Positions 1-64,000 of a stretch of DNA of 64,000 nt are shown piece by piece. Every line of letters begins with the position of its first letter. The first letter of the stretch is position 1. The stretch is taken from positions 62,001 to 126,000 of the forward strand of contig PHEY01000004.1 of NCBI GenBank assembly GCA_002841335.1, given 5' to 3'. The position numbers were made by a program, and so were the translations under genes. The notes beneath the pieces are model-generated. The model saw only the letters and a program-made list of their open reading frames with translations. It did not search any database and was not told the DNA's origin. Origin of the DNA: Actinobacteria bacterium HGW-Actinobacteria-2 (GTDB taxonomy: Bacteria > Actinomycetota > Actinomycetes > Propionibacteriales > Propionibacteriaceae).

Positions 1-73
1 CCGCGAGGCCGAGCATGGTCAAGGCGGCCTCCGGGCCGGGAACGCGCTGAGTGGGATCGAAACTGCCTGGCAT
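1..73 (-). CDS. 5' end of an unidentified gene, cut by the window edge
   Basis: Reading the minus strand from an ATG at 73 gives an open frame to the window edge, beginning MPGSFDPTQRVPGPEAALTM. Only 24 residues are visible, so no family can be assigned. It diverges from the MATE transporter gene with under 50 bp between them, so both promoters must lie in 74-121. No strong ribosome binding site precedes the ATG. It could also be a chance open frame. Confidence 0.4.
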   Translation of the reverse strand, partial: MPGSFDPTQRVPGPEAALTMLGLA

Positions 74-109
74 GCGTCTCAATCTAGTCCGGCGCCGTCA
101 CACCCGGGT

Positions 110-121
110 TAGGTTTGCCCG
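110..121 (+). promoter_or_regulatory. -10 box of a probable leaderless promoter for the MATE gene
   Basis: TAGGTT at 110-115 is followed by 6 nt and then the GTG start at 122. There is no purine-rich ribosome binding site in that space. This layout fits the actinobacterial leaderless pattern, with the transcript starting at or next to the start codon. Inferred from spacing only. Confidence 0.45.
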
Positions 122-1456
122 GTGACGACGCCAGGATCTCTCAGCCGCGAGATCCTGGCGCTGGCGGTGCCGGCCTTCCTCGCGTTGGTCGCCGAGCCGC
201 TGTTCCTGCTGGCTGACACCGCGATCGTCGGACACCTCGGTACGGCCTCGCTGGCCGGGTTGGGAGTGGCCTCTGCGGTGCTGCTCACCGCGGCCAACCT
301 CTTCGTCTTCCTCGCCTACGGCACCACCTCGATCGTGGCCAGGCAGGTCGGTGCCGGTGCGCTGAAGGCGGCCGCGACCGCCAGTCTGGACGGCAGCTGG
401 CTGGCCTTGGGCGTGGGGGTGATCGTGGCCGTGCCGGTGGCCGCAGCCGCTGAGCCACTGTGTGCCGCGTTCGGCGCCTCGGCGGCGGTGGTGGCGCAGG
501 GATCGCTCTACTTGCGCATCTCGGCCTTGGGGCTTCCGGCGATGTTGGTGGCCTTGGCCGCCACCGGGGGCCTGCGCGGCTTTCAGGACACCCGCACCCC
601 GATGATCGCCTCGGTGGCCGGCTTCGGCGCGAACCTGGTGCTGAACTTGGTCTTTGTGCTGGGTCTGGGCTGGGGGATCGCCGGTTCGGCGTGGGGCACC
701 GTGATCGCCCAGACGGCGATGGCGGTCGCCTTGGTGGCGGTGCTGGTTCGTCGGGCGCGACGGGAGCACGCCTCGCTGCGCCCGCAGGTCTTCGGCGTTT
801 TGCGGGCGGCGGCCACCGGCGTCCCGCTGCTGGTGCGCACGCTCGCCTTGCGCGCCATCCTGCTGCTGACCACCTGGGTGGCTGCCGGGTTCGGCGACGT
901 CGCGCTGGCCGCACACCAGGTGGCCGCGACCGTGTGGACGTTCCAGGCGTTCGCGTTGGATGCGCTGGCGATCGCCGGGCAGGCGCTGACCGGCAAGTCG
1001 TTGGGAGCCGGCGATGTGGTCGGCGCGCGAGCGGCCACGGCGATCATGCTGCGCTGGGGCGGCTGGGGAGGGCTCGTCCTCGGCCTGCTGATCTCTGCGG
1101 CGTCGCCGCTGCTCCCGGCGCTGTTCACCCCCGATCCGGACGTCCGGGCGGCCGTGGGTGCGGCGTTGGTCGTGGTCGGTCTGGCCGGTTGGCTGGCCGG
1201 GTTGGTGTTCGTGATCGACGGCGTCCTGATCGGCGCCGGCGACGGACGTTGGCTGGCCGGAGCCATGGCGGGCACGCTGGCGCTCTACCTTCCGCTGATC
1301 GCGATTCTGCGCGCCAACACCGCCATGGTGGCGAGCTGGGGTGCTCCGGCCAGCATGGTGGCGCTGTGGCTCGCGTTCAGCGCGTTCATGCTGATCCGGG
1401 CCGGATTCCTGTGGCACCGCGTGCGCTCGGACCGCTGGATGGTGGTGGGGGCCTGA
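122..1456 (+). CDS. MATE-family multidrug/toxin efflux transporter (DinF-like)
   Basis: A 444-residue, very hydrophobic protein with about 12 predicted membrane segments, the usual MATE size. The N-terminus (LALAVPAFLALVAEPLFLLA followed by DTAIVGHLGT) is the typical MATE opening, and the second half (LAAHQVAATVWTFQAFALDA) repeats the pattern as expected for the internal pseudo-twofold. MATE proteins export cationic drugs or metabolites in exchange for Na+ or H+ across the cytoplasmic membrane; the substrate here cannot be read from sequence. The GTG at 122 is chosen because a -10 box lies 6 nt upstream. The gene stands alone; a 134-bp gap separates it from the FHA-ABC gene. Confidence 0.9.
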   Translation: MTTPGSLSREILALAVPAFLALVAEPLFLLADTAIVGHLGTASLAGLGVASAVLLTAANLFVFLAYGTTSIVARQVGAGALKAAATASLDGSWLALGVGVIVAVPVAAAAEPLCAAFGASAAVVAQGSLYLRISALGLPAMLVALAATGGLRGFQDTRTPMIASVAGFGANLVLNLVFVLGLGWGIAGSAWGTVIAQTAMAVALVAVLVRRARREHASLRPQVFGVLRAAATGVPLLVRTLALRAILLLTTWVAAGFGDVALAAHQVAATVWTFQAFALDALAIAGQALTGKSLGAGDVVGARAATAIMLRWGGWGGLVLGLLISAASPLLPALFTPDPDVRAAVGAALVVVGLAGWLAGLVFVIDGVLIGAGDGRWLAGAMAGTLALYLPLIAILRANTAMVASWGAPASMVALWLAFSAFMLIRAGFLWHRVRSDRWMVVGA

Positions 1457-1590
1457 GCCCAGCAGGCGGCCGTTGGTTCATTGGTCAACCAACCGTTCTT
1501 CTGGCGGACGATCTCATCGGTCGCGGTGGACGGCGCGACTGTGCGGGTGGGATATTCATGCGGGAGTGATATCGGTGGGGGGACAGCGAT

Positions 1591-4131
1591 ATGGCTGGGT
1601 TGGCCGTACGCGCGGGTGATCGGGTAGTAACCCTGGGGGACGTGGGGCCATTCGTCGTCGGTCGTGCCGTCGACGCCGATTTGGCCCTCACCGATCCTCA
1701 GGTCTCGCGGCAGCACCTCATTCTCACCGGAACCGGCGCGGAATGGTCGGCCTACGACATGGGCGGCGGCACCTACCGCGACGGCGAGTTGGTGCAGCCC
1801 GGCGCCCCTATCGCCGTGGAGCCCGGCACGGCGCTGATGCTCGGCCACCCGGAACAAGGCGTGATGGTGGAGTTCGTGTCCACCGAGCAGATCGTGCCAC
1901 GCCGGGTACAACTCGATGCCTCCACCGGATGGGAGCCACAGCCGCGGCCCGCTGCCGGCGGCAGCAGCGGTCGTGAACTGTCCCAGTCGCGGGTGATCCG
2001 GGTGGGGCGTCGAACCGACAACGACCTCGTTCTGCCTGATCCGACCGTGAGCGGTCGTCACGCTCTGCTCGCCGAAGTGGCCCCCGGCCAGTATCTGGTC
2101 GAGGACCTTCGATCGACCAACGGCACCTACGTCGACGGTGTCGCGGTTCATCGCCAGGAGGTCGGTGAAGGCTCGGTCATCAGCTTCGGCACGGCGTTCT
2201 TTCGAGTTACCACCGAGGGTCTGGTCGGCATCAACGATGCCTCTGCCGATCCCGACGATCTCGATGCGGCGTTGGTGGTCTCCCAGCTGAGCTACCGGAT
2301 CAAGGATCGCCAGCACCGCGCCTCCGGCGGCAAATACCTGCTCCGCGACGTGTCCTTCGTCGTCCCGCCGCGCTCCCTGGTGGCGGTGATCGGGCCATCG
2401 GGGGCCGGCAAGTCGACCCTGATCAAGGCGATCACCGGCAAGATCAAGCCCTCGGCAGGCCAGGTCCGTTTCGCCGGCCTGGATACCGCCTTGTTCGCCC
2501 GATCCCTGGTCGGACGCGTCGGCATGGTGCCGCAGGAGGACCTCGTCCATCGTCAGCTCACCGCTCGGCAGGCGCTGACCTACGCAGCCGCCCTGCGGTT
2601 CACCGACGACGCCACCGCGGCCGAACGCCGCAACGCGGTCAACTGGGCCATCGCCGAGCTGGGGCTGGAGGAGCAGGCAGATCTCACCGTCCGCAACCTG
2701 TCAGGTGGGCAGCGCAAGCGGGTCAGTGTGGCCATGGAACTGATCACCCGTCCCGACATGCTGCTGTTGGACGAGCCGACCTCAGGCCTGGATCCGAACC
2801 TGGATCTGGAAGTGATGGAGATGCTGGCCGAGTTGGCCCACGGCACCGGCCTGGAGTCCGAGGGTCGAACCGTGATCGTGGTCACCCACTCCACCGAGAA
2901 CCTGAACAAGGCCGACTACGTGCTGCTGTTGAGTCCGGGCGGACGGGTGGCCTACTTCGGCCCGCCGGAGGAACTGATCGGCCACTTCTCGGCGTATCAA
3001 AGCGATGTCTCCTGGGCGGCGATCTACGCGCGCTTGAATGCCGAGCCGGAACGGGCCGCTGCAGAGTTCGCGGCCAGCCCGCTGCGGCAGCCGGACGCGG
3101 AGCCGACACCGCCACCGGGCCTACGGCGGCGGCCGCGAGCCACCCGCCGGTGGTTCCTTTCCCAGGCGTTCACTCTGCTGCGGCGGCAGACCCGGTTGAC
3201 CCTCACCGACCCCTACTCGGGGTTGTTCACCATCGCCTTGCCGGTGGCGATCGCGCTGCTCACCTTGCTGGTCAGGGCGCCGGAGGGACTGCTGCCGGCC
3301 ATCTTGACCGATGATGTCGGCAAGCCGCGATCGCTGCTGATCATCCTGGCTTTCGGTGCGGTGGCGATGGGCTTGGTGCCGAGCGTGCGGCAGTTGGTCA
3401 CCGAACGCGTCATCTATCAGCACGAGGCGGGCGTGGGCGTCCGGGCGAGTGCCTACCTCACCTCAAAGGTGCTGCTGCTGGGCGTGGTCAGCGCCATTCA
3501 AGCGTTCCTGTTGGTGTGGGTGGCCCTGCAGGTCAACCCGCATCCGGAGCGGGGGGTGTTCACCGATCTGCTGACCGAGATGTGGTTGGCCTGCTTCGTG
3601 ATGTCGTGGACGTGCGCGGTACTGGGGCTGTTCCTGTCGGCGATCGTGGCCACCGCCGAGCAGGTGATGCCGCTGATGGTGATCGCGCTGATGCTGCAGC
3701 TGGTGCTCGGTGGCGGAGTGTTGCCGGCGATCTCTTCGGGGGTCAGCGAGTTGTCGTGGCTGCAACCGGGTCGCTGGGGGATGGCCGCTTTGGCCACCTC
3801 GTTGGACTTCAACACCAACATCACCTGTCACGCCGAGGTGCTGCTGAAGCGCACCGAGGACGCCGAGGTGAACAAGAAGGCCGACGAGGCGACCGACAAG
3901 GCCAACGAGAAGGCCGAGGAGCGGGCCGAGGATGCGGGTCTGCCCAAGCCCAAAGCGCAGAAGCCGGAGTACCGGCACACCGTGGTCGACTGCGCCACGG
4001 TGAAGGATCAAGACCCGTTGTGGACCTTCGATCAGGCCACCTGGAGTCGGGACATGGCGATGGTGGGCGCCTGGTTCCTGATCTATCTGGTCGGCACCTG
4101 GATCGCGCTCATCCGGCGCGCGCGCGGCTAA
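1591..4131 (+). CDS. FHA-domain ABC transporter, ATPase fused to ABC-2 permease (Rv1747-like)
   Basis: An 846-residue fusion. Residues ~1-95 form a first FHA domain (GRAVDADLAL then SRQH near 39-42); residues ~130-205 a second, more canonical one (VGRRTDNDLVL, SGRH, NGTY at 177-180). The nucleotide-binding domain follows: Walker A GPSGAGKST at 268-276, signature LSGGQRKR, Walker B LLLDEPTSG. The C-terminal third is an ABC-2 type permease with about six membrane segments. The architecture matches mycobacterial Rv1747, whose FHA domains bind phosphothreonines made by a Ser/Thr kinase, so control by a PknF-like kinase is likely though none is in the window. Unusual is a Lys/Glu-rich insertion between the last two membrane segments, framed by Cys746 and Cys801. 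Start ATG 1591 follows a G-rich ribosome binding site. Confidence 0.92.
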   Translation: MAGLAVRAGDRVVTLGDVGPFVVGRAVDADLALTDPQVSRQHLILTGTGAEWSAYDMGGGTYRDGELVQPGAPIAVEPGTALMLGHPEQGVMVEFVSTEQIVPRRVQLDASTGWEPQPRPAAGGSSGRELSQSRVIRVGRRTDNDLVLPDPTVSGRHALLAEVAPGQYLVEDLRSTNGTYVDGVAVHRQEVGEGSVISFGTAFFRVTTEGLVGINDASADPDDLDAALVVSQLSYRIKDRQHRASGGKYLLRDVSFVVPPRSLVAVIGPSGAGKSTLIKAITGKIKPSAGQVRFAGLDTALFARSLVGRVGMVPQEDLVHRQLTARQALTYAAALRFTDDATAAERRNAVNWAIAELGLEEQADLTVRNLSGGQRKRVSVAMELITRPDMLLLDEPTSGLDPNLDLEVMEMLAELAHGTGLESEGRTVIVVTHSTENLNKADYVLLLSPGGRVAYFGPPEELIGHFSAYQSDVSWAAIYARLNAEPERAAAEFAASPLRQPDAEPTPPPGLRRRPRATRRWFLSQAFTLLRRQTRLTLTDPYSGLFTIALPVAIALLTLLVRAPEGLLPAILTDDVGKPRSLLIILAFGAVAMGLVPSVRQLVTERVIYQHEAGVGVRASAYLTSKVLLLGVVSAIQAFLLVWVALQVNPHPERGVFTDLLTEMWLACFVMSWTCAVLGLFLSAIVATAEQVMPLMVIALMLQLVLGGGVLPAISSGVSELSWLQPGRWGMAALATSLDFNTNITCHAEVLLKRTEDAEVNKKADEATDKANEKAEERAEDAGLPKPKAQKPEYRHTVVDCATVKDQDPLWTFDQATWSRDMAMVGAWFLIYLVGTWIALIRRARG

Positions 4132-4173
4132 CCTGCGGGACGCCCGGCCGCCTGTCGGTGAACTCCGGATCGA

Positions 4174-4200
4174 GGTGGGGTGCGTGCGCAGGACCCCACC
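4174..4200. terminator. Hairpin between convergent genes, probable bidirectional terminator
   Basis: GGTGGGGT (4174-4181) pairs perfectly with ACCCCACC (4193-4200) around an 11-nt loop. It lies between the convergent FHA-ABC and DUF998 genes. No clear T-tract follows on either side, so efficiency is uncertain. Confidence 0.5.
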
Positions 4201-4225
4201 AACCTTCCCGCGGCGCTGGGTGGGC

Positions 4226-4918
4226 TCAGGCCGCTGGCTGGTCCTGGATGCTGACGAGGGCAGCAGTCCGCGACCGCCTGTACAGGTACACCGCCAGGAC
4301 GCAGACCCAGCCGAGCAGGGTGAAGATGTTGATCCGCTCGGTGAGCCCCGAGATCGGCCACCCCTGGGCGATCGCGGCCGGGGTGATCGCGCCGAAGACG
4401 GTGATGATCACCGCGCAGGCGAGGGTGAGTAGGCCGAGCCTGCGATGCGCCGGTGTGCGGAGCATCCCGATTCCTATCAACCAGACCGAACCGAGCGTGC
4501 ACAGCACCACGGCCCCGGTGACCACGTAGTGTCCGAGGTTCTGTGCATTGTCGACCGCCCCGGTGAGGTCGAGGGGGAACAACGCGTAACCGATCAGAGA
4601 GGTTGTCGTCATCACCAGCAACAGAATCGCGCCGATCCGAACCAGCCTGGGTGCGGCCAGATCGCGCAGCGCCACGATGATGCCGATCGAGCAGATCACC
4701 ATGCCGATCCCGTAGGCGGTGGTCAGCACGCTCAGGGCTGCTGCATGGGGCGAGGTGCTGCCGGTGAGTTCGCTGATCGTCTGGATCATCGGGTTGTAGC
4801 CGGCCCAGGCCAGGCCACCCCAGACGACATGGATCAGGTAGAGCAACACCGCGAACGGACCGGCGAGCGCCAGGAGTTGCCCTAGCCCCTTCGAGGGCCG
4901 CGGCGATGGTGCGGACAC
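4226..4918 (-). CDS. DUF998 family integral membrane protein
   Basis: A 230-residue protein with about six hydrophobic segments. The region YNPMIQTISELTGSTSPHAA matches the DUF998 signature, in which a conserved Y.P..QTISEL motif follows the first membrane helix. The family has no established biochemical role. The GTG start at 4918 lies 3 nt after the stop of the upstream chorismate mutase gene, so the two are probably cotranscribed, although no functional link is evident. It converges with the FHA-ABC gene. Confidence 0.82.
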   Translation of the reverse strand: MSAPSPRPSKGLGQLLALAGPFAVLLYLIHVVWGGLAWAGYNPMIQTISELTGSTSPHAAALSVLTTAYGIGMVICSIGIIVALRDLAAPRLVRIGAILLLVMTTTSLIGYALFPLDLTGAVDNAQNLGHYVVTGAVVLCTLGSVWLIGIGMLRTPAHRRLGLLTLACAVIITVFGAITPAAIAQGWPISGLTERINIFTLLGWVCVLAVYLYRRSRTAALVSIQDQPAA

Positions 4919-4921
4919 CGT

Positions 4922-5206
4922 CTACTCCGCAGCGATGGCTTCGTGGTGCCTCACGACCTCGGAGACCACGAAGGTCAGCCATTTCTCGGCGAACTCGGGG
5001 TCGAGGTTGGCCGCTTCGGCCAGCCGGCGAAGCCGGGCGATCTGCTGCACTTCACGCTCGGGATCGGCCGCGGCCAGTCCCTTGGTCTTCTTCAGCACGC
5101 CCACCTGCTGGGTGACCTTGAACCGCTCGGCGAGCAGGCAGATGATCGCGGCGTCGAGATTGTCGATCGAGCCGCGCAGTCGCTCCAGATCGGGATCGCT
5201 CTGCAC
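4922..5206 (-). CDS. Chorismate mutase, AroQ class
   Basis: A 94-residue all-helical protein converting chorismate to prephenate on the way to phenylalanine and tyrosine. It shows the AroQ pattern: DPDLERLRGSIDNLDAAIIC, LLAERFKVTQQVG, VLKKTKGLAAADPEREVQQI and a C-terminal helix with WLTFVVSEVVRHHE. The open frame extends upstream to 5338, but the GTG at 5206 fits the family length and has AAGGTAGG just upstream, so the longer version is rejected. The extended C-terminus resembles the actinobacterial monofunctional form often annotated as chorismate mutase family protein. DUF998 follows after 3 nt. Confidence 0.87.
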   Translation of the reverse strand: MQSDPDLERLRGSIDNLDAAIICLLAERFKVTQQVGVLKKTKGLAAADPEREVQQIARLRRLAEAANLDPEFAEKWLTFVVSEVVRHHEAIAAE

Positions 5207-5515
5207 GGGGCCTACCTTAGGGCACTCATCGTTCGGGTGTCCGTGCAACGAAACGCACTCGATCGTGGTCGGCGACGGGTAACCCGCCGTCGATCTCACG
5301 AATCGGGGGCAAAATGTTGCAGGAGCGCCCGGAGCCACGGGACGGCCCGGGCCGCGAATCGGGAGACGAGGGCACCGGAGGCGATGACGCCGACTGCGAT
5401 GGCACCGGCTGCAACCAAACGCCCCCGCATCGCGAGATCGCCCGGCGCGTTGCGCGCCGAGCGATCCCTGGAGTGCGATGCGTTGCAGCTAGATCTGCAG
5501 GGCGGTTCGTTGCCG
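5207..5515. other. 309-bp gap between metY and the chorismate mutase gene
   Basis: All flanking genes read leftwards. Apart from the short candidate ORF at 5296-5430, I see no conserved RNA or repeat here. The right end should hold the metY terminator, but no strong hairpin with a T-tract is obvious. Confidence 0.4.
5296..5430 (-). CDS. Possible 44-residue single-span membrane peptide
   Basis: ATG at 5430 opens a 44-codon frame ending TGA at 5296-5298. The product begins MRGRLVAAGAIAVGVIASGA, then LVSRF, and ends LRALLQHFAPDS: a basic start, one hydrophobic stretch of about 18 residues and an amphipathic tail, as in small membrane proteins. It lies between metY and the chorismate mutase gene, all on the same strand. 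The ribosome binding site is poor, and GC-rich DNA gives chance frames like this, so the call is tentative. Confidence 0.28.
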   Translation of the reverse strand: MRGRLVAAGAIAVGVIASGALVSRFAARAVPWLRALLQHFAPDS

Positions 5516-6799
5516 CTAGAGCTGAGCCAGTGCCTGGTCGAGGTCAGCGATCAGATCGTCGACGTTCTCGATGCCGATGCTGAGCCGCACCATTTCCGGG
5601 GCCACCCCGGCGGCAACCAGTTCTTCTTCGTTGAGCTGGGAGTGGGTGGTGGTGGCGTTGTGGATCGCCAGGCTCTTGGCGTCACCGATGTTGGCCAGGT
5701 GGCTGAACAGCCCCAGTGCCTCGATGAAGGTCGAGCCGGCAGTGCGGCCGTCCTTCAGGCCGAAGGCCAGGATGCCGCCGTAGCCGCGGCCGGTGAAGAC
5801 CCGGTCAGCGATCGCCTTGTAGGGCGAGGAGTCCAGGCCGGGGTAGTTCACCCAGGCCACCTTCGGGTGGCTCTCGAGGTACTTCGCCACTGCCAAGGCG
5901 TTGGACGAGTGGCGCTCGATCCGCAGGTGCAGGGTCTCCAGGCCCTGCAGGAACAACCAGGCGTTGAACGGACTCACCGCAGCACCGGTGTTGCGCAGCA
6001 GCACCGTGCGCGCCCGGATGATGTAGGCCAGGTTGCCGGCGGCTTCGGTCCAGACCACTCCGTGGTAGGCCGGGTCGGGTCCGGTGAGGCCGGGGAAGCG
6101 GGCAGCATGAGCGGCCCAATCGAACTTGCCCGAATCGACGATGATGCCGCCGACGGATGTGCCGTGACCGCCGATGTACTTGGTTGCCGAATGCACGGCC
6201 ACATCGACACCATGCTCGAACACCTGCGCCAGGATCGGCGTGGTCACGGTGGCGTCCACGATGAACGGCAGGCCCAGGGCGTGGGCGGCGGCGCTCCAGG
6301 CGTCCAGGTCGACCACGTTGACCGCCGGGTTGCCGATGGTCTCACCGAAGACCAGCTTGGTCTTGTCGTCGACGTACTTCGCCAGTTCCTCGGGCTTGGC
6401 CGGGTCCACGAAGCGCGCCTCGATGCCGTATTGGGCCAGGGTGTGGGCGAACAGCGCATAGGTGCCGCCGTACAGCGTGGACAGCGCCACGATGTTGTCC
6501 CCGGCGTAGGTCAGGTTGAGCACCGCGTAGGTGATCGCCGCGGCTCCGGACGCCGTCGCCAGCGCACCCACGCCGCCTTCGAGCGCGGCCACCCGGGTCT
6601 CGAAGACGCTTTGGGTGGGGTTCATGATCCGGGTGTAGATGTTGCCCGGCACCTTGAGGGCGAACAGGTCGGCGGCGTGCTCGGTGTCATCGAAGACGTA
6701 GCTGGTGGTCTGGTAGATCGGCACGGCGCGGGCGTTGGTCGCCGAGTCGGCCTCTTCCTGTCCAGCGTGGACGGCGAGGGTGTCGGGATGAAGGGACAT
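5516..6799 (-). CDS. metY: O-acetylhomoserine sulfhydrylase (aminocarboxypropyltransferase)
   Basis: A 427-residue PLP enzyme of the Cys/Met metabolism family. It joins sulfide to O-acetyl-L-homoserine, giving homocysteine for methionine synthesis. The PLP-binding lysine is Lys207 in SATKYIGGHG; YTRIMNPT (55-62) and the tyrosine in STLYGGT (107-113) are phosphate and cofactor contacts. The glycine-rich GGHGTSVGG and overall length favour MetY over MetB/MetZ. ATG 6799 follows AGGAG with good spacing. The gene sits behind a leader of about 190 nt carrying a poly-cysteine ORF (see 6922-6993), which suggests attenuation by cysteine supply. Confidence 0.93.
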   Translation of the reverse strand: MSLHPDTLAVHAGQEEADSATNARAVPIYQTTSYVFDDTEHAADLFALKVPGNIYTRIMNPTQSVFETRVAALEGGVGALATASGAAAITYAVLNLTYAGDNIVALSTLYGGTYALFAHTLAQYGIEARFVDPAKPEELAKYVDDKTKLVFGETIGNPAVNVVDLDAWSAAAHALGLPFIVDATVTTPILAQVFEHGVDVAVHSATKYIGGHGTSVGGIIVDSGKFDWAAHAARFPGLTGPDPAYHGVVWTEAAGNLAYIIRARTVLLRNTGAAVSPFNAWLFLQGLETLHLRIERHSSNALAVAKYLESHPKVAWVNYPGLDSSPYKAIADRVFTGRGYGGILAFGLKDGRTAGSTFIEALGLFSHLANIGDAKSLAIHNATTTHSQLNEEELVAAGVAPEMVRLSIGIENVDDLIADLDQALAQL

Positions 6800-6821
6800 C
6801 TGAGTTTTCTCCTGTGGACGT

Positions 6822-6966
6822 TGTTGCTACTGCGGTTGTGCCCCGAGGCAGACAGGGCGGTGGGCGGCTGAGGTGCGCACAAAGCGCGCAGCCATGGCGG
6901 TGATGCGGGACGAGGGCTGGGTCAGCACATTCGACAGCGCGCCATCGACGGCATGCAGCAGCAACA
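6822..6966 (-). promoter_or_regulatory. Candidate attenuator: poly-Cys codons can pair with the segment upstream of the metY ribosome binding site
   Basis: On the minus-strand RNA, UGUUGCUGCUGC (6966-6955, the Cys codons of the leader ORF) is complementary over 12 consecutive positions, one of them G-U, to GCAGUAGCAACA (6833-6822). The second segment ends about 9 nt before the AGGAG of metY. CUGUG just before the Cys codons can also pair with CACAG, which overlaps the start of AGGAG. A further hairpin, UGCGC/GCGCA, lies between. Ribosomes stalled at Cys codons would block this pairing. The pairing is seen directly; the regulatory role is inferred. Confidence 0.65.
6827..6895 (-). CDS. Possible second leader ORF upstream of metY (22 codons)
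   Basis: ATG 6895 opens a 22-codon frame (begins [16 protein letters not shown]) whose TAG stop at 6829-6827 lies inside the segment that is complementary to the poly-Cys codons. If translated, ribosomes would pass through and open that segment. No ribosome binding site precedes it, so it may be fortuitous. Confidence 0.25.
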
Positions 6967-6993
6967 CAGTGGTGCGGTGCTCGTCGAGGTCAT
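6922..6993 (-). CDS. Poly-cysteine leader peptide (23 aa) of metY
   Basis: ATG 6993 to TGA 6922-6924 encodes 23 residues, six of them cysteine: four in a row at positions 10-13, then 20 and 23 (the last residue). It lies 123 nt upstream of metY on the same strand. TAGCGT (7006-7001) stands exactly 7 nt before the ATG and no ribosome binding site is present, so it is very probably translated from a leaderless transcript. Poly-cysteine leaderless ORFs acting as cysteine-sensing attenuators are established in mycobacteria for sulfur genes; this appears to be the same logic in front of metY in another actinobacterial family. The peptide itself is probably not functional; its translation is. Confidence 0.72.
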
Positions 6994-7000
6994 GGCCGGA

Positions 7001-7006
7001 ACGCTA
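7001..7006 (-). promoter_or_regulatory. -10 box for the metY leader transcript
   Basis: TAGCGT on the minus strand, 7 nt before the leader ATG at 6993. The spacing predicts a transcript starting at the A of that ATG. Confidence 0.55.
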
Positions 7007-7109
7007 CCAGCCGGTCTCAGCCCCAGAGCAGGGAATCCCGCAATGTGGGCATGCGTGTGTATACGCATATCCGTCCCTGGCCGTGGTCAGTATGAGCGGC
7101 CGCGCTCAC

Positions 7110-7115
7110 TACACT
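7110..7115 (+). promoter_or_regulatory. -10 box upstream of guaA
   Basis: TACACT at 7110-7115 stands 8 nt before the guaA ATG at 7124, with no Shine-Dalgarno sequence between them. It suggests a leaderless or near-leaderless guaA mRNA and separates guaA from the divergent metY leader. Confidence 0.45.
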
Positions 7116-7123
7116 CAGGCGCC

Positions 7124-8677
7124 ATGAGCGCCGAACACGATCTGGTGCTGGTTGTCGATTACGGCGCCCAGTACGCCCAACTCATCGCCCGTCGCGTGCG
7201 TGAAGCGCAGGTCTACTCCGAGATCGTGCCGCACACCATGCCCGTGGCCGACGTGCTGGCCAAGAAGCCCGCGGCGGTGATCCTGTCCGGTGGCCCCAGC
7301 TCGGTGTACGAGCCCGGCGCTCCGCAACTCGACGTGGCCCTGTTGCAGGCCGGGGTGCCGGTCTTCGGTATCTGCTACGGCTTCATGGCGATGGCCCAAG
7401 CCCTCGGCGGCACGGTCGCTCAGACCGGTCAGCGCGAGTACGGCCGCACCCAGGTGGAGGTGTTGGACGCCGGCGTGCTGCTGCGCGACCTGCCGACCAC
7501 CCTCACCAGCTGGATGTCGCACGGCGACGAAGTGACTGCTGCTCCGTCCGGGTTCACCGTGAACGCGCGCTCGCCACGGGCCACCGTGGCCGCTTTCGAG
7601 GACGCCGAGCGCAAGCTGGCCGGCGTCCAGTGGCATCCCGAGGTGCTGCATTCCGAGCACGGTCAGCGGGTGCTGGAGAAGTTCCTGTGGGAGATCGCCG
7701 GCTGCCGGCGCACCTGGGACAGCGCCAACATCGTCGAAGACCAGATCGCCCGCATTCGTGCCCAGGTCGGCTCCGCTCGGGTGCTGTGCGCCCTGTCCGG
7801 CGGGGTCGATTCGGCCGTGGCCGCGGCGCTGGTGCAGCGGGCGATCGGTGAGCAGCTCACCTGTGTGTTTGTCGATCACGGCCTGCTGCGCACCGGTGAG
7901 GCCGAGCGCGTTGAGCGGGACTTCGTGGCCTCGACCGGGGTCAAGCTGGTGGTCGCCAACGAGCAAGAGCGCTTCCTCGGCGCGCTCGCCGGGGTGAGTG
8001 ACCCCGAGACCAAGCGCAAGATCATCGGACGGGAGTTCATCCGCACCTTCGAGGACGCTGCCCGTCAGATCAACGCCGAAGGCCCGATCGACTACCTGGT
8101 TCAAGGGACGTTGTACCCCGATGTGGTCGAGTCCGGTGGTGGCGAGGGGGCGGCCAACATCAAGAGCCATCACAACGTCGGTGGCCTGCCCGATGATCTG
8201 CAGTTCCAGCTGATCGAGCCGCTGCGCACCCTGTTCAAGGACGAGGTGCGCCAAGTCGGTCGTGAACTGGGGCTGCCCGAACACATCGTGAACCGGCACC
8301 CGTTCCCGGGGCCGGGGCTCGGGATTCGCATTGTCGGCGCGGTGGACGCCGAGCGGCTGCGCATTCTGCGCGCCGCCGACGCCATCGTCCGTGAGGAGAC
8401 CACCGCTGCCGGACTCGATGGTGAGATCTGGCAGTTCCCGGTGGTGCTGTTGGCCGACGTCCGCTCGGTGGGAGTGCAGGGCGACGGCCGTACGTATGGG
8501 CACCCGATCGTGCTGCGTCCGGTGTCCAGCGAGGACGCGATGACCGCCGACTGGAGTCGGCTGCCTTACGAGCTGCTGGAGCGGATCAGCACCCGGATCA
8601 CCAATGAGGTGCCCGAGGTGAACCGGGTGGTGCTGGACGTCACCAGCAAGCCACCCGGCACCATCGAGTGGGAGTGA
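7124..8677 (+). CDS. guaA: GMP synthase (glutamine-hydrolysing)
   Basis: A 517-residue protein that aminates XMP to GMP using glutamine and ATP, the last step of guanine nucleotide synthesis. The N-terminal class I amidotransferase has its nucleophile Cys84 in FGICYGF, with the partner VQWHPEVLH motif near 170-180. The ATP pyrophosphatase domain has the P-loop LSGGVDSAV, and the C-terminal dimerisation domain ends KPPGTIEWE, the canonical GuaA terminus. The open frame extends upstream to 6953, but homology starts at ATG 7124. The GYGF in place of GYGM near the nucleophile is a common variation. Confidence 0.96.
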
Positions 8678-8695
8678 TCCCGCAGGTCGGGATCA
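8675..8695. terminator. Short hairpin built from the two convergent stop codons
   Basis: TGATCCCG (8675-8682) pairs with CGGGATCA (8688-8695) around a 5-nt loop. The left arm starts with the guaA TGA and the right arm holds the TGA of the convergent PspC gene, so one hairpin serves both. No T-tract. Confidence 0.45.
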
Positions 8696-8938
8696 GGCCT
8701 GCGGCGGCTTGCTGGTGAACGCGTTCTTCAGGTCGTCCATGCCGGTCGGGCCTTGGCCGTCCACCGGCAGCACCAGCCACAGCACGACGTAGAGGGCGAC
8801 GGGCAGTACGAAGAACACGCTGAGCAGCGCCCACAGGATGCGGACGACCAGCGGGTCGATCCCGAACGAACGTGCGACTCCGCCGCACACCCCGGCGATC
8901 ATCTTCTCGCTGCCGGACCGAGTGAGTTGTTCCTTCAT
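8693..8938 (-). CDS. PspC-domain small membrane protein
   Basis: An 81-residue protein: residues ~5-65 are a PspC domain (KMIAGVCGGVARSFGIDPLV, then RILWALL and a long hydrophobic helix). PspC proteins act at the cytoplasmic membrane in envelope stress sensing. The ORF extends to 9070, but ATG 8938 has AAAGGAAC 8 nt upstream and starts right at the domain. It is third in a minus-strand series with the two genes at 8962-9135 and 9132-10295. It converges with guaA. Confidence 0.88.
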   Translation of the reverse strand: MKEQLTRSGSEKMIAGVCGGVARSFGIDPLVVRILWALLSVFFVLPVALYVVLWLVLPVDGQGPTGMDDLKNAFTSKPPQA

Positions 8939-8961
8939 TTCTTTGTTCCTTTCGTGAAAAT

Positions 8962-9135
8962 TCAGTGGTGCGCTTTGGTGAGCGCGAGCATTCCGATGCC
9001 GATCACGACCAGCCCGATCGGCGCGACCAGCCCGACCAGGCGCCAGTCGATGGTTCCGTAGTTGGCCCACAGGGCCAGGCCGCCGGCGCCCAGTGCGAGC
9101 ACGCCGAGGGCGAACGCGAAGCGGTCTGCCTTCAT
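8962..9135 (-). CDS. 57-residue two-span membrane protein
   Basis: A short gene with two hydrophobic segments (FALGVLALGAGGLALWANYG and GLVAPIGLVVIGIGMLALTK) joined by a loop with TIDW. It is coupled to the upstream toast-rack-like gene: that gene's TGA (9132-9134) overlaps this ATG (9133-9135) as ATGA. The PspC gene follows after 23 nt. This arrangement supports a real gene cotranscribed with two PspC genes. No named family recognised; LiaI/LiaF-like small partners are an analogy only. Confidence 0.75.
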   Translation of the reverse strand: MKADRFAFALGVLALGAGGLALWANYGTIDWRLVGLVAPIGLVVIGIGMLALTKAHH

Positions 9136-10295
9136 GGCTTAACCTCCAGATCTCCGGTACCGACTCGAATGTTGAGGGTCAGTACGGGTTGGTCCGGCGC
9201 CCCCGACGGCGTCAGATTGATGCTGTCGGCGACATTCAGTCCGTCGGTGCTTCGCCCGACCACGAGGGCCTCGCCGGCACCCACCTGCCACTGCACCTGA
9301 GTGCGTACGTGGTCGGGCAAGTCGACGATGACCTCGCCTGCCCCGACGTCGATGGTGAGGGCGCGCGAGCTGGTCAACTGGAGATCGTTCAGGTTCAGAT
9401 TGACGCTCCCCGCACCCAACGTGACCGCATCGGGCAGATCGGCCTCGTCGGAGATGGTCCGGGTGACGTCGCCGACCGAGCCCGGATGGGGCATGAACTG
9501 GCTGGCGGCCATCACGATGGCGATGATCGTGGCCGGAACCAGGAGCGGCGGACGTCCGAACCGGGCGGCGAGGAGGCTGGTGATGCCCAGCGCGGCCAGG
9601 ACCGCGCCGATGTAGGCCAGCGGGGTGGCGGGCAGCCCGAACCACATGTTCAGCAGCGCGACCCCCGCGGTGAAGGACCCGGCCAACGCCAGTGCCACGC
9701 CCCACAGCCGCCAGCTACGCGGCTGACGCGGGACGGCCGGCAGAAGCGGATCACCGTCGCTGACCAGGCGGTCGGACGGATCGGTGTAGGGCTGCTGCCA
9801 GCGGGCCTCGGTCGGAGTTTGCTCGAAGCCCGGCACGTGCTGCTCGGCCAGGCGCACCCGCCAGGCATCGGCAGCGCGCTCGAACGGGGTGGGCTCGACC
9901 TGGGTCACGGACCTGGCCTGACGGGGACGGAACACCACCGCCCACAAGATCAGTCCGATGATCGCGGCCGGCACCAGTGCCGGACCGATGCCGGTGGCCC
10001 AGGCGACAGCCACGATGATCAGCACGACCACGGCGGCCAGCCAGCCGATCGGCCAGCGACGCAGGGCCGGGACCGCCTTGGGCAGGGGGCCGAACGGTTC
10101 GCCCTCGCGCGGCATCAGCAGCATCCCGGCCAGGTAAAGCGCGGCCCCCAGGCCGGCGAAGACGATGGTGGCGATCACCGCGAACACGCGCACCGCCACG
10201 ACAGAGACGCCCAACCGGCGAGCGACGCCGGCGCACACTCCAGCGAACACAGCCCCATCGTGGGGCCGGCTCAGCACGGGGAGGTTCTCAGGCAC
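9132..10295 (-). CDS. PspC-domain membrane protein with C-terminal LiaF-like/toast-rack region
   Basis: About 387 residues from the GTG at 10295. The N-terminal PspC domain (DGAVFAGVCAGVARRLGVSV) is followed by several membrane segments, a cytoplasmic stretch, more membrane segments and a C-terminal beta-rich part (VTLGAGSVNLNLNDLQLTSS, IDVGAGEVIVDLP) that resembles LiaF/DUF2154-type beta-helical domains. The frame continues upstream to 10460, but that part is low-complexity and lacks homology features, so the later start is preferred. Such proteins pair with PspC-kinase/LuxR systems like the one at 16190-18084 and probably respond to envelope stress. Its stop overlaps the next gene's start. 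Confidence 0.8.
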   Translation of the reverse strand: MPENLPVLSRPHDGAVFAGVCAGVARRLGVSVVAVRVFAVIATIVFAGLGAALYLAGMLLMPREGEPFGPLPKAVPALRRWPIGWLAAVVVLIIVAVAWATGIGPALVPAAIIGLILWAVVFRPRQARSVTQVEPTPFERAADAWRVRLAEQHVPGFEQTPTEARWQQPYTDPSDRLVSDGDPLLPAVPRQPRSWRLWGVALALAGSFTAGVALLNMWFGLPATPLAYIGAVLAALGITSLLAARFGRPPLLVPATIIAIVMAASQFMPHPGSVGDVTRTISDEADLPDAVTLGAGSVNLNLNDLQLTSSRALTIDVGAGEVIVDLPDHVRTQVQWQVGAGEALVVGRSTDGLNVADSINLTPSGAPDQPVLTLNIRVGTGDLEVKP

Positions 10296-10404
10296 ACCCC
10301 CATTCAACGCGGTTGATCGCGTTGTGAAATCGGGGATGGCCCCTGATGTGGCCCTGAATCGGGGTGGGGGATGACCCAGGTCGGTAACGGTTGGATAACG
10401 GGTG

Positions 10405-10433
10405 TTGACGATGGGAGCGCTTTCATCTTGAAT
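10405..10433 (+). promoter_or_regulatory. Promoter of the beta-glucoside operon
   Basis: TTGACG (10405-10410) and TTGAAT (10428-10433) are separated by 17 bp. The spacer contains the first LacI-type operator, so repressor and RNA polymerase would compete directly. Confidence 0.5.
10412..10425. promoter_or_regulatory. LacI-type operator O1
   Basis: TGGGAGCGCTTTCA closely resembles the TGGGAGCGCTCCCA site bound by the cellobiose repressor CebR of actinobacteria. It sits between the -35 and -10 boxes. Confidence 0.6.
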
Positions 10434-10445
10434 GGTGCGTGGCCA

Positions 10446-10459
10446 TAAGAGCGCTCTCA
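10446..10459. promoter_or_regulatory. LacI-type operator O2
   Basis: TAAGAGCGCTCTCA has the perfect palindromic core AGAGCGCTCT. Its centre is 34 bp from that of O1, a little over three helical turns, downstream of the expected transcription start. The regulator is probably the LacI protein encoded at 15158. Confidence 0.6.
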
Positions 10460-10516
10460 TAGCTCGCGGTCAAGCATCGGGCGACACCGACGGTCGCCCA
10501 AGACGAAGGAGTCAAT

Positions 10517-11812
10517 ATGCGTTCATCTTTGATGCGCGGGGCCGCTGCAGTGGCGGGCCTGACGCTCATGGTCACCGGGTGTTCCAGCGGAACACCGGCA
10601 GCATCCCCCTCGGCAGGCGGGGATGGAGAGAAGGTCACCTTGACGGTCGCGACCTTCAACGAGTTCGGCTACGACGACCTCTACGCCGAATACACCAAGC
10701 TTCACCCGAACGTCACCATCGTCCCGAAGAAGGCGGCGACCTCGAATGAGGCTCGTGAGAACTACTTCAACAAGCTGGCCGCTGGCTCCGGCCTGTCTGA
10801 CATCGAGGCGATCGAGGTCGACTGGCTCCCCGACGTCATGCAGACTGCCGACAAGCTGACCGACCTTTCCGGAGACGACGTCAAGGGACGCTGGCTGGAA
10901 TGGAAGTCCGCGGCGGCCACCACTCCCGACGGCAAGCTGGTCGGCTTCGGCACCGACATCGGCCCGGAGGCCGTCTGCTACCGCGCCGACCTGTTCAAGA
11001 AGGCCGGCCTGCCGACCGATCGTGCAGAGGTGGCCAAGGCCCTGGGCACCACCTGGGACGACTACTTCAACCTGGGCAAGCAGTTCGTGGCCAAGTCCGA
11101 CGGCGTCGCCTGGTTCGATTCGGCCGATGCGATCGCTCAGGGCCAGATCAACCAGATGGCCAATGCGTTCTCCTCCACCGATACCGAAGAGACCCTGATC
11201 CCGCTGGACCAGAACCAGCCGGTCAAGGACATGTACAACTCGATCCTGAAGGCCTCGAAGGACGACAAGCTGTCGGCGCATCTCCAGCAGTGGCAGCAGG
11301 ACTGGACCAACGCGTTCCAGAAGGGCAAGTTCGCCACGATGCTGTGCCCGGGCTGGATGCTCGGTGTCATCGAGGGCAACGCCAAGGGCGTCAAGGGCTG
11401 GGACATCGCCAACACCTTCCCCGGTGGCGGTGGCAACTGGGGTGGCTCCTACCTCACCGTGCCGGCCCAGGGTGCGCACGCCCAGGCCGCGCGCGATCTG
11501 GCGGCGTGGCTGACTGCCCCCGAGCAGCAGATCAAGGCGTTCCAGGCCAAGGGTGCTTTCCCGAGTCAGGTGGCCGCGCTCAGCAGTCCCGACCTGCTTG
11601 ACCTGAAGGACCCGTTCTTCAACGACGCTCCCACTGGCCAGATCCTCGCCGACCGCGCCAAAGCCGTCACCGTGACCCCGTTCAAAGGCCCGCAGTACTT
11701 CGCCGTTCGTCAGGTCCTGTCCGACGCCATCAACCGTGTCGACGTGACCCAGAAGCAGACGCCGGATCAGTCCTGGGCTCAGGCCGTCAAGGAGTTCAAC
11801 GCGCTCGGCTGA
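10517..11812 (+). CDS. Sugar ABC transporter substrate-binding lipoprotein
   Basis: A 431-residue family-1 extracellular solute-binding protein. The N-terminus is a lipoprotein signal with lipobox LMVTGC (Cys23 region), then a Ser/Gly/Ala linker. The mature part begins VTLTVATFNEFGYDDLYAEY, the usual fold start for oligosaccharide binders such as CebE. It would capture a beta-glucoside, probably cellobiose or a related disaccharide, judging from the GH1 glucosidase in the operon. The operon order is binding protein, two permeases, glucosidase, LacI regulator. No ATPase is encoded, so a shared MsiK-type ATPase elsewhere is expected. ATG 10517 follows GGAG. Confidence 0.9.
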   Translation: MRSSLMRGAAAVAGLTLMVTGCSSGTPAASPSAGGDGEKVTLTVATFNEFGYDDLYAEYTKLHPNVTIVPKKAATSNEARENYFNKLAAGSGLSDIEAIEVDWLPDVMQTADKLTDLSGDDVKGRWLEWKSAAATTPDGKLVGFGTDIGPEAVCYRADLFKKAGLPTDRAEVAKALGTTWDDYFNLGKQFVAKSDGVAWFDSADAIAQGQINQMANAFSSTDTEETLIPLDQNQPVKDMYNSILKASKDDKLSAHLQQWQQDWTNAFQKGKFATMLCPGWMLGVIEGNAKGVKGWDIANTFPGGGGNWGGSYLTVPAQGAHAQAARDLAAWLTAPEQQIKAFQAKGAFPSQVAALSSPDLLDLKDPFFNDAPTGQILADRAKAVTVTPFKGPQYFAVRQVLSDAINRVDVTQKQTPDQSWAQAVKEFNALG

Positions 11813-11895
11813 GCCGCCTGAACTCACCGTGGGCGGGGTGAGTCGCTCATCCCGCCCACACCTCACCGGTCTGCCGCAACGAAGGATTGATCCCC

Positions 11896-12831
11896 ATGAC
11901 GTGGAGTCAGCGCCTCAGTCGGTGGGACGTGCGCAGCGCGCCCTACCTCTACATCGCCCCGTTCTTCCTGCTGTTCGCCCTGGTCGGGCTGTTCCCACTG
12001 CTCTACACCGGGTGGGTTGCGCTCAACAAATGGAGCCTGGTCACCGGCGACCAAGGCTTCATCGGGCTGGCCAACTTTCAGTACGTCCTTCAGCAGCCAC
12101 GATTCTGGGACGCGGTGACCAACACCTTCAGCATCTTCCTGCTCTCGTCGGTGCCACAGATCATCGCGGCGATCTTCATCGCGGCGATGCTGGATGCGAA
12201 CCTCCGTGCCAAGACCTTCTGGCGGATGGGCGTGCTGGTGCCCTATGTGGTGGCGCCGGTCGCGGTTTCGTTGATCTTCGGTCAACTCTTCGCCGACGAG
12301 TCCGGCGTGGTCAACACGATCCTCACCTCGATCGGCCTGGATCCCATCGGGTGGCATTCCGACCGCTTGTGGGCGCACGTCGCCATCGCCACCATGGTGA
12401 ACTTCCGGTGGACCGGCTACAACGCATTGATCTTCCTGGCCGCAATGCAGGCCATCCCTCGCGACATCATCGAAGCGGCTGTCGTCGACGGCGCCGACCG
12501 CTGGCGCACCTTCATCAACGTGACGATTCCGCAACTGCGTCCCACGATCATCTTCGTGGTCATCACCTCGACCATCGGGGGTCTCCAGATCTTCGATGAG
12601 CCGCGCATGTTCGACAACTTCGGACTCGGCGGAGCGGATCGTGAGTGGATGACGGTCACCATGTACCTCTACGAACTGGGTTGGAACACTCAGCGCAACT
12701 TGGGCCGGGCGGCCGCCGTCGCCTGGCTGCTGTTCGTGATCATCGTCGTGATCACGCTGCTCAACTACGCGATCACTCGGCGCATCGCCAGCAGCGATGC
12801 CCATCCGAAGAGAAAGGCGGTGGCGAGGTGA
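11896..12831 (+). CDS. Sugar ABC transporter permease, MalF/CebF type
   Basis: A 311-residue inner-membrane permease with about six membrane segments. The EAA loop that docks the ATPase is visible as EAAVVDGADRWRTF then INVTIPQLRP near residues 193-216. ATG 11896 is chosen over the TTG at 11887 because AAGGA (11882-11886) has proper spacing only to the ATG. It pairs with the next gene to form the heterodimeric channel for the sugar captured by the upstream lipoprotein. Its stop codon overlaps the GTG start of the next gene. Confidence 0.9.
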   Translation: MTWSQRLSRWDVRSAPYLYIAPFFLLFALVGLFPLLYTGWVALNKWSLVTGDQGFIGLANFQYVLQQPRFWDAVTNTFSIFLLSSVPQIIAAIFIAAMLDANLRAKTFWRMGVLVPYVVAPVAVSLIFGQLFADESGVVNTILTSIGLDPIGWHSDRLWAHVAIATMVNFRWTGYNALIFLAAMQAIPRDIIEAAVVDGADRWRTFINVTIPQLRPTIIFVVITSTIGGLQIFDEPRMFDNFGLGGADREWMTVTMYLYELGWNTQRNLGRAAAVAWLLFVIIVVITLLNYAITRRIASSDAHPKRKAVAR

Positions 12832-13745
12832 GCTCCGTCTCGATGGCCGACCAGCTGGCCGGCAAAGGCGCGGCCCGAGCTGCCCGCCGCAAGAACGAGA
12901 AGGGCAACCGGATGGAGAACGGGGTCCGGCGTCCCGGCTGGGGCACCTACCTCATCCTGGGATCGGTGGTGTTGATCTCGGTTGTCCCGCTCTACTACAC
13001 CTTCCTGCTGTCCAGCTCGACGGCTGGAGACATCGCCCGCAACCCGATTCCCTCGCTCGTCCCGCAGTCGCACTTCATCGAGAACATCGGGCGGGTGCTG
13101 TCGGCCGGCATCGGCTTCTGGCCGGCGCTGCTGAACTCGATCCTCGTCGCGGTGATCACCGCGGTATCAGTGGTCTTCTTCTCCACCCTGGCCGGCTTCT
13201 CGTTCGCGAAGCTGCGCTTCCGTGGACGGAACGGACTGCTGGCGTTCGTCATCGGCACCATGGCGGTGCCGACGCAGCTGGGCATCATCCCGTTGTTCAT
13301 CCTGATGTCCAAGCTCGGCTGGACCGGGAAGCTGGTGGCGGTGATCGTGCCGGCCATGGTGACCGCCTTCGGCGTGTTCTGGATGACCCAGTACCTCTCC
13401 GAGGCCCTGCCCTATGAGTTGATCGAAGCCGCCCGGGTGGACGGCTGCTCGATGATCCGTACCTTCTGGCATGTCGCCTTGCCCGCAGCCCGCCCAGCCG
13501 CGGCGATGCTGGCGCTTTTCACCTTCGTGGGCAGCTGGACGAACTTCTTCTGGCCGTTCATCGTGCTGGGATCGTCCAACCCGACCCTCCCGGTCGCACT
13601 GCAGCTGTTGCAGGCGTCCTACTTCAAGGACCTGTCATTGATCATGGCCGGTGTGGTGTTGGCAACGCTGCCCCTTCTGGTCCTGTTCGCCCTCGCCGGA
13701 CGGCACCTGGTCGCCGGCATCATGCAAGGAGCAGTCAAAGGATGA
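12828..13745 (+). CDS. Sugar ABC transporter permease, MalG/CebG type
   Basis: A 305-residue permease. After a basic cytoplasmic N-terminus it has six membrane segments and the EAA motif EAARVDGCSMIRTFWHVALP. Typical MalG features include the N-terminal helix LILGSVVLISVVPLYYTFLL and the segment NFFWPFIVL. GTG 12828 overlaps the previous stop as GTGA, and its own TGA overlaps the ATG of the glucosidase, so translation is coupled through the operon. An internal ATG at 12843 is possible. Function: channel half-unit for uptake of a beta-glucoside. Confidence 0.9.
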   Translation: MSSVSMADQLAGKGAARAARRKNEKGNRMENGVRRPGWGTYLILGSVVLISVVPLYYTFLLSSSTAGDIARNPIPSLVPQSHFIENIGRVLSAGIGFWPALLNSILVAVITAVSVVFFSTLAGFSFAKLRFRGRNGLLAFVIGTMAVPTQLGIIPLFILMSKLGWTGKLVAVIVPAMVTAFGVFWMTQYLSEALPYELIEAARVDGCSMIRTFWHVALPAARPAAAMLALFTFVGSWTNFFWPFIVLGSSNPTLPVALQLLQASYFKDLSLIMAGVVLATLPLLVLFALAGRHLVAGIMQGAVKG

Positions 13746-15142
13746 CCACCTTCACCTTTCCCCCCGGCTTTCGCTGGGGGAGCGCCACTTCGTCCTACCA
13801 GATCGAGGGTGCGGTAGATCTCGACGGTCGCACGCCGTCGATTTGGGACACCTTCTGCACTGTCCCCGGAGCTGTGGCCAACGGCGAGGACGGCCGTGTG
13901 GCGGTCGATCACTACCACCGCTACCGCGAGGACGTGGCCGCGATGGCGGCACTCGGGTTGGACACCTACCGATTCTCGACCTCCTGGTCGCGGGTGATCC
14001 GTCCCGATGGTAGCCCGAACCCTGCGGGGCTCGACTTCTACTCCCGCCTGGTCGACGAGCTACTGGCCAACGAGATCACGCCCTGGCTGACCCTTTACCA
14101 CTGGGACCTGCCGGAGTACCTGCCGGGCGGATGGCTCAACCGTGACACGGCTCACCGCTTCGTCGACTACGCCATGACCATGCACGAGCAGTTCAGCGAT
14201 CGGGTTCGAATCTGGACGACCCTCAACGAACCGTGGTGCTCCTCGTTCTTGAGCTATGGGGCCGGAGAACACGCGCCGGGGCACACCTCGCCGGTGGAGG
14301 CCGTCCGGGCCGCGCATCACTTGATGGTGGCGCATGGCCTGGCGACGCAGGCCCTGCGCGCGGCCGACCCGACCGCCGAGCTGGGGATCACCCTCAACTT
14401 CGGGCCGGTCTCGGCCGCCGACCCGGACGGCGCCGCCGACCGTGACTTGGCTCGCCGAATCGACGGCACAGCCAACCGCTTCTTCATCGAGGCCATCCTG
14501 CGCGGTGCCTACCCCGCCGACGTGCTTGAGGATCTGGGTGAGTGGGTCGAGCCTGGATTGATCGCCGACGGCGATCTGGAAGTGATCTCGACACCGATCG
14601 ATGTGCTCGGGGTGAACTACTACACCACCGATGTGGTGCGCGCGCCGGCACCGGGAGAAGCGGGGGAGCCGAAGGTGGTGCGCGGCCGGGAGCTGGCCAG
14701 TCCGCACATCACCGCGCCGGAAGCGATCTCGGTGGCCCGCGACCTTCCGGTCACCTCCCTGGGCTGGGCGGTCGATCCCGACGGCTTCCGTGACCTGCTC
14801 ATCAGGCTTCAGCAGGAGTACACCGGTCCGGCAGGAATCCCCATGGTGGTGACCGAGAACGGCGCGGCCTGCCCCGATGAGGTACGCGATGACGGCAGCG
14901 TCATCGACGATGACCGAATCGAGTACTTCTCCGGGCACCTCGCTGCGGCGCATCAGGCGATTGAGGCCGGCGTGGACCTTCGCGGCTACCTGGCCTGGTC
15001 GCTGGTGGACAACTTCGAATGGGCGCACGGTTATGACAAGCGCTTCGGTATCCTCAGTGTTGATGCTGACCTGCGGCGGCGGGAAAAGGCGAGCGCACGG
15101 TGGTATTCAGCGGTGGTGAAGTCCAAGACTCTCGTTCAGTAG
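13742..15142 (+). CDS. Family GH1 beta-glucosidase
   Basis: A 466-residue retaining glycosidase. The N-terminal signature FPPGFRWGSATSSYQIEGAV is the GH1 N-terminal motif. The acid/base is Glu163 in TLNEPW and the nucleophile Glu372 in VTENGAA. WSLVDNFEWAHGY near the C-terminus binds the sugar. There is no signal peptide, so it hydrolyses imported cellobiose or aryl-beta-glucosides in the cytoplasm. It overlaps the permease gene by 4 nt and is followed after 15 nt by the LacI regulator. Bgl/Ceb-type enzymes have the same context in Streptomyces and Thermobifida. Confidence 0.94.
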   Translation: MTTFTFPPGFRWGSATSSYQIEGAVDLDGRTPSIWDTFCTVPGAVANGEDGRVAVDHYHRYREDVAAMAALGLDTYRFSTSWSRVIRPDGSPNPAGLDFYSRLVDELLANEITPWLTLYHWDLPEYLPGGWLNRDTAHRFVDYAMTMHEQFSDRVRIWTTLNEPWCSSFLSYGAGEHAPGHTSPVEAVRAAHHLMVAHGLATQALRAADPTAELGITLNFGPVSAADPDGAADRDLARRIDGTANRFFIEAILRGAYPADVLEDLGEWVEPGLIADGDLEVISTPIDVLGVNYYTTDVVRAPAPGEAGEPKVVRGRELASPHITAPEAISVARDLPVTSLGWAVDPDGFRDLLIRLQQEYTGPAGIPMVVTENGAACPDEVRDDGSVIDDDRIEYFSGHLAAAHQAIEAGVDLRGYLAWSLVDNFEWAHGYDKRFGILSVDADLRRREKASARWYSAVVKSKTLVQ

Positions 15143-15157
15143 ATAGAGGAGGCGCTC

Positions 15158-16171
15158 GTGGTCAGATTCCCTGACGGGGAGCGCCCGGCACCAACGCTGG
15201 AAGACGTGGCGAGGCGAGCCGGCGTTTCGCGAGCCACGGTCTCGCGGGTGGTCAACGGCGCCACGCTGGTGGCGCCCGACACGGTCAAGTCGGTGCAGGC
15301 GGCGATCAGCGATCTCGACTATCGCCCCAACCGCGCGGCCCGCGCGTTGGTCACCCGGCGCACCGGGGTGGTTGCAGTCGTGGTGCCCGAGGCGAACGAG
15401 CGCGTCTTCAACGATCCGTTCTTCCCGCAGGCCTACCACGGCGCACTGCAAGGCTTCGGCAACTCCGATGTGCAGGTGGTCCTGGCCATCGCTCAGCCAG
15501 GAGATCCGGCTGATCGGATGCTGCGATATCTCGACTCCGGCCATGTGGACGGAGCGATCGTGCTCTCCCACCATGGACCCGCTCTGGCCACGGCACTGGC
15601 GCGAATGGCCATTCCGGTGGTCTTCGTCGGTGACCCGGAGACGCCGGGCCTGCCCTTTGTCGATCTTGACCAGGTGGACGCGTCCCGCCAGGCGACTGAG
15701 CTGCTGATTCAGCGGGGTCATCGGCGAGTCGCCACCATCACCGGTCCGCTAGACATGGCGGCCGGTCGACGTCGCCTCCAAGGCTTCCGCGACGCCCTGA
15801 CCGCCGCCGGCCTGGAGCCGGGACCGATCGAAGTGGGCGACTTCACCCAAGCCAGCGGTCGGGCCGCGGCGGCGCGAATCCTTGCCTCAGGGGCGGACTT
15901 CGATGCGATCTTCGTCGCCAACGACCTGATGGCCACCGGCGCGTTGTACACCTTCGGTGAGGCCGGCCTCCGGGTTCCGGACGACGTGGCCGTGATCGGC
16001 TTCGACAATGCGGCGCTGGCTGAGCAGTCGAGCCCGGGGCTCACCACGATGACCAACCCCGCCGACGAACTGTGTCGGGTCGCTGCCGAGATGTTGATCA
16101 AGACCCTTGCCGGAGTGCCGGTGACGTCGGTGATTCTGCCGAGTCATCCGGTGCTGCGAGGTTCGGTGTAA
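15158..16171 (+). CDS. LacI-family transcriptional regulator of the beta-glucoside operon
   Basis: A 337-residue repressor. Residues ~13-33 are the LacI helix-turn-helix and hinge (TLEDVARRAGVSRATVSRVV, then NPGATL-like NGATLVAPDTV), followed by a periplasmic-binding-protein-like sensor domain with AAARILASGADFDAIFVAND and VAVIGFDN. GTG 15158 follows GAGGAGG. Its position at the end of the operon and the two AGAGCGCTCT-like operators upstream of the binding protein suggest it represses the operon and is released by the imported sugar, as CebR does. There is no separate promoter in the 15-bp gap. Confidence 0.9.
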   Translation: MVRFPDGERPAPTLEDVARRAGVSRATVSRVVNGATLVAPDTVKSVQAAISDLDYRPNRAARALVTRRTGVVAVVVPEANERVFNDPFFPQAYHGALQGFGNSDVQVVLAIAQPGDPADRMLRYLDSGHVDGAIVLSHHGPALATALARMAIPVVFVGDPETPGLPFVDLDQVDASRQATELLIQRGHRRVATITGPLDMAAGRRRLQGFRDALTAAGLEPGPIEVGDFTQASGRAAAARILASGADFDAIFVANDLMATGALYTFGEAGLRVPDDVAVIGFDNAALAEQSSPGLTTMTNPADELCRVAAEMLIKTLAGVPVTSVILPSHPVLRGSV

Positions 16172-16189
16172 CGGCTGAATGAGGCTGAG

Positions 16190-17428
16190 GTGACAAACCC
16201 GAACCCACCTGGATCCACCCGTCCCCTCGACGCCGCGTGGATCGGCGGAGTGTGCGCCGGGCTCGCGGCGCAACTGGGCTGGCCGGTGTTGGTGGTGCGC
16301 GCCGCGTTCGTGATCCTGGGGGCGGTCGGTCTGATCGGGGTCCTGGTGTACCTGGTGCTGTGGCTGTTGATGCCCGGTCAGCGCGATGATCGCCGCCCTC
16401 TCGGCCTGGAGTCCCACGCCCGCACGGGAATGCGCTCGGTGGGTGAGGTCAAACTGTCCGGGGTGGACGCCGGTGCCGCCTTCGCCCTTGCCCTGGTCGG
16501 CGGCGGTCTGTTGTGGCTGGTGCAGGTCGGCGGCTGGGGACTGCGCCCTTTCGATCTGCTGGCCGGCTCGCTGGCTGCGGTTGGACTCGGCCTGGTCTGG
16601 TGGCAGGCCGATCGCACCTCCACCCGTGAGGTCCGCACCGGGAAGGGCTGGCGGCGGTTGGTGGCTCCGCTGGCGCGCGGTAGCGCCGTGGTGATCGTGC
16701 TGGTCGGGCTGGTGCTGTTGGCCGCCGCGGTGGTGGCGCTGTCGGTCGCCCAGACCGGGCTGACCGAGGTCGGCCGACTGCTGTTGTTGGTCGGCTCGGC
16801 GATCGCGGCCCTGGTGCTCGCCGTGCTGCCCTGGTTGCTGCGGGTGCGTCGGGCGCTGGCTCAGGCCCAGCAGGACGCCCTGCTCGCCGACGCCCGCGCC
16901 GACATGGCCGCTCACCTGCACGACTCGGTCCTGCAGACCCTGGCGCTGATCCAGCGCCAGGCCGCCGACCCGAAGAAGGTCACCGCCTTGGCCCGCCGCC
17001 AGGAGCGGGAGTTGCGGCAGTGGCTCTACGGCGAGGAACCGGCGTCCGGCAGCCTGGTGGAGGCGCTTACCGAGGAGATGCTGGACGTGGAGAGCGACCA
17101 CGGTGTCGACGTCGAGTTGGTCAGTGTGGGTGATGCCGAGCTGACCGGCGAGCTGAGCGCGATCGTTCGGGCGGCGCGGGAGGCCATGGTGAACGCGGCC
17201 AAGCACTCCGGCGCCGAGCGCATCGACGTGTACGCCGAAGTCGATCCTGATCTGGTGAGTGTCTACATTCGTGATCGGGGGGTGGGTTTCGACCTGGCCG
17301 AGATCACCGATGACCGGATGGGTGTACGCGGTTCGATCACCGAGCGGGTCAAGCGGGCCGGTGGACGCGCGATAATCAAGACCGCACCCGGACAGGGTAC
17401 GGAAGTCAGACTGGAGGTGCCGCGATGA
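16190..17428 (+). CDS. PspC-domain sensor histidine kinase
   Basis: A 412-residue kinase. Residues ~10-65 form a PspC domain (DAAWIGGVCAGLAAQLGWPV), followed by about five membrane segments. The dimerisation and phosphoacceptor helix has HLHDSVLQTLALI, with His244 the probable phosphorylated residue, and the C-terminal HATPase domain has NAAKHSGAERIDVY and DRGVGFDL. The GTG start at 16190 is weakly supported; the domain begins within 15 residues. It overlaps the response regulator gene by 4 nt. Such PspC-HK/LuxR pairs are widespread in actinobacteria and probably sense envelope stress, perhaps with the PspC genes at 8.7-10.3 kb. Confidence 0.88.
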   Translation: MTNPNPPGSTRPLDAAWIGGVCAGLAAQLGWPVLVVRAAFVILGAVGLIGVLVYLVLWLLMPGQRDDRRPLGLESHARTGMRSVGEVKLSGVDAGAAFALALVGGGLLWLVQVGGWGLRPFDLLAGSLAAVGLGLVWWQADRTSTREVRTGKGWRRLVAPLARGSAVVIVLVGLVLLAAAVVALSVAQTGLTEVGRLLLLVGSAIAALVLAVLPWLLRVRRALAQAQQDALLADARADMAAHLHDSVLQTLALIQRQAADPKKVTALARRQERELRQWLYGEEPASGSLVEALTEEMLDVESDHGVDVELVSVGDAELTGELSAIVRAAREAMVNAAKHSGAERIDVYAEVDPDLVSVYIRDRGVGFDLAEITDDRMGVRGSITERVKRAGGRAIIKTAPGQGTEVRLEVPR

Positions 17429-18084
17429 GCGACGAACAGACCCCGGCCGCCTGGCGGGTCGTGGTGGTCGACGACCACGCGATGTTCCGCAGCGGCGTCA
17501 AGCACGACATCGGCGGCCACGTGCAGCTGGTCGGTGAGGGTGAGGACGTGCCCACCGCGGTCGCCGCGATCCTGACCGCCGTGCCTGATGTGGTGCTGCT
17601 GGACGTCCATCTGCCCGGCGGGGGTGGAATGGAAGTGATCAAGCAGGTCAGCGCCGTCGAGCCGGGGGTGAAGTTCCTGGCGTTGTCGGTCTCGGACGCC
17701 GCCGAGGACGTGATCGGCATCATTCGCGCCGGTGCTCGGGGGTATGTGACCAAGTCGATCGCCGCCGACGAACTGATCGAGGCGATCGCCCGGGTGGCTA
17801 CCGGCGATGCGGTGTTCTCACCCCGGCTGGCCGGCTTCGTCCTGGACGCCTTCTCGGGTGCCATCGACGTGGCCAGCATCGACGAAGACCTCGATCGGCT
17901 CAGCCAGCGCGAACGCGAGGTACTGCGGCTGATCGCCCGCGGCTACGCCTACAAGGAGATCGCGCGGGAGTTGTTCATCTCGATCAAGACCGTGGAGACC
18001 CACGTCTCCAGCGTGCTGCGCAAGCTACAGCTGTCGAACCGGCATCAGCTCACCCGGTGGGCAACCGACCGCAAACTGGTGTGA
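17425..18084 (+). CDS. LuxR/NarL-family response regulator
   Basis: A 219-residue two-domain regulator. The receiver has the acidic pair in VVVDDHAMFRSGV, phosphoacceptor Asp60 in VVLLDVHLPG and the conserved Lys in GYVTKSIAADEL. The C-terminal NarL-type helix-turn-helix contains LSQREREVLRLIARGYAYKE and IKTVETHVSSVLRKLQ. ATG 17425 overlaps the kinase stop (ATGA), so the two form a cognate pair. A strong terminator follows. Confidence 0.94.
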   Translation: MSDEQTPAAWRVVVVDDHAMFRSGVKHDIGGHVQLVGEGEDVPTAVAAILTAVPDVVLLDVHLPGGGGMEVIKQVSAVEPGVKFLALSVSDAAEDVIGIIRAGARGYVTKSIAADELIEAIARVATGDAVFSPRLAGFVLDAFSGAIDVASIDEDLDRLSQREREVLRLIARGYAYKEIARELFISIKTVETHVSSVLRKLQLSNRHQLTRWATDRKLV

Positions 18085-18091
18085 AAGACGA

Positions 18092-18130
18092 GGCGGGGAC
18101 CGGCATCGCCGGTCCCTGCCTTTCGTTTTC
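18092..18130 (+). terminator. Rho-independent terminator after the response regulator
   Basis: GGGACCGGC (18096-18104) pairs perfectly with GCCGGTCCC (18108-18116) around ATC. GGC/GCC extends the stem, and the T-rich tail TTTCGTTTTC follows. It may also slow transcription arriving from the convergent GlsB-like gene. Confidence 0.85.
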
Positions 18131-18148
18131 AGAAGGGGTTTCGGGGGC

Positions 18149-18403
18149 TTACGTCCGCTTCTTGGTGATCAGGTTGTAGATCCACAGCACCAGCACCGAA
18201 CCGACGATGGCCAGCACCCATGACCACAGCGAGAAGAAGCCGGTCACTCCCTTGTCGAAGAGCACCGAACCCAGCCAGCCGCCGAGTCCGCCGCCGATCA
18301 GGCCGACGATCAAGCTGGAAACCCAGCCGCCGCCGTTCTTGGTAATCATCTTGGCGATGGCACCTGCGATCAGGCCCATCACGATCCATGCGATAAATCC
18401 CAT
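18149..18403 (-). CDS. GlsB/YeaQ/YmgE family membrane protein
   Basis: An 84-residue glycine-rich protein with three hydrophobic segments: MGFIAWIVMGLIAGAIAKMI, SLIVGLIGGGLGGWLGSVLF and SWVLAIVGSVLVLWIYNLI. This is the transglycosylase-associated (PF04226) family, whose E. coli and firmicute members are induced by stress; the molecular role is unknown. The ORF is complete with ATG 18403. It converges with the response regulator gene across the terminator at 18092-18130. Confidence 0.88.
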   Translation of the reverse strand: MGFIAWIVMGLIAGAIAKMITKNGGGWVSSLIVGLIGGGLGGWLGSVLFDKGVTGFFSLWSWVLAIVGSVLVLWIYNLITKKRT

Positions 18404-18482
18404 GCTTCGACGCTACCGCGCTTCGGCGGACCGGGAGCCGAAGTGGGCAGTTGTCGCAGGCCGGGAATAGGCTTACCCGGCG

Positions 18483-20891
18483 ATGACCGACTCACTGTTT
18501 CCCGACCTGGCCGCCCCCGCGGTAGCCCGTAGTTCCGAGCCCAGCCGGCGTGCCCCGGGGATCAGTGAGGACGACCTGCTGGCCGGTCTCAACCCGCCCC
18601 AGCACGACGCGGTGATCCACGCCGGCAGCCCGGTGCTGGTGGTCGCGGGCGCCGGTTCCGGCAAGACTCGGGTGCTCACTCGGCGGATTGCGCATCTGGT
18701 CGGGGTGCGCGGCGTCCACCCCGGTTCGATCCTGGCGATCACCTTCACCAACAAGGCGGCCGCCGAGATGCGCTCGCGGGTGGTCGACCTGGTCGGCAAC
18801 CGCGCCAAACTGATGTGGGTCTCGACCTTCCACTCGGCCTGTGTGCGGATCCTGCGGGCCGAGATCGGACGCTTCGGGCTGGCGCGCAGCTTCTCGATCT
18901 ACGACGACACCGACGCCAAGCGGCTGATGCAGTTGGTGCTGCGCGACCAGGACCGTGACCCCAAGCGCTACCCGGTGCGGACGGTGCTCAACTGGGTGTC
19001 CAACTGTAAGAACGAGCTGATCGACCACGAGTCGGCCGGCAGCACCGCCACCAGCCCGAACGAGGAGATCTACGCCGAGGCGTACGCCGAGTACCAGCGC
19101 CGACTGACCGCGGCCAATGCGTTGGATTTCGACGATCTGATCATGACCACGGTGCACCTGCTGCAGGCCTTTCCCGACGTCCGCGAGCAGTACCGCCGCC
19201 GTTTCCGCCAGGTGCTGGTGGATGAGTACCAGGACACCAACCACGCCCAGTACGCGCTGATCCGCGAGCTGTGTGGCGAACTGCCCGACGCCCCGACCGG
19301 CTCGATCGAGCCGCCGGAGCTGATGGTGGTCGGCGATTCGGACCAGTCGATCTACGCCTTCCGTGGCGCGACCATCCGCAACATCCTCGACTTCGAAACC
19401 GACTTCCCCGGCGCCACCACGATCGTCCTGGAACAGAACTACCGCTCCACCCAGAACATCTTGAACGCGGCCAATGCCGTGATCACCCGCAACCCCGACC
19501 GTCCGGCCAAGCGGCTGTGGTCCGAGGCCGGCGACGGTGACCTGTTGGTGGGCTACGTGGCTGACACCGAGCATGCCGAGGCCCAGTTCGTAGCCACCGA
19601 GATCGATAACCTGGCCGACGCCGGGGCCAAGTACGGCGATGTCGCGGTGTTCTACCGCACCAACGCCCAATCCCGGGCTTTTGAGGAGCGCTTCATCCGG
19701 GTCGGCCTGCCCTACCGGGTGGTCGGCGGCGTCCGGTTCTACGAGCGCAAGGAGATCCGCGACGCGATCTCCTACCTACGCGCGGTGGCCAACATCGATG
19801 ACGACGTGTCAGTGCGGCGGGTGCTGAACGTGCCCAAGCGCGGCATCGGCGACCGCGCCGAGGCGTTGATCGAGGCGTACGCGGCCAGCGAGAAGATCTC
19901 CTTCGGTGTGGCGCTGGAACGGGCCGATCAGGTGCCCGGGTTGGCCACCCGCTCGCTCACCCAGATCCAGGCGTTCGCCACGCTGATGGCCGATCATCGC
20001 CGCCAGGTCGCCGACGGGGTGCCGGCCGATCAGGTGCTGGCCAGCCTGATGAAGGCCTCCGGCTACACCGACGAACTGGCCGCCTCCACCGATCCTCAGG
20101 ACGAGACCCGATTGGAGAACGTCGTCGAGCTGGTCAGCGTGGCGCAGGAGTTCGTCGCCGCCGCGCACGCCGTCGACCTGCCCGACGCCGACAGCGAGGA
20201 CGCAGAGCTGGCTGCCGAGCTGGCCGCAGCCGCGCCCGAGCCGGACGACTCGCTGCCGGCGTTCCTGGAGCGGATCGCCCTGGTGGCCGATTCGGATTCC
20301 ATCCCCGATCACGATCCAGACGCGGCCGGGGTGGTGACGTTGATGACCCTGCACACCGCCAAGGGTCTGGAGTTCGACACGGTGTTCCTGACCGGCTTCG
20401 AAGAGGGGATCTTCCCGCACGAGCGGGCGATGTACGACCCGGCCGAGCTCGCCGAGGAGCGGCGACTGGCCTATGTGGGCATCACCCGGGCGCGCAAGCG
20501 GCTGTACCTGAGTCGCGCCACCGTCCGGACGATGTGGGGCTCGCCGCGCTACAACCCGGCCAGTCGCTTCACTGACGAGATTCCCGCCCACCTGGTCGAC
20601 TGGCGCAATCTTGACGCCGCCCGTCCGGCGTTCGTGCCGCGCACCGGCTACGGCGAGCGTCGTCCGGCCCCGGTGCGGACGTCCGGTGGCGCTCCGAGCT
20701 TCGGGGCACGGCCGGCGATCAAGACGGTGGCCTCAGTCGACGTGGGGGAGCGGGTGCTGCACACGTCCTTCGGCATGGGCACCGTGATCGCGGTGCACGG
20801 CAGCGGCGACGCGGCCAAGGCCGATGTCGATTTCGGTTCGGTGGGGATCAAGCGGCTGTCACTGAAGCATGCGCCGATGGAGAAGTTGTAA
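18483..20891 (+). CDS. pcrA: ATP-dependent DNA helicase, UvrD/PcrA family
   Basis: An 802-residue superfamily 1A 3'-to-5' helicase for nucleotide excision and mismatch-type repair and replication conflicts. Motifs seen in order: Q motif LNPPQHDAVIH, Walker A AGAGSGKT, motif Ia ITFTNKAAAEM, motif II VDEYQDTN, motif III VGDSDQSIYAFRGA, motif IV EQNYRST, motif V VTLMTLHTAKGLEFDTVFL and motif VI EERRLAYVGITRAR. The C-terminal ~60 residues (VGERVLHTSFGMGTVIAVHG) form the Tudor-like tail that binds RNA polymerase in PcrA/UvrD. The insertion near residues 550-600 is acidic. Paralogues such as UvrD2 differ by an HRDC domain, which is absent here. ATG 18483. Confidence 0.95.
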   Translation: MTDSLFPDLAAPAVARSSEPSRRAPGISEDDLLAGLNPPQHDAVIHAGSPVLVVAGAGSGKTRVLTRRIAHLVGVRGVHPGSILAITFTNKAAAEMRSRVVDLVGNRAKLMWVSTFHSACVRILRAEIGRFGLARSFSIYDDTDAKRLMQLVLRDQDRDPKRYPVRTVLNWVSNCKNELIDHESAGSTATSPNEEIYAEAYAEYQRRLTAANALDFDDLIMTTVHLLQAFPDVREQYRRRFRQVLVDEYQDTNHAQYALIRELCGELPDAPTGSIEPPELMVVGDSDQSIYAFRGATIRNILDFETDFPGATTIVLEQNYRSTQNILNAANAVITRNPDRPAKRLWSEAGDGDLLVGYVADTEHAEAQFVATEIDNLADAGAKYGDVAVFYRTNAQSRAFEERFIRVGLPYRVVGGVRFYERKEIRDAISYLRAVANIDDDVSVRRVLNVPKRGIGDRAEALIEAYAASEKISFGVALERADQVPGLATRSLTQIQAFATLMADHRRQVADGVPADQVLASLMKASGYTDELAASTDPQDETRLENVVELVSVAQEFVAAAHAVDLPDADSEDAELAAELAAAAPEPDDSLPAFLERIALVADSDSIPDHDPDAAGVVTLMTLHTAKGLEFDTVFLTGFEEGIFPHERAMYDPAELAEERRLAYVGITRARKRLYLSRATVRTMWGSPRYNPASRFTDEIPAHLVDWRNLDAARPAFVPRTGYGERRPAPVRTSGGAPSFGARPAIKTVASVDVGERVLHTSFGMGTVIAVHGSGDAAKADVDFGSVGIKRLSLKHAPMEKL

Positions 20892-20916
20892 GTCGAAGCC
20901 CGAATGTGGGCGAATG

Positions 20917-20936
20917 CTGAGCCGGGAGAGGCTCAG
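20917..20936. terminator. Hairpin between convergent pcrA and M23 peptidase genes
   Basis: CTGAGCC (20917-20923) pairs with GGCTCAG (20930-20936) around a 6-nt loop. The right arm includes the stop codon of the minus-strand peptidase gene. No T-tract is seen. Confidence 0.4.
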
Positions 20937-21838
20937 GGAGCGACCGGCGCGCTCGAGGCGGCCTCGGAGTCGGCCGAGTTCTCCGTCGACTTGTCGCCGA
21001 CGTCCTTCTTGGTCGAGTCCTTGCTGGTGAGGTTCCAGCCGATGTACTTCATCGGGTCGGATCCGGCGCCGTTCATGTACAGCGAGAAGTGCAGGTGGCA
21101 CGCGGTCGAGAGGCCCGTGCTGCCGACGTAGCCGATGACCTGGCCCTTTTCGACCTTCTCGCCAGCGCTCACGGTGTACTTGCTCATGTGCAGGTAGCCG
21201 GTCTGGACGTTGTTGCCGTTGATGTCGCCATGGTCGATACGGACGTTGTTGCCCGAGCCGCCGTTGTAGCCCATTTCGGCCTTCACTACGACGCCGGACT
21301 GCGCGGCCCAGATCGGCTGGCCACAGGAGCCGCCGATGTCGTCGCCGTCGTGCATCCGGTAGTAGCGCAGGATCGGGTGCAAGCGCATTCCGTAGGGGGA
21401 GCCGACATTGCCGTCGGTGGGCCAGTAGAACCTGGTCAGCGTGCGGAGCCGCTCGTTCTCAGCTTCCAGGGTGGTCGCGTTGGCGCCCATGGCCTGCAGG
21501 CGCTGGGTGCTGGCCTGGTCGCCGGCGGCGGTACCGATCTCGGAGCTTTCGGCGGTCAGCGCGGCATTGCGCTGCTCGGCCAGGTCGGCCACGCTCTGCG
21601 GCTTGTCGGCACCGAAGTCGGTGCCCTTGGTGGAGATTCCCAGCGGTGAGACGGCGTAAGCGTTGGTGGACCCTGCCGATGCGGTGAAAGTCGCCAGCCC
21701 GGCCAGTCCGATTCCTGAGACAACCACCACGGCGGCGCCTCGACGGAGCAGGGAGGTGAGCACATCACCCGAGAATCGGCGTGGCTCGGAGGGAAGGGCG
21801 CGTCGTGCCTTGTCAGCACGCGTTTCCTGGTTGTTCAC
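20933..21838 (-). CDS. Secreted M23-family peptidase (LytM/endopeptidase fold)
   Basis: About 301 residues from the GTG at 21838, which follows a G-rich site; the frame runs on to 21898. A membrane anchor (GAAVVVVSGIGLAGLATFTA) near residue 35-55 leads to a short helical linker (AENERLRTLTRFYWP) and the M23 domain. Metal and catalytic positions are visible as HDGDDIGG, YLHMS and the terminal HLHFSLYMNG. Members hydrolyse or regulate hydrolysis of peptidoglycan cross-bridges. The canonical first metal motif HxGxDxxA appears as HDGDDIGG, which keeps the His and Asp. The C-terminal tail after DPMKYIG is a Ser/Lys-rich linker. It converges with pcrA. Confidence 0.88.
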   Translation of the reverse strand: MNNQETRADKARRALPSEPRRFSGDVLTSLLRRGAAVVVVSGIGLAGLATFTASAGSTNAYAVSPLGISTKGTDFGADKPQSVADLAEQRNAALTAESSEIGTAAGDQASTQRLQAMGANATTLEAENERLRTLTRFYWPTDGNVGSPYGMRLHPILRYYRMHDGDDIGGSCGQPIWAAQSGVVVKAEMGYNGGSGNNVRIDHGDINGNNVQTGYLHMSKYTVSAGEKVEKGQVIGYVGSTGLSTACHLHFSLYMNGAGSDPMKYIGWNLTSKDSTKKDVGDKSTENSADSEAASSAPVAP

Positions 21839-21888
21839 CTGACCCCCGGCTTGAGTACTTGTCCGCCTGCCCCTGATGGGCAAGACAG

Positions 21889-21894
21889 AGCTTA
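21889..21894 (-). promoter_or_regulatory. Possible -10 box of the M23 peptidase gene
   Basis: TAAGCT on the minus strand, about 50 nt upstream of the GTG start at 21838. No convincing -35 box. The leader would be too short for a c-di-AMP riboswitch, which precedes many actinobacterial cell-wall hydrolase genes. Confidence 0.3.
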
Positions 21895-22033
21895 GCATTT
21901 CTCAGGAATTTTCTCAGCTTCGATCGGGACCGACTTTTCGACGCGCAGCCCGAGCCGCCAATCCCGGCCCTCGCGCAGCCGCGGAATAGTCTCGGAGGTG
22001 ACCCGGTTACCCCGGTGACAACGAGGAGTCAGA

Positions 22034-23203
22034 GTGGATCTTTTCGAGTATCAGGCCAGAGACCTGTTCGAGGTCGGCGGCGTGCCCGTCCTGCCCGGAC
22101 GGGTGGCCAGCACGCCAGAACAGGCAGTAGCCGCCGCAAGCCAGATCGGCACCCCGGTGGTTGTGGTCAAAGCCCAGGTCAAGACCGGTGGGCGAGGCAA
22201 GGCAGGTGGAGTGAAGCTGGCGCGCAGCCCACAAGAAGCTGGTGAGCGTGCCGCCGAGATCCTGGGCCTGGATATTCGCGGGCACCGGGTGGAGCAGGTG
22301 ATGGTGGCCGCAGGCGCCGACATCGCCGAGGAGTACTACTTCTCGTTGTTGCTCGACCGCTCGACCGGCGGGTACCTGGCAATGTGCAGTCGCGAAGGTG
22401 GCGTGGACATCGAGACCCTGGCCGTGGAGCGGCCTGAAGCGCTGGTCCGTACGCCGATCGACCCCCTGGTCGGTCTGGACGCAGCCGCTGCGGCCCAGAT
22501 CGTGTCGGCGGCCGGCTTTGACGCCGCCGATCAGCAGGCGATCGCCGACGTCCTGGTGAAGCTCGGACGGGTCTACGTCGACAACGACGCCACCTTGGTC
22601 GAGGTCAACCCCCTGGTGAAGACCGGTGCTGGCGCGATCATCGCCCTGGACGGCAAGATCACCCTCGACGACAACGCCGACTTCCGCCATCCCGAATGGC
22701 GACACTACGCCGACTCCGCCGGCTCCGATCCGTTGGAGCTGCGGGCAAAGGAGAAGGGCCTCAACTACGTCAAGCTCGACGGCACTGTCGGTGTCATCGG
22801 AAACGGCGCCGGCCTGGTGATGAGCACCTTGGACGTGGTGGCCGCGGCCGGCGATGCGCTGCCGGGCAAGCCCCGTCCGGCCAACTTCCTCGACATCGGC
22901 GGGGGAGCCTCGGCCAGCGTGATGGCCGACGGGCTGGAGATCATCCTGGCCGACCCGCAGGTGCGCGTGGTGCTGGTGAACGTGTTCGGTGGCATCACGG
23001 CCTGTTCCGAGGTCGCCAAGGGCATCCGGGATGCGCTGGCCATGCTCGGCGACAAGGCGAGCAAGCCGATCGTCGTCCGACTGGACGGCAACGCCGTCGA
23101 GATCGGGCGGCACATGCTGATCGAGGCCGCCCTGCCGTTGGTGGAGTTGGCCGACACGATGGACGAGGCCGCCCGGCGGGCTGCCGAACTGGCAGCGGAC
23201 TAG
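22034..23203 (+). CDS. sucC: Succinyl-CoA ligase [ADP/GDP-forming], beta subunit
   Basis: A 389-residue ATP-grasp subunit that, with SucD, interconverts succinyl-CoA and succinate with substrate-level phosphorylation. Features: [20 protein letters not shown] at the N-terminus, [20 protein letters not shown] in the ATP-grasp core, VEVNPLV metal site and the C-terminal ligase domain [21 protein letters not shown] 22034 has AGGAG 7 nt upstream. It is followed after 10 nt by sucD. In propionic fermentation this enzyme lies next to methylmalonyl-CoA metabolism, encoded by mutAB at 46 kb. Confidence 0.96.
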
Positions 23204-23213
23204 GAGACCACAG

Positions 23214-24101
23214 ATGTCGGTATGGCTGGATTTCAACTCCAAAGTAATCGTGCAGGGCATGACCGGTTCCGAGGGCCACAAGCACACCCAACGCATGGTC
23301 GACGCCGGTACCTGGGTGGTCGCCGGTGTCACCCCGGGTAAGGGCGGTCAGTCGATCAAGTTCGAAGAGGACCCGGTGCCGGTGTTCAACACCGTGGCCG
23401 AGGCCAAAGCCGCCACCGGGGCGAACACCTCGGTGATCTTTGTGCCGGCGCCGCACACCAAGGCAGCGGTCTTCGAGGCCATCGACGCCGGGCTCGACCT
23501 GGTGGTGGTGATCACCGAAGGGGTGGCGGTGGCCGACACCGCCGAGTTCGTGGCGCACGCCCGACGAACGGGCCGCACGCGGGTGATCGGCCCGAACTGC
23601 CCTGGTCTGATCAGCCCCGGGAAGTCGAACGTCGGCATCATCCCGCCCAACATCGCCGGGCCGGGACCGATCGGACTGATCTCCAAGTCCGGGACGCTCA
23701 CCTACCAGATGATGTTCGAGCTGCGGGATCTGGGCTTCTCCAGCGCGGTGGGCATCGGTGGTGACCCGGTCAACGGCACCTCACACATCGACGTGCTGGC
23801 CGCGTTCGAGGCCGACCCGGAGACGCGGGCGATCGTGTTGATCGGCGAGATCGGTGGGGACGCCGAGGAGCGGGCTGCGGCCTACATCGCCGAACATGTG
23901 ACCAAGCCGGTGGTCGCCTATGTGGCTGGCTTCACCGCGCCGGTAGGCAGGACGATGGGCCACGCCGGAGCGATCGTCACCGGCTCGGCCGGCACGGCGG
24001 CCGCCAAAAAGGCAGCCTTCGAAGCCGTGGGGGTACGAGTCGGACGCACGCCGAGCGAAACCGCGAATCTGGTCCGCCAGGTTGTGGCCGAACTGGGCTG
24101 A
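23214..24101 (+). CDS. sucD: Succinyl-CoA ligase, alpha subunit
   Basis: A 295-residue subunit carrying the phosphohistidine. The CoA-binding domain opens with [19 protein letters not shown] and includes [26 protein letters not shown] is the second conserved block. The phosphorylated histidine lies in [11 protein letters not shown] near residue 246. ATG 23214 lies 10 nt downstream of sucC with AGGAGACC as ribosome binding site. The two genes form the complete enzyme. Confidence 0.96.
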
Positions 24102-24159
24102 ACCACTCACCTGTCGGTGCCGCGCAGCGCTGTCGAGGGCGCTGCCGGCGCCGCCGCGC

Positions 24160-26205
24160 CTAGCCCGCCTGAGTGGCGCGCTGGCCGGCCCGCAGGGCGA
24201 CCGCCGTCCAGTCGGCATCGGTGAAGTCGAAGGTCTTCGACGGGGTGGCCACCAAGTAGGTCACCCGGTTCCCTGACGACACCACGGCCACCCGGTAGAT
24301 GAAGGTGGAGGTGTTGGTCTTGTGGGTGATCTCCCAGGTGCCTCCGGTGACCGCCGAGCCGCCCGCGCCGGTGCCCCGGACGTCCGGGCCGTTGACCACG
24401 GTCGCGGTCGGCAACTGAGTCGAGCACTTTGCGATGGACTTGGTCAGTGCGGTCGCCAACGAGGTGGCCGCCTTTTCGTCGCCGAAGGTGTAGATCACCT
24501 GATCGATGCCGAAGGACGTCGGCGCCTTGGGGTCACCGGTGAGGATCAGCGTCCGTTGCGCGGCCGCGGTGGTGTTGGGAACCTTGGTCAGGTCGGTGCC
24601 CTCACACTGCGAACCCGGCGTGGTGATGGTGGGCCAGTCAGTGGCGTTCCACTTGCCGGCCCCGGGGGTGATCCGAGGCAGGTCGGACGGCACCAACCAG
24701 CCGGGCGGGTTACCGGGGGCCGGAAGCGAAGCAGTCACGCTCACCGTCGTCGGGCAGGTGCCGCCGGCACCGCACTGACGGTTGAGTGAGGCGGTTGCCA
24801 CCTGCGCGGCAGTGGTGACCTGCGGGCCATCGGCGGTGACGAGGTCGAAGACGTTGACATTGCGTCCGGTGCGAGTGACCACCAGCAGGTGATTCTCCGG
24901 CTTGGCGGCCTGCACCTTGATCTGCACCGCCTGAGCGGCATCGGCCAGTCCGCTGATGCTGGAAGCCGCACCCACCATGCCCGCGCCGTCGGCACAGGTG
25001 CCGACCAGGCCGGCGACCGCGTCGTAGGCCTGGGTGGCCGCGGCATCGTCGGGGTAGACGTTCATCAGCTGCAGCGCTGAATCATTGGCGGGGTCGACCA
25101 GTTTGCGCGACGCGGTGCGTTCGGGCTTGGGGACAGCGTCACCGAGGCAGATCGGGTTCGCGCTGACCGGGGTCTCCTGCCAAGCGCCGGCCGCCAGCGG
25201 GGTCACGTCGGCAGCGGTCACCAGCGGATCGGACGCGGCCGGAGGCGCCGGGGTCTTGGCCGCACCCGGGATCAGGCCCATTCCCCAGGCCACCGCGCCG
25301 ACAATCAGCGCAACGGCCACGATCGCGGCGAGCACGATGATGGCGATCTTGGCGCCGCCTGCCTTGGAGCCGCCGACCTTGGCGCCACCCGTGCCCGTGG
25401 GTGGCGTCACCGGGTTCGTGGAGCTGCCGCCGACAGCCAGACGGCTGGCCGGAACGGCGGACGACTTGCTCGGTTTCGCCTGGGCCGCTTTGGCTGCCTT
25501 GGCATCGGCCTTGGCCGAGCGGGCGTCGAGCTTGGCCTGCTGAGCAGCCTGCTTGGCCGCGGCCTTCTCGGCATCCTGGGCCGCTTTCGCCTCGGCGCGG
25601 GCGGCAGCTTCGGCGGCCTTGGCGTCGCGACGACTCGGCTTGGCTTCGGGTTCCATCGCCCGGGTGGGCGGCGTGGCCTGACTGCGCGCCGAGATCCGGG
25701 GGATCGGCGCCGTGGCCGCGACCGGTGCCGCGGCGGCCGGCGGAGCCGGAACCGGAGCGGGCATGCTGCGCAGGTACGCCTCCGGCGGCGGTTCAGCCGC
25801 AGACGAGTAGCTCACGGTGCGCGACGGCGGAGCCGTGGGCCGGGTCAGCGGGGGCAGCAGGGGTTCGTAGGCCGGGGGCGAGGAGACGCTGACCGCGGAG
25901 CGTCGCGGGGCCACCCAGGCGTCGTCATCGAGGAAGGGGGCGTCGTCAGCTGAGAAGCGTCGTCCAGCTGATGCCGGCGCGGCCTCCGACGTCGGCAGGA
26001 CAGGGCGCGGTGGCGGTGAGGTCAACGGCTGCAGTGATCCGTCGGCGTTGAGCGCCAGTCGGCGCATCATGCCGGTATCGGTGAGCTCGTCGGGGTCGTC
26101 GAACAGCGGCCCGGCCGGACGTGCCGCTGAGGCGGCGTCCGTGGGCTCGTTCCAGTCTTCGGGAAGCGGTCCTGCTGCCCGACGTGGTCTCTGTGACCCC
26201 TCCAC
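24160..26205 (-). CDS. Large single-span membrane protein with Ala/Lys-rich segment, function unknown
   Basis: About 681 residues from the GTG at 26205 (the frame runs to 26316). The N-terminal ~185 residues are Pro/Ala-rich and probably disordered; residues ~185-255 are an Ala/Lys/Glu helical stretch (AKAAQDAEKAAAKQAAQQAK); then one membrane helix (IAIIVLAAIVAVALIVGAVA). The C-terminal ~370 residues are extracellular, with paired cysteines and two similar halves that recall the PknH-type sensor domains of actinobacteria. No enzyme motif is seen. It diverges from the DUF6350 gene. A cytoplasmic disordered, helix-rich part joined to an external sensor suggests a scaffold or signal transducer, by inference only. 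Confidence 0.7.
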   Translation of the reverse strand: MEGSQRPRRAAGPLPEDWNEPTDAASAARPAGPLFDDPDELTDTGMMRRLALNADGSLQPLTSPPPRPVLPTSEAAPASAGRRFSADDAPFLDDDAWVAPRRSAVSVSSPPAYEPLLPPLTRPTAPPSRTVSYSSAAEPPPEAYLRSMPAPVPAPPAAAAPVAATAPIPRISARSQATPPTRAMEPEAKPSRRDAKAAEAAARAEAKAAQDAEKAAAKQAAQQAKLDARSAKADAKAAKAAQAKPSKSSAVPASRLAVGGSSTNPVTPPTGTGGAKVGGSKAGGAKIAIIVLAAIVAVALIVGAVAWGMGLIPGAAKTPAPPAASDPLVTAADVTPLAAGAWQETPVSANPICLGDAVPKPERTASRKLVDPANDSALQLMNVYPDDAAATQAYDAVAGLVGTCADGAGMVGAASSISGLADAAQAVQIKVQAAKPENHLLVVTRTGRNVNVFDLVTADGPQVTTAAQVATASLNRQCGAGGTCPTTVSVTASLPAPGNPPGWLVPSDLPRITPGAGKWNATDWPTITTPGSQCEGTDLTKVPNTTAAAQRTLILTGDPKAPTSFGIDQVIYTFGDEKAATSLATALTKSIAKCSTQLPTATVVNGPDVRGTGAGGSAVTGGTWEITHKTNTSTFIYRVAVVSSGNRVTYLVATPSKTFDFTDADWTAVALRAGQRATQAG

Positions 26206-26302
26206 GTGAAGATCCCGTCTGCGCTTGCGTGACTGGCACAGTCTAGTAGGGCGGGCGTGTCTGCTCGCCGTAAGCGAGCGGTTAGGCCAGCATGGAGGCA
26301 TC

Positions 26303-27508
26303 ATGGCGAGGGACAAAACACGCTCTCACACGCGGTTTCGCTTCAGTGTCGCCGCGGCGAAGGCTGGACCCCACCTTGAGGAAACTCCCTTGTTGCCCTG
26401 GCCTGTTGTGGCTGTGGGCGGTGGGGTGATTGCTGCGGCGATCGGCATGTCCCTGGTCTTCGCACTCACCACCATCGGCTGGCTCGGGCTGACCACTGTC
26501 TCGTTCGGTTCGATGGTCACCTTCGCCATTCGGGTCTGGCTGTTGGCACACGGCGTGGCCGTGCCGATCGGCGGGACGGTCTTGGGCGTGATTCCGCTGG
26601 GGCTGACTCTGCTGGCGGCGCTGGCGGTGATGCTGGCTGCCCGTCAGGCCTATCGGCCCCCGACCGAGCCGGACGCCGAACCTCAGCAGGTCCGGCGACA
26701 GGTGGTGCTCACCGTCGTCCAGGTTGTGTTGGGCTATGTGCTGGCGGCAGGGATCGGTGCTGCCGCGACCGGCGCGGACCCCGGACGCGCCGTGATCGGC
26801 GCCGGTGCGCTGGCCGCCATCGCTGCCACGGTCGGTGCCGCTCGTCAGGCCGGCTTGGGGCGCGGCGGCCCCGGCTGGCTGTCTGCGGTCGGACGCGGAA
26901 CGGTGGCGGGCGTCCTGGCGCTGCTGGCGGTCGCGGCGGTGCCGCTGGCCACCGGCATGGTGGTGGGCGAGCCTCGAATCTCGATGATGGAGTCGGCTCT
27001 CGGCTTCGACGTCACTGGTCTGCTGCTGTGGGGCGTGATCTGCCTGTTGTACTTGCCGAACCTGTTGGCCTGGTCTGCGTCGTGGGTGATGGCCGCCGGG
27101 TTCACCGTGGGTGACGGCACCCTGGTGGCTCCGTGGGGCACGCATCTGGGCTTGTTGCCGGCCTTGCCGATCTTCGGTGGGCTGCCCGCGGACGGCACCA
27201 CCGACCTGACCGGCTGGTTGGCGCTTGCCGCTGTTCCCGGCATCGTCGCCGGGGTGGCCGCCGTTCGTGCCCGGGCGGCGGCGGCGACTTCGGCGGTGTT
27301 CGTCGGCGCGGTCGCCGGACTTGTTACCGGGGTGGGCTATGTCGGCTGGGCGCTGGCCAGTGGTGGCGCCCTGGGCGTCGATCGGTTCGTCGACGTCGGG
27401 CCCCGGTCTCCGCAGGTGTGGATCGGTGCCGGGATCATCCTGGTGAGCGCGGTGGTGGCTGCGGTGGTGGCCTGGTTCGTCGACCGCCGAGTCGGTTCCG
27501 CCGACTGA
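26303..27508 (+). CDS. DUF6350-type polytopic membrane protein
   Basis: A 401-residue protein with about ten hydrophobic segments, beginning with a short basic cytoplasmic part. Features such as LLPWPVVAVGGGVIAAAIGM, ESALGFDVTGLLLWGVICLL and WVMAAGFTVGDGTLVAPWGT match the DUF6350 membrane proteins found next to purN and purH across actinobacteria. Their function is unknown. ATG 26303 is chosen because GGAGG precedes it; the frame upstream is extension. It lies 44 bp before purN. Confidence 0.78.
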   Translation: MARDKTRSHTRFRFSVAAAKAGPHLEETPLLPWPVVAVGGGVIAAAIGMSLVFALTTIGWLGLTTVSFGSMVTFAIRVWLLAHGVAVPIGGTVLGVIPLGLTLLAALAVMLAARQAYRPPTEPDAEPQQVRRQVVLTVVQVVLGYVLAAGIGAAATGADPGRAVIGAGALAAIAATVGAARQAGLGRGGPGWLSAVGRGTVAGVLALLAVAAVPLATGMVVGEPRISMMESALGFDVTGLLLWGVICLLYLPNLLAWSASWVMAAGFTVGDGTLVAPWGTHLGLLPALPIFGGLPADGTTDLTGWLALAAVPGIVAGVAAVRARAAAATSAVFVGAVAGLVTGVGYVGWALASGGALGVDRFVDVGPRSPQVWIGAGIILVSAVVAAVVAWFVDRRVGSAD

Positions 27509-27539
27509 GGTCGCGTCGGTGATCGGGCGCTGGCTTCGA

Positions 27540-27545
27540 TAAGCT
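27540..27545 (+). promoter_or_regulatory. -10 box of a probable leaderless purN promoter
   Basis: TAAGCT at 27540-27545 lies exactly 7 nt before the purN ATG, and no Shine-Dalgarno sequence is present. Predicts a leaderless purN-purH transcript. Confidence 0.5.
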
Positions 27546-27552
27546 CAGCGCT

Positions 27553-28125
27553 ATGCCGCTGCGCCTGGTCGTCCTGATCTCCGGCTCCGGCACCCTGCTG
27601 CAAGCCCTGCTGGACGCGATCGCCGCCGGCGACGTGGCCGCCGAGGTGGTCGCAGTCGGTTCAGATCGCGCTGAGGCCCTGGGGCTCGCGCGCGCCGAAC
27701 AGGCCGGGGTGCCGGTATTCGTCCACCCCTTCACCAAGGGTGGCGATCGTGCGGCCTGGGACGTCGAGCTCACCGAACTGGTGGACGGCTACCGTCCCGA
27801 TCTGGTCGTCAGCGCCGGTTTCATGAAGCTGGTCGGCCCCACCTTCCTCGCCCGCTTCGGCGGACGGATGATCAACACCCATCCGGCGCTGCTGCCGTCC
27901 TTCCCCGGAATGCACGGGGTGCGCGACGCCCTGGCCTACGGGGTGAAGGTCACCGGCGCCACGGTCTTCGTCGTCGACGATGGGGTCGACACCGGTGAGA
28001 TCCTGGCGCAGGAGGCTGTGCCGGTCTTGGCCGGAGACACCGAGGACGTCCTCCACGAACGCATCAAGGTGGTCGAACGCCGCCTCCTGCTCGACGCGAT
28101 CAACCACTTCAACACAAGGGGATAG
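27553..28125 (+). CDS. purN: Phosphoribosylglycinamide formyltransferase (GART)
   Basis: A 190-residue enzyme that transfers a formyl group from 10-formyl-THF to GAR in purine synthesis. It shows the N-terminal VVLISGSGTLLQALLDAI, the catalytic core MINTHPALLPSFPGMHG with Asn and His, and the Asp in VDDGVDTGEILAQ. It is followed directly by purH, with no intergenic base, and then folD, which supplies its cofactor. The N-terminal glycine-rich loop SGSGTLLQ contains the ribose-phosphate site. Confidence 0.95.
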   Translation: MPLRLVVLISGSGTLLQALLDAIAAGDVAAEVVAVGSDRAEALGLARAEQAGVPVFVHPFTKGGDRAAWDVELTELVDGYRPDLVVSAGFMKLVGPTFLARFGGRMINTHPALLPSFPGMHGVRDALAYGVKVTGATVFVVDDGVDTGEILAQEAVPVLAGDTEDVLHERIKVVERRLLLDAINHFNTRG

Positions 28126-29685
28126 ATGAACGACCTGCTGCCCATTCGCCGCGCTCTGGTTTCGGTGTACGACAAGACCGGGCTGGTTGAGCTCGGTCAG
28201 GCCCTGGCTGCGGCCGGGGTCGAGTTGGTGTCCACGGGTTCGACCGCGGCGACGTTGGCTCAGGCCGGACTGGCAGTGACCCCGGTGGAGCAGGTGACCG
28301 GTTTCCCCGAATGCCTCGACGGTCGGGTGAAGACCCTGCACCCGCGGATCCACGCCGGCATCCTCGCCGATCGGCGCCTGGAGTCGCACCGGGCGCAGCT
28401 GGACGAGCTGGGCGTGGCCCCCTTCGACCTGGTGGTCTCCAACCTCTACCCGTTCACCCAGACGGTGGCCTCCGGTGCCGGCGAGGACGAGTGCGTGGAG
28501 CAGATCGACATCGGCGGCCCCTCGATGGTGCGCGCCGCGGCGAAGAACCACCCCTCGGTGGCCATCGTCACCTCCCCGGACCAGTACCCGGCTCTGATCG
28601 AAGCGCTCGCTGCCGGCGGCTACACCCTGGCGCAGCGCAAGGACCTGGCGGCCGCGGCGTTCATCCACACCGCCAACTACGACATTGCGGTGGCCAGCTG
28701 GATGGGTTCGGTGCTCACCGATTCGTCCGCCGGTGACGGCTTCCCGGCCTGGGTCGGTGCGAGCTGGGAGAAGCTCGGCACGCTGCGCTACGGCGAGAAC
28801 TCTCACCAGCCGGCCGCGCTGTACCGCAACCTCGACCGTCCCACGGGTCTGGCGACTGCCGAACAGCTCAACGGCAAGGAAATGAGCTACAACAACTACA
28901 CCGACGGTGATGCCGCCTATCGGGCCGCGTACGACTTCGCTGCGCCGGCGGTGGCGATCATCAAGCACGCGAACCCGTGCGGGATCGCAGTCGGCGCTGA
29001 CATCGCTGAGGCCCACCGCAAGGCGCACGCCTGCGATCCGGTGTCGGCCTACGGCGGGGTGATCGCGGCCAACCGGGAGATCAGCGTCGAGGCGGCCGAG
29101 CAGATCGCCGGCATCTTCACCGAGGTGTTGATCGCGCCGAGCTTCGCCGACGGCGCCCTGGAGATCCTGACCCGCAAGAAGAACCTGCGCATCCTGTTGG
29201 CACCGGCCTACCCGGCGTCCGCGGTGGAGTTCAAGCCGGTCAGCGGCGGCATGCTGCTGCAGCATCCGGACAAGATCGACGCGGCCGGCGACGATCCGGC
29301 CAACTGGACGCTGGTCACCGGCGAGGCTGCCGACGCCGACACCCTGGCCGATCTGGCGTTCGCCTGGCGGGCGATCCGCGCGGTGAAGTCGAACGCGATC
29401 CTGCTGGCCAGTGGCGGGGCCTCGGTGGGGGTGGGCATGGGCCAGGTGAATCGAGTCGACTCCTGCAAGCTGGCCGTCGAGCGGGCCGGGGATCGGGCCG
29501 CGGGTGCGGTGGCCGCCTCCGACGCCTTCTTCCCCTTCGCCGATGGCCCTGGCATCCTCATCGCAGCGGGGGTGAAGGCGATCGTCCAGCCGGGTGGATC
29601 CATCCACGACGACGAAACAATTGCCGCAGCACAGGCCGCCGGCCTCACGATGTACTTCACTGGTACCCGTCACTTCTTCCACTGA
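28126..29685 (+). CDS. purH: Bifunctional AICAR transformylase / IMP cyclohydrolase
   Basis: A 519-residue enzyme catalysing the last two steps to IMP. The N-terminal IMP cyclohydrolase (MGS-like) has [15 protein letters not shown] and [13 protein letters not shown]; the C-terminal transformylase has the catalytic Lys-His pair in [12 protein letters not shown], and the C-terminus ends GTRHFFH, as in the family. ATG 28126 follows the purN stop directly with AAGGGG as ribosome binding site. The cluster purN-purH-folD-DUF3017 is characteristic of actinobacteria. Confidence 0.96.
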
Positions 29686-29692
29686 GGCAGGC

Positions 29693-30541
29693 ATGAGCGC
29701 ACAGCTGTTGGACGGCAAGGCCGTCGCCGCCACGATCAAGGCCGAGTTGGCCATTCGCGTCAACGCGCTGTCCGAGCGGGGCTTACGTCCGGGCCTGGCC
29801 ACCGTGCTGGTCGGTGACGATCCGGGCAGCCACGCCTATGTGGGCATGAAGCACCGCGACTGCGCCGAGGTGGGCATCACCTCGATCCGGGTCGATCTGC
29901 CGGCCAATGCCACCACCGAGATGGTCGCCGAAGCCATTTCCGGGCTGAACGCCGATCCGGGCTGCACCGGCTACATCGTCCAGCTTCCGCTGCCCAAGCA
30001 TCTGGACGAGAACGCGATGCTCGGCCTGATCGATCCCGAGAAGGATGCCGACGGTCTGCACCCGATCAACCTGGGCAAGCTGGTGCTCAATGAGCCGGCG
30101 CCACTGCCGTGCACCCCGCGCGGCATCGTGGAGTTGCTGCGGCGCTATCACGTCGAGCTCAACGGGGCCCAGGTGTGCGTGGTGGGCCGCGGGATCACCG
30201 TCGGACGTCCGCTCGGACTGATCCTGACCCGGCGCAGTGAGAACAGCACGGTGACGTTGTGCCATACCGGCACCCGTGACCTGATCGAACACACCCGCGC
30301 CGCCGACATCGTGGTGGCCGCGGCCGGGGTTCCCGGCCTGATCACCGCCGACATGATCAAGGCCGGTGCGGCCGTGCTGGACGTCGGCGTGAGCCGGGTC
30401 GACGGCAAGCTCGCCGGCGATGTGGCTGCCGACGTGTTCGACAAGGCGGCTTGGGTCGCCCCCAACCCCGGTGGGGTGGGGCCGATGACCCGCGCGATGC
30501 TGCTGTCGAATGTGGTGGATCGAGCCGAAGAACTGGCATGA
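29693..30541 (+). CDS. folD: Bifunctional methylenetetrahydrofolate dehydrogenase / cyclohydrolase
   Basis: A 282-residue enzyme making 10-formyl-THF, the cofactor used by PurN and PurH upstream. The folate site has [14 protein letters not shown] with the catalytic lysine, then [14 protein letters not shown], and the NADP site has [14 protein letters not shown]. The C-terminus has [17 protein letters not shown]. The frame is open upstream to 29594, inside purH, but ATG 29693 begins the family homology 7 nt after the purH stop. Its stop overlaps the next ATG (ATGA). Confidence 0.96.
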
Positions 30542-30846
30542 CCACACCGGCGACCGACCCCCGTCCGCCCAAGAACTGGATTCAGCAGATCTTGGGCCAA
30601 TGGCCGCTGGCCGGGGTGCTGGCCGGGGTATTCGTCGGTCTGGTGATCGCGGTGCCGTTCGGGCATTGGCGGGTGGGCTGCACCCTGATCGGTGCGGCGG
30701 CCACGGTAGGCGGGCTGCTCCGGCTGCTGCCCCAGCAACGGGTCGGGCTGTTGGCCGTACGGAGTCGGCTGATCGACACCATTTTGTTGCTCGGTACCGG
30801 GGTGGGAATTCTCGTGCTGGCATGGGTGATTCCACCCAGTCGGTGA
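30538..30846 (+). CDS. DUF3017 small membrane protein
   Basis: A 102-residue protein with three hydrophobic segments ([56 protein letters not shown]). The motif [19 protein letters not shown] matches DUF3017 (LP....GLL.VR.R..D), a family found downstream of folD in actinobacteria. Function unknown. The ATG at 30538 overlaps the folD stop, so it is translationally coupled to folD. The hydrophilic N-terminus ends [12 protein letters not shown]. Confidence 0.85.
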
Positions 30847-30878
30847 ATGGGCGCTCCGCCACGGCGGACTATTTCGGT

Positions 30879-30884
30879 TAGGCT
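30879..30884 (+). promoter_or_regulatory. Possible -10 box of the class III aminotransferase gene
   Basis: TAGGCT at 30879-30884, about 77 bp before the ATG at 30961. No clear -35 box. The 5' leader would include inverted GC-rich sequence (CCAGGCCGGTCGCGGCGCC region) of unknown meaning. Confidence 0.3.
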
Positions 30885-30960
30885 GGCCCTGCCCGCGTCG
30901 CCAGGCCGGTCGCGGCGCCTTTCACGATCCCGGTGCCAGGCCGACCGGAGGCGGTGAATC

Positions 30961-32346
30961 ATGACTCAGGTAAATGCCAAGCCCATTGATCGGGCGCGGA
31001 TTGCAGAACTGACCGAGATCGAGCAGCAGAAGCTTGACGCACGCACGCAGGCGTCCCGGGCGATGTACGCCCAGGCCAGCGAGCACCTTTCCGGTGGCGT
31101 GGCGTCGTCCTACCAGGGCCGCGACCCGTGGCCGATCTACATCGATCGCGGCGAGGGCGACAAGATCTGGGACGTCGACGGCACCGAGTACTACGACTTC
31201 CACAACGGCTTCGGCTCAATGGTTCAAGGCCATGCGCACCCGGCGATCGGTGCGGCGGTCGCCGCCCGCTACCCGCTGGGCACCCACTTCGGCTGCGCGG
31301 TTTCCGACAGCTACGTGGTGGCCAACGAGCTGGCCAAGCGCTGGGGCCTGCCGAAGTGGCGGTTCACGAACTCCGGTTCGGAGTCCACCATGGACGCCAT
31401 TCGCATCGCCCGCGCTTACACCGGCCGCGACACGGTGATGAAGATCTTCGGTTCCTACCACGGGCATCACGACACCGTGATGGTCTCCATCGGTGTTCCC
31501 TACGACAAGATCGGTGACCGGGAGAACTACGAGTCGCTGTCCTACGGCGGTGGCATTCCCCAGGCCGTGGTCGACATGACTGTGGCAGTGCCGTTCAACG
31601 ATGCTCCCGCGATGGAGCGCCGAATCCAGAAGCTGCAGTCCGAGGGCCGCCTGCCGGCGTGCGTGATCATGGAAGCCGCCATGATGAACCTCGGCGTGGT
31701 GCTGCCGGAGCCGGGCTATCTGGAGGCAGTACGCGAGATCACCCAGCGTTACGGCATCGTGTTGATCTTCGACGAGGTCAAGACCGGCCTGTGTGTGGCT
31801 CCCGGCGGTGCGACTGATCGTTTCGGCGTCCTGCCGGACATGGTCACGTTGGCCAAGTCGCTGGGTGGCGGCCTGCCGTCGGGTGCGATCGGTGGCAGCG
31901 AAGAGGTCATGGCGATCGTGGAGAACGGCAAGGTGTACCAGGTGGGCACCTACAACGGGAACCCGCTGTCGATGGCTGCGGCGCGGGCGTCCTTGGAGCA
32001 GGTGCTGACCCCGGAGGGCTACGCCCACCTCGATCACCTCAATGACCGGATCCTGTCCGGTGCGCGTGACATCATCGCCCGCTACGACCTGCCTGGCTAC
32101 GCCGTCGGCATCGGCTCGAAGGGCTGCGTCACCTTCTCCGAGGTCAAGGTGACCGACTACGAGTCCTACAAGGAGAACCAGGACGTTGAGCTGACCGAGC
32201 TGACCTGGTTGTGGAACATGAACCGTGGCATTTTCGCCACGCCGGGCCGCGAGGAGGAGTGGACGCTGTCGGTGACGCACACCGATGAGGCCGTCGACCA
32301 CTACCTGGCGGTGTTCGAGGAACTGGCCGCCGCACTGCGCGCCTGA
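30961..32346 (+). CDS. Class III PLP aminotransferase, glutamate-1-semialdehyde-mutase-like
   Basis: A 461-residue PLP enzyme. Cofactor contacts: NSGSESTMDAIRIARAYTGR (phosphate), FDEVKTGLCVAPGG (ring), and the Schiff-base lysine in VTLAKSLGGGLPSGA. SYHGHHDTVM is typical of the glutamate-1-semialdehyde 2,1-aminomutase group. The protein is longer than HemL (about 430) and carries an extra ~30-residue N-terminus, and it stands apart from any haem gene, so a different substrate (an amino acid or beta-amino acid) is likely. ATG 30961 has a modest ribosome binding site. It is followed by a strong hairpin, so it is probably monocistronic. Confidence 0.83.
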   Translation: MTQVNAKPIDRARIAELTEIEQQKLDARTQASRAMYAQASEHLSGGVASSYQGRDPWPIYIDRGEGDKIWDVDGTEYYDFHNGFGSMVQGHAHPAIGAAVAARYPLGTHFGCAVSDSYVVANELAKRWGLPKWRFTNSGSESTMDAIRIARAYTGRDTVMKIFGSYHGHHDTVMVSIGVPYDKIGDRENYESLSYGGGIPQAVVDMTVAVPFNDAPAMERRIQKLQSEGRLPACVIMEAAMMNLGVVLPEPGYLEAVREITQRYGIVLIFDEVKTGLCVAPGGATDRFGVLPDMVTLAKSLGGGLPSGAIGGSEEVMAIVENGKVYQVGTYNGNPLSMAAARASLEQVLTPEGYAHLDHLNDRILSGARDIIARYDLPGYAVGIGSKGCVTFSEVKVTDYESYKENQDVELTELTWLWNMNRGIFATPGREEEWTLSVTHTDEAVDHYLAVFEELAAALRA

Positions 32347-32349
32347 GTC

Positions 32350-32390
32350 TTTCGTTCGGTGGGTGACCGGGGGGCACCCACCGAACGAAA
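32350..32390. terminator. Long perfect hairpin after the aminotransferase gene
   Basis: TTTCGTTCGGTGGGTG (32350-32365) pairs perfectly over 16 bp with CACCCACCGAACGAAA (32375-32390), around a 9-nt loop. The base of the stem is A/T-rich, so either strand reads a stem followed by a short U-run. Probable bidirectional terminator. Confidence 0.75.
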
Positions 32391-32523
32391 ACCTGACCGA
32401 CGAGTGGCTGCGGCATATTTCTTGCCCGCTGCTGAGGGGCTGTTTCCAGCCACCGGCGATGATCGAATGAGCCGGGATCTCGACCCGACGGTGTGACCCC
32501 ACCCACTGGTGATGGCTGCGCCG

Positions 32524-32553
32524 TTGGCAGGCCGTTGTGACCGCCGATACGCT
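32524..32553 (+). promoter_or_regulatory. Promoter of the repeat-protein gene
   Basis: TTGGCA (32524-32529) and TACGCT (32548-32553) are 18 bp apart, and the -10 box ends 8 nt before the ATG at 32562. No ribosome binding site is visible, so the message is probably leaderless. Confidence 0.5.
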
Positions 32554-32561
32554 TCGGGTTT

Positions 32562-34097
32562 ATGAGCCAGACGCCACAAGAGCCCCAGGTCGGACAGATC
32601 GTCAACGGATACCAATGGAATGGTGTTCAGTGGGTGCCGGTACAACAAGCCCAGGCCGCGCAGCAGGCGCCGCAGATCGGGCAGATTGTCAACGGTCACC
32701 AGTGGAACGGTGTCCAATGGGTGCCGGTGCAGCAGGCGCCGCAGATCGGCCAGATCGCCAACGGCCACCGTTGGGACGGAACTCGCTGGGTGCCGCTGCA
32801 GCAGTCTCAGCCCGCTCAGGCCGCGCAGCAGGCGCCCCAGGTCGGCCAGGTCGTGAACGGTCATCAGTGGAACGGCGTCCAGTGGGTGCCGTTGCAGCAG
32901 GCTCAGCCGGCGCAGCAGGCGCCGCAGGTCGGCCAGGTCGTCAATGGCCATCGCTGGGACGGAACCCGCTGGGTGCCGGTGCAGCAGCAGGCGCCGCAGG
33001 TCGGCCAGGTCGTGAACGGTCATCAGTGGAACGGTGTCCAGTGGGTGCCGCTGCAACAGGCCCAGGCCGCCCAGCCGGCGCAGCCGGCGCAGCAGGCGCC
33101 GCAGGTCGGACAGATCGTCAACGGCTACCAGTGGAACGGCAACCAGTGGGTGCCGGCACAGCAGGCCCAGGCTCCGCAGCAGGCTCAGCCCGCCCAGCAG
33201 GCTCAGCCCGCCCAGCAGGTTCCGCAGGTCGGCCAGGTCGTCAACGGACATCGGTGGGACGGAACCCGCTGGGTTCCGGTGCAGCAGGACGCCCCTCGCG
33301 TCGGCCAGATCGTCAACGGCTACATGTGGGACGGCTCCCAGTGGCGTCCGCCGGTGGCGGGGGTGCCGGCTCAGCAGGCCCAGCAGGCTCAGCCGGCGCA
33401 GCAGCTGCCGCAGGTCGGCCAGATCGTGAACGGCTACCGCTGGGACGGCTCGCAGTGGCTGCCGGCTGAAACGCCCACCGACCAGGCCAGTGGCGTCCAG
33501 ACCGCTGCCGATCAGGCGTCCGCAGAGGCTGCCCTGGTCGCTGAGGACGCCGCCGAGGTCGAGGCTGCGGTCAACGAAGGAATGCCGGGCGCGCCGTCCG
33601 ACGACGCCCCGCTGGCCGAGCCCATTGCGACCTGGGACGCCCCGGCTCCGGCCGACCTCGTGGCTCCGGCCGAGGCCGCGCCGGCCGCACCGCTGGACGT
33701 CCAGATCAAGGAGCTGGCCGATGCCCAGGGGCTCAGCTGGACGGTGAAGCACGGTGCCGTGGTCGCCGAGAAGGTGCTGGCCGAGCGCACCGCTTTCATG
33801 TCGAAGGCCAAGCTGATCTACCAAGCGAAGTTCACCGTCGATGATGCCGCCCGTGAGGTGCGATTCCGTGAGCTGCTCAAGGAGACCGGGGCCGGGCTGA
33901 CCAACGATGACGACACGATGTCGGGAATGACGGCGGGCAGCTACCGAATCGGTGGCGGCATGGCCGACGACATCGCCGAGCAGGCCGCCCGCTACGGTGC
34001 GCTGTACGCCATCGACTTCGATTACGCCGGTTGGCGTGACCAGATCAGGGCGCGGACCGAAGCGGCCGGCTACCGGTTCAGCTACGGGGCCAAGTAG
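32562..34097 (+). CDS. Ten-repeat Gln/Trp-rich protein with unique C-terminal domain
   Basis: A 511-residue protein. Residues 10-~305 are ten repeats of a 20-residue core such as VGQIVNGYQWNGVQWVPVQQ, joined by linkers of variable length rich in A, Q and P (QAQPAQQAPQ). Each core has VNG, W, G and W at fixed places; two sub-types alternate, H/Y-QWNG-V/N-QW and HRWDGTRW. An acidic Ala-rich linker (~330-385) leads to a ~125-residue C-terminal domain (DVQIKELADAQGLSWTVKHG ... YGALYAIDFDYAGWRDQI). No signal peptide or membrane helix. The NG..W.G..W core recalls actinobacterial DUF2510-type Trp motifs. I do not recognise the C-terminal domain. Possible roles: multivalent binding or scaffolding. 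Confidence 0.8.
   Translation: MSQTPQEPQVGQIVNGYQWNGVQWVPVQQAQAAQQAPQIGQIVNGHQWNGVQWVPVQQAPQIGQIANGHRWDGTRWVPLQQSQPAQAAQQAPQVGQVVNGHQWNGVQWVPLQQAQPAQQAPQVGQVVNGHRWDGTRWVPVQQQAPQVGQVVNGHQWNGVQWVPLQQAQAAQPAQPAQQAPQVGQIVNGYQWNGNQWVPAQQAQAPQQAQPAQQAQPAQQVPQVGQVVNGHRWDGTRWVPVQQDAPRVGQIVNGYMWDGSQWRPPVAGVPAQQAQQAQPAQQLPQVGQIVNGYRWDGSQWLPAETPTDQASGVQTAADQASAEAALVAEDAAEVEAAVNEGMPGAPSDDAPLAEPIATWDAPAPADLVAPAEAAPAAPLDVQIKELADAQGLSWTVKHGAVVAEKVLAERTAFMSKAKLIYQAKFTVDDAAREVRFRELLKETGAGLTNDDDTMSGMTAGSYRIGGGMADDIAEQAARYGALYAIDFDYAGWRDQIRARTEAAGYRFSYGAK
32589..33470 (+). repeat. In-frame tandem coding repeats (10 units)
   Basis: Ten units of 69-123 bp, each encoding one VGQ-VNG-W-G-W core plus an Ala/Gln/Pro linker. 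Units such as those around 32850 and 33010 are nearly identical at DNA level, while the first and last differ more, which points to recent expansion or gene conversion in the middle of the array. Confidence 0.85.
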
Positions 34098-34098
34098 C

Positions 34099-35805
34099 TC
34101 AGCGGTAGTCGCGCTCGCGGAACTGGCCGGACTCGTCGCCGGCCTTCACCCGCTTGGCCTCCCGTTCGCGCAACTCCACCCGGCGGATCTTGCCGGAAAT
34201 GGTCTTGGGCAGGTCGTCGACGAACTCGACGATCTTCACCCGCTGGAATGCGCTCAACCGTTCCCGGGCGTGGGCGTAGATCTCGCGCGCAGCGCTCTCC
34301 TGGTCGCCCGCGGACGCGGTCAGGCAGATGTAGGCCTTCGGCACCGCTGCTCGCAGCGGATCGGGACTGGGCACCACCGCGGCCTCGGCCACGGAGGCGT
34401 GCTCCAGCAGGATCGACTCCAGCTCGAACGGGGAGATCTTGTAGTCCGACGCCTTGAACACATCATCGGCGCGGCCGACGTAGGTGAGATAGCCATCGGT
34501 ATCGGTCGAGGCGATGTCTCCGGTGTGGTAGAAGCCGTTGCGACGCGCGGCCATGGTGAGCTCGGGGTCGAGGTGGTAGCCGTCCATCAGACCGAGGATG
34601 GGCTGTGACAGGTCGAGGCAGATCTCACCCTCGTCGTTGCGCTGCTCACCGGTCACGGGGTCGAGCAGGACGACCGGGTAACCGGGCATCGGACGTCCCA
34701 TGGAACCGTCCTTGACGACCTGCCCGGGGGAGTTGCCGATGCAGCAGGTCATCTCGGTCTGGCCGAAGCCGTCGCGGATGGTGGCTCCCCAGGCGTTGCG
34801 CACCTGGGTGATGACCTCAGGGTTCAGCGGTTCGCCGGCGCCCAGCAGCTCACGCGGCGGGTGGCTGAGCTGGGTCAGGTCGGCCTGAATCAGCATGCGC
34901 CACACCGTCGGCGGCGCGCAGAAGGTGGTCACCTGGTGGGTGTCCATCACCTTCATCAAAGTGCCCGCGTCGAACCGGTCGTAGTTGAACACGAACACCG
35001 TGGCCTGGGCCAGGAAGGGGGAGAAGAAGTTGCTCCATGCATGCTTGCCCCAGCCCGGGGAGGAGATGTTCAGGTGAACGTCGCCGGGCTGAACGCCCAG
35101 CCACCACATCGTCGACAGATGCCCGACCGGGTAGCTGACGTTGGTGTGCCGGACCAGCTTGGGTCGCGGAGACGTGGTGCCCGAAGTGAAGTACAGCAGG
35201 CTGAGGTCATCGGCAGGGGTCGGAGCATCGGGGATGAACTCGACCGATGCCGTGCGTGAGTCGTCCATCGACACCCAGCCGGACGGGAGGTCGTCGCCCA
35301 CGCCGATCCGGATCACCGAGGCCGGCAGCCCGTCAAGCTGGGCGTGCAAGGACGTGGGCGCGATGATCGAGGACGCGTCGCCGTGCTCGACCCGGTAGGC
35401 CAGATCGGCCGGAGAGAGCAGCGTGGAGGTGGGAATCGCCACACCGCCGACCTTGGCGATGCCCAAGATGATTTCCCAGATCTCGATGGTGTTGTTCAAC
35501 ATCACGATCATTCGAGAGCCACGACCCAGGCCCAGGCTCAACAGCCAGTTGGCCACCTGGTCAGAGCGCTGCGAGAGCTCGGCATAGCTCCACGACTGGT
35601 CGGTCAGATCGGCAGAGACGATGGTCACCGCGGCCCGATCGGGATGCTCGGCTGCGACCACGTCGAACCACTCGGTGGCGAAGTTGAAGTTGTCGAGTTC
35701 GGGCCAGCGGAACCCGGCGATGGTGCCGGCATAGTCCGTGCGGTGGGCGAGGAGGAAGTCGCGGGCATCGCGGACGGCTCTGGTCGCGGCGGTTTCGGTG
35801 CGCAT
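34099..35805 (-). CDS. AMP-forming acyl-CoA synthetase (medium-chain type)
   Basis: A 568-residue adenylate-forming enzyme that activates a carboxylic acid with ATP and loads it on CoA. Core motifs: YFTSGTTSPRPKLVRHT (A3), DGFGQTEMTC (A5), HTGDIASTDTDGYLTYVGR (A7/A8), and the catalytic lysine in LPKTISGKIRRVELRE (A10). The length and A-motifs fit the MACS/acetyl-CoA-synthetase-like branch; the substrate is not predictable. ATG 35805. A TACGGAACCGTA inverted repeat lies 50 bp upstream, suggesting a TetR-type repressor as for many acyl-CoA ligases. It converges with the repeat-protein gene with one base between stops. Confidence 0.9.
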   Translation of the reverse strand: MRTETAATRAVRDARDFLLAHRTDYAGTIAGFRWPELDNFNFATEWFDVVAAEHPDRAAVTIVSADLTDQSWSYAELSQRSDQVANWLLSLGLGRGSRMIVMLNNTIEIWEIILGIAKVGGVAIPTSTLLSPADLAYRVEHGDASSIIAPTSLHAQLDGLPASVIRIGVGDDLPSGWVSMDDSRTASVEFIPDAPTPADDLSLLYFTSGTTSPRPKLVRHTNVSYPVGHLSTMWWLGVQPGDVHLNISSPGWGKHAWSNFFSPFLAQATVFVFNYDRFDAGTLMKVMDTHQVTTFCAPPTVWRMLIQADLTQLSHPPRELLGAGEPLNPEVITQVRNAWGATIRDGFGQTEMTCCIGNSPGQVVKDGSMGRPMPGYPVVLLDPVTGEQRNDEGEICLDLSQPILGLMDGYHLDPELTMAARRNGFYHTGDIASTDTDGYLTYVGRADDVFKASDYKISPFELESILLEHASVAEAAVVPSPDPLRAAVPKAYICLTASAGDQESAAREIYAHARERLSAFQRVKIVEFVDDLPKTISGKIRRVELREREAKRVKAGDESGQFRERDYR

Positions 35806-35856
35806 GGGTCCGGCTTTCGGCAGACAGTAGTTCGCGCGAAATCCTACCTTTACGGC

Positions 35857-35868
35857 TACGGAACCGTA
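35857..35868. promoter_or_regulatory. Inverted repeat upstream of the acyl-CoA ligase gene, possible operator
   Basis: TACGGAACCGTA (arms TACGG/CCGTA) with a further TTTACGG half-site directly to its left. It sits between the start of the acyl-CoA ligase gene and the end of the upstream acetyltransferase gene. Related palindromes are bound by TetR regulators of fatty-acid genes in actinobacteria, but the regulator here is unknown. Confidence 0.4.
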
Positions 35869-35875
35869 ACTTTGT

Positions 35876-36406
35876 TCAGGATTGTGTCTCGTCCGCGAGC
35901 CGTTGGAACAGCAGATGGTCGGTGTAGCGTCCGGCGATCTGCAGGTAGGCCGGCGCGTAGCCGAACTGGACGAAGCCGTTCTTGCGCAGCACCGCCTGGG
36001 ACCGGTAGTTCTCCGGAATCGTGCCTGCTTCGAGTCGATGCAGCCGCAACTCGCCGAACGCCAGCTCGACCATGGCCGCCACTGCGGCGGTGCCTAGTCC
36101 TCTGCCGCCAGCGGCTTCGGCCAGCCAATAGCCGACGCTGGCCGACTGGAACGGACCGCGGACGATGTTGTTCAGGTTGATCCGCCCGGCCACCTCGCCG
36201 CAAGGATCCAGGATCACCTGGCAGAACATCCGGCCTTCCTGTTGCTGGTCCAGACTGTCGGCCACTACTCGGCGCTGGCCGTTGGCGGAGTAGAACCACT
36301 CAGGTCGCACCGGCTCCCAGGGTGCGAGGAACTCTCGGTTGGTGACGAAGAGTTCAGCCAGGCGTTCGGCGTCGTCGAGGGTCAGTGGGCGAAGAACCGG
36401 CGTCAT
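35876..36406 (-). CDS. GNAT acetyltransferase, RimJ/RimL type
   Basis: A 176-residue GNAT protein. It opens with LRPLTLDDAERLAELFVTNR, has the acetyl-CoA pyrophosphate loop region LAEAAGGRGLGTAAVAAMVE and ends with RIYRLEAG-like LHRLEAGTIPENYRSQAVLR and KNGFVQFGYA. That order (including an N-R-S-Q-V-L-K-N-G-F block) is typical of enzymes that acetylate N-terminal residues of ribosomal proteins or small amines. The exact acceptor is unknown. ATG 36406. It precedes the acyl-CoA ligase gene on the same strand with 70 bp between. Confidence 0.9.
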   Translation of the reverse strand: MTPVLRPLTLDDAERLAELFVTNREFLAPWEPVRPEWFYSANGQRRVVADSLDQQQEGRMFCQVILDPCGEVAGRINLNNIVRGPFQSASVGYWLAEAAGGRGLGTAAVAAMVELAFGELRLHRLEAGTIPENYRSQAVLRKNGFVQFGYAPAYLQIAGRYTDHLLFQRLADETQS

Positions 36407-36431
36407 CGCTCGATTGTGTCACCAGAAACGA

Positions 36432-36459
36432 CAACGCCCCGGCCGGAGCCGGGGCGTTG
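36432..36459 (-). terminator. Terminator downstream of mdh
   Basis: CAACGCCCCGG (36432-36442) pairs perfectly over 11 bp with CCGGGGCGTTG (36449-36459), loop of 6. On the minus strand it follows the mdh stop by 14 nt and is followed by TGTCGTTTC, a weak T-run. Confidence 0.75.
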
Positions 36460-36473
36460 CGTAGGTGTACGAG

Positions 36474-37463
36474 TCAGATCAGTCCGAGCTCGGTGACCGC
36501 AGCCCGCTCGTCGACCAGCTCGGCGACCGAGGCGTCGATCTTGGCGCGGGAGAAGTCGTCGATCTCCAGGCCCTGGACGATCGACACCTTGCCGTCGGCG
36601 ATGGTGACCGGGAAGGAGGAGATGACGCCCTCGGCCACACCGTAGGAACCGTCGGACGGGATCGCCATCGACGTCCACTGGCCCTCCGGGGTACCCAGCG
36701 CCCAGTCGTGCATGCACTCGACGGTGGCGTTGGCAGCCGAAGCGGCCGAAGACAGCCCGCGGGCCTCGATGATGGCCGCACCGCGCTTGGCGACGGTCGG
36801 GATGAAGGTCGACTCGATCCAGGCCTGATCGTTGATCACCTCGGCGGCGTTCTTGCCGTCGATCTTCGCGTGGAACAGGTCGGGGTACTGGCTGGCAGAG
36901 TGGTTGCCCCAGATGGTCATGTGGCTGACCGAGGTCACCGCGACGCCGGCCTTCTGGGCGACCTGGGTGATGGCGCGGTTGTGGTCGAGCCGGGTGAGGG
37001 CGGCGAAGCGCTCGTTGGGGATGTCGGGAGCGTTGCTCATCGCGATCAGCGCGTTGGTGTTGGCCGGGTTGCCGGTCACCAGCACCTTGATGTCATCGGC
37101 GGCCACCGCGTTGAGGGCCTTGCCCTGGGCGGTGAAGATCGCGCCGTTGGCGCTCAGCAGGTCAGCGCGCTCCATGCCCGCGGCGCGCGGACGGGCGCCG
37201 ACCAGCATGGCCAGGTTCACGCCGTCGAACACCTTGTTGGCATCGTCGCCGATCTCAACCTTGCTCAGCAGCGGGAACGCGCAGTCGTCCAACTCCATAA
37301 CGACGCCCTCGAGCGCCTTCAGGGCCGGGGTGATCTCCAGCAGTCGCAGTTCCACCGGCTGGTCGGGGCCGAGCAGAGCGCCACTGGCGATCCGGAAAAG
37401 CAGGCTGTAGCAGATCTGGCCGGCTGCCCCGGTGACCGCTACCTTCACAGGAGTCTTGCTCAC
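36474..37463 (-). CDS. mdh: Malate dehydrogenase
   Basis: A 329-residue NAD-dependent enzyme of the actinobacterial/cytosolic MDH group. The nucleotide fold starts [20 protein letters not shown], substrate contacts lie in [15 protein letters not shown] and [14 protein letters not shown], and the catalytic histidine in [14 protein letters not shown]. It interconverts malate and oxaloacetate, which in propionic-type metabolism serves the reductive branch to succinate. GTG 37463 is chosen because GAGGAG lies 7 nt upstream; the frame continues to 37544. A terminator follows. Confidence 0.95.
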
Positions 37464-37648
37464 GTCTGTCTCCTCAACGTCTTTGGATGGATCCGATTCT
37501 GACGCTAGCAGGCTGAACTCCCCGGTGGGCACGGGTGATGACATAGCCCACCCTGTGACCCGGGAATGATTGCGGATCGGACACCGGTATGGCCGTGACG
37601 TGCGGGCCGCTGGACAGCGGAGGTGGAACGGCGTCTTATGCTCAGATC

Positions 37649-38287
37649 ATGCGTTTGATCTTGGTGCGTCACGGCCAAACCAGCTCCAACGTGGAGCTTC
37701 TCCTGGACACCGCCGCTCCCGGTGCCGACCTGGACAACACCGGACGCCAGCAGGCACTCAGTCTGGTCTCCCGGCTGGAACACGAGGTGATCGAGGCGTT
37801 GTACGCCTCCAACCTGGTGCGCACCCAGCAGACCGTCGCCCCACTGGCCCAAGCCCGAGAGTTGCCGGTGCGGGTGCTGCACGGGCTGCGGGAGATTCCG
37901 GCCGGTCATGCCGAGATGGGTAACGACGCCTCCGACTACGTCACCACGATGATGAAGTGGGGCGAGGGTGACCTGACCGCCCGGATCCCCGGTGGTGAGA
38001 ACGCGATCGAGTTCATGCAGCGCTACGACGAGGCCATCGCCGAGATCGCCGCCGGTGGGCACAACACCGCGTTGGCGGTCAGTCACGGTGCGGCCTTGCG
38101 GGTCTGGGCGGCGGCGCGGGTGCCCGGCTTCCTGGACACCATCGGCACCGCCCACTTCGACAACACCGGTTGGATCATCGCCGAAGGCTCACCCACCGAC
38201 GGCTGGCAGTTGGTCGAAGCGGTCGGCTTCATGCACTACGGCAACGATCCGACCCGCCTGAGTATCGCCGCCGACCCGATCAACTGA
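37649..38287 (+). CDS. Histidine phosphatase superfamily protein (phosphoglycerate-mutase-like)
   Basis: A 212-residue phosphatase of the branch 1 histidine phosphatases. The phosphohistidine motif LILVRHGQTSSNVE is at the N-terminus; the second catalytic histidine is in LAVSHGAALRVWAA and the proton donor region is LREIPAGHAEMGN. The substrate is unknown; a role as a small-molecule or sugar phosphatase is more likely than a mutase, because family members of this length lack mutase specificity elements. ATG 37649 starts right at the motif; the frame is open to 37589. It converges with the secreted protein gene. Confidence 0.9.
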   Translation: MRLILVRHGQTSSNVELLLDTAAPGADLDNTGRQQALSLVSRLEHEVIEALYASNLVRTQQTVAPLAQARELPVRVLHGLREIPAGHAEMGNDASDYVTTMMKWGEGDLTARIPGGENAIEFMQRYDEAIAEIAAGGHNTALAVSHGAALRVWAAARVPGFLDTIGTAHFDNTGWIIAEGSPTDGWQLVEAVGFMHYGNDPTRLSIAADPIN

Positions 38288-38321
38288 TCAGGTCGACGGG
38301 CAGCTGCTGTCGGAAGCGGAG

Positions 38322-39302
38322 TCAGCGGTTCCCCATGGCCTTCTTGATGGCATGCCCATCGCCAAAGCCCACCGCGATCACCTTGGGCCCCGAGCACATT
38401 TCGTAGATCCGGACCTCGACAGTGTGACCGCCGATCACCTTGGAGAGGTACACCTCGCCTGGGGAGAAGAGTCGCTTGGCGACCTTCTTGATCGAATCTC
38501 CACGATGGCGCTTCTTGGTTGCCTTGACCTTCTTGTAGTCGGCACGGGTGGCGCAGTTCTTGGGTCCTTCGGTGATGGTCAGAGTCTGGGTGGAGGTGAC
38601 GGTGCCGCTTTGATCCACCTTGTCGGTGACCCACTTCGTCAGGTTCGTCAACGCCTGGAGCTTGGCGTGCGAATCGAACTGGAGCCAGCGATAGTCGAGG
38701 TCACTCGGATACGAGTACGCCTCCTCACCCACGCTGTTGAGAAGGTGGATGTTGCCGTCCGCCAGCTGCCAGGTGCCTTCCACCTTCACGGTTTCGCCCC
38801 AGTACGGCGGGACATCGCAAGCTCCCGTCCACGTACCGGTGGTGTCGGTGACCGAGGTCTTTGAGGTGATTTTGCAGCCGGGGTTCGCCGGTCCGATGGG
38901 GTAGGGCTGAATCCACGTCCCGACCGCAACGGTTTCGACCTGACGGTATTGGTAGGCATACCCGCTGTAGGTCACCGTCTGGGTGACGGTGTAGGTCCCT
39001 GCGTAGAGCTCCACGCGGTCGACGTGCGACGCGATCAGCTTGTTCCCCTGGGTCACGGTTACGGTCGCTGTGGAGTGTTCGACGGTGTAGGTCTTTGAGT
39101 AACGCGGGATCAGAATGTACTTGTTCTTGTAGGACACGGTGGCGGGGCTGAGCGGTGTGATCGTCACCGGCGGATTGGCCTCAGCGTGGGCCGCCGAAAC
39201 CGGTACTCCGATCAGCAGGCCGACCAGGACGGCGAGTGCGGTGGCGAGAATGAAGAATCGGGTGATCTTGCTGTGTCGTGCGAGGGTGAACACAGTTTCC
39301 AT
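38322..39302 (-). CDS. Secreted protein of unknown function
   Basis: A 326-residue protein with a clear Sec signal: a basic start and FFILATALAVLVGLLIGVPV, then a likely cleavage after SAAHA (residue ~40). The mature part is Thr/Tyr/Val-rich and beta-strand-like (STATVTVTQGNKLIASHV, TYTVTQTVTYSGYAYQ), with four to five cysteines (PGCKI, GACDV, KNCAT, EMCSG) that may form disulfides, and a Lys-rich stretch (KKVKATKKRHRGDSIKK). No family recognised. The ATG at 39302 fits the signal peptide. Confidence 0.75.
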   Translation of the reverse strand: METVFTLARHSKITRFFILATALAVLVGLLIGVPVSAAHAEANPPVTITPLSPATVSYKNKYILIPRYSKTYTVEHSTATVTVTQGNKLIASHVDRVELYAGTYTVTQTVTYSGYAYQYRQVETVAVGTWIQPYPIGPANPGCKITSKTSVTDTTGTWTGACDVPPYWGETVKVEGTWQLADGNIHLLNSVGEEAYSYPSDLDYRWLQFDSHAKLQALTNLTKWVTDKVDQSGTVTSTQTLTITEGPKNCATRADYKKVKATKKRHRGDSIKKVAKRLFSPGEVYLSKVIGGHTVEVRIYEMCSGPKVIAVGFGDGHAIKKAMGNR

Positions 39303-39355
39303 GGCGGGAGCCTAGAAAACCGAGAACAGGGTTCATAAGTCCCCTTTTGGGGGGA

Positions 39356-40207
39356 TCAGCTGAAGATCACCGTGCGGGAGCCGTCCAGCAGCACCCGGTG
39401 CTCGGCGAACAGCCGGACAGCTTCGGTCAGCGTGCGACTCTCCTGTTCCTGGCCCATTGCGACCAGCTCGGGGACGTCCATGGTGTGGTCGACCCGCCGG
39501 ACGTTCTGCTCGATGATCGGTCCCTCGTCCAGATCGGAGGTGACGAAATGGGCGGTGGCCCCGATCAACTTCACCCCACGCGAATGCGCTTGCCGGTACG
39601 GGTTCGCGCCCAGGAAGGCCGGCAGGAAGGAGTGGTGAATGTTGATCGCCCGGCCGGCGAGCTCATCGCACAGCTGCGGCGACAGGATCTGCATGTAGCG
39701 GGCCAGTACCACCAGCTCGATGTCGTACTCGGCCACCACGTCCAGGACGCGCCGCTCGAAGGCAGCCTTGGTCTCGGCGTTGATCGGCTGGGACTCGAAC
39801 GGCACCCCGTAGAAGGTGGCCAGATCGCCGAGGTCGGGGTGGTTGGCCATGATCAGCGGAATGGTGATCGGCAGGTAGCCCGAGCGCTGGCGGAACAGCA
39901 GATCGTTGAGGCAATGGCCCTCCTTGGACGCCAACACCAGGGTGCGGCGGCGACGTCCGACGAAGTCCAGCACCCATTCGGCGTTCAGCTCGGTGGCGAT
40001 CACCGCGAACAGCGCCTCGAACTGAGAGCGGTCGAACCCGGACTGCACCTGAACGCGCATGAAGAAGCGCCCCGACTCGGTCGAGGTGAACTGCTGCAGT
40101 TCGGTGATGTTGCCGCTGGCCGCGACGATCGCGCCGGTGACCTGATGGACGATGCCGGGTCGGTCGGGGCAGGACAGGGTCAGCAGCCAGTGGGTGGAGT
40201 CGATCAC
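39356..40207 (-). CDS. purU: Formyltetrahydrofolate deformylase
   Basis: A 283-residue enzyme that hydrolyses 10-formyl-THF to formate and THF, balancing one-carbon supply for purine synthesis and PurT-type routes. The N-terminal ACT domain opens LLTLSCPDRPGIVHQVTGAI; the catalytic hydrolase has NIHHSFLPAFLGANPYRQAH and the Asp in TSDLDEGPIIEQNV. The frame extends far upstream (to 41470), but that part is the shadow of the glycosyltransferase gene; GTG 40207 gives the normal PurU length. TTG 40216 is an alternative start. Confidence 0.94.
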   Translation of the reverse strand: MIDSTHWLLTLSCPDRPGIVHQVTGAIVAASGNITELQQFTSTESGRFFMRVQVQSGFDRSQFEALFAVIATELNAEWVLDFVGRRRRTLVLASKEGHCLNDLLFRQRSGYLPITIPLIMANHPDLGDLATFYGVPFESQPINAETKAAFERRVLDVVAEYDIELVVLARYMQILSPQLCDELAGRAINIHHSFLPAFLGANPYRQAHSRGVKLIGATAHFVTSDLDEGPIIEQNVRRVDHTMDVPELVAMGQEQESRTLTEAVRLFAEHRVLLDGSRTVIFS

Positions 40208-40315
40208 GATCCCCAAGGGTAGCGGTGGCGGCGCCGCGGTGACCGGCGATGCCGGGGCGTGGGCGGTTGTGCTAGACAGTGGTGTGCCAACCGGCGAGCA
40301 GGAAGGGGCCCGGTG

Positions 40316-41548
40316 ATGACGCAGGCCAATCAGCCCAGAACCCGGCTGCTCGTGCTGACGTCCCGCTACCCCTATCCGGTGGTCGGCGGGGACCGGCTGC
40401 GGCTCTACCGGCTGTGTGTGGAGTTGGCCAAGGACCACGAACTGACCCTGCTCAGCCTGTGCGACGACCCTGCCGACCTGACCGCGCCGCTGCCCACCGA
40501 CGGCGTGTTCGCCCAGGTGGAGCGGTTCTATCTGCCGACCTGGCGGTCCTGGCTGGCCTCGCTGTGGGCGATCCCCAGCCGCACGCCGCTGCAGGTGGCC
40601 TACTACCGTTGCCGCCGGTTCACCCGCCGCGCCGCGGAGCTGGCCGCCGAGCACGACGGCGTCCTGGCCCACCTGATCCGCACCGGTGATGCCGTGGCGG
40701 ACCTGCCGGGGCCGAAGTTCCTCGAACTCACCGACGCCATCTCGCTGAACTACGAACGGGCCAAGACCGCCTCGCAGCGCCACTGGTACGACCCCCGCAC
40801 GATCGCCTACCGGATCGAGACCGGACGGCTGAAGCCCTACGAGCAGCAGATCGTCACCCGCTTCGACCGCTCCTTCCTGGTCTCCGGCGTGGACCTCGAC
40901 CACCTGTTCGACGCCGGCGACCCCCGACGCGACAAGGTGTTGGTCTGCGGCAACGGGGTCGACCTGGACGGCCTGGACTACCGCTTCGCGCCCGAGGGTG
41001 AGGACGTGGCCTTCATCGGCAACCTGAAGAGCCTGCAGAACTACGACGCCGCGCTGCACTTCGCCGCCGACGTGCTGCCGCTGGTGCGCGCCGTCCGGTC
41101 GTCGGTGCGGTTGCGGGTGATCGGGCGCATCGACGAGGCCAAAGCCGCGGTGCTGGCCGGCTACGACGGGGTCGACGTGGTCGGCGAGGTGGACGACGTC
41201 GCTGCCGCAGCTGCCGGTGCCGGAGTGGGCGCCGCCCCGCTGCGAATCGGTGCCGGAGTGCAGAACAAGGTGTTGGAGTACTTCGCGCTCGGCCTGCCCA
41301 CGGTCAGTACCCCGTTGGCCCTGGAAGGCTTCGGCGCCGTCGACGGCCAGGAGTTGCTGGTCGCCGAATCGGCCGCCGACCAGGCCGCCGCGGTGCTGCG
41401 GCTGCTGGACGATCGGGCCCTCGCCGAGCAGGTGGCCCAGGCGGCCCGCCGCTACGTCGACGCCCATCACTCCTGGACGCAGGTGCTGGCGCCGCTGCGC
41501 GCGGTGGTGGCCGAGGGATTGGTGTCCAACACAGGGGAACAGCAGTGA
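40316..41548 (+). CDS. Glycosyltransferase, GT4-like (TIGR03087-type)
   Basis: A 410-residue GT-B fold protein. It opens RLLVLTSRYPYPVVGGDRLR, as in the family described with exopolysaccharide and sortase-like systems (TIGR03087), and contains VAFIGNLKSLQNYDAALHFA and a donor-binding block with GAGVQNKVLEYFALGLPTVS and LALEGFGAVDGQELLVA. It transfers an activated sugar to an acceptor glycan or lipid; identity is unknown. ATG 40316 follows AGGAAGG; GTG 40313 is in frame too. Its TGA overlaps the GTG of a GNAT gene, and a CDP-glycerol transferase follows on the other strand, suggesting a cell-surface polymer cluster. Confidence 0.85.
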   Translation: MTQANQPRTRLLVLTSRYPYPVVGGDRLRLYRLCVELAKDHELTLLSLCDDPADLTAPLPTDGVFAQVERFYLPTWRSWLASLWAIPSRTPLQVAYYRCRRFTRRAAELAAEHDGVLAHLIRTGDAVADLPGPKFLELTDAISLNYERAKTASQRHWYDPRTIAYRIETGRLKPYEQQIVTRFDRSFLVSGVDLDHLFDAGDPRRDKVLVCGNGVDLDGLDYRFAPEGEDVAFIGNLKSLQNYDAALHFAADVLPLVRAVRSSVRLRVIGRIDEAKAAVLAGYDGVDVVGEVDDVAAAAAGAGVGAAPLRIGAGVQNKVLEYFALGLPTVSTPLALEGFGAVDGQELLVAESAADQAAAVLRLLDDRALAEQVAQAARRYVDAHHSWTQVLAPLRAVVAEGLVSNTGEQQ

Positions 41549-41949
41549 GTTACGAAGCCACCGATGACCGCACCCGGGTCGATCGCGACTGGGTCTGGCA
41601 GATCCTGTCCACCGAGGCCTACTGGGGTCGCTCCCGCACCCGCGAACAGGTGGAGGCCCAACTGGACGGCGCCTGGCGGGTGATCGCAGTCTTCGACGAC
41701 TCCGGGGCTCAGGTCGGCTACGCCCGGGCAGTCAGCGACGGTATCGGAGACGCCTATCTCGCCGACGTGATCGTCGATCCCGGGCATCGCGGCGCCGGCG
41801 TCGGCAAGCTGATCGTGCGCGCGATGGTCGAGGACGGGCCGGGTGCCGACTTCCGCTGGACGTTGTTCACCCGCGATGCCCACGGCCTGTACGAGCAGTT
41901 CGGCTTCGAGGTTCCCGGTCCCAGCGCGATGGTGCGTCCGCGCCGCTGA
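41545..41949 (+). CDS. GNAT acetyltransferase
   Basis: A 134-residue GNAT protein: VDRDWVWQILSTEAYWGRSR near the start, the acetyl-CoA binding block DVIVDPGHRGAGVGKLIVRA, and the C-terminal block DAHGLYEQFGFEVPGPSAMV. That block, HGLYEQFGF, is the form seen in many antibiotic- and amino-acid-modifying GNATs. GTG 41545 overlaps the glycosyltransferase stop, so the genes are coupled. Its acceptor is unknown; a sugar or cell-surface amine is possible from context only. Confidence 0.88.
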   Translation: MSYEATDDRTRVDRDWVWQILSTEAYWGRSRTREQVEAQLDGAWRVIAVFDDSGAQVGYARAVSDGIGDAYLADVIVDPGHRGAGVGKLIVRAMVEDGPGADFRWTLFTRDAHGLYEQFGFEVPGPSAMVRPRR

Positions 41950-41952
41950 GAC

Positions 41953-43218
41953 CTACGTTGCGGCGAGGAGCTCCAGCACGCGTTCGACCGTCCGCTCGGC
42001 GTTGCGGCCGTCGCGGTGGGTGATGAACCGGTCGAAGATGGCCCGCGTCCGTGCCCGGTCGGCGGCCAGCGCATCGGCCTCACTCCAGGAATCCATCCGT
42101 GTGATCACCTCGTCCCAGGTGCGCAACAGCCCGCCCTCACCGCAGATGTCGGTGTAGTCGATGTACAGCCCGCGGGTGGCCTCGTAGTGCTCAAGATCGG
42201 GCGCCAGGCACACGATCGGGTTGTCGGTGACGGCGTAGTCGAACAGGATCGAGGAGTAGTCGGTGATCAGCACGTCCACGCCCCACAGCAGCGGCATGAT
42301 CTGCGGCTGACGGCTGCCGTCGATGATCTGAATCCGGTTCGAGGAGTAGTGGTAGTCGCCCACGCTCTTGGGGTGCGGACGGATCACCAGCACCGAGTCG
42401 GTGCGATCGCAGAACTCCTCGATGCGCGCCCAATCGTCCGCGGTGGGAATGGTGGGGTCGACCTCGCCGTCGCGCCAGGTGGGCGCCTGCAGGATCAGTC
42501 GCCGCTCGGCCAGGTCAGGAATGGTCTGTTCCCACAACGCACGCGAGCGCGCGCGCAACTCGGCAGCGGTGCCGTCGAACAACTCGTCGCCGCGCGGCTC
42601 GCCGATGGCCAACACCTGCTGGTCGCTCAGCGCGAACGCGGTGCGCATGCTGACCGCGAACTCCTCGCAGGCCACCGGGAACACCGAGATCGACTTGGTG
42701 CCTGTGCGATACATCGTGCGCAGCAACCTGGCCAACCCGGGCACCCGTTCCAGCGGGCCGAGGTTGAGCACGCTGGGGGAGTCCAGGTTCAGCTTCTTCA
42801 GCGGCGAACCGTGCCACAGCTGGACGATGATCGCCCCGCGCTGGGCGTACCGGTTGACGTCGCCCAGGCCGTGGGTGACCGCGATCACTCCGGCCTGCAG
42901 CGCGAGCCGGTAACCCTGGGTGCTGTCGCGGTCGACCCAGGCCACACCGGCAGCGATGGCTTGGTCGCGCTGGCGCTGGGTGGTGACCTGCCACACGATC
43001 CGCGGCGGATCGGGCAAACGCTGCGCGGCTTGGTAGAACGCCCAGCCGCCGTCGCTGAGGCCGAAGTCGGAGCCGATCACCCACAGGTTCGGGTCGCGGT
43101 GCACGCTGAGGGAGTGGATCGCGCCCAGCGCATAGCGCGGCAGCGAGGCCAGTTTGGCGAGGTTGGCTGACGCGAACGAGTAGGCCGAGGAAGAGCGGGA
43201 CGTTCGCATGGAGGTCAT
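41953..43218 (-). CDS. CDP-glycerol:poly(glycerophosphate) glycerophosphotransferase family protein
   Basis: About 421 residues from ATG 43218 (433 from 43254). It belongs to the TagF/Glyphos_transf family that polymerises or caps wall teichoic acids: VQLWHGSPLKKLNLDSP holds the catalytic base region, RRLILQAPTWRDGEVDP the next block, and VLVIRPHPKS plus MPLLWGVDVLITDYSSILFD the donor-binding site with the family's conserved His and DYSS. It acts at the cytoplasmic face of the membrane. Upstream on the other strand is the glycosyltransferase. The start is uncertain by 12 residues. Confidence 0.9.
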   Translation of the reverse strand: MTSMRTSRSSSAYSFASANLAKLASLPRYALGAIHSLSVHRDPNLWVIGSDFGLSDGGWAFYQAAQRLPDPPRIVWQVTTQRQRDQAIAAGVAWVDRDSTQGYRLALQAGVIAVTHGLGDVNRYAQRGAIIVQLWHGSPLKKLNLDSPSVLNLGPLERVPGLARLLRTMYRTGTKSISVFPVACEEFAVSMRTAFALSDQQVLAIGEPRGDELFDGTAAELRARSRALWEQTIPDLAERRLILQAPTWRDGEVDPTIPTADDWARIEEFCDRTDSVLVIRPHPKSVGDYHYSSNRIQIIDGSRQPQIMPLLWGVDVLITDYSSILFDYAVTDNPIVCLAPDLEHYEATRGLYIDYTDICGEGGLLRTWDEVITRMDSWSEADALAADRARTRAIFDRFITHRDGRNAERTVERVLELLAAT

Positions 43219-43328
43219 CGTATCCAGGCTTGCCCGGGTTGCCATGTCCGCCACCGGTAGGATTCGTCACCTACCCGGACGACGAGGCGCTCGCCGTCCA
43301 CCCTGATTCGATCGAGGTGACCTCACCG

Positions 43329-44642
43329 ATGGACCCGCATGTACGCGATGTGCTGTTGATCGCGTTATTCATCGTGGTCGGTGGCGTCTTCGCTGCCGCG
43401 GAAATGGCACTGGTGTCGCTGCGGGACTCCCAGGTCAGGCAGTTGTCCACCCGTGGACGCCGCGGACGGACGGTCGCCGAGCTGAGCGCCTCACCCAACC
43501 GCTTCCTGTCCGCGGTGCAGATCGGGGTCACCCTGGCCGGCTTCCTGTCGGCCGCCTACGGCGGTGCCACGTTGGCCGACACCGCCACCGAGATCCTGAT
43601 CGGCTGGGGCATGTCGAAGGACTGGGCTCCGGGCGTGGCCCTGTTCGCGGTCACCTTGGTGATCTCATACTTCTCGATCGTGATCGGCGAACTGGCCGCG
43701 AAGCGCCTGGCGATGCAGCGGTCCGAGGCTTTCGCGCTGGCGCTGGCACCGATGGTGAACGCCATCGCGAAGCTGGCCACCCCGGTGATCTGGTTCCTGG
43801 GTAAGTCCACCAATGTGGTCGTCCGGCTGTTGGGCGGTGACCCGAACGCCTCCCGCGAGGAGGTCAGCGACGCTGAGCTGCGCGCCATGGTGGGCTCCTC
43901 GGCCACACTGGGTGATGAAGAGCGTCAGATCGTCGATGAGGTGTTCGGGGCGGGCGAGGTGAGCCTGCGCGAGACCATGATTCCGCGCACCGAAGTCGAC
44001 TTCCTCGACGGTGACCTGCCCGCGGCCGAGGCGTTCCGCCAGGTGCGCGACGGCAGCCACAGTCGTTACCCGGTGATCGGGCAGGACGCCGATGACGTGC
44101 TCGGCTTCGTCCACATTCGTGATCTGGCGGCCCTCGACGAGGACGGACGCTCGCAGCCGGTGAGCCGACTGGTCCGTCCGGTGCTGTCGCTGCCGCAGTC
44201 GATGCGGATCCTGCGGGCGCTCACCGAAATGCGCCAGGGGCATCACCACTTGGCGATCGTCTCCGATGAGTACAACGGCACCGCCGGCATCGTCACCATC
44301 GAGGACCTGGTCGAAGAACTGATCGGTGACATCACCGACGAGTTCGACGACGAGACCCAAGTGGGCGATCAGGCCGATATCGACGGTCTGGTCACTTTGG
44401 AGGACTTCACCTCCGACTACGGCTTCCTGCTGCCGGACGGCCCTTACGACACCGTGGCCGGTTTCGTGATGGCGCGTTTGGGCTCGCTGCCGCGGGTCGG
44501 TGACAGCTGCACGGTCACTCTCAATCCGGTTCACGAGCACCTTCCGCCGGAGCGGTTCGAGCTCACCGTGACCGAACTCGACGGCCGCCGGGCTTCTCGT
44601 TTGCGGCTGACCAGAGTCGGCGTCGAGCGGTTCGACCAGTAA
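43329..44642 (+). CDS. CNNM/CorC-HlyC family membrane protein (hemolysin-like)
   Basis: A 437-residue protein: four membrane segments of a DUF21/CNNM domain (LLIALFIVVGGVFAAAEMAL at the N-terminus), a CBS pair (MIPRTEVDFLDGDLPAAEAF to GIVTIEDLVEELIGDITDEF) and a C-terminal CorC_HlyC transporter-associated domain (GFLLPDGPYDTVAGFVMARL). Bacterial CNNM/CorC proteins are Mg2+ exporters regulated by ATP-Mg binding to the CBS pair. The open frame extends upstream to 43230, but ATG 43329 has GAGGTGA 7 nt before it. It diverges from the glycerophosphotransferase gene and is followed after 29 nt by an APH-fold gene. Confidence 0.9.
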   Translation: MDPHVRDVLLIALFIVVGGVFAAAEMALVSLRDSQVRQLSTRGRRGRTVAELSASPNRFLSAVQIGVTLAGFLSAAYGGATLADTATEILIGWGMSKDWAPGVALFAVTLVISYFSIVIGELAAKRLAMQRSEAFALALAPMVNAIAKLATPVIWFLGKSTNVVVRLLGGDPNASREEVSDAELRAMVGSSATLGDEERQIVDEVFGAGEVSLRETMIPRTEVDFLDGDLPAAEAFRQVRDGSHSRYPVIGQDADDVLGFVHIRDLAALDEDGRSQPVSRLVRPVLSLPQSMRILRALTEMRQGHHHLAIVSDEYNGTAGIVTIEDLVEELIGDITDEFDDETQVGDQADIDGLVTLEDFTSDYGFLLPDGPYDTVAGFVMARLGSLPRVGDSCTVTLNPVHEHLPPERFELTVTELDGRRASRLRLTRVGVERFDQ

Positions 44643-44671
44643 TCTGTCGCGAGACCTGGACAGGAGAACCC

Positions 44672-45886
44672 GTGCACCAATCCGACGCCGACGGCTCGGC
44701 GCTGCTCACCAGCAAGGAGGTCGGCGCTTTGCTGACCGCCGCTGTGCAGCATGCCGGCGGCGAGTTGGTCACCTGGACTCTCGACCACATCGACGCCAAC
44801 CCGGCGCAATCGACCACGGCCACCTATTCGGCCTTGATCGACTGGCCGTACGGGCGGCGCGAGGAGCTGTTGGGCGTGAGCGCGCGGGCGTCCGGTCCGG
44901 TCGACACCGATGCTGCCGCGGAGATCTTCGCCGACGGTCAGCGTGAGGTGGCGGTCTGGATCTACCCCAACGACCCCGATCTGCCCGGCCTGGCCCGAGC
45001 TGCATATGCCGAGTCGATGGCCGAGGTGTGCAATGCGCATCGGGTGTTCCGGGTGCCGGTGACGCCGCGCCAACTGAGCCTGGAGATGATCGGCTACCGG
45101 CCGCGGCGCCGCGCGGTGCTGCGCGTTCAGGCCGGCTCCGAGGTCGCCTACGTGAAGGTGCTGCGCGGACGGCTGTTCGACGATGTGGTCACCCGCCACC
45201 TGGTGTTGGCCAACGCCGGCGTGCCGGTGGCACCGATCCTGGCCACCACCGACGACCACCTGCTGGTGCTGGCCGAGCTGCCCGGACGTCCGCTGGCCAA
45301 GGCGGTCTTCGATCCCGTCGATCCCTGCAGTGCCGAGGCGCTGATCAACTTGCTGGACTCGATGCCCATGCGGGTCACCGAGTTGCCCCGCCGTCCACCC
45401 TGGTCGGACGCGTTGGGTCACTACGCGCGAATGGTGTCCCAGGCCGTCCCGGCGTTGGAGCCACGCCTGGAATGGCTGATCGAACAGATCGACGGCGGGC
45501 TGTACGCGATTCCGCCGGGCAATGAGCCGACCCACGGCGACTTCCACGAGGGTCAGGTGCACGTCGATCGTGGTCGGATCGTCGGCCTGCTCGACACCGA
45601 CACTCTCGGCCCGGGACGTCGCGCCGACGACCTGGCCTGTCTCATCGCCCACCTGTCGACGATCCAGCGGATGAACGCCGCGCAGGAAGCGCGGGTGCAC
45701 ACCTTGATCCGCAAGTGGGTGCCGGTTTTCGACAGTCGGGTCGATCCCACCGAACTGCGGCTGCGGGCCGCGGCGGTGATCATTTCGCTGGCCACCGGAC
45801 CGTTCCGCAGCCAGGAGCCGGACTGGGAGCGGGAGACCGCGATGATGGTCGGATCGGCCGAAGCACTTGTCCGACAGGTGATCTGA
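44672..45886 (+). CDS. Phosphotransferase family protein, aminoglycoside phosphotransferase fold
   Basis: A 404-residue APH/choline-kinase-like protein. The conserved kinase motifs are in the C-terminal half: LPGRPLAKAVF, the Brenner motif THGDFHEGQ with catalytic Asp, and the metal site LLDTDTLGPGRRADDLACLI. The N-terminal ~100 residues are a separate alpha/beta part. The substrate is unknown; similar actinobacterial proteins phosphorylate sugars or maltose-like compounds. GTG 44672 follows CAGGAGAA, 29 nt after the CNNM stop, so the two probably share a transcript. 70 bp separate it from mutA. Confidence 0.85.
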   Translation: MHQSDADGSALLTSKEVGALLTAAVQHAGGELVTWTLDHIDANPAQSTTATYSALIDWPYGRREELLGVSARASGPVDTDAAAEIFADGQREVAVWIYPNDPDLPGLARAAYAESMAEVCNAHRVFRVPVTPRQLSLEMIGYRPRRRAVLRVQAGSEVAYVKVLRGRLFDDVVTRHLVLANAGVPVAPILATTDDHLLVLAELPGRPLAKAVFDPVDPCSAEALINLLDSMPMRVTELPRRPPWSDALGHYARMVSQAVPALEPRLEWLIEQIDGGLYAIPPGNEPTHGDFHEGQVHVDRGRIVGLLDTDTLGPGRRADDLACLIAHLSTIQRMNAAQEARVHTLIRKWVPVFDSRVDPTELRLRAAAVIISLATGPFRSQEPDWERETAMMVGSAEALVRQVI

Positions 45887-45919
45887 ACGATCTCGATTCG
45901 TCCCGTTTGAACGAACCTG

Positions 45920-45939
45920 GGTAGGCAGCGCTGCCTACC
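45920..45939. promoter_or_regulatory. Perfect 20-bp palindrome in the mutA promoter, probable operator
   Basis: GGTAGGCAGCGCTGCCTACC is a perfect palindrome with 10-bp arms and no loop. It lies just upstream of the mutA -10 box and covers the expected -35 region, where a dimeric repressor would exclude polymerase, or an activator could act. The regulator is not in the window. Confidence 0.6.
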
Positions 45940-45943
45940 GGGC

Positions 45944-45949
45944 TAGGGT
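45944..45949 (+). promoter_or_regulatory. -10 box of a leaderless mutAB promoter
   Basis: TAGGGT (45944-45949) is 7 nt before the mutA ATG at 45957. This spacing decides the start: the in-frame GTG at 45948 lies inside the box and is rejected. Confidence 0.55.
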
Positions 45950-45956
45950 GAGTTTC

Positions 45957-47797
45957 ATGACCGAGACGCCGTTGCTCCTTGCCGGCGACTTTGACGCTGG
46001 TACTGCCGCGAATTGGGATGCTGAAGTCCTGAAGGTTTTCAATCGGCGACGCCCGGCTGGCAAGGAACTCACCATTGACCAAGCTATGGCTCGACTCCAC
46101 ACCACCACGGTGGATGGACTGGAGATCGAACCGCTCTACACCGGGCCGGCAGCGCCGCTGGGCCATCCGGGAGTGATGCCGTTCACTCGCGGGACGACGG
46201 TGAAGACCGGGGACGCCACCGCCTGGGACCTCCGGCAGTTGCACGAGGATCCCGACGTGGCGTTCACCCACGCGGAGGTGTTGGCCGATCTCGAACGCGG
46301 TGGCACGTCGGTGTGGCTGCGCCTGGGCGCCGACGCGATCGCGCCCGGTGACCTGGCCGCGGTGCTGTCTGGGGTTGACCCGACCATCGCCGGAGTGAGC
46401 GTCAGTAGCCATGACGACCCGCGGGCTGCGGCTGCTGCATTGGTGGCCTTCTTCAAGCAGTTCGATCCGGCCCTGGTGCGCGGCAATCTCGGGTTCGACC
46501 CGCTGGCGTTGTCCGCCCGAACCGGTGAGGCGCCCGACCTGTCGTGCTGCCCCGAATGGGTGGGCGCGGTGCTCAACGAACTGCCACGAGTGCGGGCGCT
46601 GACCGTCGATGTCACCGGCTACGACGAGGCCGGCGCCAGCGATGTCGACCAGCTGGCGTTCGCGCTGGCCACCGGGGTGGCGTACCTGCGCAACCTGGAG
46701 GCCGCCGGGATCTCAACGGTCGACGCGTTCAGCCAGATCGTCTTCCGAGTCAGCGTGAACGCCGACCAGTTCACCTCCATCGCCCGGCTGCGGGCGCTGC
46801 GTCGGGCCTGGTCACGGATCGGCGAGGCGTCCGGGGTGCCGGCAGCCGAGCGTGGCGCGGTGCAACATGCCGTCACCAGCTGGCGGATGATCACCCGCGA
46901 CGACCCGTGGGTGAACCTGCTGCGCACCACGATCGCGACCTTCGCGGCCGCCGTCGGTGGCGCGGAGATCATCACCACGCTGCCGTTCGACACCGCCTTG
47001 GGCCTGCCGGACGACTTCAGCCGCCGGATGGCCCGCAACATTCAGCTGGTCGCCGCTGAGGAGTCCAACATCGGCCGGGTCAACGATCCCGCCGGTGGCT
47101 CCTGGTACGTCGAAAGCCTCACCGAGCAGCTGGCTGCCAAGGCGTGGACGGTCTTCACCGAGATCGAAGCGGCCGGCGGAATGGTCGAAGCCCTGACCGG
47201 CGGCCTGATCGCCGACCGGATCGCGGCCACCAACGCGGCCCGGGCCAAGCTGTTGGCCACCCGCAAGCTGCCGCTGACCGGCGTGAGCATGTTCCCCAAG
47301 CCGGACGAAGAGCGTCGCGTGACCCGTCCCCGTCCGGCCGCCCCTGCGCGCGCCGGCTTGGTGCCGGTTCGCGACTCGGCTGCCTTCGAGGCTTTGCGTG
47401 ATCGCGCCGCCGCAGCGTCCACGCCGCCGCAGGTGTTCTTGGCCTGCCTGGGTGAGCGCCGCGACTTCGGCGGACGCGAGATGTTCACCAAGGCACTGCT
47501 CGGGGTGGCCGGAATCGCCACCCCCGGTAGCGAAGGTGGCACCGCCGCTGAGATCGCAGCACAAGCCGCAGGCGCGAAGTTCGCGATCCTGTGCTCGGCT
47601 GCTGCGGTCTACGCCGAACAGGCGATCGAGGTCGCGACAGCCCTGAAGGAGGCGGGCGTCAAGACCGTCTTCATCGCCGGTCGCAAGGCCGAGACCGGTG
47701 CGGAGAACGTGGACGCTGTGATCGACGGCGAAGTGTTCGACGGCATGGATGTGGTTGCGTTCCTCAACGCCACCTTGGATCAGATCGGAGGCGCGGA

Positions 47798-47801
<4 letters not shown>
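45957..47801 (+). CDS. mutA: Methylmalonyl-CoA mutase small (beta) subunit
   Basis: A 614-residue subunit of the coenzyme-B12 mutase. It has the mutase TIM barrel but the degenerate cobalamin domain of the non-catalytic subunit: in the C-terminal half the usual DGHDRG histidine motif is not present (the region reads [20 protein letters not shown]), as in P. shermanii MutA. N-terminal features include [20 protein letters not shown] and [20 protein letters not shown]. With MutB it forms the alpha-beta heterodimer that interconverts succinyl-CoA and methylmalonyl-CoA in propionate metabolism. It overlaps mutB by 4 nt. Confidence 0.94.
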
Positions 47802-49978
<2,177 letters not shown>

Positions 49979-49982
49979 TCGT

Positions 49983-51101
49983 ATGGGTGAGGAGAAGCCG
50001 CCGATCTGGCTGGATTCCGACTACAACGTCGGTCCGCAGTACGGTCAGGCTTCTCCGCCCAAACGCAATCCCGTTCCCCGTCGGGAACTGGACGTGGCAG
50101 CGCTGGCCGAGCAGGTTCGTTCCGGCTCGCGCGGGGGAATCGCGCAAGCGATCACCCTGGTCGAATCGAGCAAGCCTGAGCACCATGCCAAGGCCGTGGA
50201 GTTGCTGCGCATCTTGCGTCCCGACACGGGCAAGGCCGTGCGGGTCGGCGTCTCCGGCACTCCCGGCGCCGGCAAGTCGACGTTCATCGACGCCCTCGGC
50301 CGCCGCCTGATCGACGACGGCCATCGCATTGCCGTTCTTGCGGTTGACCCCACCTCCGCCAAGACCGGCGGCTCAATCCTCGGCGACCGAACCCGCATGG
50401 GGGAGTTGGCGCAGTCCGATCACGCCTTCATCCGCCCCTCACCCGCAGGCTCGCACCTGGGCGGCGTAGCCCGCGCCACCCGCGAGTCAATGCTGGTGCT
50501 GGAAGCGGCGGGCTACGACGTAATCCTGGTCGAGACCGTCGGCGTCGGACAGTCTGAGGTAGCGGTGGCCGGAATGGTCGACACCTTCCTGCTGATCACC
50601 TTGGCCCGAGCCGGGGACCAGCTCCAAGGCATCAAACGCGGCATCCTCGAGATGGCAGACGTCATCACGGTGAACAAGGCCGACGGCGACCACGAACGCG
50701 AAGCCCGCGTCGCTGCCCGCGAGCTCACGATTGCCATCAAGCTGATCACCTCCGACCCGCATGCGATCCCCCCGCCAGTGCTCACGTCGTCAGCATTGAC
50801 CGGCGCCGGCCTGGACGAGATCTGGCTGGAGATCCTCCGCCACCGCTCCCGCCTGGAGGAGTCCGGCGAACTGGACGCCCGCCGCGCCCGCCAACAACGC
50901 GACTGGCTTTGGGCCCTAGTCCAGGGCGACCTAGAAGACGCCCTAAGAAACTCACCCGCGGTCAAGGCAATCCGAAAGCAGTTGGAAGCCGCCGTAGAAT
51001 CCGGCGACCTCAGCGCATTGGAAGCCTCCCAACAAATCCTCGCCGCCTTCGCAGGTGACGCGACCACTCTGTTCGCGCAGGGGCCTCGCCGAGAAGTCTG
51101 A
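49983..51101 (+). CDS. meaB: Methylmalonyl-CoA mutase-associated GTPase (chaperone) MeaB
   Basis: A 372-residue G3E-family GTPase that gates adenosylcobalamin delivery to, and repair of, methylmalonyl-CoA mutase. Motifs: P-loop SGTPGAGKSTFIDALG at residue ~90, ILGDRTRMGELAQSDHAFIR, DVILVETVGVGQSEVAVAG (G3 region) and TVNKADGDHE (NKxD). The C-terminal helical arm ends AGDATTLFAQGPRREV. ATG 49983 lies 4 nt after the mutB stop. The 3' part uses codons such as CTA, AGA and TCA that are scarce in neighbouring genes, so the end of the gene looks different in composition, next to the lower-GC island. Confidence 0.95.
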   Translation: MGEEKPPIWLDSDYNVGPQYGQASPPKRNPVPRRELDVAALAEQVRSGSRGGIAQAITLVESSKPEHHAKAVELLRILRPDTGKAVRVGVSGTPGAGKSTFIDALGRRLIDDGHRIAVLAVDPTSAKTGGSILGDRTRMGELAQSDHAFIRPSPAGSHLGGVARATRESMLVLEAAGYDVILVETVGVGQSEVAVAGMVDTFLLITLARAGDQLQGIKRGILEMADVITVNKADGDHEREARVAARELTIAIKLITSDPHAIPPPVLTSSALTGAGLDEIWLEILRHRSRLEESGELDARRARQQRDWLWALVQGDLEDALRNSPAVKAIRKQLEAAVESGDLSALEASQQILAAFAGDATTLFAQGPRREV

Positions 51102-51227
51102 AGGCCTCACTGCGCTAGCCGACGCGGTCGTCGCTAGGTCGCTGCCAGCAGGTACACCCCGCTTAGGGGGGAACCCTCACTCGGCTCGGCAGCCGTCAGG
51201 GGAGAGAGAGTTCGCCGCAGCGATAGT

Positions 51228-51740
51228 TCAAGCCAAGCGAAAGGGCTCGGGGTCCAGGCATCCTTCGCGAATCCACTGCTCCCAGTCTTGATCTGTGCAG
51301 GGATTCGTCCATTGAAGTGCGCCGAGCAACGGGTATTCCCCAACCATGTCGCAAAGGTACCGGCGCTGTCGAGCATCCTGCGACACGACGGGAACGTGGT
51401 AGTAGATCGCGGCCTCAGTCAAATGCGCATCCTTCTCAACCGCCGACTGGATGCCTTCGTCGACAATGTTCGAAACGAGTCGCCGGAAGTCAGCTATGCG
51501 CCTATCGGATTCCGATCGAACACGTCTCCGTGTCACCATCGTGGCAAGCCACCCCACCATCGAGGGGCTGGCGTGGGTCCGCCACTCCTCGCGGAGAGCC
51601 GGGGTCATGAACACCCCTGACTGGCAGCTTCCGTCGATGAGTGTCATGGCGACGTGGTAGCAGCTCTTTGCCACACCGGTCCGGCCGGGTGCTGCGCTCT
51701 TCGCGACGTTGGCATCGACAATGACGTGGTTTCGCACCAT
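51228..51740 (-). CDS. PIN-domain-like putative nuclease, partner of the adjacent ATPase
   Basis: A 170-residue protein starting MVRNHVIVDANVAKSA. The acidic residues fit a PIN nuclease: Asp9 in VIVDANVA, Glu in LREEW near 55, Asp/Glu in EKDAHLTEAA near 110, and Asp in SQDARQRR near 125. ATG 51740 overlaps the upstream ATPase stop (TAATG) and GGAG lies 8 nt before it, so translation is coupled. The frame extends upstream to 51812, but that stretch is inside the ATPase gene. PIN domains cut RNA, or DNA in some cases; pairing with an ABC-type ATPase suggests a gated nuclease. GC content is visibly lower than in neighbouring core genes. The exact family is not recognised. Confidence 0.7.
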   Translation of the reverse strand: MVRNHVIVDANVAKSAAPGRTGVAKSCYHVAMTLIDGSCQSGVFMTPALREEWRTHASPSMVGWLATMVTRRRVRSESDRRIADFRRLVSNIVDEGIQSAVEKDAHLTEAAIYYHVPVVSQDARQRRYLCDMVGEYPLLGALQWTNPCTDQDWEQWIREGCLDPEPFRLA

Positions 51741-53092
51741 TAGGCGTTCTCCGATGCTTCGATGTACGCCCAGTCGGTATCTCGGCTTATGTCGTCGAAG
51801 TCGGTCGGCCAATCCCCAAACCTGCCCTTCTCATCTAGTTCCGCGACGGCCACTTCTGCGATTCCTGTCTGCGGGTCCCTGCTAAACCAGTTCATAGACA
51901 CGTCGGAGCTGCGGATCGTTCCGAGCGCAATATGCGTCTGTATGCCTCGAATAAGCAGATTGCTGTGAGTCTCGACAATCACTCGGACACCCCGGCCAGC
52001 GGCCACGACAAGGTGCTCGGCGAGAGCCGCCTGTGCACGTGGGTGAAGGTGAATCTCGGGCTGTTCCAAATACACGATCTGTCCCGGGCGGGCTTCAAGC
52101 AGCGCGACCAAAACCGGCAACACCTGACTCACACCAAAGCCAACATCGGCCACACTCACCAGATCGTGCGCTCCACCCTGCTGCGCATGTGGAGTGCGAC
52201 CGACCACCAGTTCAACCGATGCATCGTTGAGACGCCGTGCGGCTAGCTTCCAGGTCAAGCCCAACCTCTCCAGTTGGGTAGAGAGATCCGAGAGCTTCTG
52301 CGATCGGGATTCTGCCCAGTCAGTCACAATGCTTGCCATGTAGGTCTCGAATGTTCCGGGGAATGTGTCACCTGTCGCTGATCGAACGTATGCCCTCTCG
52401 GGATTGCCGCGCAAGCCCGGAACATGGATAATGCCGCGGAGAAGCGCGCTCTCCTCGTGGCTCTCATTTAGGTCGAACGGGAAAGGTATAAAGAACTCAG
52501 ATCCGCGCTCGTGCCCATAGATTTTGCCAGTCAGGAAGCACCGGCTTCGGTCCACTCGAAGGGACCATTCGTAGTCCTTGAAGGGGGGCTCGTCCAGCGA
52601 TCGTAGGCGGGTCAACTCGCCTTCCATCGCGGCCTCTGCTGCCGCAGTTATGCTCGGCGTCATCGGTTGTGTCAGCCGGACTGTCTGCCCGGCCTCACGC
52701 TTGTCGTCTGTGCGGATGGCCAGGCCGTCCCCCTTGCGCACGTAGGTCACGGAACGACTCTTGTCGCCCCATTCGATCCCGACCGTGAAATGATCAACAT
52801 GATCATGCTGCGCCTTTCCCCGGCTAAACACTTGCGCTATTTGAGTGTTTTTGACATTCGGCCCATACAGCAACAACGGTCCCGGATCGAAGGCGGAGTC
52901 TAGGGTCTGTTTCATGAGAAGGAACGGCTGCATGAAGCTAGACTTGCCTGAACTATTTGCGCCTGCTATCACGGTGAGTGCCGCTATTTGAATCTGAAGT
53001 GGGTTTCGCGCCGCCTTGTAGCCCTCTACCCGAAACACGATGTGCTGTCTTGGCCGGGCTCGCCTTCTTTTGGCTCCAGACGTGGTTTCCAC
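51740..53092 (-). CDS. AAA/ABC-type ATPase (DUF3696-like), putative sensor subunit of a defence pair
   Basis: A 450-residue ATPase of the OLD/RecF-like AAA_15/AAA_21 group. Walker A is VIAGANSSGKSSFMQPFLLM, the signature VADVGFGVSQVLPVLVAL, Walker B QIVYLEQPEIHLHPRAQAAL, and the switch histidine VIVETHSN. The C-terminal tail GRFGDWPTDFDDISRDTDW resembles the DUF3696 end (G.F..WP..F.D). GTG 53092 is chosen because GGAGG lies 5 nt upstream, against TTG 53104. It overlaps the PIN-like gene by one base. ATPases of this type sense phage or nucleic-acid signals and control an associated effector in several defence systems. Which named system this belongs to, if any, is not clear. Confidence 0.78.
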   Translation of the reverse strand: METTSGAKRRRARPRQHIVFRVEGYKAARNPLQIQIAALTVIAGANSSGKSSFMQPFLLMKQTLDSAFDPGPLLLYGPNVKNTQIAQVFSRGKAQHDHVDHFTVGIEWGDKSRSVTYVRKGDGLAIRTDDKREAGQTVRLTQPMTPSITAAAEAAMEGELTRLRSLDEPPFKDYEWSLRVDRSRCFLTGKIYGHERGSEFFIPFPFDLNESHEESALLRGIIHVPGLRGNPERAYVRSATGDTFPGTFETYMASIVTDWAESRSQKLSDLSTQLERLGLTWKLAARRLNDASVELVVGRTPHAQQGGAHDLVSVADVGFGVSQVLPVLVALLEARPGQIVYLEQPEIHLHPRAQAALAEHLVVAAGRGVRVIVETHSNLLIRGIQTHIALGTIRSSDVSMNWFSRDPQTGIAEVAVAELDEKGRFGDWPTDFDDISRDTDWAYIEASENA

Positions 53093-53221
53093 GGGTACCT
53101 CCAAACATCGCTTGAGTACATCCTGTCACGAGCACGAAGTTGGCGGGGCTTCTGACGCTGCGGTCGGCAGTTCTGGGCCGGCGAGCGCGGTAGAGACAGG
53201 CCTAGCTGAGGTGCTGAGTAG

Positions 53222-53320
53222 GCACACCTGTGATCGCCAGGCTTCATGACGAGTCGCTCCGCCATCCCGCGAAAGCCGAATGTGGTGGGCCTCACAGGAT
53301 CCGGGGAACTTCCGAGCCGG
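53222..53320 (-). pseudogene. Fragment of a DUF222/HNH endonuclease gene
   Basis: On the minus strand, codons near 53316-53250 read RKFPGSCEAHHIRLSRDGGA, clearly the HNH core (compare CEAHHIQPWWHGGA in the intact gene at 53811-55166). The plus strand also shows near-identity: ATGTGGTGGGC and CAGGATYCGGGG occur in both places. No start, no N-terminal domain and no second HNH half remain, so it is a remnant. It lies at the right edge of the ATPase-PIN island. Confidence 0.65.
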
Positions 53321-53725
53321 TTACCGCGCCCTGGCCTTCAACGCAACGAGCGTCAGCAACTGGTCGAGGCTGGAGGCCTCACTCAATTCGAGGCTGAGGG
53401 CTATCGTGCGGCCGGTGGCGGCGGCAACCTGTTCGTGGAGGGTGGCAATCGCCACCTCATCGAGGAGCAGTTCGCGGAACCTGGCGGCGAAGTAGAAGGT
53501 GACGCGGAGGTGTCCGGGCTCAACGCGTAGCCATGCGATGGTTTGGCTGCGCTTGGTTGCCTTGGTGAGCCAGCCGCCGTCGCGGTAGTACCGCCACTCG
53601 ACCGTTGCGCCAACCCCCTCAAGCGCGGCAACCGTCGTCGCCCACACCGGCGCGGCAACACCCAGGGCGGCCGCGATGCTCTCGGCCGTGGGAGGAGTCG
53701 CCTCCTCGTTGAACGCCTGGCTCAT
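53321..53725 (-). CDS. DUF3788-like protein
   Basis: A 134-residue protein: NEEATPPTAESIAAALGVAA at the start, WATTVAALEGVGATVEWRYY then RDGGWLTKATKRSQTIAWLR, and a beta/alpha end (TGRTIALSLELSEASSLDQL). The alternation W..L...G...W.YYRDGGWL.K..KR.QTIAWL matches DUF3788, a small family of unknown role; assignment is by pattern only. ATG 53725 is preceded 6 nt upstream by TAGTGT, suggesting a leaderless message. It lies between the HNH remnant and the intact HNH gene. Confidence 0.72.
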   Translation of the reverse strand: MSQAFNEEATPPTAESIAAALGVAAPVWATTVAALEGVGATVEWRYYRDGGWLTKATKRSQTIAWLRVEPGHLRVTFYFAARFRELLLDEVAIATLHEQVAAATGRTIALSLELSEASSLDQLLTLVALKARAR

Positions 53726-53810
53726 GTCTCGACACTAACCCTCAGCCTGGCCCGGCCGGGCTCACCCATGCGGCAAGGCGCCATCGACTCAACGCGCTCC
53801 CCGGGTCCGG

Positions 53811-55166
53811 TCACGTCGACACCAACGCGGTCTGTCTCTCAACCCCATCCGAGCCCGTTGCCACCGGATCGTCCGGCGGTCGACTTCGTTCCTCGAAGCG
53901 CCGTAGTCGCTGTGGGGGAGTGAACTCGGGCGCACCGTCGTCGCCGATGTGCACGCTCCATTGGTCGCGGCGGGTGTCGCGATCGGGTTCGATCACGCCG
54001 TGGTGGTGGTGGCACAACAACACGAGATTTCGCAGCGCGGTCGCGCCGCCGTGCCACCAGGGTTGGATGTGGTGGGCTTCGCAGGATTCGGGGCGAACGT
54101 CGCAGCCGGGGAAGGCGCAGCCGCCGTCGCGCAGGGTGAGGGCGTTGCGGATTGCGGGGGTGACCAGGCGGCGTTCGCGGCCAATGTCGAGTACGTCGGA
54201 GGTGCCGCCGAGCACGGCGGGGATCAACTCGGCGTCGCAGCACAGCCGTCGCAGGTCGCCGGCGGAGATCGGTTGGTCGGCGCCGATTAGTCCGGCACCG
54301 GCGGCTTGGTCGTGGAGTTGTTGGTAGTCGAGTTTCACCAGCACCCGCGCCGTGCCTAAGCCTGGCTCGGGTCGGGTCTTGGTGGCGCTGTCGCACAGGG
54401 AGATGAGGGCGTCGGCTTGGCGCTGGTCGTAGCTGGGCCGCTCAGCGAGCGATTCTCCGGCTTCGATGCTGGTCCGGCGGTTCTTCTCCCGATGGGCCGC
54501 GACCAACGCTTGGAAGCGTTCGCCTTCGACCATCGGCAACGACCCTTCGAACCGGAGTGAGCCACCGGCCGGGAAGAACCGCAGGAACCGCTCGCGCTGG
54601 GCCTGTTCGGCCTGGCGTTGCAGTCGGTCTTCCAGGAGGCGATTGGCGTCGGTCGGTGCGACCTTGCGGAGGACCTGTGCGGCGGCGCGGGAGAGTTGGC
54701 TGGCGTCCATATGGGCGGCCAGGCTCACCAACTCGTTCTCTGCTTCGGCCTTTTGGGTGGCGTCCAACTGGGGGCTGATGCTGCTGAGCACTTTGCCGAT
54801 CGCCGCGGCCTGGTTGGTGTTGATCGTCCCTTGGCTGGCGGCCTGTCCGACCAGCTGGTGTTCGCCCAGGCTGCGGGCGGTGAACACGTCCCGCACGGCT
54901 TCTTTGCGGGAACACACTTCTTGGGTAGCGATCCACGACGTCAACGGGGTACCAACGGTTCGTTCGGCGGCTTGGGAGGTTTCGGCTTCTGCGGTGAGGA
55001 TTCCGGCCAGAGCCTGAATGCGGTTTTGGGCAATGCGGGCCGTGCGCAGCCACTGCAATCGCTGTTCGGGGGCGACGTCCGCACGGCGGGAATCGACCCT
55101 GTCCAACAGCGTGAGGATCTGCTCCAGCGCCTGTCCGGCGGGGAGGAGTTCGTTGCTGTTGTTCAT
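53811..55166 (-). CDS. DUF222-HNH endonuclease (13E12-repeat family)
   Basis: About 451 residues from ATG 55166 (the frame reaches 55226). The N-terminal two-thirds is a DUF222-type helical region (LRTARIAQNRIQALAGILTA), the C-terminus has an HNH nuclease core: CAFPGCDVRPESCEAHHIQP then WWHGGATALRNLVLLCHHHH, with the paired Cys and His ligands intact. These multi-copy actinobacterial genes are thought to be mobile-element-like or defensive. A partial copy sits at 53222-53320 on the same strand. Conserved Cys-x2-Cys pairs in the HNH are reduced to CAFPGC. Whether it is active is unknown. Confidence 0.85.
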   Translation of the reverse strand: MNNSNELLPAGQALEQILTLLDRVDSRRADVAPEQRLQWLRTARIAQNRIQALAGILTAEAETSQAAERTVGTPLTSWIATQEVCSRKEAVRDVFTARSLGEHQLVGQAASQGTINTNQAAAIGKVLSSISPQLDATQKAEAENELVSLAAHMDASQLSRAAAQVLRKVAPTDANRLLEDRLQRQAEQAQRERFLRFFPAGGSLRFEGSLPMVEGERFQALVAAHREKNRRTSIEAGESLAERPSYDQRQADALISLCDSATKTRPEPGLGTARVLVKLDYQQLHDQAAGAGLIGADQPISAGDLRRLCCDAELIPAVLGGTSDVLDIGRERRLVTPAIRNALTLRDGGCAFPGCDVRPESCEAHHIQPWWHGGATALRNLVLLCHHHHGVIEPDRDTRRDQWSVHIGDDGAPEFTPPQRLRRFEERSRPPDDPVATGSDGVERQTALVST

Positions 55167-55251
55167 AGGTCTACTCTCCCAGACGGCACTGACAAATAGA
55201 ACACGTGTGCGAAAAGATGTGGACAACTATTTGGCGGGGATGGGGGTGGTT

Positions 55252-55345
55252 TCGACACGGCCGCTTCGCGGCCTGCTCAGTCGGCGACGGGTGGGGTGTG
55301 CTCGACCGACGAGGGTGGGACGGCAGGAACCGTCCCCGGTGCCCG
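55252..55345. repeat. Dispersed palindromic repeat, copy 1
   Basis: GGTTTCGACACGGCCGCTTC, with the internal palindrome GGCCGC/GCGGCC, followed by GGGTGGGACGGCAGGAACCG with hairpin GGGACGG (55317-55323)/CCGTCCC (55330-55336). A second copy of the latter lies at 57921-57980. Extragenic repeats of this shape occur in many copies in several high-GC actinobacteria. Confidence 0.6.
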
Positions 55346-55412
55346 ATGGCCGCTGCGCGTCCTGCTCAAGCGGTGAGGGTGGGCTCCGCTCAGCCAGCAG
55401 CCGGGAGCCAAT

Positions 55413-55441
55413 TTGACTTAGGTGTGTAGACCCCTACACAC
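55413..55441 (+). promoter_or_regulatory. Candidate promoter with inverted repeat for the Y-RNA array
   Basis: TTGACT (55413-55418) and TACACA (55435-55440) are 16 bp apart; the expected start lies near 55447-55450, where the first Y-RNA stem begins. GTGTGTAG (55422-55429) and CTACACAC (55434-55441) form a perfect inverted repeat with a 4-nt spacer over spacer and -10 box, a natural operator position. Confidence 0.55.
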
Positions 55442-55449
55442 TTGTCTCT

Positions 55450-55578
55450 TGTCAGGCGGGCCGACGGTTGTCGGTTCTCAGGACTTGGTGATTCGAGGTT
55501 GAAGTCCTCGGCCCATTCGTGGGTAGCTCAACGCCAGAGCGCCAAGCGTCCGGTGGCCAACTCCACGTCCGCCCGACA
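55450..55578 (+). ncRNA. Y-RNA-like unit A with permuted tRNA-like module
   Basis: Closing stem TGTCAGGCGGGC (55450-55461)/GTCCGCCCGACA (55567-55578), 11 of 12 positions paired. Just inside is the shared motif GGGCCGA...GTCGGTT. The insert reads, in order: T-arm CGAGG-UUGAAGU-CCUCG (55494-55510), acceptor-like stem GCCCA-UUCG-UGGGU (55511-55524) and D-arm GCUC-AACGCCA-GAGC (55526-55540). The order T-arm, capped acceptor, D-arm is that of bacterial YrlA-type Y RNAs, whose tRNA-like domain binds the Ro60 orthologue complex. All pairings read directly; the RNA itself is inferred. Confidence 0.75.
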
Positions 55579-55589
55579 CACACAACTTC

Positions 55590-55729
55590 GTGAGGTCTGG
55601 GTGGGCCGGAGATCGTCGGTTACCACTCTTAATGGAACAGTGCGGGTTCGAGTCCCGTCGGCGCTTCGGCGTCGAAGCTCAACTGGCGAGCAATTCCGGC
55701 GGTCACACACACGTCCGCCCAGGCCTCAC
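55590..55729 (+). ncRNA. Y-RNA-like unit B with permuted tRNA-like module
   Basis: Closing stem GTGAGGTCTGGGTGGGC (55590-55606)/GTCCGCCCAGGCCTCAC (55713-55729), 17 bp, three of them G-U. Inside: motif GGGCCGG...GTCGGTTACC, T-arm CGGG-UUCGAGU-CCCG (55643-55657), acceptor-like stem CGGCGC-UUCG-GCGUCG (55659-55674), D-arm GCUC-AACUGGC-GAGC (55677-55691). It is the unit with the most canonical T-loop and D-arm. Eleven nucleotides separate it from unit A. Confidence 0.82.
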
Positions 55730-55730
55730 C

Positions 55731-55829
55731 GCAGTGGGCCGAAGTCATTCGGTTATCTGGCATCCACGGGTTCGAATCCCGAACGTGACGCTTGCGTCGC
55801 GCACTCCGGTGACACCACACGCCCACTGC
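55731..55829 (+). ncRNA. Y-RNA-like unit C with reduced tRNA-like module
   Basis: Closing stem GCAGTGGGC (55731-55739)/GCCCACTGC (55821-55829), 9 bp. Motif GGGCCGAAG...TTCGGTTATCT, strikingly like the conserved 5' strand of vertebrate Y RNAs. T-arm CGGG-UUCGAAU-CCCG (55767-55781), acceptor-like stem GUGACG-CUUG-CGUCGC (55785-55800) and only a short CAC-UCCG-GUG hairpin (55802-55811) in place of a D-arm. One nucleotide separates it from unit B. Confidence 0.8.
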
Positions 55830-55841
55830 ACCCACAGCGAT

Positions 55842-55934
55842 GCGAGGACGGGCCGAAGCGAATCGGTTACCTCTGTAAAAGGAACCGCCCGGCTTGGCCG
55901 GGCTATTCGGTGCGCAACACACGCCCGTCCTCGC
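55842..55934 (+). ncRNA. Y-RNA-like unit D, minimal form without T-arm
   Basis: Closing stem GCGAGGACGGGC (55842-55853)/GCCCGTCCTCGC (55923-55934), 12 perfect pairs. Motif GGGCCGAAG...ATCGGTTACCT, then a plain hairpin GCCCGGC-UUG-GCCGGGC in place of the tRNA-like part, and ACACAC just before the 3' stem strand, as in units B and C. It is 93 nt long and lies 38 nt before rsr. It resembles the compact metazoan Y-RNA layout. Confidence 0.78.
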
Positions 55935-55938
55935 TCAC

Positions 55939-55953
55939 GCAGGGAATCCCTGC
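55939..55953 (+). promoter_or_regulatory. Small hairpin between the Y-RNA array and rsr
   Basis: GCAGGG-AAT-CCCTGC, a perfect 6-bp stem 7-14 nt before AAAGGAGG. It may mark the 3' end of unit D, protect the processed end, or tune read-through into rsr. No T-tract. Confidence 0.4.
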
Positions 55954-55972
55954 ACAACGAAAGGAGGAACCG

Positions 55973-57562
55973 ATGGACGTATTGAATTGGATCAGCTCGC
56001 GGCGCACGCCGCAGAGCGAAAAGGCTGATCCCCGACAGGTCGCCAACAGCGCAGGTGGGTACACCTTCGAGTTGGACGATCATGCGCGGCTTCGTCGGTT
56101 CCTCACCCTGGGTGTGGACGGCGGTACCTATTACGTCGGTGATCGGGCCCTGGCGCTCGACAACGCGGCCGTCCTGACCCGACTGGCCGTCGATGACCCG
56201 GAGGGGTTGGTCGCCACCATCGTGGAGATCTCTACCCAGGGTCGGGCACCCAAGCAGAACCCTGCGCTGTTCGCGTTGGCCTACGCGGCGTCCATTCCGG
56301 AGGCTGCACCGGCTGCGCTGGCCGCGCTGCCCCGGGTGGCCCGGACGGGCACGCACCTGTTTCTGTTCGCCGGCTACGTCGAGCAGTTTCGTGGCTGGGG
56401 TCGCGGGCTGCGTCGGGCAGTGGCGGATTGGTACACCACCAAGGACGCCGACGCGGTTGCCTACCAGGCGGTGAAGTACCGCCAGCGTGAGGGTTGGTCG
56501 CATCGAGACCTGTTGCGACTGGCTCACCCGGTAACGGCCGTGCCCGCACTGCGCGAGACCTTCGAGTGGATCCTGCGTGGTCAGGTGGGTGCCGAGGTGC
56601 CTGCGATCGTGTCCGGCTTTGCCGCTGCTCAGGAGGCCACGGATGTGGCCACCTGGACGCGACTGATCCGCGATCACGGCCTGGCCTGGGAGATGCTGCC
56701 CGATGCCGCGCTGAACGAGGCGGCGGTGTGGGATGCGCTGCTGGATTCCGGCATGCCGCAGACTGCGCTGATGCGTCAGCTGCCGCGACTGACTCGACTT
56801 GGTGTGCTGCCCGATTTGGGTGGACGCACCGCCGAGGTGGTCGCTCAGCTGACCGATGCCGACCGACTCCGCAAGGCGCGGGTGCACCCGGTGAACGTCC
56901 TGGTGGCACAGCGCACCTACTCCTCGGGCCGCTCGGCCCGCGGGGCGGGTGAATGGACGCCGACTCCGGCGATCGCCGACGCACTGGACGCTGCGTTCTA
57001 CGCGGCTTTCGGCGCGGTGCAGCCGTCGGGCAAGCGGACCATGCTGGGTGTCGACGTGTCCGGCTCGATGGGCTCGCCCATCTCGGGCATGCCGATCACC
57101 GCTCGGGAGGCCTCGGCCGCCCTGGCATTGGTGCAGCTGGCCACCGAGCCGTCCGCAGCGGCGTACGGGTTCGCGGCCGCCTTGGGTGGCTGGGGTCGCA
57201 CGCAGCTGAAGCCGCTGGGCATCTCGCCGCGTCGCCGGTTGGACGACGCCCTGAAGGTGATCGACGCGATGCCGTTCGGTGGCACCGATTGCGCGCTGCC
57301 GATGGTGTACGCGGCTCGGGAAGGCTTGGAGGTGGACACCTTCGTGGTCTACACCGACAACGAAACCTGGGCCGGGAACGTGCACCCGCATCAAGCGCTG
57401 CGGGACTACCGCGAGCAGACCGGAATCCCGGCCAAGCTCGTGGTGGTGGGCATGACCTCGACGGGGTTCAGCATCGCCGATCCCAATGACGCGGGCATGC
57501 TCGACATCGCCGGGTTCGACGCAGCCGTGCCGAACCTGATCACGGAGTTCGCTGGTGCCTGA
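55973..57562 (+). CDS. rsr: TROVE-domain protein, bacterial Ro60 orthologue (Rsr)
   Basis: A 529-residue RNA-binding ring protein. Residues ~28-340 are the TROVE HEAT-repeat ring (GGYTFELDDHARLRRFLTLG, DNAAVLTRL, MLPDAALNEAAVWDALLDSG); the C-terminus is a von Willebrand A domain with MIDAS Asp361-x-Ser-x-Ser in GVDVSGSMGS and later VYTDNETWAG. Ro60 proteins bind misfolded non-coding RNAs and Y RNAs, and in Deinococcus work with PNPase in rRNA maturation and stress RNA decay. ATG 55973 follows AAAGGAGG. The open frame continues upstream to 55442, but that part encodes the four Y-RNA-like units and must not be called protein. Its stop overlaps the next gene. Confidence 0.93.
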   Translation: MDVLNWISSRRTPQSEKADPRQVANSAGGYTFELDDHARLRRFLTLGVDGGTYYVGDRALALDNAAVLTRLAVDDPEGLVATIVEISTQGRAPKQNPALFALAYAASIPEAAPAALAALPRVARTGTHLFLFAGYVEQFRGWGRGLRRAVADWYTTKDADAVAYQAVKYRQREGWSHRDLLRLAHPVTAVPALRETFEWILRGQVGAEVPAIVSGFAAAQEATDVATWTRLIRDHGLAWEMLPDAALNEAAVWDALLDSGMPQTALMRQLPRLTRLGVLPDLGGRTAEVVAQLTDADRLRKARVHPVNVLVAQRTYSSGRSARGAGEWTPTPAIADALDAAFYAAFGAVQPSGKRTMLGVDVSGSMGSPISGMPITAREASAALALVQLATEPSAAAYGFAAALGGWGRTQLKPLGISPRRRLDDALKVIDAMPFGGTDCALPMVYAAREGLEVDTFVVYTDNETWAGNVHPHQALRDYREQTGIPAKLVVVGMTSTGFSIADPNDAGMLDIAGFDAAVPNLITEFAGA

Positions 57563-57836
57563 GCGGCGCAAAGATGGCGGTACCCCCACGCGGGGTGCCG
57601 CCATTCGGCGTTCCGGGGGCACCTCCGACGCCCGCGCCGCGCGTGCCCGCGAACTCCATCGCAAAGCAGTCGAAGCCGACGAGTTGGCAGCTCGGCTTCG
57701 CGCAGAACGCGACCAGCTGATTCGTCGCCTGCGCGCCGAAGACCCCCAGAGGTGGTCGTACGGGGCGCTGGCGGCGGCTTTGGGCTGCAGTCGCGAGCTC
57801 ATCGCGCTGGTGGCCAAGCGCGGCGAAGCGTCCTAG
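57555..57836 (+). CDS. Small basic helix-turn-helix-like protein coupled to rsr
   Basis: A 93-residue protein whose GTG start lies inside the last codons of rsr (8-nt overlap). The N-terminal half is basic and disordered, the middle a charged helix (ARARELHRKAVEADELAARL), and the C-terminus RWSYGALAAALGCSRELIAL resembles a helix-turn-helix. Overlap with rsr implies co-expression. It could regulate the array promoter or bind RNA; neither is shown. I know of no named family. Confidence 0.55.
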   Translation: MPERRKDGGTPTRGAAIRRSGGTSDARAARARELHRKAVEADELAARLRAERDQLIRRLRAEDPQRWSYGALAAALGCSRELIALVAKRGEAS

Positions 57837-57983
57837 GTGTCGAGTCGCCCCCGATTCGCGCATTTGCCCCCGAAATTTCGGTAGCGGCTGCGGAGATCGG
57901 GGGCGGCTGGGGTCACGTTGCTGCGCGGCCTGCTTAACCACTGGGGGGGTGGGACGGCGGGAGCCGTCCCCGGTGTCCCAGGG
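57837..57983. repeat. Dispersed palindromic repeat, copy 2, in the rsr-yjjW gap
   Basis: CTGCGCGGCCTGCTTAACCA followed by GGGTGGGACGGCGGGAGCCG; hairpin GGGACGG (57951-57957)/CCGTCCC (57964-57970). It closely matches copy 1 at 55252-55345, so matching repeats bracket the Y-RNA/rsr locus. The hairpin may also terminate the convergent transcripts. Confidence 0.55.
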
Positions 57984-58856
57984 CTAGATGACCAGCAGGT
58001 CGAAGGGGGCTTCGGCGCGGAGGACGTCGGCGTAGTGCTCGCGTTGGGCGGCGGTGGGCTCGACCAGCGGCAACGCACTCGGACGGACGCCGTGGGCGCG
58101 GTAGCCGATCACCTTGATCCGCATGGTCGGGTCAATCCCTGCGAGCCAGCGGCCGGTTTGGGCGAGGAGTTCGTCGGAATCGTTCAGTCCGGCCATCAGC
58201 AGCAGGCGCACCTCATAGAGCTTCCCGCGCTTAGCCAACAACTCGATGCTCGACAGCACCTCGCGGTTCGACTTCCCGGTCAGCTGGACGTGCAGCGCGT
58301 CGTCTAGGCACTTCAGGTCGATCATCGCCGCGTCCATCACGTCGTCCAGCCCATCCCACACCGCAACGTCAGCCGCGCCATTGGAGTCGACGAAACACGT
58401 CAGGCGAGGAAACTCGGCCTTCACCGCAGAGAACAGCGCGTGCACGAACCCGGCCTGCTGGGTGGCCTCACCACCAGACACCGTCACCCCCGACAAGAAG
58501 CCGGACGCCCGCCGAATCCGGGCCATCACGTCCGCCACCGCTTGGGGCCGGGCCTTCGGGGTCGAGTCGTAGGGGCAGGCGGCGATGCAGGCGTCGGTGC
58601 CGGTGCACAGACTCTCGGTCCACACCACCCGATCAGCGACCATCGTCAACGCCCCGGTCGTACACACGTCCAGGCAGATCCCGCAGTCGATGCACTCCTT
58701 GATCGTGTACGGGTTGTGGCAGGCCAGACAGTCGAAGTTGCAGCCCTGGAGGAACACCACGAACCGGTTGCCCGGTCCGTCTACGACGGAGAACTCGATG
58801 ACGTCGGTGACCAGCCCAGCTGAGGCCGACGACCCACTCAACGGCAGAGTGCTCAC
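57984..58856 (-). CDS. yjjW: YjjW-family glycine radical enzyme activase
   Basis: A 290-residue radical SAM enzyme that abstracts hydrogen from the glycyl residue of its partner. The radical SAM cluster site is LQGCNFDCLACHNP; two added ferredoxin-like clusters are CIDCGICLDVC and CTGTDACIAACP; the SAM-binding GGE is in TVSGGEATQQ. These inserts and the context define YjjW rather than the pyruvate-formate-lyase activase. GTG 58856 overlaps the YjjI stop. It is expressed only where oxygen is low enough to keep the clusters, so it supports an anaerobic lifestyle. Confidence 0.9.
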   Translation of the reverse strand: MSTLPLSGSSASAGLVTDVIEFSVVDGPGNRFVVFLQGCNFDCLACHNPYTIKECIDCGICLDVCTTGALTMVADRVVWTESLCTGTDACIAACPYDSTPKARPQAVADVMARIRRASGFLSGVTVSGGEATQQAGFVHALFSAVKAEFPRLTCFVDSNGAADVAVWDGLDDVMDAAMIDLKCLDDALHVQLTGKSNREVLSSIELLAKRGKLYEVRLLLMAGLNDSDELLAQTGRWLAGIDPTMRIKVIGYRAHGVRPSALPLVEPTAAQREHYADVLRAEAPFDLLVI

Positions 58857-60397
58857 CCGATCGGGCTGAGCTCAGCCGCGATCACTCGCTTGATCGCCCG
58901 GGTGGTGACGGTGTGATTGATCTCCGCCGTCGCCGCCAGGTAATCGGACGAATGCCGCGCGCCATGCTCTTCGACGCCGATCAGATCCGACTTGCGCACC
59001 AGGTATCCGGTGATCCGGATGAACTCGTTGGAGTCCAGGTTGAAGGTGAAGTCGCGCATCCCGGCAGCCAGCGCGCCGCGGATCACGTCCACCATGGCCC
59101 GTGGGTTGCGCTGGACGGTCTCCTCAACGTGGAAGATGTCGGAGATCCCGGCCGGGAACAGCTCGTGAATCGGCGCGACCACCTCGATGTGCTCCAGCAT
59201 CCCGGGCTCGTCGCCGATCGGAATGCGGGTGCCTGCAGTGGTGTCCAGGTCCAGATCGATGCCGCTTTGGCTATGCAGGTAGGCGAAACCGTCGCCACCA
59301 CCGCAGTAGGGGAGCGGACGCTGCTTCACCAGCTCAGAGATGCGCGCCACGATGCGGTGCGCCGCGGCATTGGCCCGCGAATCGTGGCCGTAGCGGGCAT
59401 CGACGTGGCCCTCATGCACCATCAACTCATTCACGCACTCGGCCAGCCCGAAGATGCCGAACATCAGCGAGAACCGCTCCTGCTCGATCAAACCCTCGGT
59501 GGACAGGAAGTTCGACTCGAAGAAGCCGGCGTCCTCCACCAGCGCCCGAATCCGCGCCTCGCCCAACTCGGCGGTCAGCTCCACCCAATGCGGCAGGGAG
59601 TCGTCGCAGAAGCTGTCCAGCCCGCCGGGGTGACGCTCCACCGCACGCTTGAGGTTGAGCCGTACCAGGCTGTGCGCGCCGCCGCGAGTCTTCAGCGAGT
59701 TGTAGCAGCTCACCACTGCGTACTCGGCGCCGTGGTCGGCGACCATCATCGGATGGTTCACGAAGTGCGGCTTGCCGGTGACGAAGACCGTCCGCACCGC
59801 ATCCTCGATCAAGTCGTCGGGAGTCTCGGGCGACACCTTCAAGGTCAGGTTCGGCACCACCTGACGCAGTGAGCGCTCCACCCGGAAGATCGACCGGACG
59901 ACCCGGCCGTCGTGTGGCCCGATGTTGGCATGGACGAAGGCGTCCGGCAGCAGCCGATCCAGCTGAATCCACCAGCGCCGCAGCTTCGCGTCCAGCTGCT
60001 CATCGCTCAGCTCTGCCGGCACGTACGGCTCCAGCAGTGAGTCCAGGTCGCCCAGGTAGACCGGGTAGGTGGTCACCGACGGCACCTGGCTGTAAAGGAT
60101 GGTCAGGAAGCTCAGCGCATCGTCCAGATCGCAGGGCGCCTCCAGCTCCAGGTACTTCACGCCCTGGCGCAGGGCTTTGGCGTAATCGGGCAGCACGTAG
60201 CGCGGCGTGAACGGACGGTCGCCTTCGAACATGTCGCAGATGATGCGGGCGTCCAGCGCCTCGCGAGCGTCGGTTGACAAGGCCGGATAGGGCAGGACGC
60301 CGTCGGCGAGCGCGGCCAGCCGGCGCACCTTCTGGTCGTAACCGATGGCCCTGCTATTCACAACGCTCTCGACGGCGCTGACGAGTTGATCTTCCAC
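58853..60397 (-). CDS. yjjI: YjjI-family glycine radical enzyme
   Basis: A 514-residue glycyl radical enzyme of the YjjI (DUF3029) group, whose substrate is not known. The glycyl radical site is RITGYLVRKSDL, with Gly464 50 residues from the end; the probable active-site cysteine is in VVSCYNSLKTRGGAH. GTG 60397 is chosen because TACCCT (60409-60404) lies 6 nt upstream, a leaderless arrangement; the frame continues to 60448. It overlaps yjjW by 4 nt. Such pairs are scattered in gut anaerobes and enterobacteria. Confidence 0.9.
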   Translation of the reverse strand: MEDQLVSAVESVVNSRAIGYDQKVRRLAALADGVLPYPALSTDAREALDARIICDMFEGDRPFTPRYVLPDYAKALRQGVKYLELEAPCDLDDALSFLTILYSQVPSVTTYPVYLGDLDSLLEPYVPAELSDEQLDAKLRRWWIQLDRLLPDAFVHANIGPHDGRVVRSIFRVERSLRQVVPNLTLKVSPETPDDLIEDAVRTVFVTGKPHFVNHPMMVADHGAEYAVVSCYNSLKTRGGAHSLVRLNLKRAVERHPGGLDSFCDDSLPHWVELTAELGEARIRALVEDAGFFESNFLSTEGLIEQERFSLMFGIFGLAECVNELMVHEGHVDARYGHDSRANAAAHRIVARISELVKQRPLPYCGGGDGFAYLHSQSGIDLDLDTTAGTRIPIGDEPGMLEHIEVVAPIHELFPAGISDIFHVEETVQRNPRAMVDVIRGALAAGMRDFTFNLDSNEFIRITGYLVRKSDLIGVEEHGARHSSDYLAATAEINHTVTTRAIKRVIAAELSPIG

Positions 60398-60403
60398 CTC
60401 ACT

Positions 60404-60409
60404 AGGGTA
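60404..60409 (-). promoter_or_regulatory. -10 box of a probable leaderless yjjI promoter
   Basis: TACCCT on the minus strand, 6 nt before GTG 60397, without a ribosome binding site. Shares the intergenic region with the divergent BMP-type transporter. Confidence 0.45.
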
Positions 60410-60488
60410 ACGCCGCGCTCGCTTTACTGTTTGGTAACGGTTCGGCACCGGCTCGCACTTCTGCCACCTTTGGCGCTTCCGGAAGGGC

Positions 60489-60525
60489 TAGAGTCACGCA
60501 CAAGTGCGCGCGGTCGCCGCGCGCA
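60489..60525 (+). promoter_or_regulatory. -10 box and leader hairpin upstream of the BMP lipoprotein gene
   Basis: TAGAGT (60489-60494) is a possible -10 box. The leader then forms a perfect 9-bp hairpin TGCGCGCGG-TCG-CCGCGCGCA (60505-60525) shortly before GAAGGAGA. No known purine-riboswitch core is recognised. Confidence 0.4.
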
Positions 60526-60548
60526 GATTGATCCCAGAAGGAGACACC

Positions 60549-61586
60549 GTGCATAAGGTGATCAAGGGCATCGCTGTGGCTGCCGCCGCAACTCTGGCCC
60601 TGACTGCGTGCAGCAGTGGTGGTGCCACGGCGCCGTCGGCATCCAGCAACGCCCCCAAGATCAAGGTGGGCATGGCCTACGACGTCGGCGGTCGCGGCGA
60701 TCAGTCGTTCAACGACTCCGCCGCCCTCGGCCTCGACAAGGCTGCCGCGGAGTTCGGCGTCGAGACCAAGGAGGCTGCGGCCACCAATGGTGAGGCTGAG
60801 TCGGCTCGCGAGGAGCGCCTGAACCAGCTCATCGAGGCTGGCTACACCAACATCGTGGCCGTCGGCTTCGCCTACGCGAAGGCTGTCGGCAAGGTCGCCA
60901 AGGCCAACCCCGACGTGAAGTTCGCCATCGTCGATGACGCTTCGCCCGACTCGACCGGCGCCAACATCATGAACATCACCTTCGCCGAGAACGAAGGTTC
61001 GTTCCTGGTGGGTGCTGCCGCCGCCCTGAAGTCCAAGACCGGCCACATCGGCTTCGTCGGTGGCGTGGGCGTCGACCTGATCAAGAAGTTCCAGGTTGGC
61101 TACGAGGCGGGCGCCAAGGCCGTCAACCCCGACATCAAGATCGACGTCAAGTACCTGACCCAGCCGCCGGACTTCTCCGGCTTCGGTGACGTTGCCAAGG
61201 GCAAGGCTGCTGCTGAGGGCATGTACCAGGGTGGCGCGGATGTCGTCTACCACGCTGCCGGCGGTTCCGGTGGTGGCGTGTTCACCGCTGCCAAGGCTGC
61301 GGGCAAGTGGGCGATCGGCGTTGACTCCGATCAGGCCAAGACCGCTGCGGCTGATGTCCGCGACGTCATCCTCACCTCGATGCTCAAGCGCGTCGACGTG
61401 GGCGTCTACTCCTTCATCAAGTCGATCAAGGACGGCAGCTTCAAGGCTGGCAACACCGTGTTCGACCTGAAGGCTGACGGCGTGGGCTACGCCACCACCG
61501 GTGGTCACATCGACGACATCACCTCGAAGCTGGACGCCTACAAGGCCGACATCATCTCGGGCAAGATCGTCGTCCCGGCCAAGTGA
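60549..61586 (+). CDS. BMP-family nucleoside-binding lipoprotein of an ABC importer
   Basis: A 345-residue lipoprotein: signal with lipobox LALTACS, then a Ser/Ala linker and the BMP/PnrA fold (GMAYDVGGRGDQSFNDSAAL, IVDDASPDSTGANIMNITFA, GVDSDQAKTAAADVRDVILT). PnrA-type proteins bind purine nucleosides. It heads the importer operon with the following ATPase and permease genes. GTG 60549 follows GAAGGAGA. A strong hairpin between this gene and the ATPase gene probably keeps the binding protein more abundant than the rest. Confidence 0.93.
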   Translation: MHKVIKGIAVAAAATLALTACSSGGATAPSASSNAPKIKVGMAYDVGGRGDQSFNDSAALGLDKAAAEFGVETKEAAATNGEAESAREERLNQLIEAGYTNIVAVGFAYAKAVGKVAKANPDVKFAIVDDASPDSTGANIMNITFAENEGSFLVGAAAALKSKTGHIGFVGGVGVDLIKKFQVGYEAGAKAVNPDIKIDVKYLTQPPDFSGFGDVAKGKAAAEGMYQGGADVVYHAAGGSGGGVFTAAKAAGKWAIGVDSDQAKTAAADVRDVILTSMLKRVDVGVYSFIKSIKDGSFKAGNTVFDLKADGVGYATTGGHIDDITSKLDAYKADIISGKIVVPAK

Positions 61587-61618
61587 GCTGTTCGCAGCCC
61601 ACTGAATAACTGACAACC

Positions 61619-61656
61619 GTCGGCCCGGGTGCCTCACATGTGGCACCCGGGCCGAC
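61619..61656 (+). terminator. Attenuating hairpin between binding protein and ATPase genes
   Basis: GTCGGCCCGGGTGCC (61619-61633) pairs perfectly over 15 bp with GGCACCCGGGCCGAC (61642-61656), loop of 8. There is no T-tract and the ATPase gene follows in the same direction, so partial termination or 3'-end protection of the upstream message is the likely role. Confidence 0.65.
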
Positions 61657-61725
61657 GTGTCACCATTAGAGTGCCTGTGGAACTGGCAGTGCCGCCGTTT
61701 CGCGCATGACTAAGAGGAGCATTCG

Positions 61726-63278
<1,553 letters not shown>

Positions 63279-63282
<4 letters not shown>

Positions 63283-64000
63283 AGGCCGACATTCGCAAGG
63301 TCGGGCTCGCGCTCGCCGCGCCGGCGCTGGCCATTCTGGTCGCCTTGGCGCTGACCACGTTGATCCTGATTGCCGCCGGTGACCCGGTGCTGCAGGTGTG
63401 GCAGGTGCTCTTCAAGGCCCCGCTGCCGCGCCAGATCGTATCCATCATCAACGAAGCGTCCGTGCTCTACCTGTCGGCGGTCGCGGTGGCGATCGGCTTC
63501 AAGATGAACCTGTTCAACATCGGCGTCGACGGCCAGTACCGGATCGCCTCCTTCGTGGCCGCGGTCTTCGCCGGTGCCAACTTCCTGCCCGGCTGGCTGA
63601 ACATCATCGTGGCCATCCTGATCTCGATGGCGACCGGTGCGATCTGGGCTTTCATCGCCGGCTTCCTCAAGGTCGGCCGTGGAGTGTCGGAAGTGATCAG
63701 CACGATCATGCTGAACTACATCGCGACCTACCTGGTGGCCTTCTGGCTGAAGCAGGCTGCGGTGAAGGTCGAAGGCTCCAACGCCACCAGCACCGCAGTG
63801 ATCGCCCCGGACTCCCGGGTTCCCGGCATCAACCTGGATTGGCTGCTGGGCACGTCGAAGGAGATCTACGGCCTGATCTTCTTGTCGATCGCGATCGGCA
63901 TCATCTACTGGTTCGTGCTGAACAAGACTCGCTTCGGCTTCGACCTGCGCGCCACCGGTCAGTCGGAAACCGCAGCCGTGGCCAGCGGCATCAACACCAA
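63279..64000 (+). CDS. ABC importer permease (nucleoside type), 3' end outside the window
   Basis: The first ~240 residues of a BPD_transp_2 permease (YufP/NupP-like). Visible are several membrane segments and the conserved start block NEASVLYLSAVAVAIGFKMN then LFNIGVDGQYRIASF, and TRFGFDLRATGQSETAAVAS at the edge, typical of the family's cytoplasmic loop. ATG 63279 overlaps the ATPase stop. A second permease gene normally follows in this operon type and is expected beyond 64000. Confidence 0.92.

What the first reader, a model, noticed from the sequence alone, without database searches (positions are those of the whole stretch)
55450..55934. Four tandem Y-RNA-like units directly upstream of a Ro60 (rsr) gene
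Between 55450 and 55934 there are four consecutive units, each closed by a perfect or nearly perfect stem of 9-17 bp (see features A-D) and each containing, just inside the stem, the motif GGGCCGR.....NTCGGTT. Units C and D read GGGCCGAAG...CGGTTAYCT, close to the conserved strand of metazoan Y RNAs. Spacers are 11, 1 and 12 nt, so they are most simply made from one precursor. The next gene is a TROVE protein. Bacterial Y RNAs next to rsr are known, usually one or two; an array of four with graded complexity is unusual to my knowledge, but I cannot check the literature. It suggests an RNA-sorting system with several alternative guide or adaptor RNAs for one ring protein.
Basis: partly seen in the sequence, partly recalled or inferred. 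Interest (0 to 1): 0.95.

Follow-up and report, generated by a model that had tools for sequence, protein, structure and literature searches.

The report
Four-Y-RNA array upstream of Ro60 gene
An actinobacterium carries, just before its Ro60-like ring protein gene, four different small RNAs of the bacterial Y RNA kind (two full imitations of tRNA, one half imitation, one without), and the set appears to be switched by a small, previously unremarked DNA-binding protein encoded right after the ring gene.

Summary
Confirmed: window 55450-55934 holds four tandem structured RNA units upstream of an Rsr/Ro60 gene (55973-57562). Coordinates, stems (12, 17, 9, 12 bp) and spacers (11, 1, 12 nt) are as stated. 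A covariance model built from relatives finds the four units and nothing else convincing in the window. The stems covary strongly across 74 nonredundant units. A and B carry a permuted tRNA mimic (T arm, capped acceptor arm, D arm), C a T arm only, D neither. They are bacterial Y RNAs of the YrlA kind, too divergent for Rfam's cutoff.

Not supported: that four is unusual. Of 50 related actinobacterial rsr loci, 25 have at least three units and 11 have four; an M. abscessus prophage has at least five. The "guide/adaptor" idea is only inference.

Beyond the finding: a palindrome GTGTA-N6-TACAC overlaps the array's predicted promoter, and a 93-codon helix-turn-helix gene overlaps the end of rsr. 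The two occur together or are both missing across actinobacteria and several phages, so the HTH protein is the likely dedicated regulator. Unit A's lineage shows a compensatory C19-G56 swap at the tRNA-elbow tertiary contact. No expression or binding data were available.

The parts
55414..55441 (+). Predicted promoter of the array: TTGACT (55414-55419), 16-nt spacer, TACACA (55436-55441); predicted start about at the first base of unit A
   Evidence: Read from sequence; same layout in L005-L007. The strict sigma-70 scan did not call it, so inferred
55422..55441 (.). Perfect palindrome GTGTGTAG-ACCC-CTACACAC, putative operator overlapping the predicted -10
   Evidence: Only exact GTGTAGNNNNCTACAC in the 2.9-Mb genome; conserved before the arrays of relatives
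55450..55578 (+). Y RNA unit A: 12-bp stem, Ro-type internal loop, full permuted tRNA mimic (T arm, acceptor hairpin with UUCG loop, D arm), with C19-G56 swap
   Evidence: YrlA 24 bits; 83.7 bits
55590..55729 (+). Y RNA unit B: 17-bp stem, full permuted tRNA mimic
   Evidence: z -4.8; YrlA 27.4 bits; 109.3 bits; called tRNA when re-permuted
55731..55829 (+). Y RNA unit C: 9-bp stem, T arm and acceptor-like hairpin, no D arm
   Evidence: 40.9 bits
55842..55934 (+). Y RNA unit D: 12-bp perfect stem, no tRNA-like domain
   Evidence: z -4.8; 52.5 bits
55973..57562 (+). rsr (Ro60 orthologue), TROVE + vWA, 529 aa
57555..57836 (+). Small HTH protein gene (93 codons), GTG start overlapping the rsr stop; proposed regulator of the array

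Best explanation
The four units are bacterial Y RNAs of the YrlA kind, transcribed as one precursor with rsr from a promoter at about 55414-55441 and cut or trimmed into separate RNAs. Each binds the Rsr ring through its closing stem and the conserved internal loop (GGGC-CGR on one side, CAC on the other). The inner part differs: A and B carry a permuted tRNA mimic, C a T-arm-only version, D none, so one ring protein can be dressed with RNAs that do or do not attract tRNA-binding or nuclease partners such as PNPase. The operon is controlled by the small HTH protein encoded at its 3' end, acting on the palindrome over the promoter, most likely as a repressor. Shown here: the units, their conservation and covariation, adjacency to rsr, the tRNA-like domain, and the co-occurrence of operator and HTH gene. 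Inferred: transcription, processing, Rsr and PNPase binding, repression.
For: Linkage: in a sample of 197 genomes of the order, 17 of 18 with TROVE also have the RNA model; the 4 RNA-only genomes have weak hits, E>=1e-4. In 51 actinobacterial rsr loci (464 kb, both strands) all 132 hits at E<=1e-3 lie upstream of rsr on its strand (the model was built from some of these units). Covariation: outer stem pairs fully formed in 84% of units against 13.5% with non-cognate 3' strands; inner stem 0/300 permutations; RNAalifold 31 pairs, 19 with double changes, D type 19 pairs, 7. tRNA mimic: put back in tRNA order with a fixed anticodon arm, 52 of 58 are called tRNA by ARAGORN, 0 of 58 with the halves shuffled; D-loop/T-loop partners 19-56 are G-C in 54 units and C-G in 4 related ones. 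Rsr: vWA and TROVE, human H187 position conserved (role of H187 from PMC4030889). PNPase gene present. Precedent: Ro60 RNPs of Propionibacterium propionicum, now Arachnia, contain Y RNAs (PMC11277228); Arachnia loci L020/L024 have four-unit arrays. Regulator: operator and HTH gene co-occur (palindrome score 9 or more: 23 both, 0 operator only, 2 HTH only with weaker sites, 25 neither; p=6e-12 ignoring kinship), 6 concordant changes on the rsr tree, phages.
Against: No transcript, binding or processing data. No promoter passed the consensus scan. Rfam YrlA scores stay far below its cutoff (24-27 bits against 69). Unit A is not called tRNA when re-permuted. On well-supported branches only 3 independent operator/HTH contrasts remain (sign test p=0.25), and three operator labels (L013, L028, L040) were judged partly by eye. 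The prophage in L097 has the HTH gene but no clear operator close to its array.
Confidence: 0.85

Rival explanations
1. Only one or two units (B, perhaps D) are working Y RNAs; A and C are decaying duplicates kept by tandem duplication.
For: A has an odd T loop and is not called tRNA when permuted; C lacks the D arm; in L005 unit B has lost its whole tRNA domain.
Against: A's odd T loop is matched by a compensatory D-loop change; A and C stems beat shuffles; the order full, full, half, none is kept in L003, L004, L006 and L011; T-only units occur widely.
Confidence: 0.12
2. The region acts mainly in cis: a structured 5' leader controlling rsr expression rather than a source of separate RNAs.
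For: It lies directly upstream of rsr with no terminator found between them and a good ribosome-binding site after it.
Against: tRNA mimicry, Ro-type internal loop, known trans-acting Y RNAs next to rsr in other bacteria, variable unit number; in L080 the units lie downstream of rsr and in phage Sixama some lie downstream among tRNA genes.
Confidence: 0.05
3. The palindrome is not an operator of the HTH protein; both are just inherited together as part of one operon type, and the HTH protein does something else, such as an RNP accessory role.
For: Kinship explains part of the correlation; Foldseek finds no significant match for the HTH model (E>0.4).
Against: Operator and HTH gene change together at 6 points of the rsr tree (3 well-supported contrasts) and in phages; the site overlaps the predicted -10 in many loci; a single exact site in the genome suggests a dedicated regulator.
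Confidence: 0.25

Closest known systems
YrlA-type bacterial Y RNAs (Rfam RF02553; Salmonella YrlA/YrlB, M. smegmatis Y RNAs)
   Same: Long closing stem, permuted tRNA-like domain with T arm, capped acceptor arm and D arm, gene next to rsr (PMC8394870, PMC4726728, PMC7790460)
   Different: Sequence too far for Rfam's cutoff (24-27 bits against 69); four units in tandem, one with half a mimic and one with none; no RtcBA genes seen next to the array; a linked HTH gene and operator
Deinococcus radiodurans Y RNA / RYPER (Rsr-Y RNA-PNPase)
   Same: Rsr orthologue (E=4e-120) and PNPase gene present; Y RNA expected to tether the ring to the exonuclease
   Different: Tethering untested here; several Y RNAs of different make-up
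Metazoan Y RNAs and nematode stem-bulge RNAs
   Same: Strand GGNCCGAAG...GGTTAYC and 3' CAC loop at the Ro60 site (comparison with human Y RNA from my own knowledge; sub-threshold Rfam hit of unit C to nematode sbRNAs)
   Different: Upper domain unrelated; homology not established
Ro-like RNA-binding protein loci of actinobacteriophages
   Same: rsr with Y RNA units upstream; some have the same HTH gene and palindrome
   Different: Borne by phages; most phage loci lack the HTH gene (6 of 340 records have it)

Membership tests
Bacterial Y RNA (YrlA kind) | 5' and 3' ends paired in a long stem | tested here: met
   Stems 9-17 bp, covarying across 74 units
Bacterial Y RNA (YrlA kind) | Gene next to rsr | tested here: met
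   All 132 model hits at E<=1e-3 in 51 loci are upstream of rsr; 17 of 18 TROVE genomes of the order
Bacterial Y RNA (YrlA kind) | tRNA-like domain in at least one Y RNA | tested here: met
   A and B; ARAGORN on re-permuted units 52/58 against 0/58 shuffled, elbow pair 19-56
Bacterial Y RNA (YrlA kind) | Conserved unpaired C and internal loop at the Ro-binding site | tested here: met
   C and G after the stem invariant in 74/74 units; C-A before the 3' stem strand in more than 90%
Bacterial Y RNA (YrlA kind) | Rfam RF02553 gathering score | tested here: not met
   27.4 and 24 bits against 69; fourteen related loci also unmatched. This is the cutoff of one model, not a biological feature
Bacterial Y RNA (YrlA kind) | Small stable RNA bound to Rsr | not testable with these tools
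   Reported by others for a near relative, P. propionicum (PMC11277228)
RYPER | Y RNA tethers Rsr to PNPase | not testable with these tools
   PNPase gene present, 851 bits
Ro60/Rsr protein | TROVE ring plus vWA; Y-RNA-contact His187 | tested here: met
rsr-rtcBA RNA repair operon | rtcB/rtcA next to rsr | tested here: not met
   Neighbours are a DUF222/HNH gene, the small HTH gene, and YjjI/YjjW-like genes

The most novel reading that the evidence does not exclude
Actinobacterial Y RNA arrays are a regulated module: a dedicated HTH repressor, encoded after rsr and overlapping its stop codon, binds one palindrome at the array promoter, and the array supplies a graded set of tRNA mimics (full, half, none) that switch one Ro60 ring between different partners. 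The same module moves in phages.
Probability: 0.35. Interest if true: 0.75.

Novelty: new variant of a known kind. Interest (0 to 1): 0.55.

Why it matters
Why one Ro60 ring needs several Y RNAs is an open question in animals and bacteria. Here the alternatives sit side by side in a compact, genetically simple operon, in relatives of an oral and skin commensal whose Ro60 RNPs react with lupus sera, and the likely switch for the whole set is named and can be tested with one purified protein and one DNA oligo. The covariance model and alignments also cover a large group of Y RNAs that Rfam's model does not call.

Tried and rejected
Rfam gathering scan and ARAGORN on the window: nothing. The strict sigma-70 scan found no promoter. 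A first motif search with the wrong spacer length found nothing and was repeated with N6. The one-mismatch motif at 61608-61626 minus is not hit by the covariance model and is taken as chance. A scripted 'unit' at -848 inside the DUF222 gene was discarded as a false positive. The terminator-like call on the palindrome was set aside because no + strand gene lies just upstream and the site overlaps the predicted promoter. Chen 2014, Sim and Wolin 2018, Wang 2018 and Chen 2013 are not held, so published unit numbers per species could not be checked. A GntR/YtrA-type regulator was first suspected from the palindrome; the linked HTH gene made a better candidate.

Full report
WHAT IS THERE. The motif GGGCCGR-N6-TCGGTT occurs exactly four times in the 64-kb window, all here (0.39 expected even with one mismatch). 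B and D fold far better than dinucleotide shuffles (z -4.8 each), A and C moderately (z -2.3 and -2.1). Each closing stem beats shuffled sequence. Thirty-nine bases after D starts a 529-aa TROVE + Ro60-vWA protein, best solved relative D. radiodurans Rsr.

RELATIVES. A scan of 84,980 species genomes with the Rsr protein gave 80 loci; nearly all actinobacterial ones carry the motif upstream of rsr. I extracted 119 units from actinobacterial loci, 74 of them nonredundant. The two bases after the stem (C, G) are invariant and the opposite strand carries CA before the stem in more than nine of ten. Outer stem pairs are fully formed in 84% of units but in 13.5% when 5' strands are combined with 3' strands of other units; the inner stem beats all 300 permutations. 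The 3' strand was chosen by pairing, which favours the cognate score, but shuffled controls give a mean of 19 against 36 on the same score. RNAalifold finds 31 pairs, 19 with double changes, for tRNA-bearing units, and 19 pairs, 7 with double changes, for the D type.

MODEL. A covariance model from 33 units (including A and B, not C or D) finds A-D at 83.7, 109.3, 40.9 and 52.5 bits; the next window hit is 15.5 bits. Over 51 actinobacterial loci, 132 hits at E<=1e-3 all lie upstream of rsr on its strand. By locus: 4 have one unit, 21 two, 14 three, 11 four, and one contig is cut off. Four units is therefore common here. Loci from Armatimonadetes, Chloroflexi, Bradyrhizobium and Acetobacteraceae also give hits. 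Of 197 genomes of the order, 18 have TROVE and 17 of these have the RNA; four genomes have weak RNA hits without TROVE. Rfam's YrlA model touches A and B at 24 and 27 bits against a cutoff of 69 and calls none of the related loci.

tRNA MIMICRY. A and B carry, in this order, a T arm, an acceptor-like hairpin capped by UUCG, and a D arm, the permuted tRNA layout of YrlA (structure described in PMC8394870). With the halves put back in tRNA order around a fixed anticodon arm, 52 of 58 such units are called tRNA by ARAGORN, against 0 of 58 with shuffled halves and 2 of 58 raw. The elbow contact between D-loop base 19 and T-loop base 56 is G-C in 54 of 60 units; in unit A and its orthologues in L003, L004 and L005 both sides have changed, to C and G. 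This is one lineage event, but a double change at a tertiary contact is what a kept L-shape predicts. Unit C has the T arm only; its class keeps a nearly invariant GG before the T arm, which might replace the D-loop GG (speculation). Unit D has neither arm. The order full, full, half, none recurs in L003, L004, L006 and L011.

CONTROL OF THE ARRAY (outside the finding). Just before unit A lies the perfect palindrome GTGTGTAG-ACCC-CTACACAC (55422-55441) between and over TTGACT and TACACA, which put the start of transcription about at unit A's first base. GTGTAGNNNNCTACAC occurs exactly once in the genome. The 14-mer TGTAGACCCCTACA recurs before arrays in Propionibacteriaceae, Nocardioides and Cellulomonas, with variants in Actinomyces, Arachnia and Micropruina, and is missing in most Nocardia. 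A 93-codon gene starts inside the rsr stop region (GTG at 57555) and is conserved after rsr. Among 50 loci with enough flank, those with a palindrome scoring 9 or 10 of 10 all have this gene (23); 2 have the gene with a weaker site; 25 have neither. A divergent copy in L040, missed by tblastn, also goes with a palindrome. On the rsr tree both traits change 6 times, always together; only 3 of these contrasts rest on well-supported branches, so kinship is not fully excluded. Three palindrome labels (L013, L028, L040) were judged partly by eye.

PHAGES. 340 phage records encode a Ro-like protein. Only 6 phage records carry the small gene, each time right after the Ro-like gene. Cashline, BearBQ, Farewell and Sparky have it together with a palindrome just before their first Y RNA; LinStu, which lacks it, has no such palindrome. 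The M. abscessus prophage GD43A-5 has the gene and at least five Y units but no clear palindrome beside the array. In the order sample the small gene occurs in 10 of 197 genomes, 8 of them beside rsr. AlphaFold gives a long helix followed by a helix-turn-helix with high confidence in the core; Foldseek points to AsnC-type and sigma-4 HTH folds but without significant E-values. I take this protein to be the array's regulator, most likely a repressor since the site overlaps the predicted -10.

HOW IT PROBABLY WORKS. One precursor yields four RNAs that compete for or share the Rsr ring. By analogy with D. radiodurans RYPER (PMC8394870, PMC4726728) the Y RNA tethers Rsr to PNPase, whose gene this genome has. 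Units with and without the tRNA mimic would give rings with different partners. None of the steps after DNA was tested here. The nearest experimental support is that Ro60 RNPs of Propionibacterium propionicum contain Y RNAs (PMC11277228); Arachnia propionica loci L020 and L024 have four-unit arrays.

VERDICT. The claim that four is unusual is not. What may be new is the operator-HTH module and the conserved graded set of mimics; the key reviews and the 2014 survey of bacterial Y RNAs are not in the library, so novelty is judged with that gap. None of the titles and abstracts returned by ten literature searches (the last), nor the passages read, describes such a regulator.

Noticed in passing
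window 57555-57836: Small HTH gene overlapping the rsr stop, conserved almost only next to rsr in bacteria and in six phage records; likely the regulator of the array.
   Followed up: yes
L097 600-1476 (Mycobacterium phage prophiGD43A-5): Five model hits and a sixth unit seen by eye upstream of the phage Ro-like gene; the unit at 752 overlaps an annotated tRNA-Thr(tgt), so a Y RNA is probably annotated as a tRNA.
   Followed up: partly
L098 3921-4521 (Gordonia phage Sixama): Y RNA model hits lie between tRNA genes downstream of the Ro-like gene.
   Followed up: no
L005 695-774: The orthologue of unit B has lost its tRNA-like domain while keeping the Ro-binding stem.
   Followed up: partly
L080 6081-6884 (Chloroflexi): Four Y RNA model hits downstream rather than upstream of rsr; one reaches Rfam's tRNA cutoff (29.3 bits).
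   Followed up: no
window 61608-61626 (-): One-mismatch copy of the unit A motif between a BMP-type lipoprotein gene and an ABC transporter gene; not hit by the covariance model, probably chance.
   Followed up: partly
genome G159, contigs C29 79535-79608 and C39 707-904: A weak partial Y RNA model hit and the HTH gene are present without a detected TROVE gene; perhaps an assembly break through rsr.
   Followed up: no
L026 3330 and before unit 3: Micropruina SSC1 has two palindromes (GTGTAACGCGTTACAC and CTGTAATGCGTTACAG), one before unit 1 and one before unit 3, suggesting two transcripts under one regulator.
   Followed up: no
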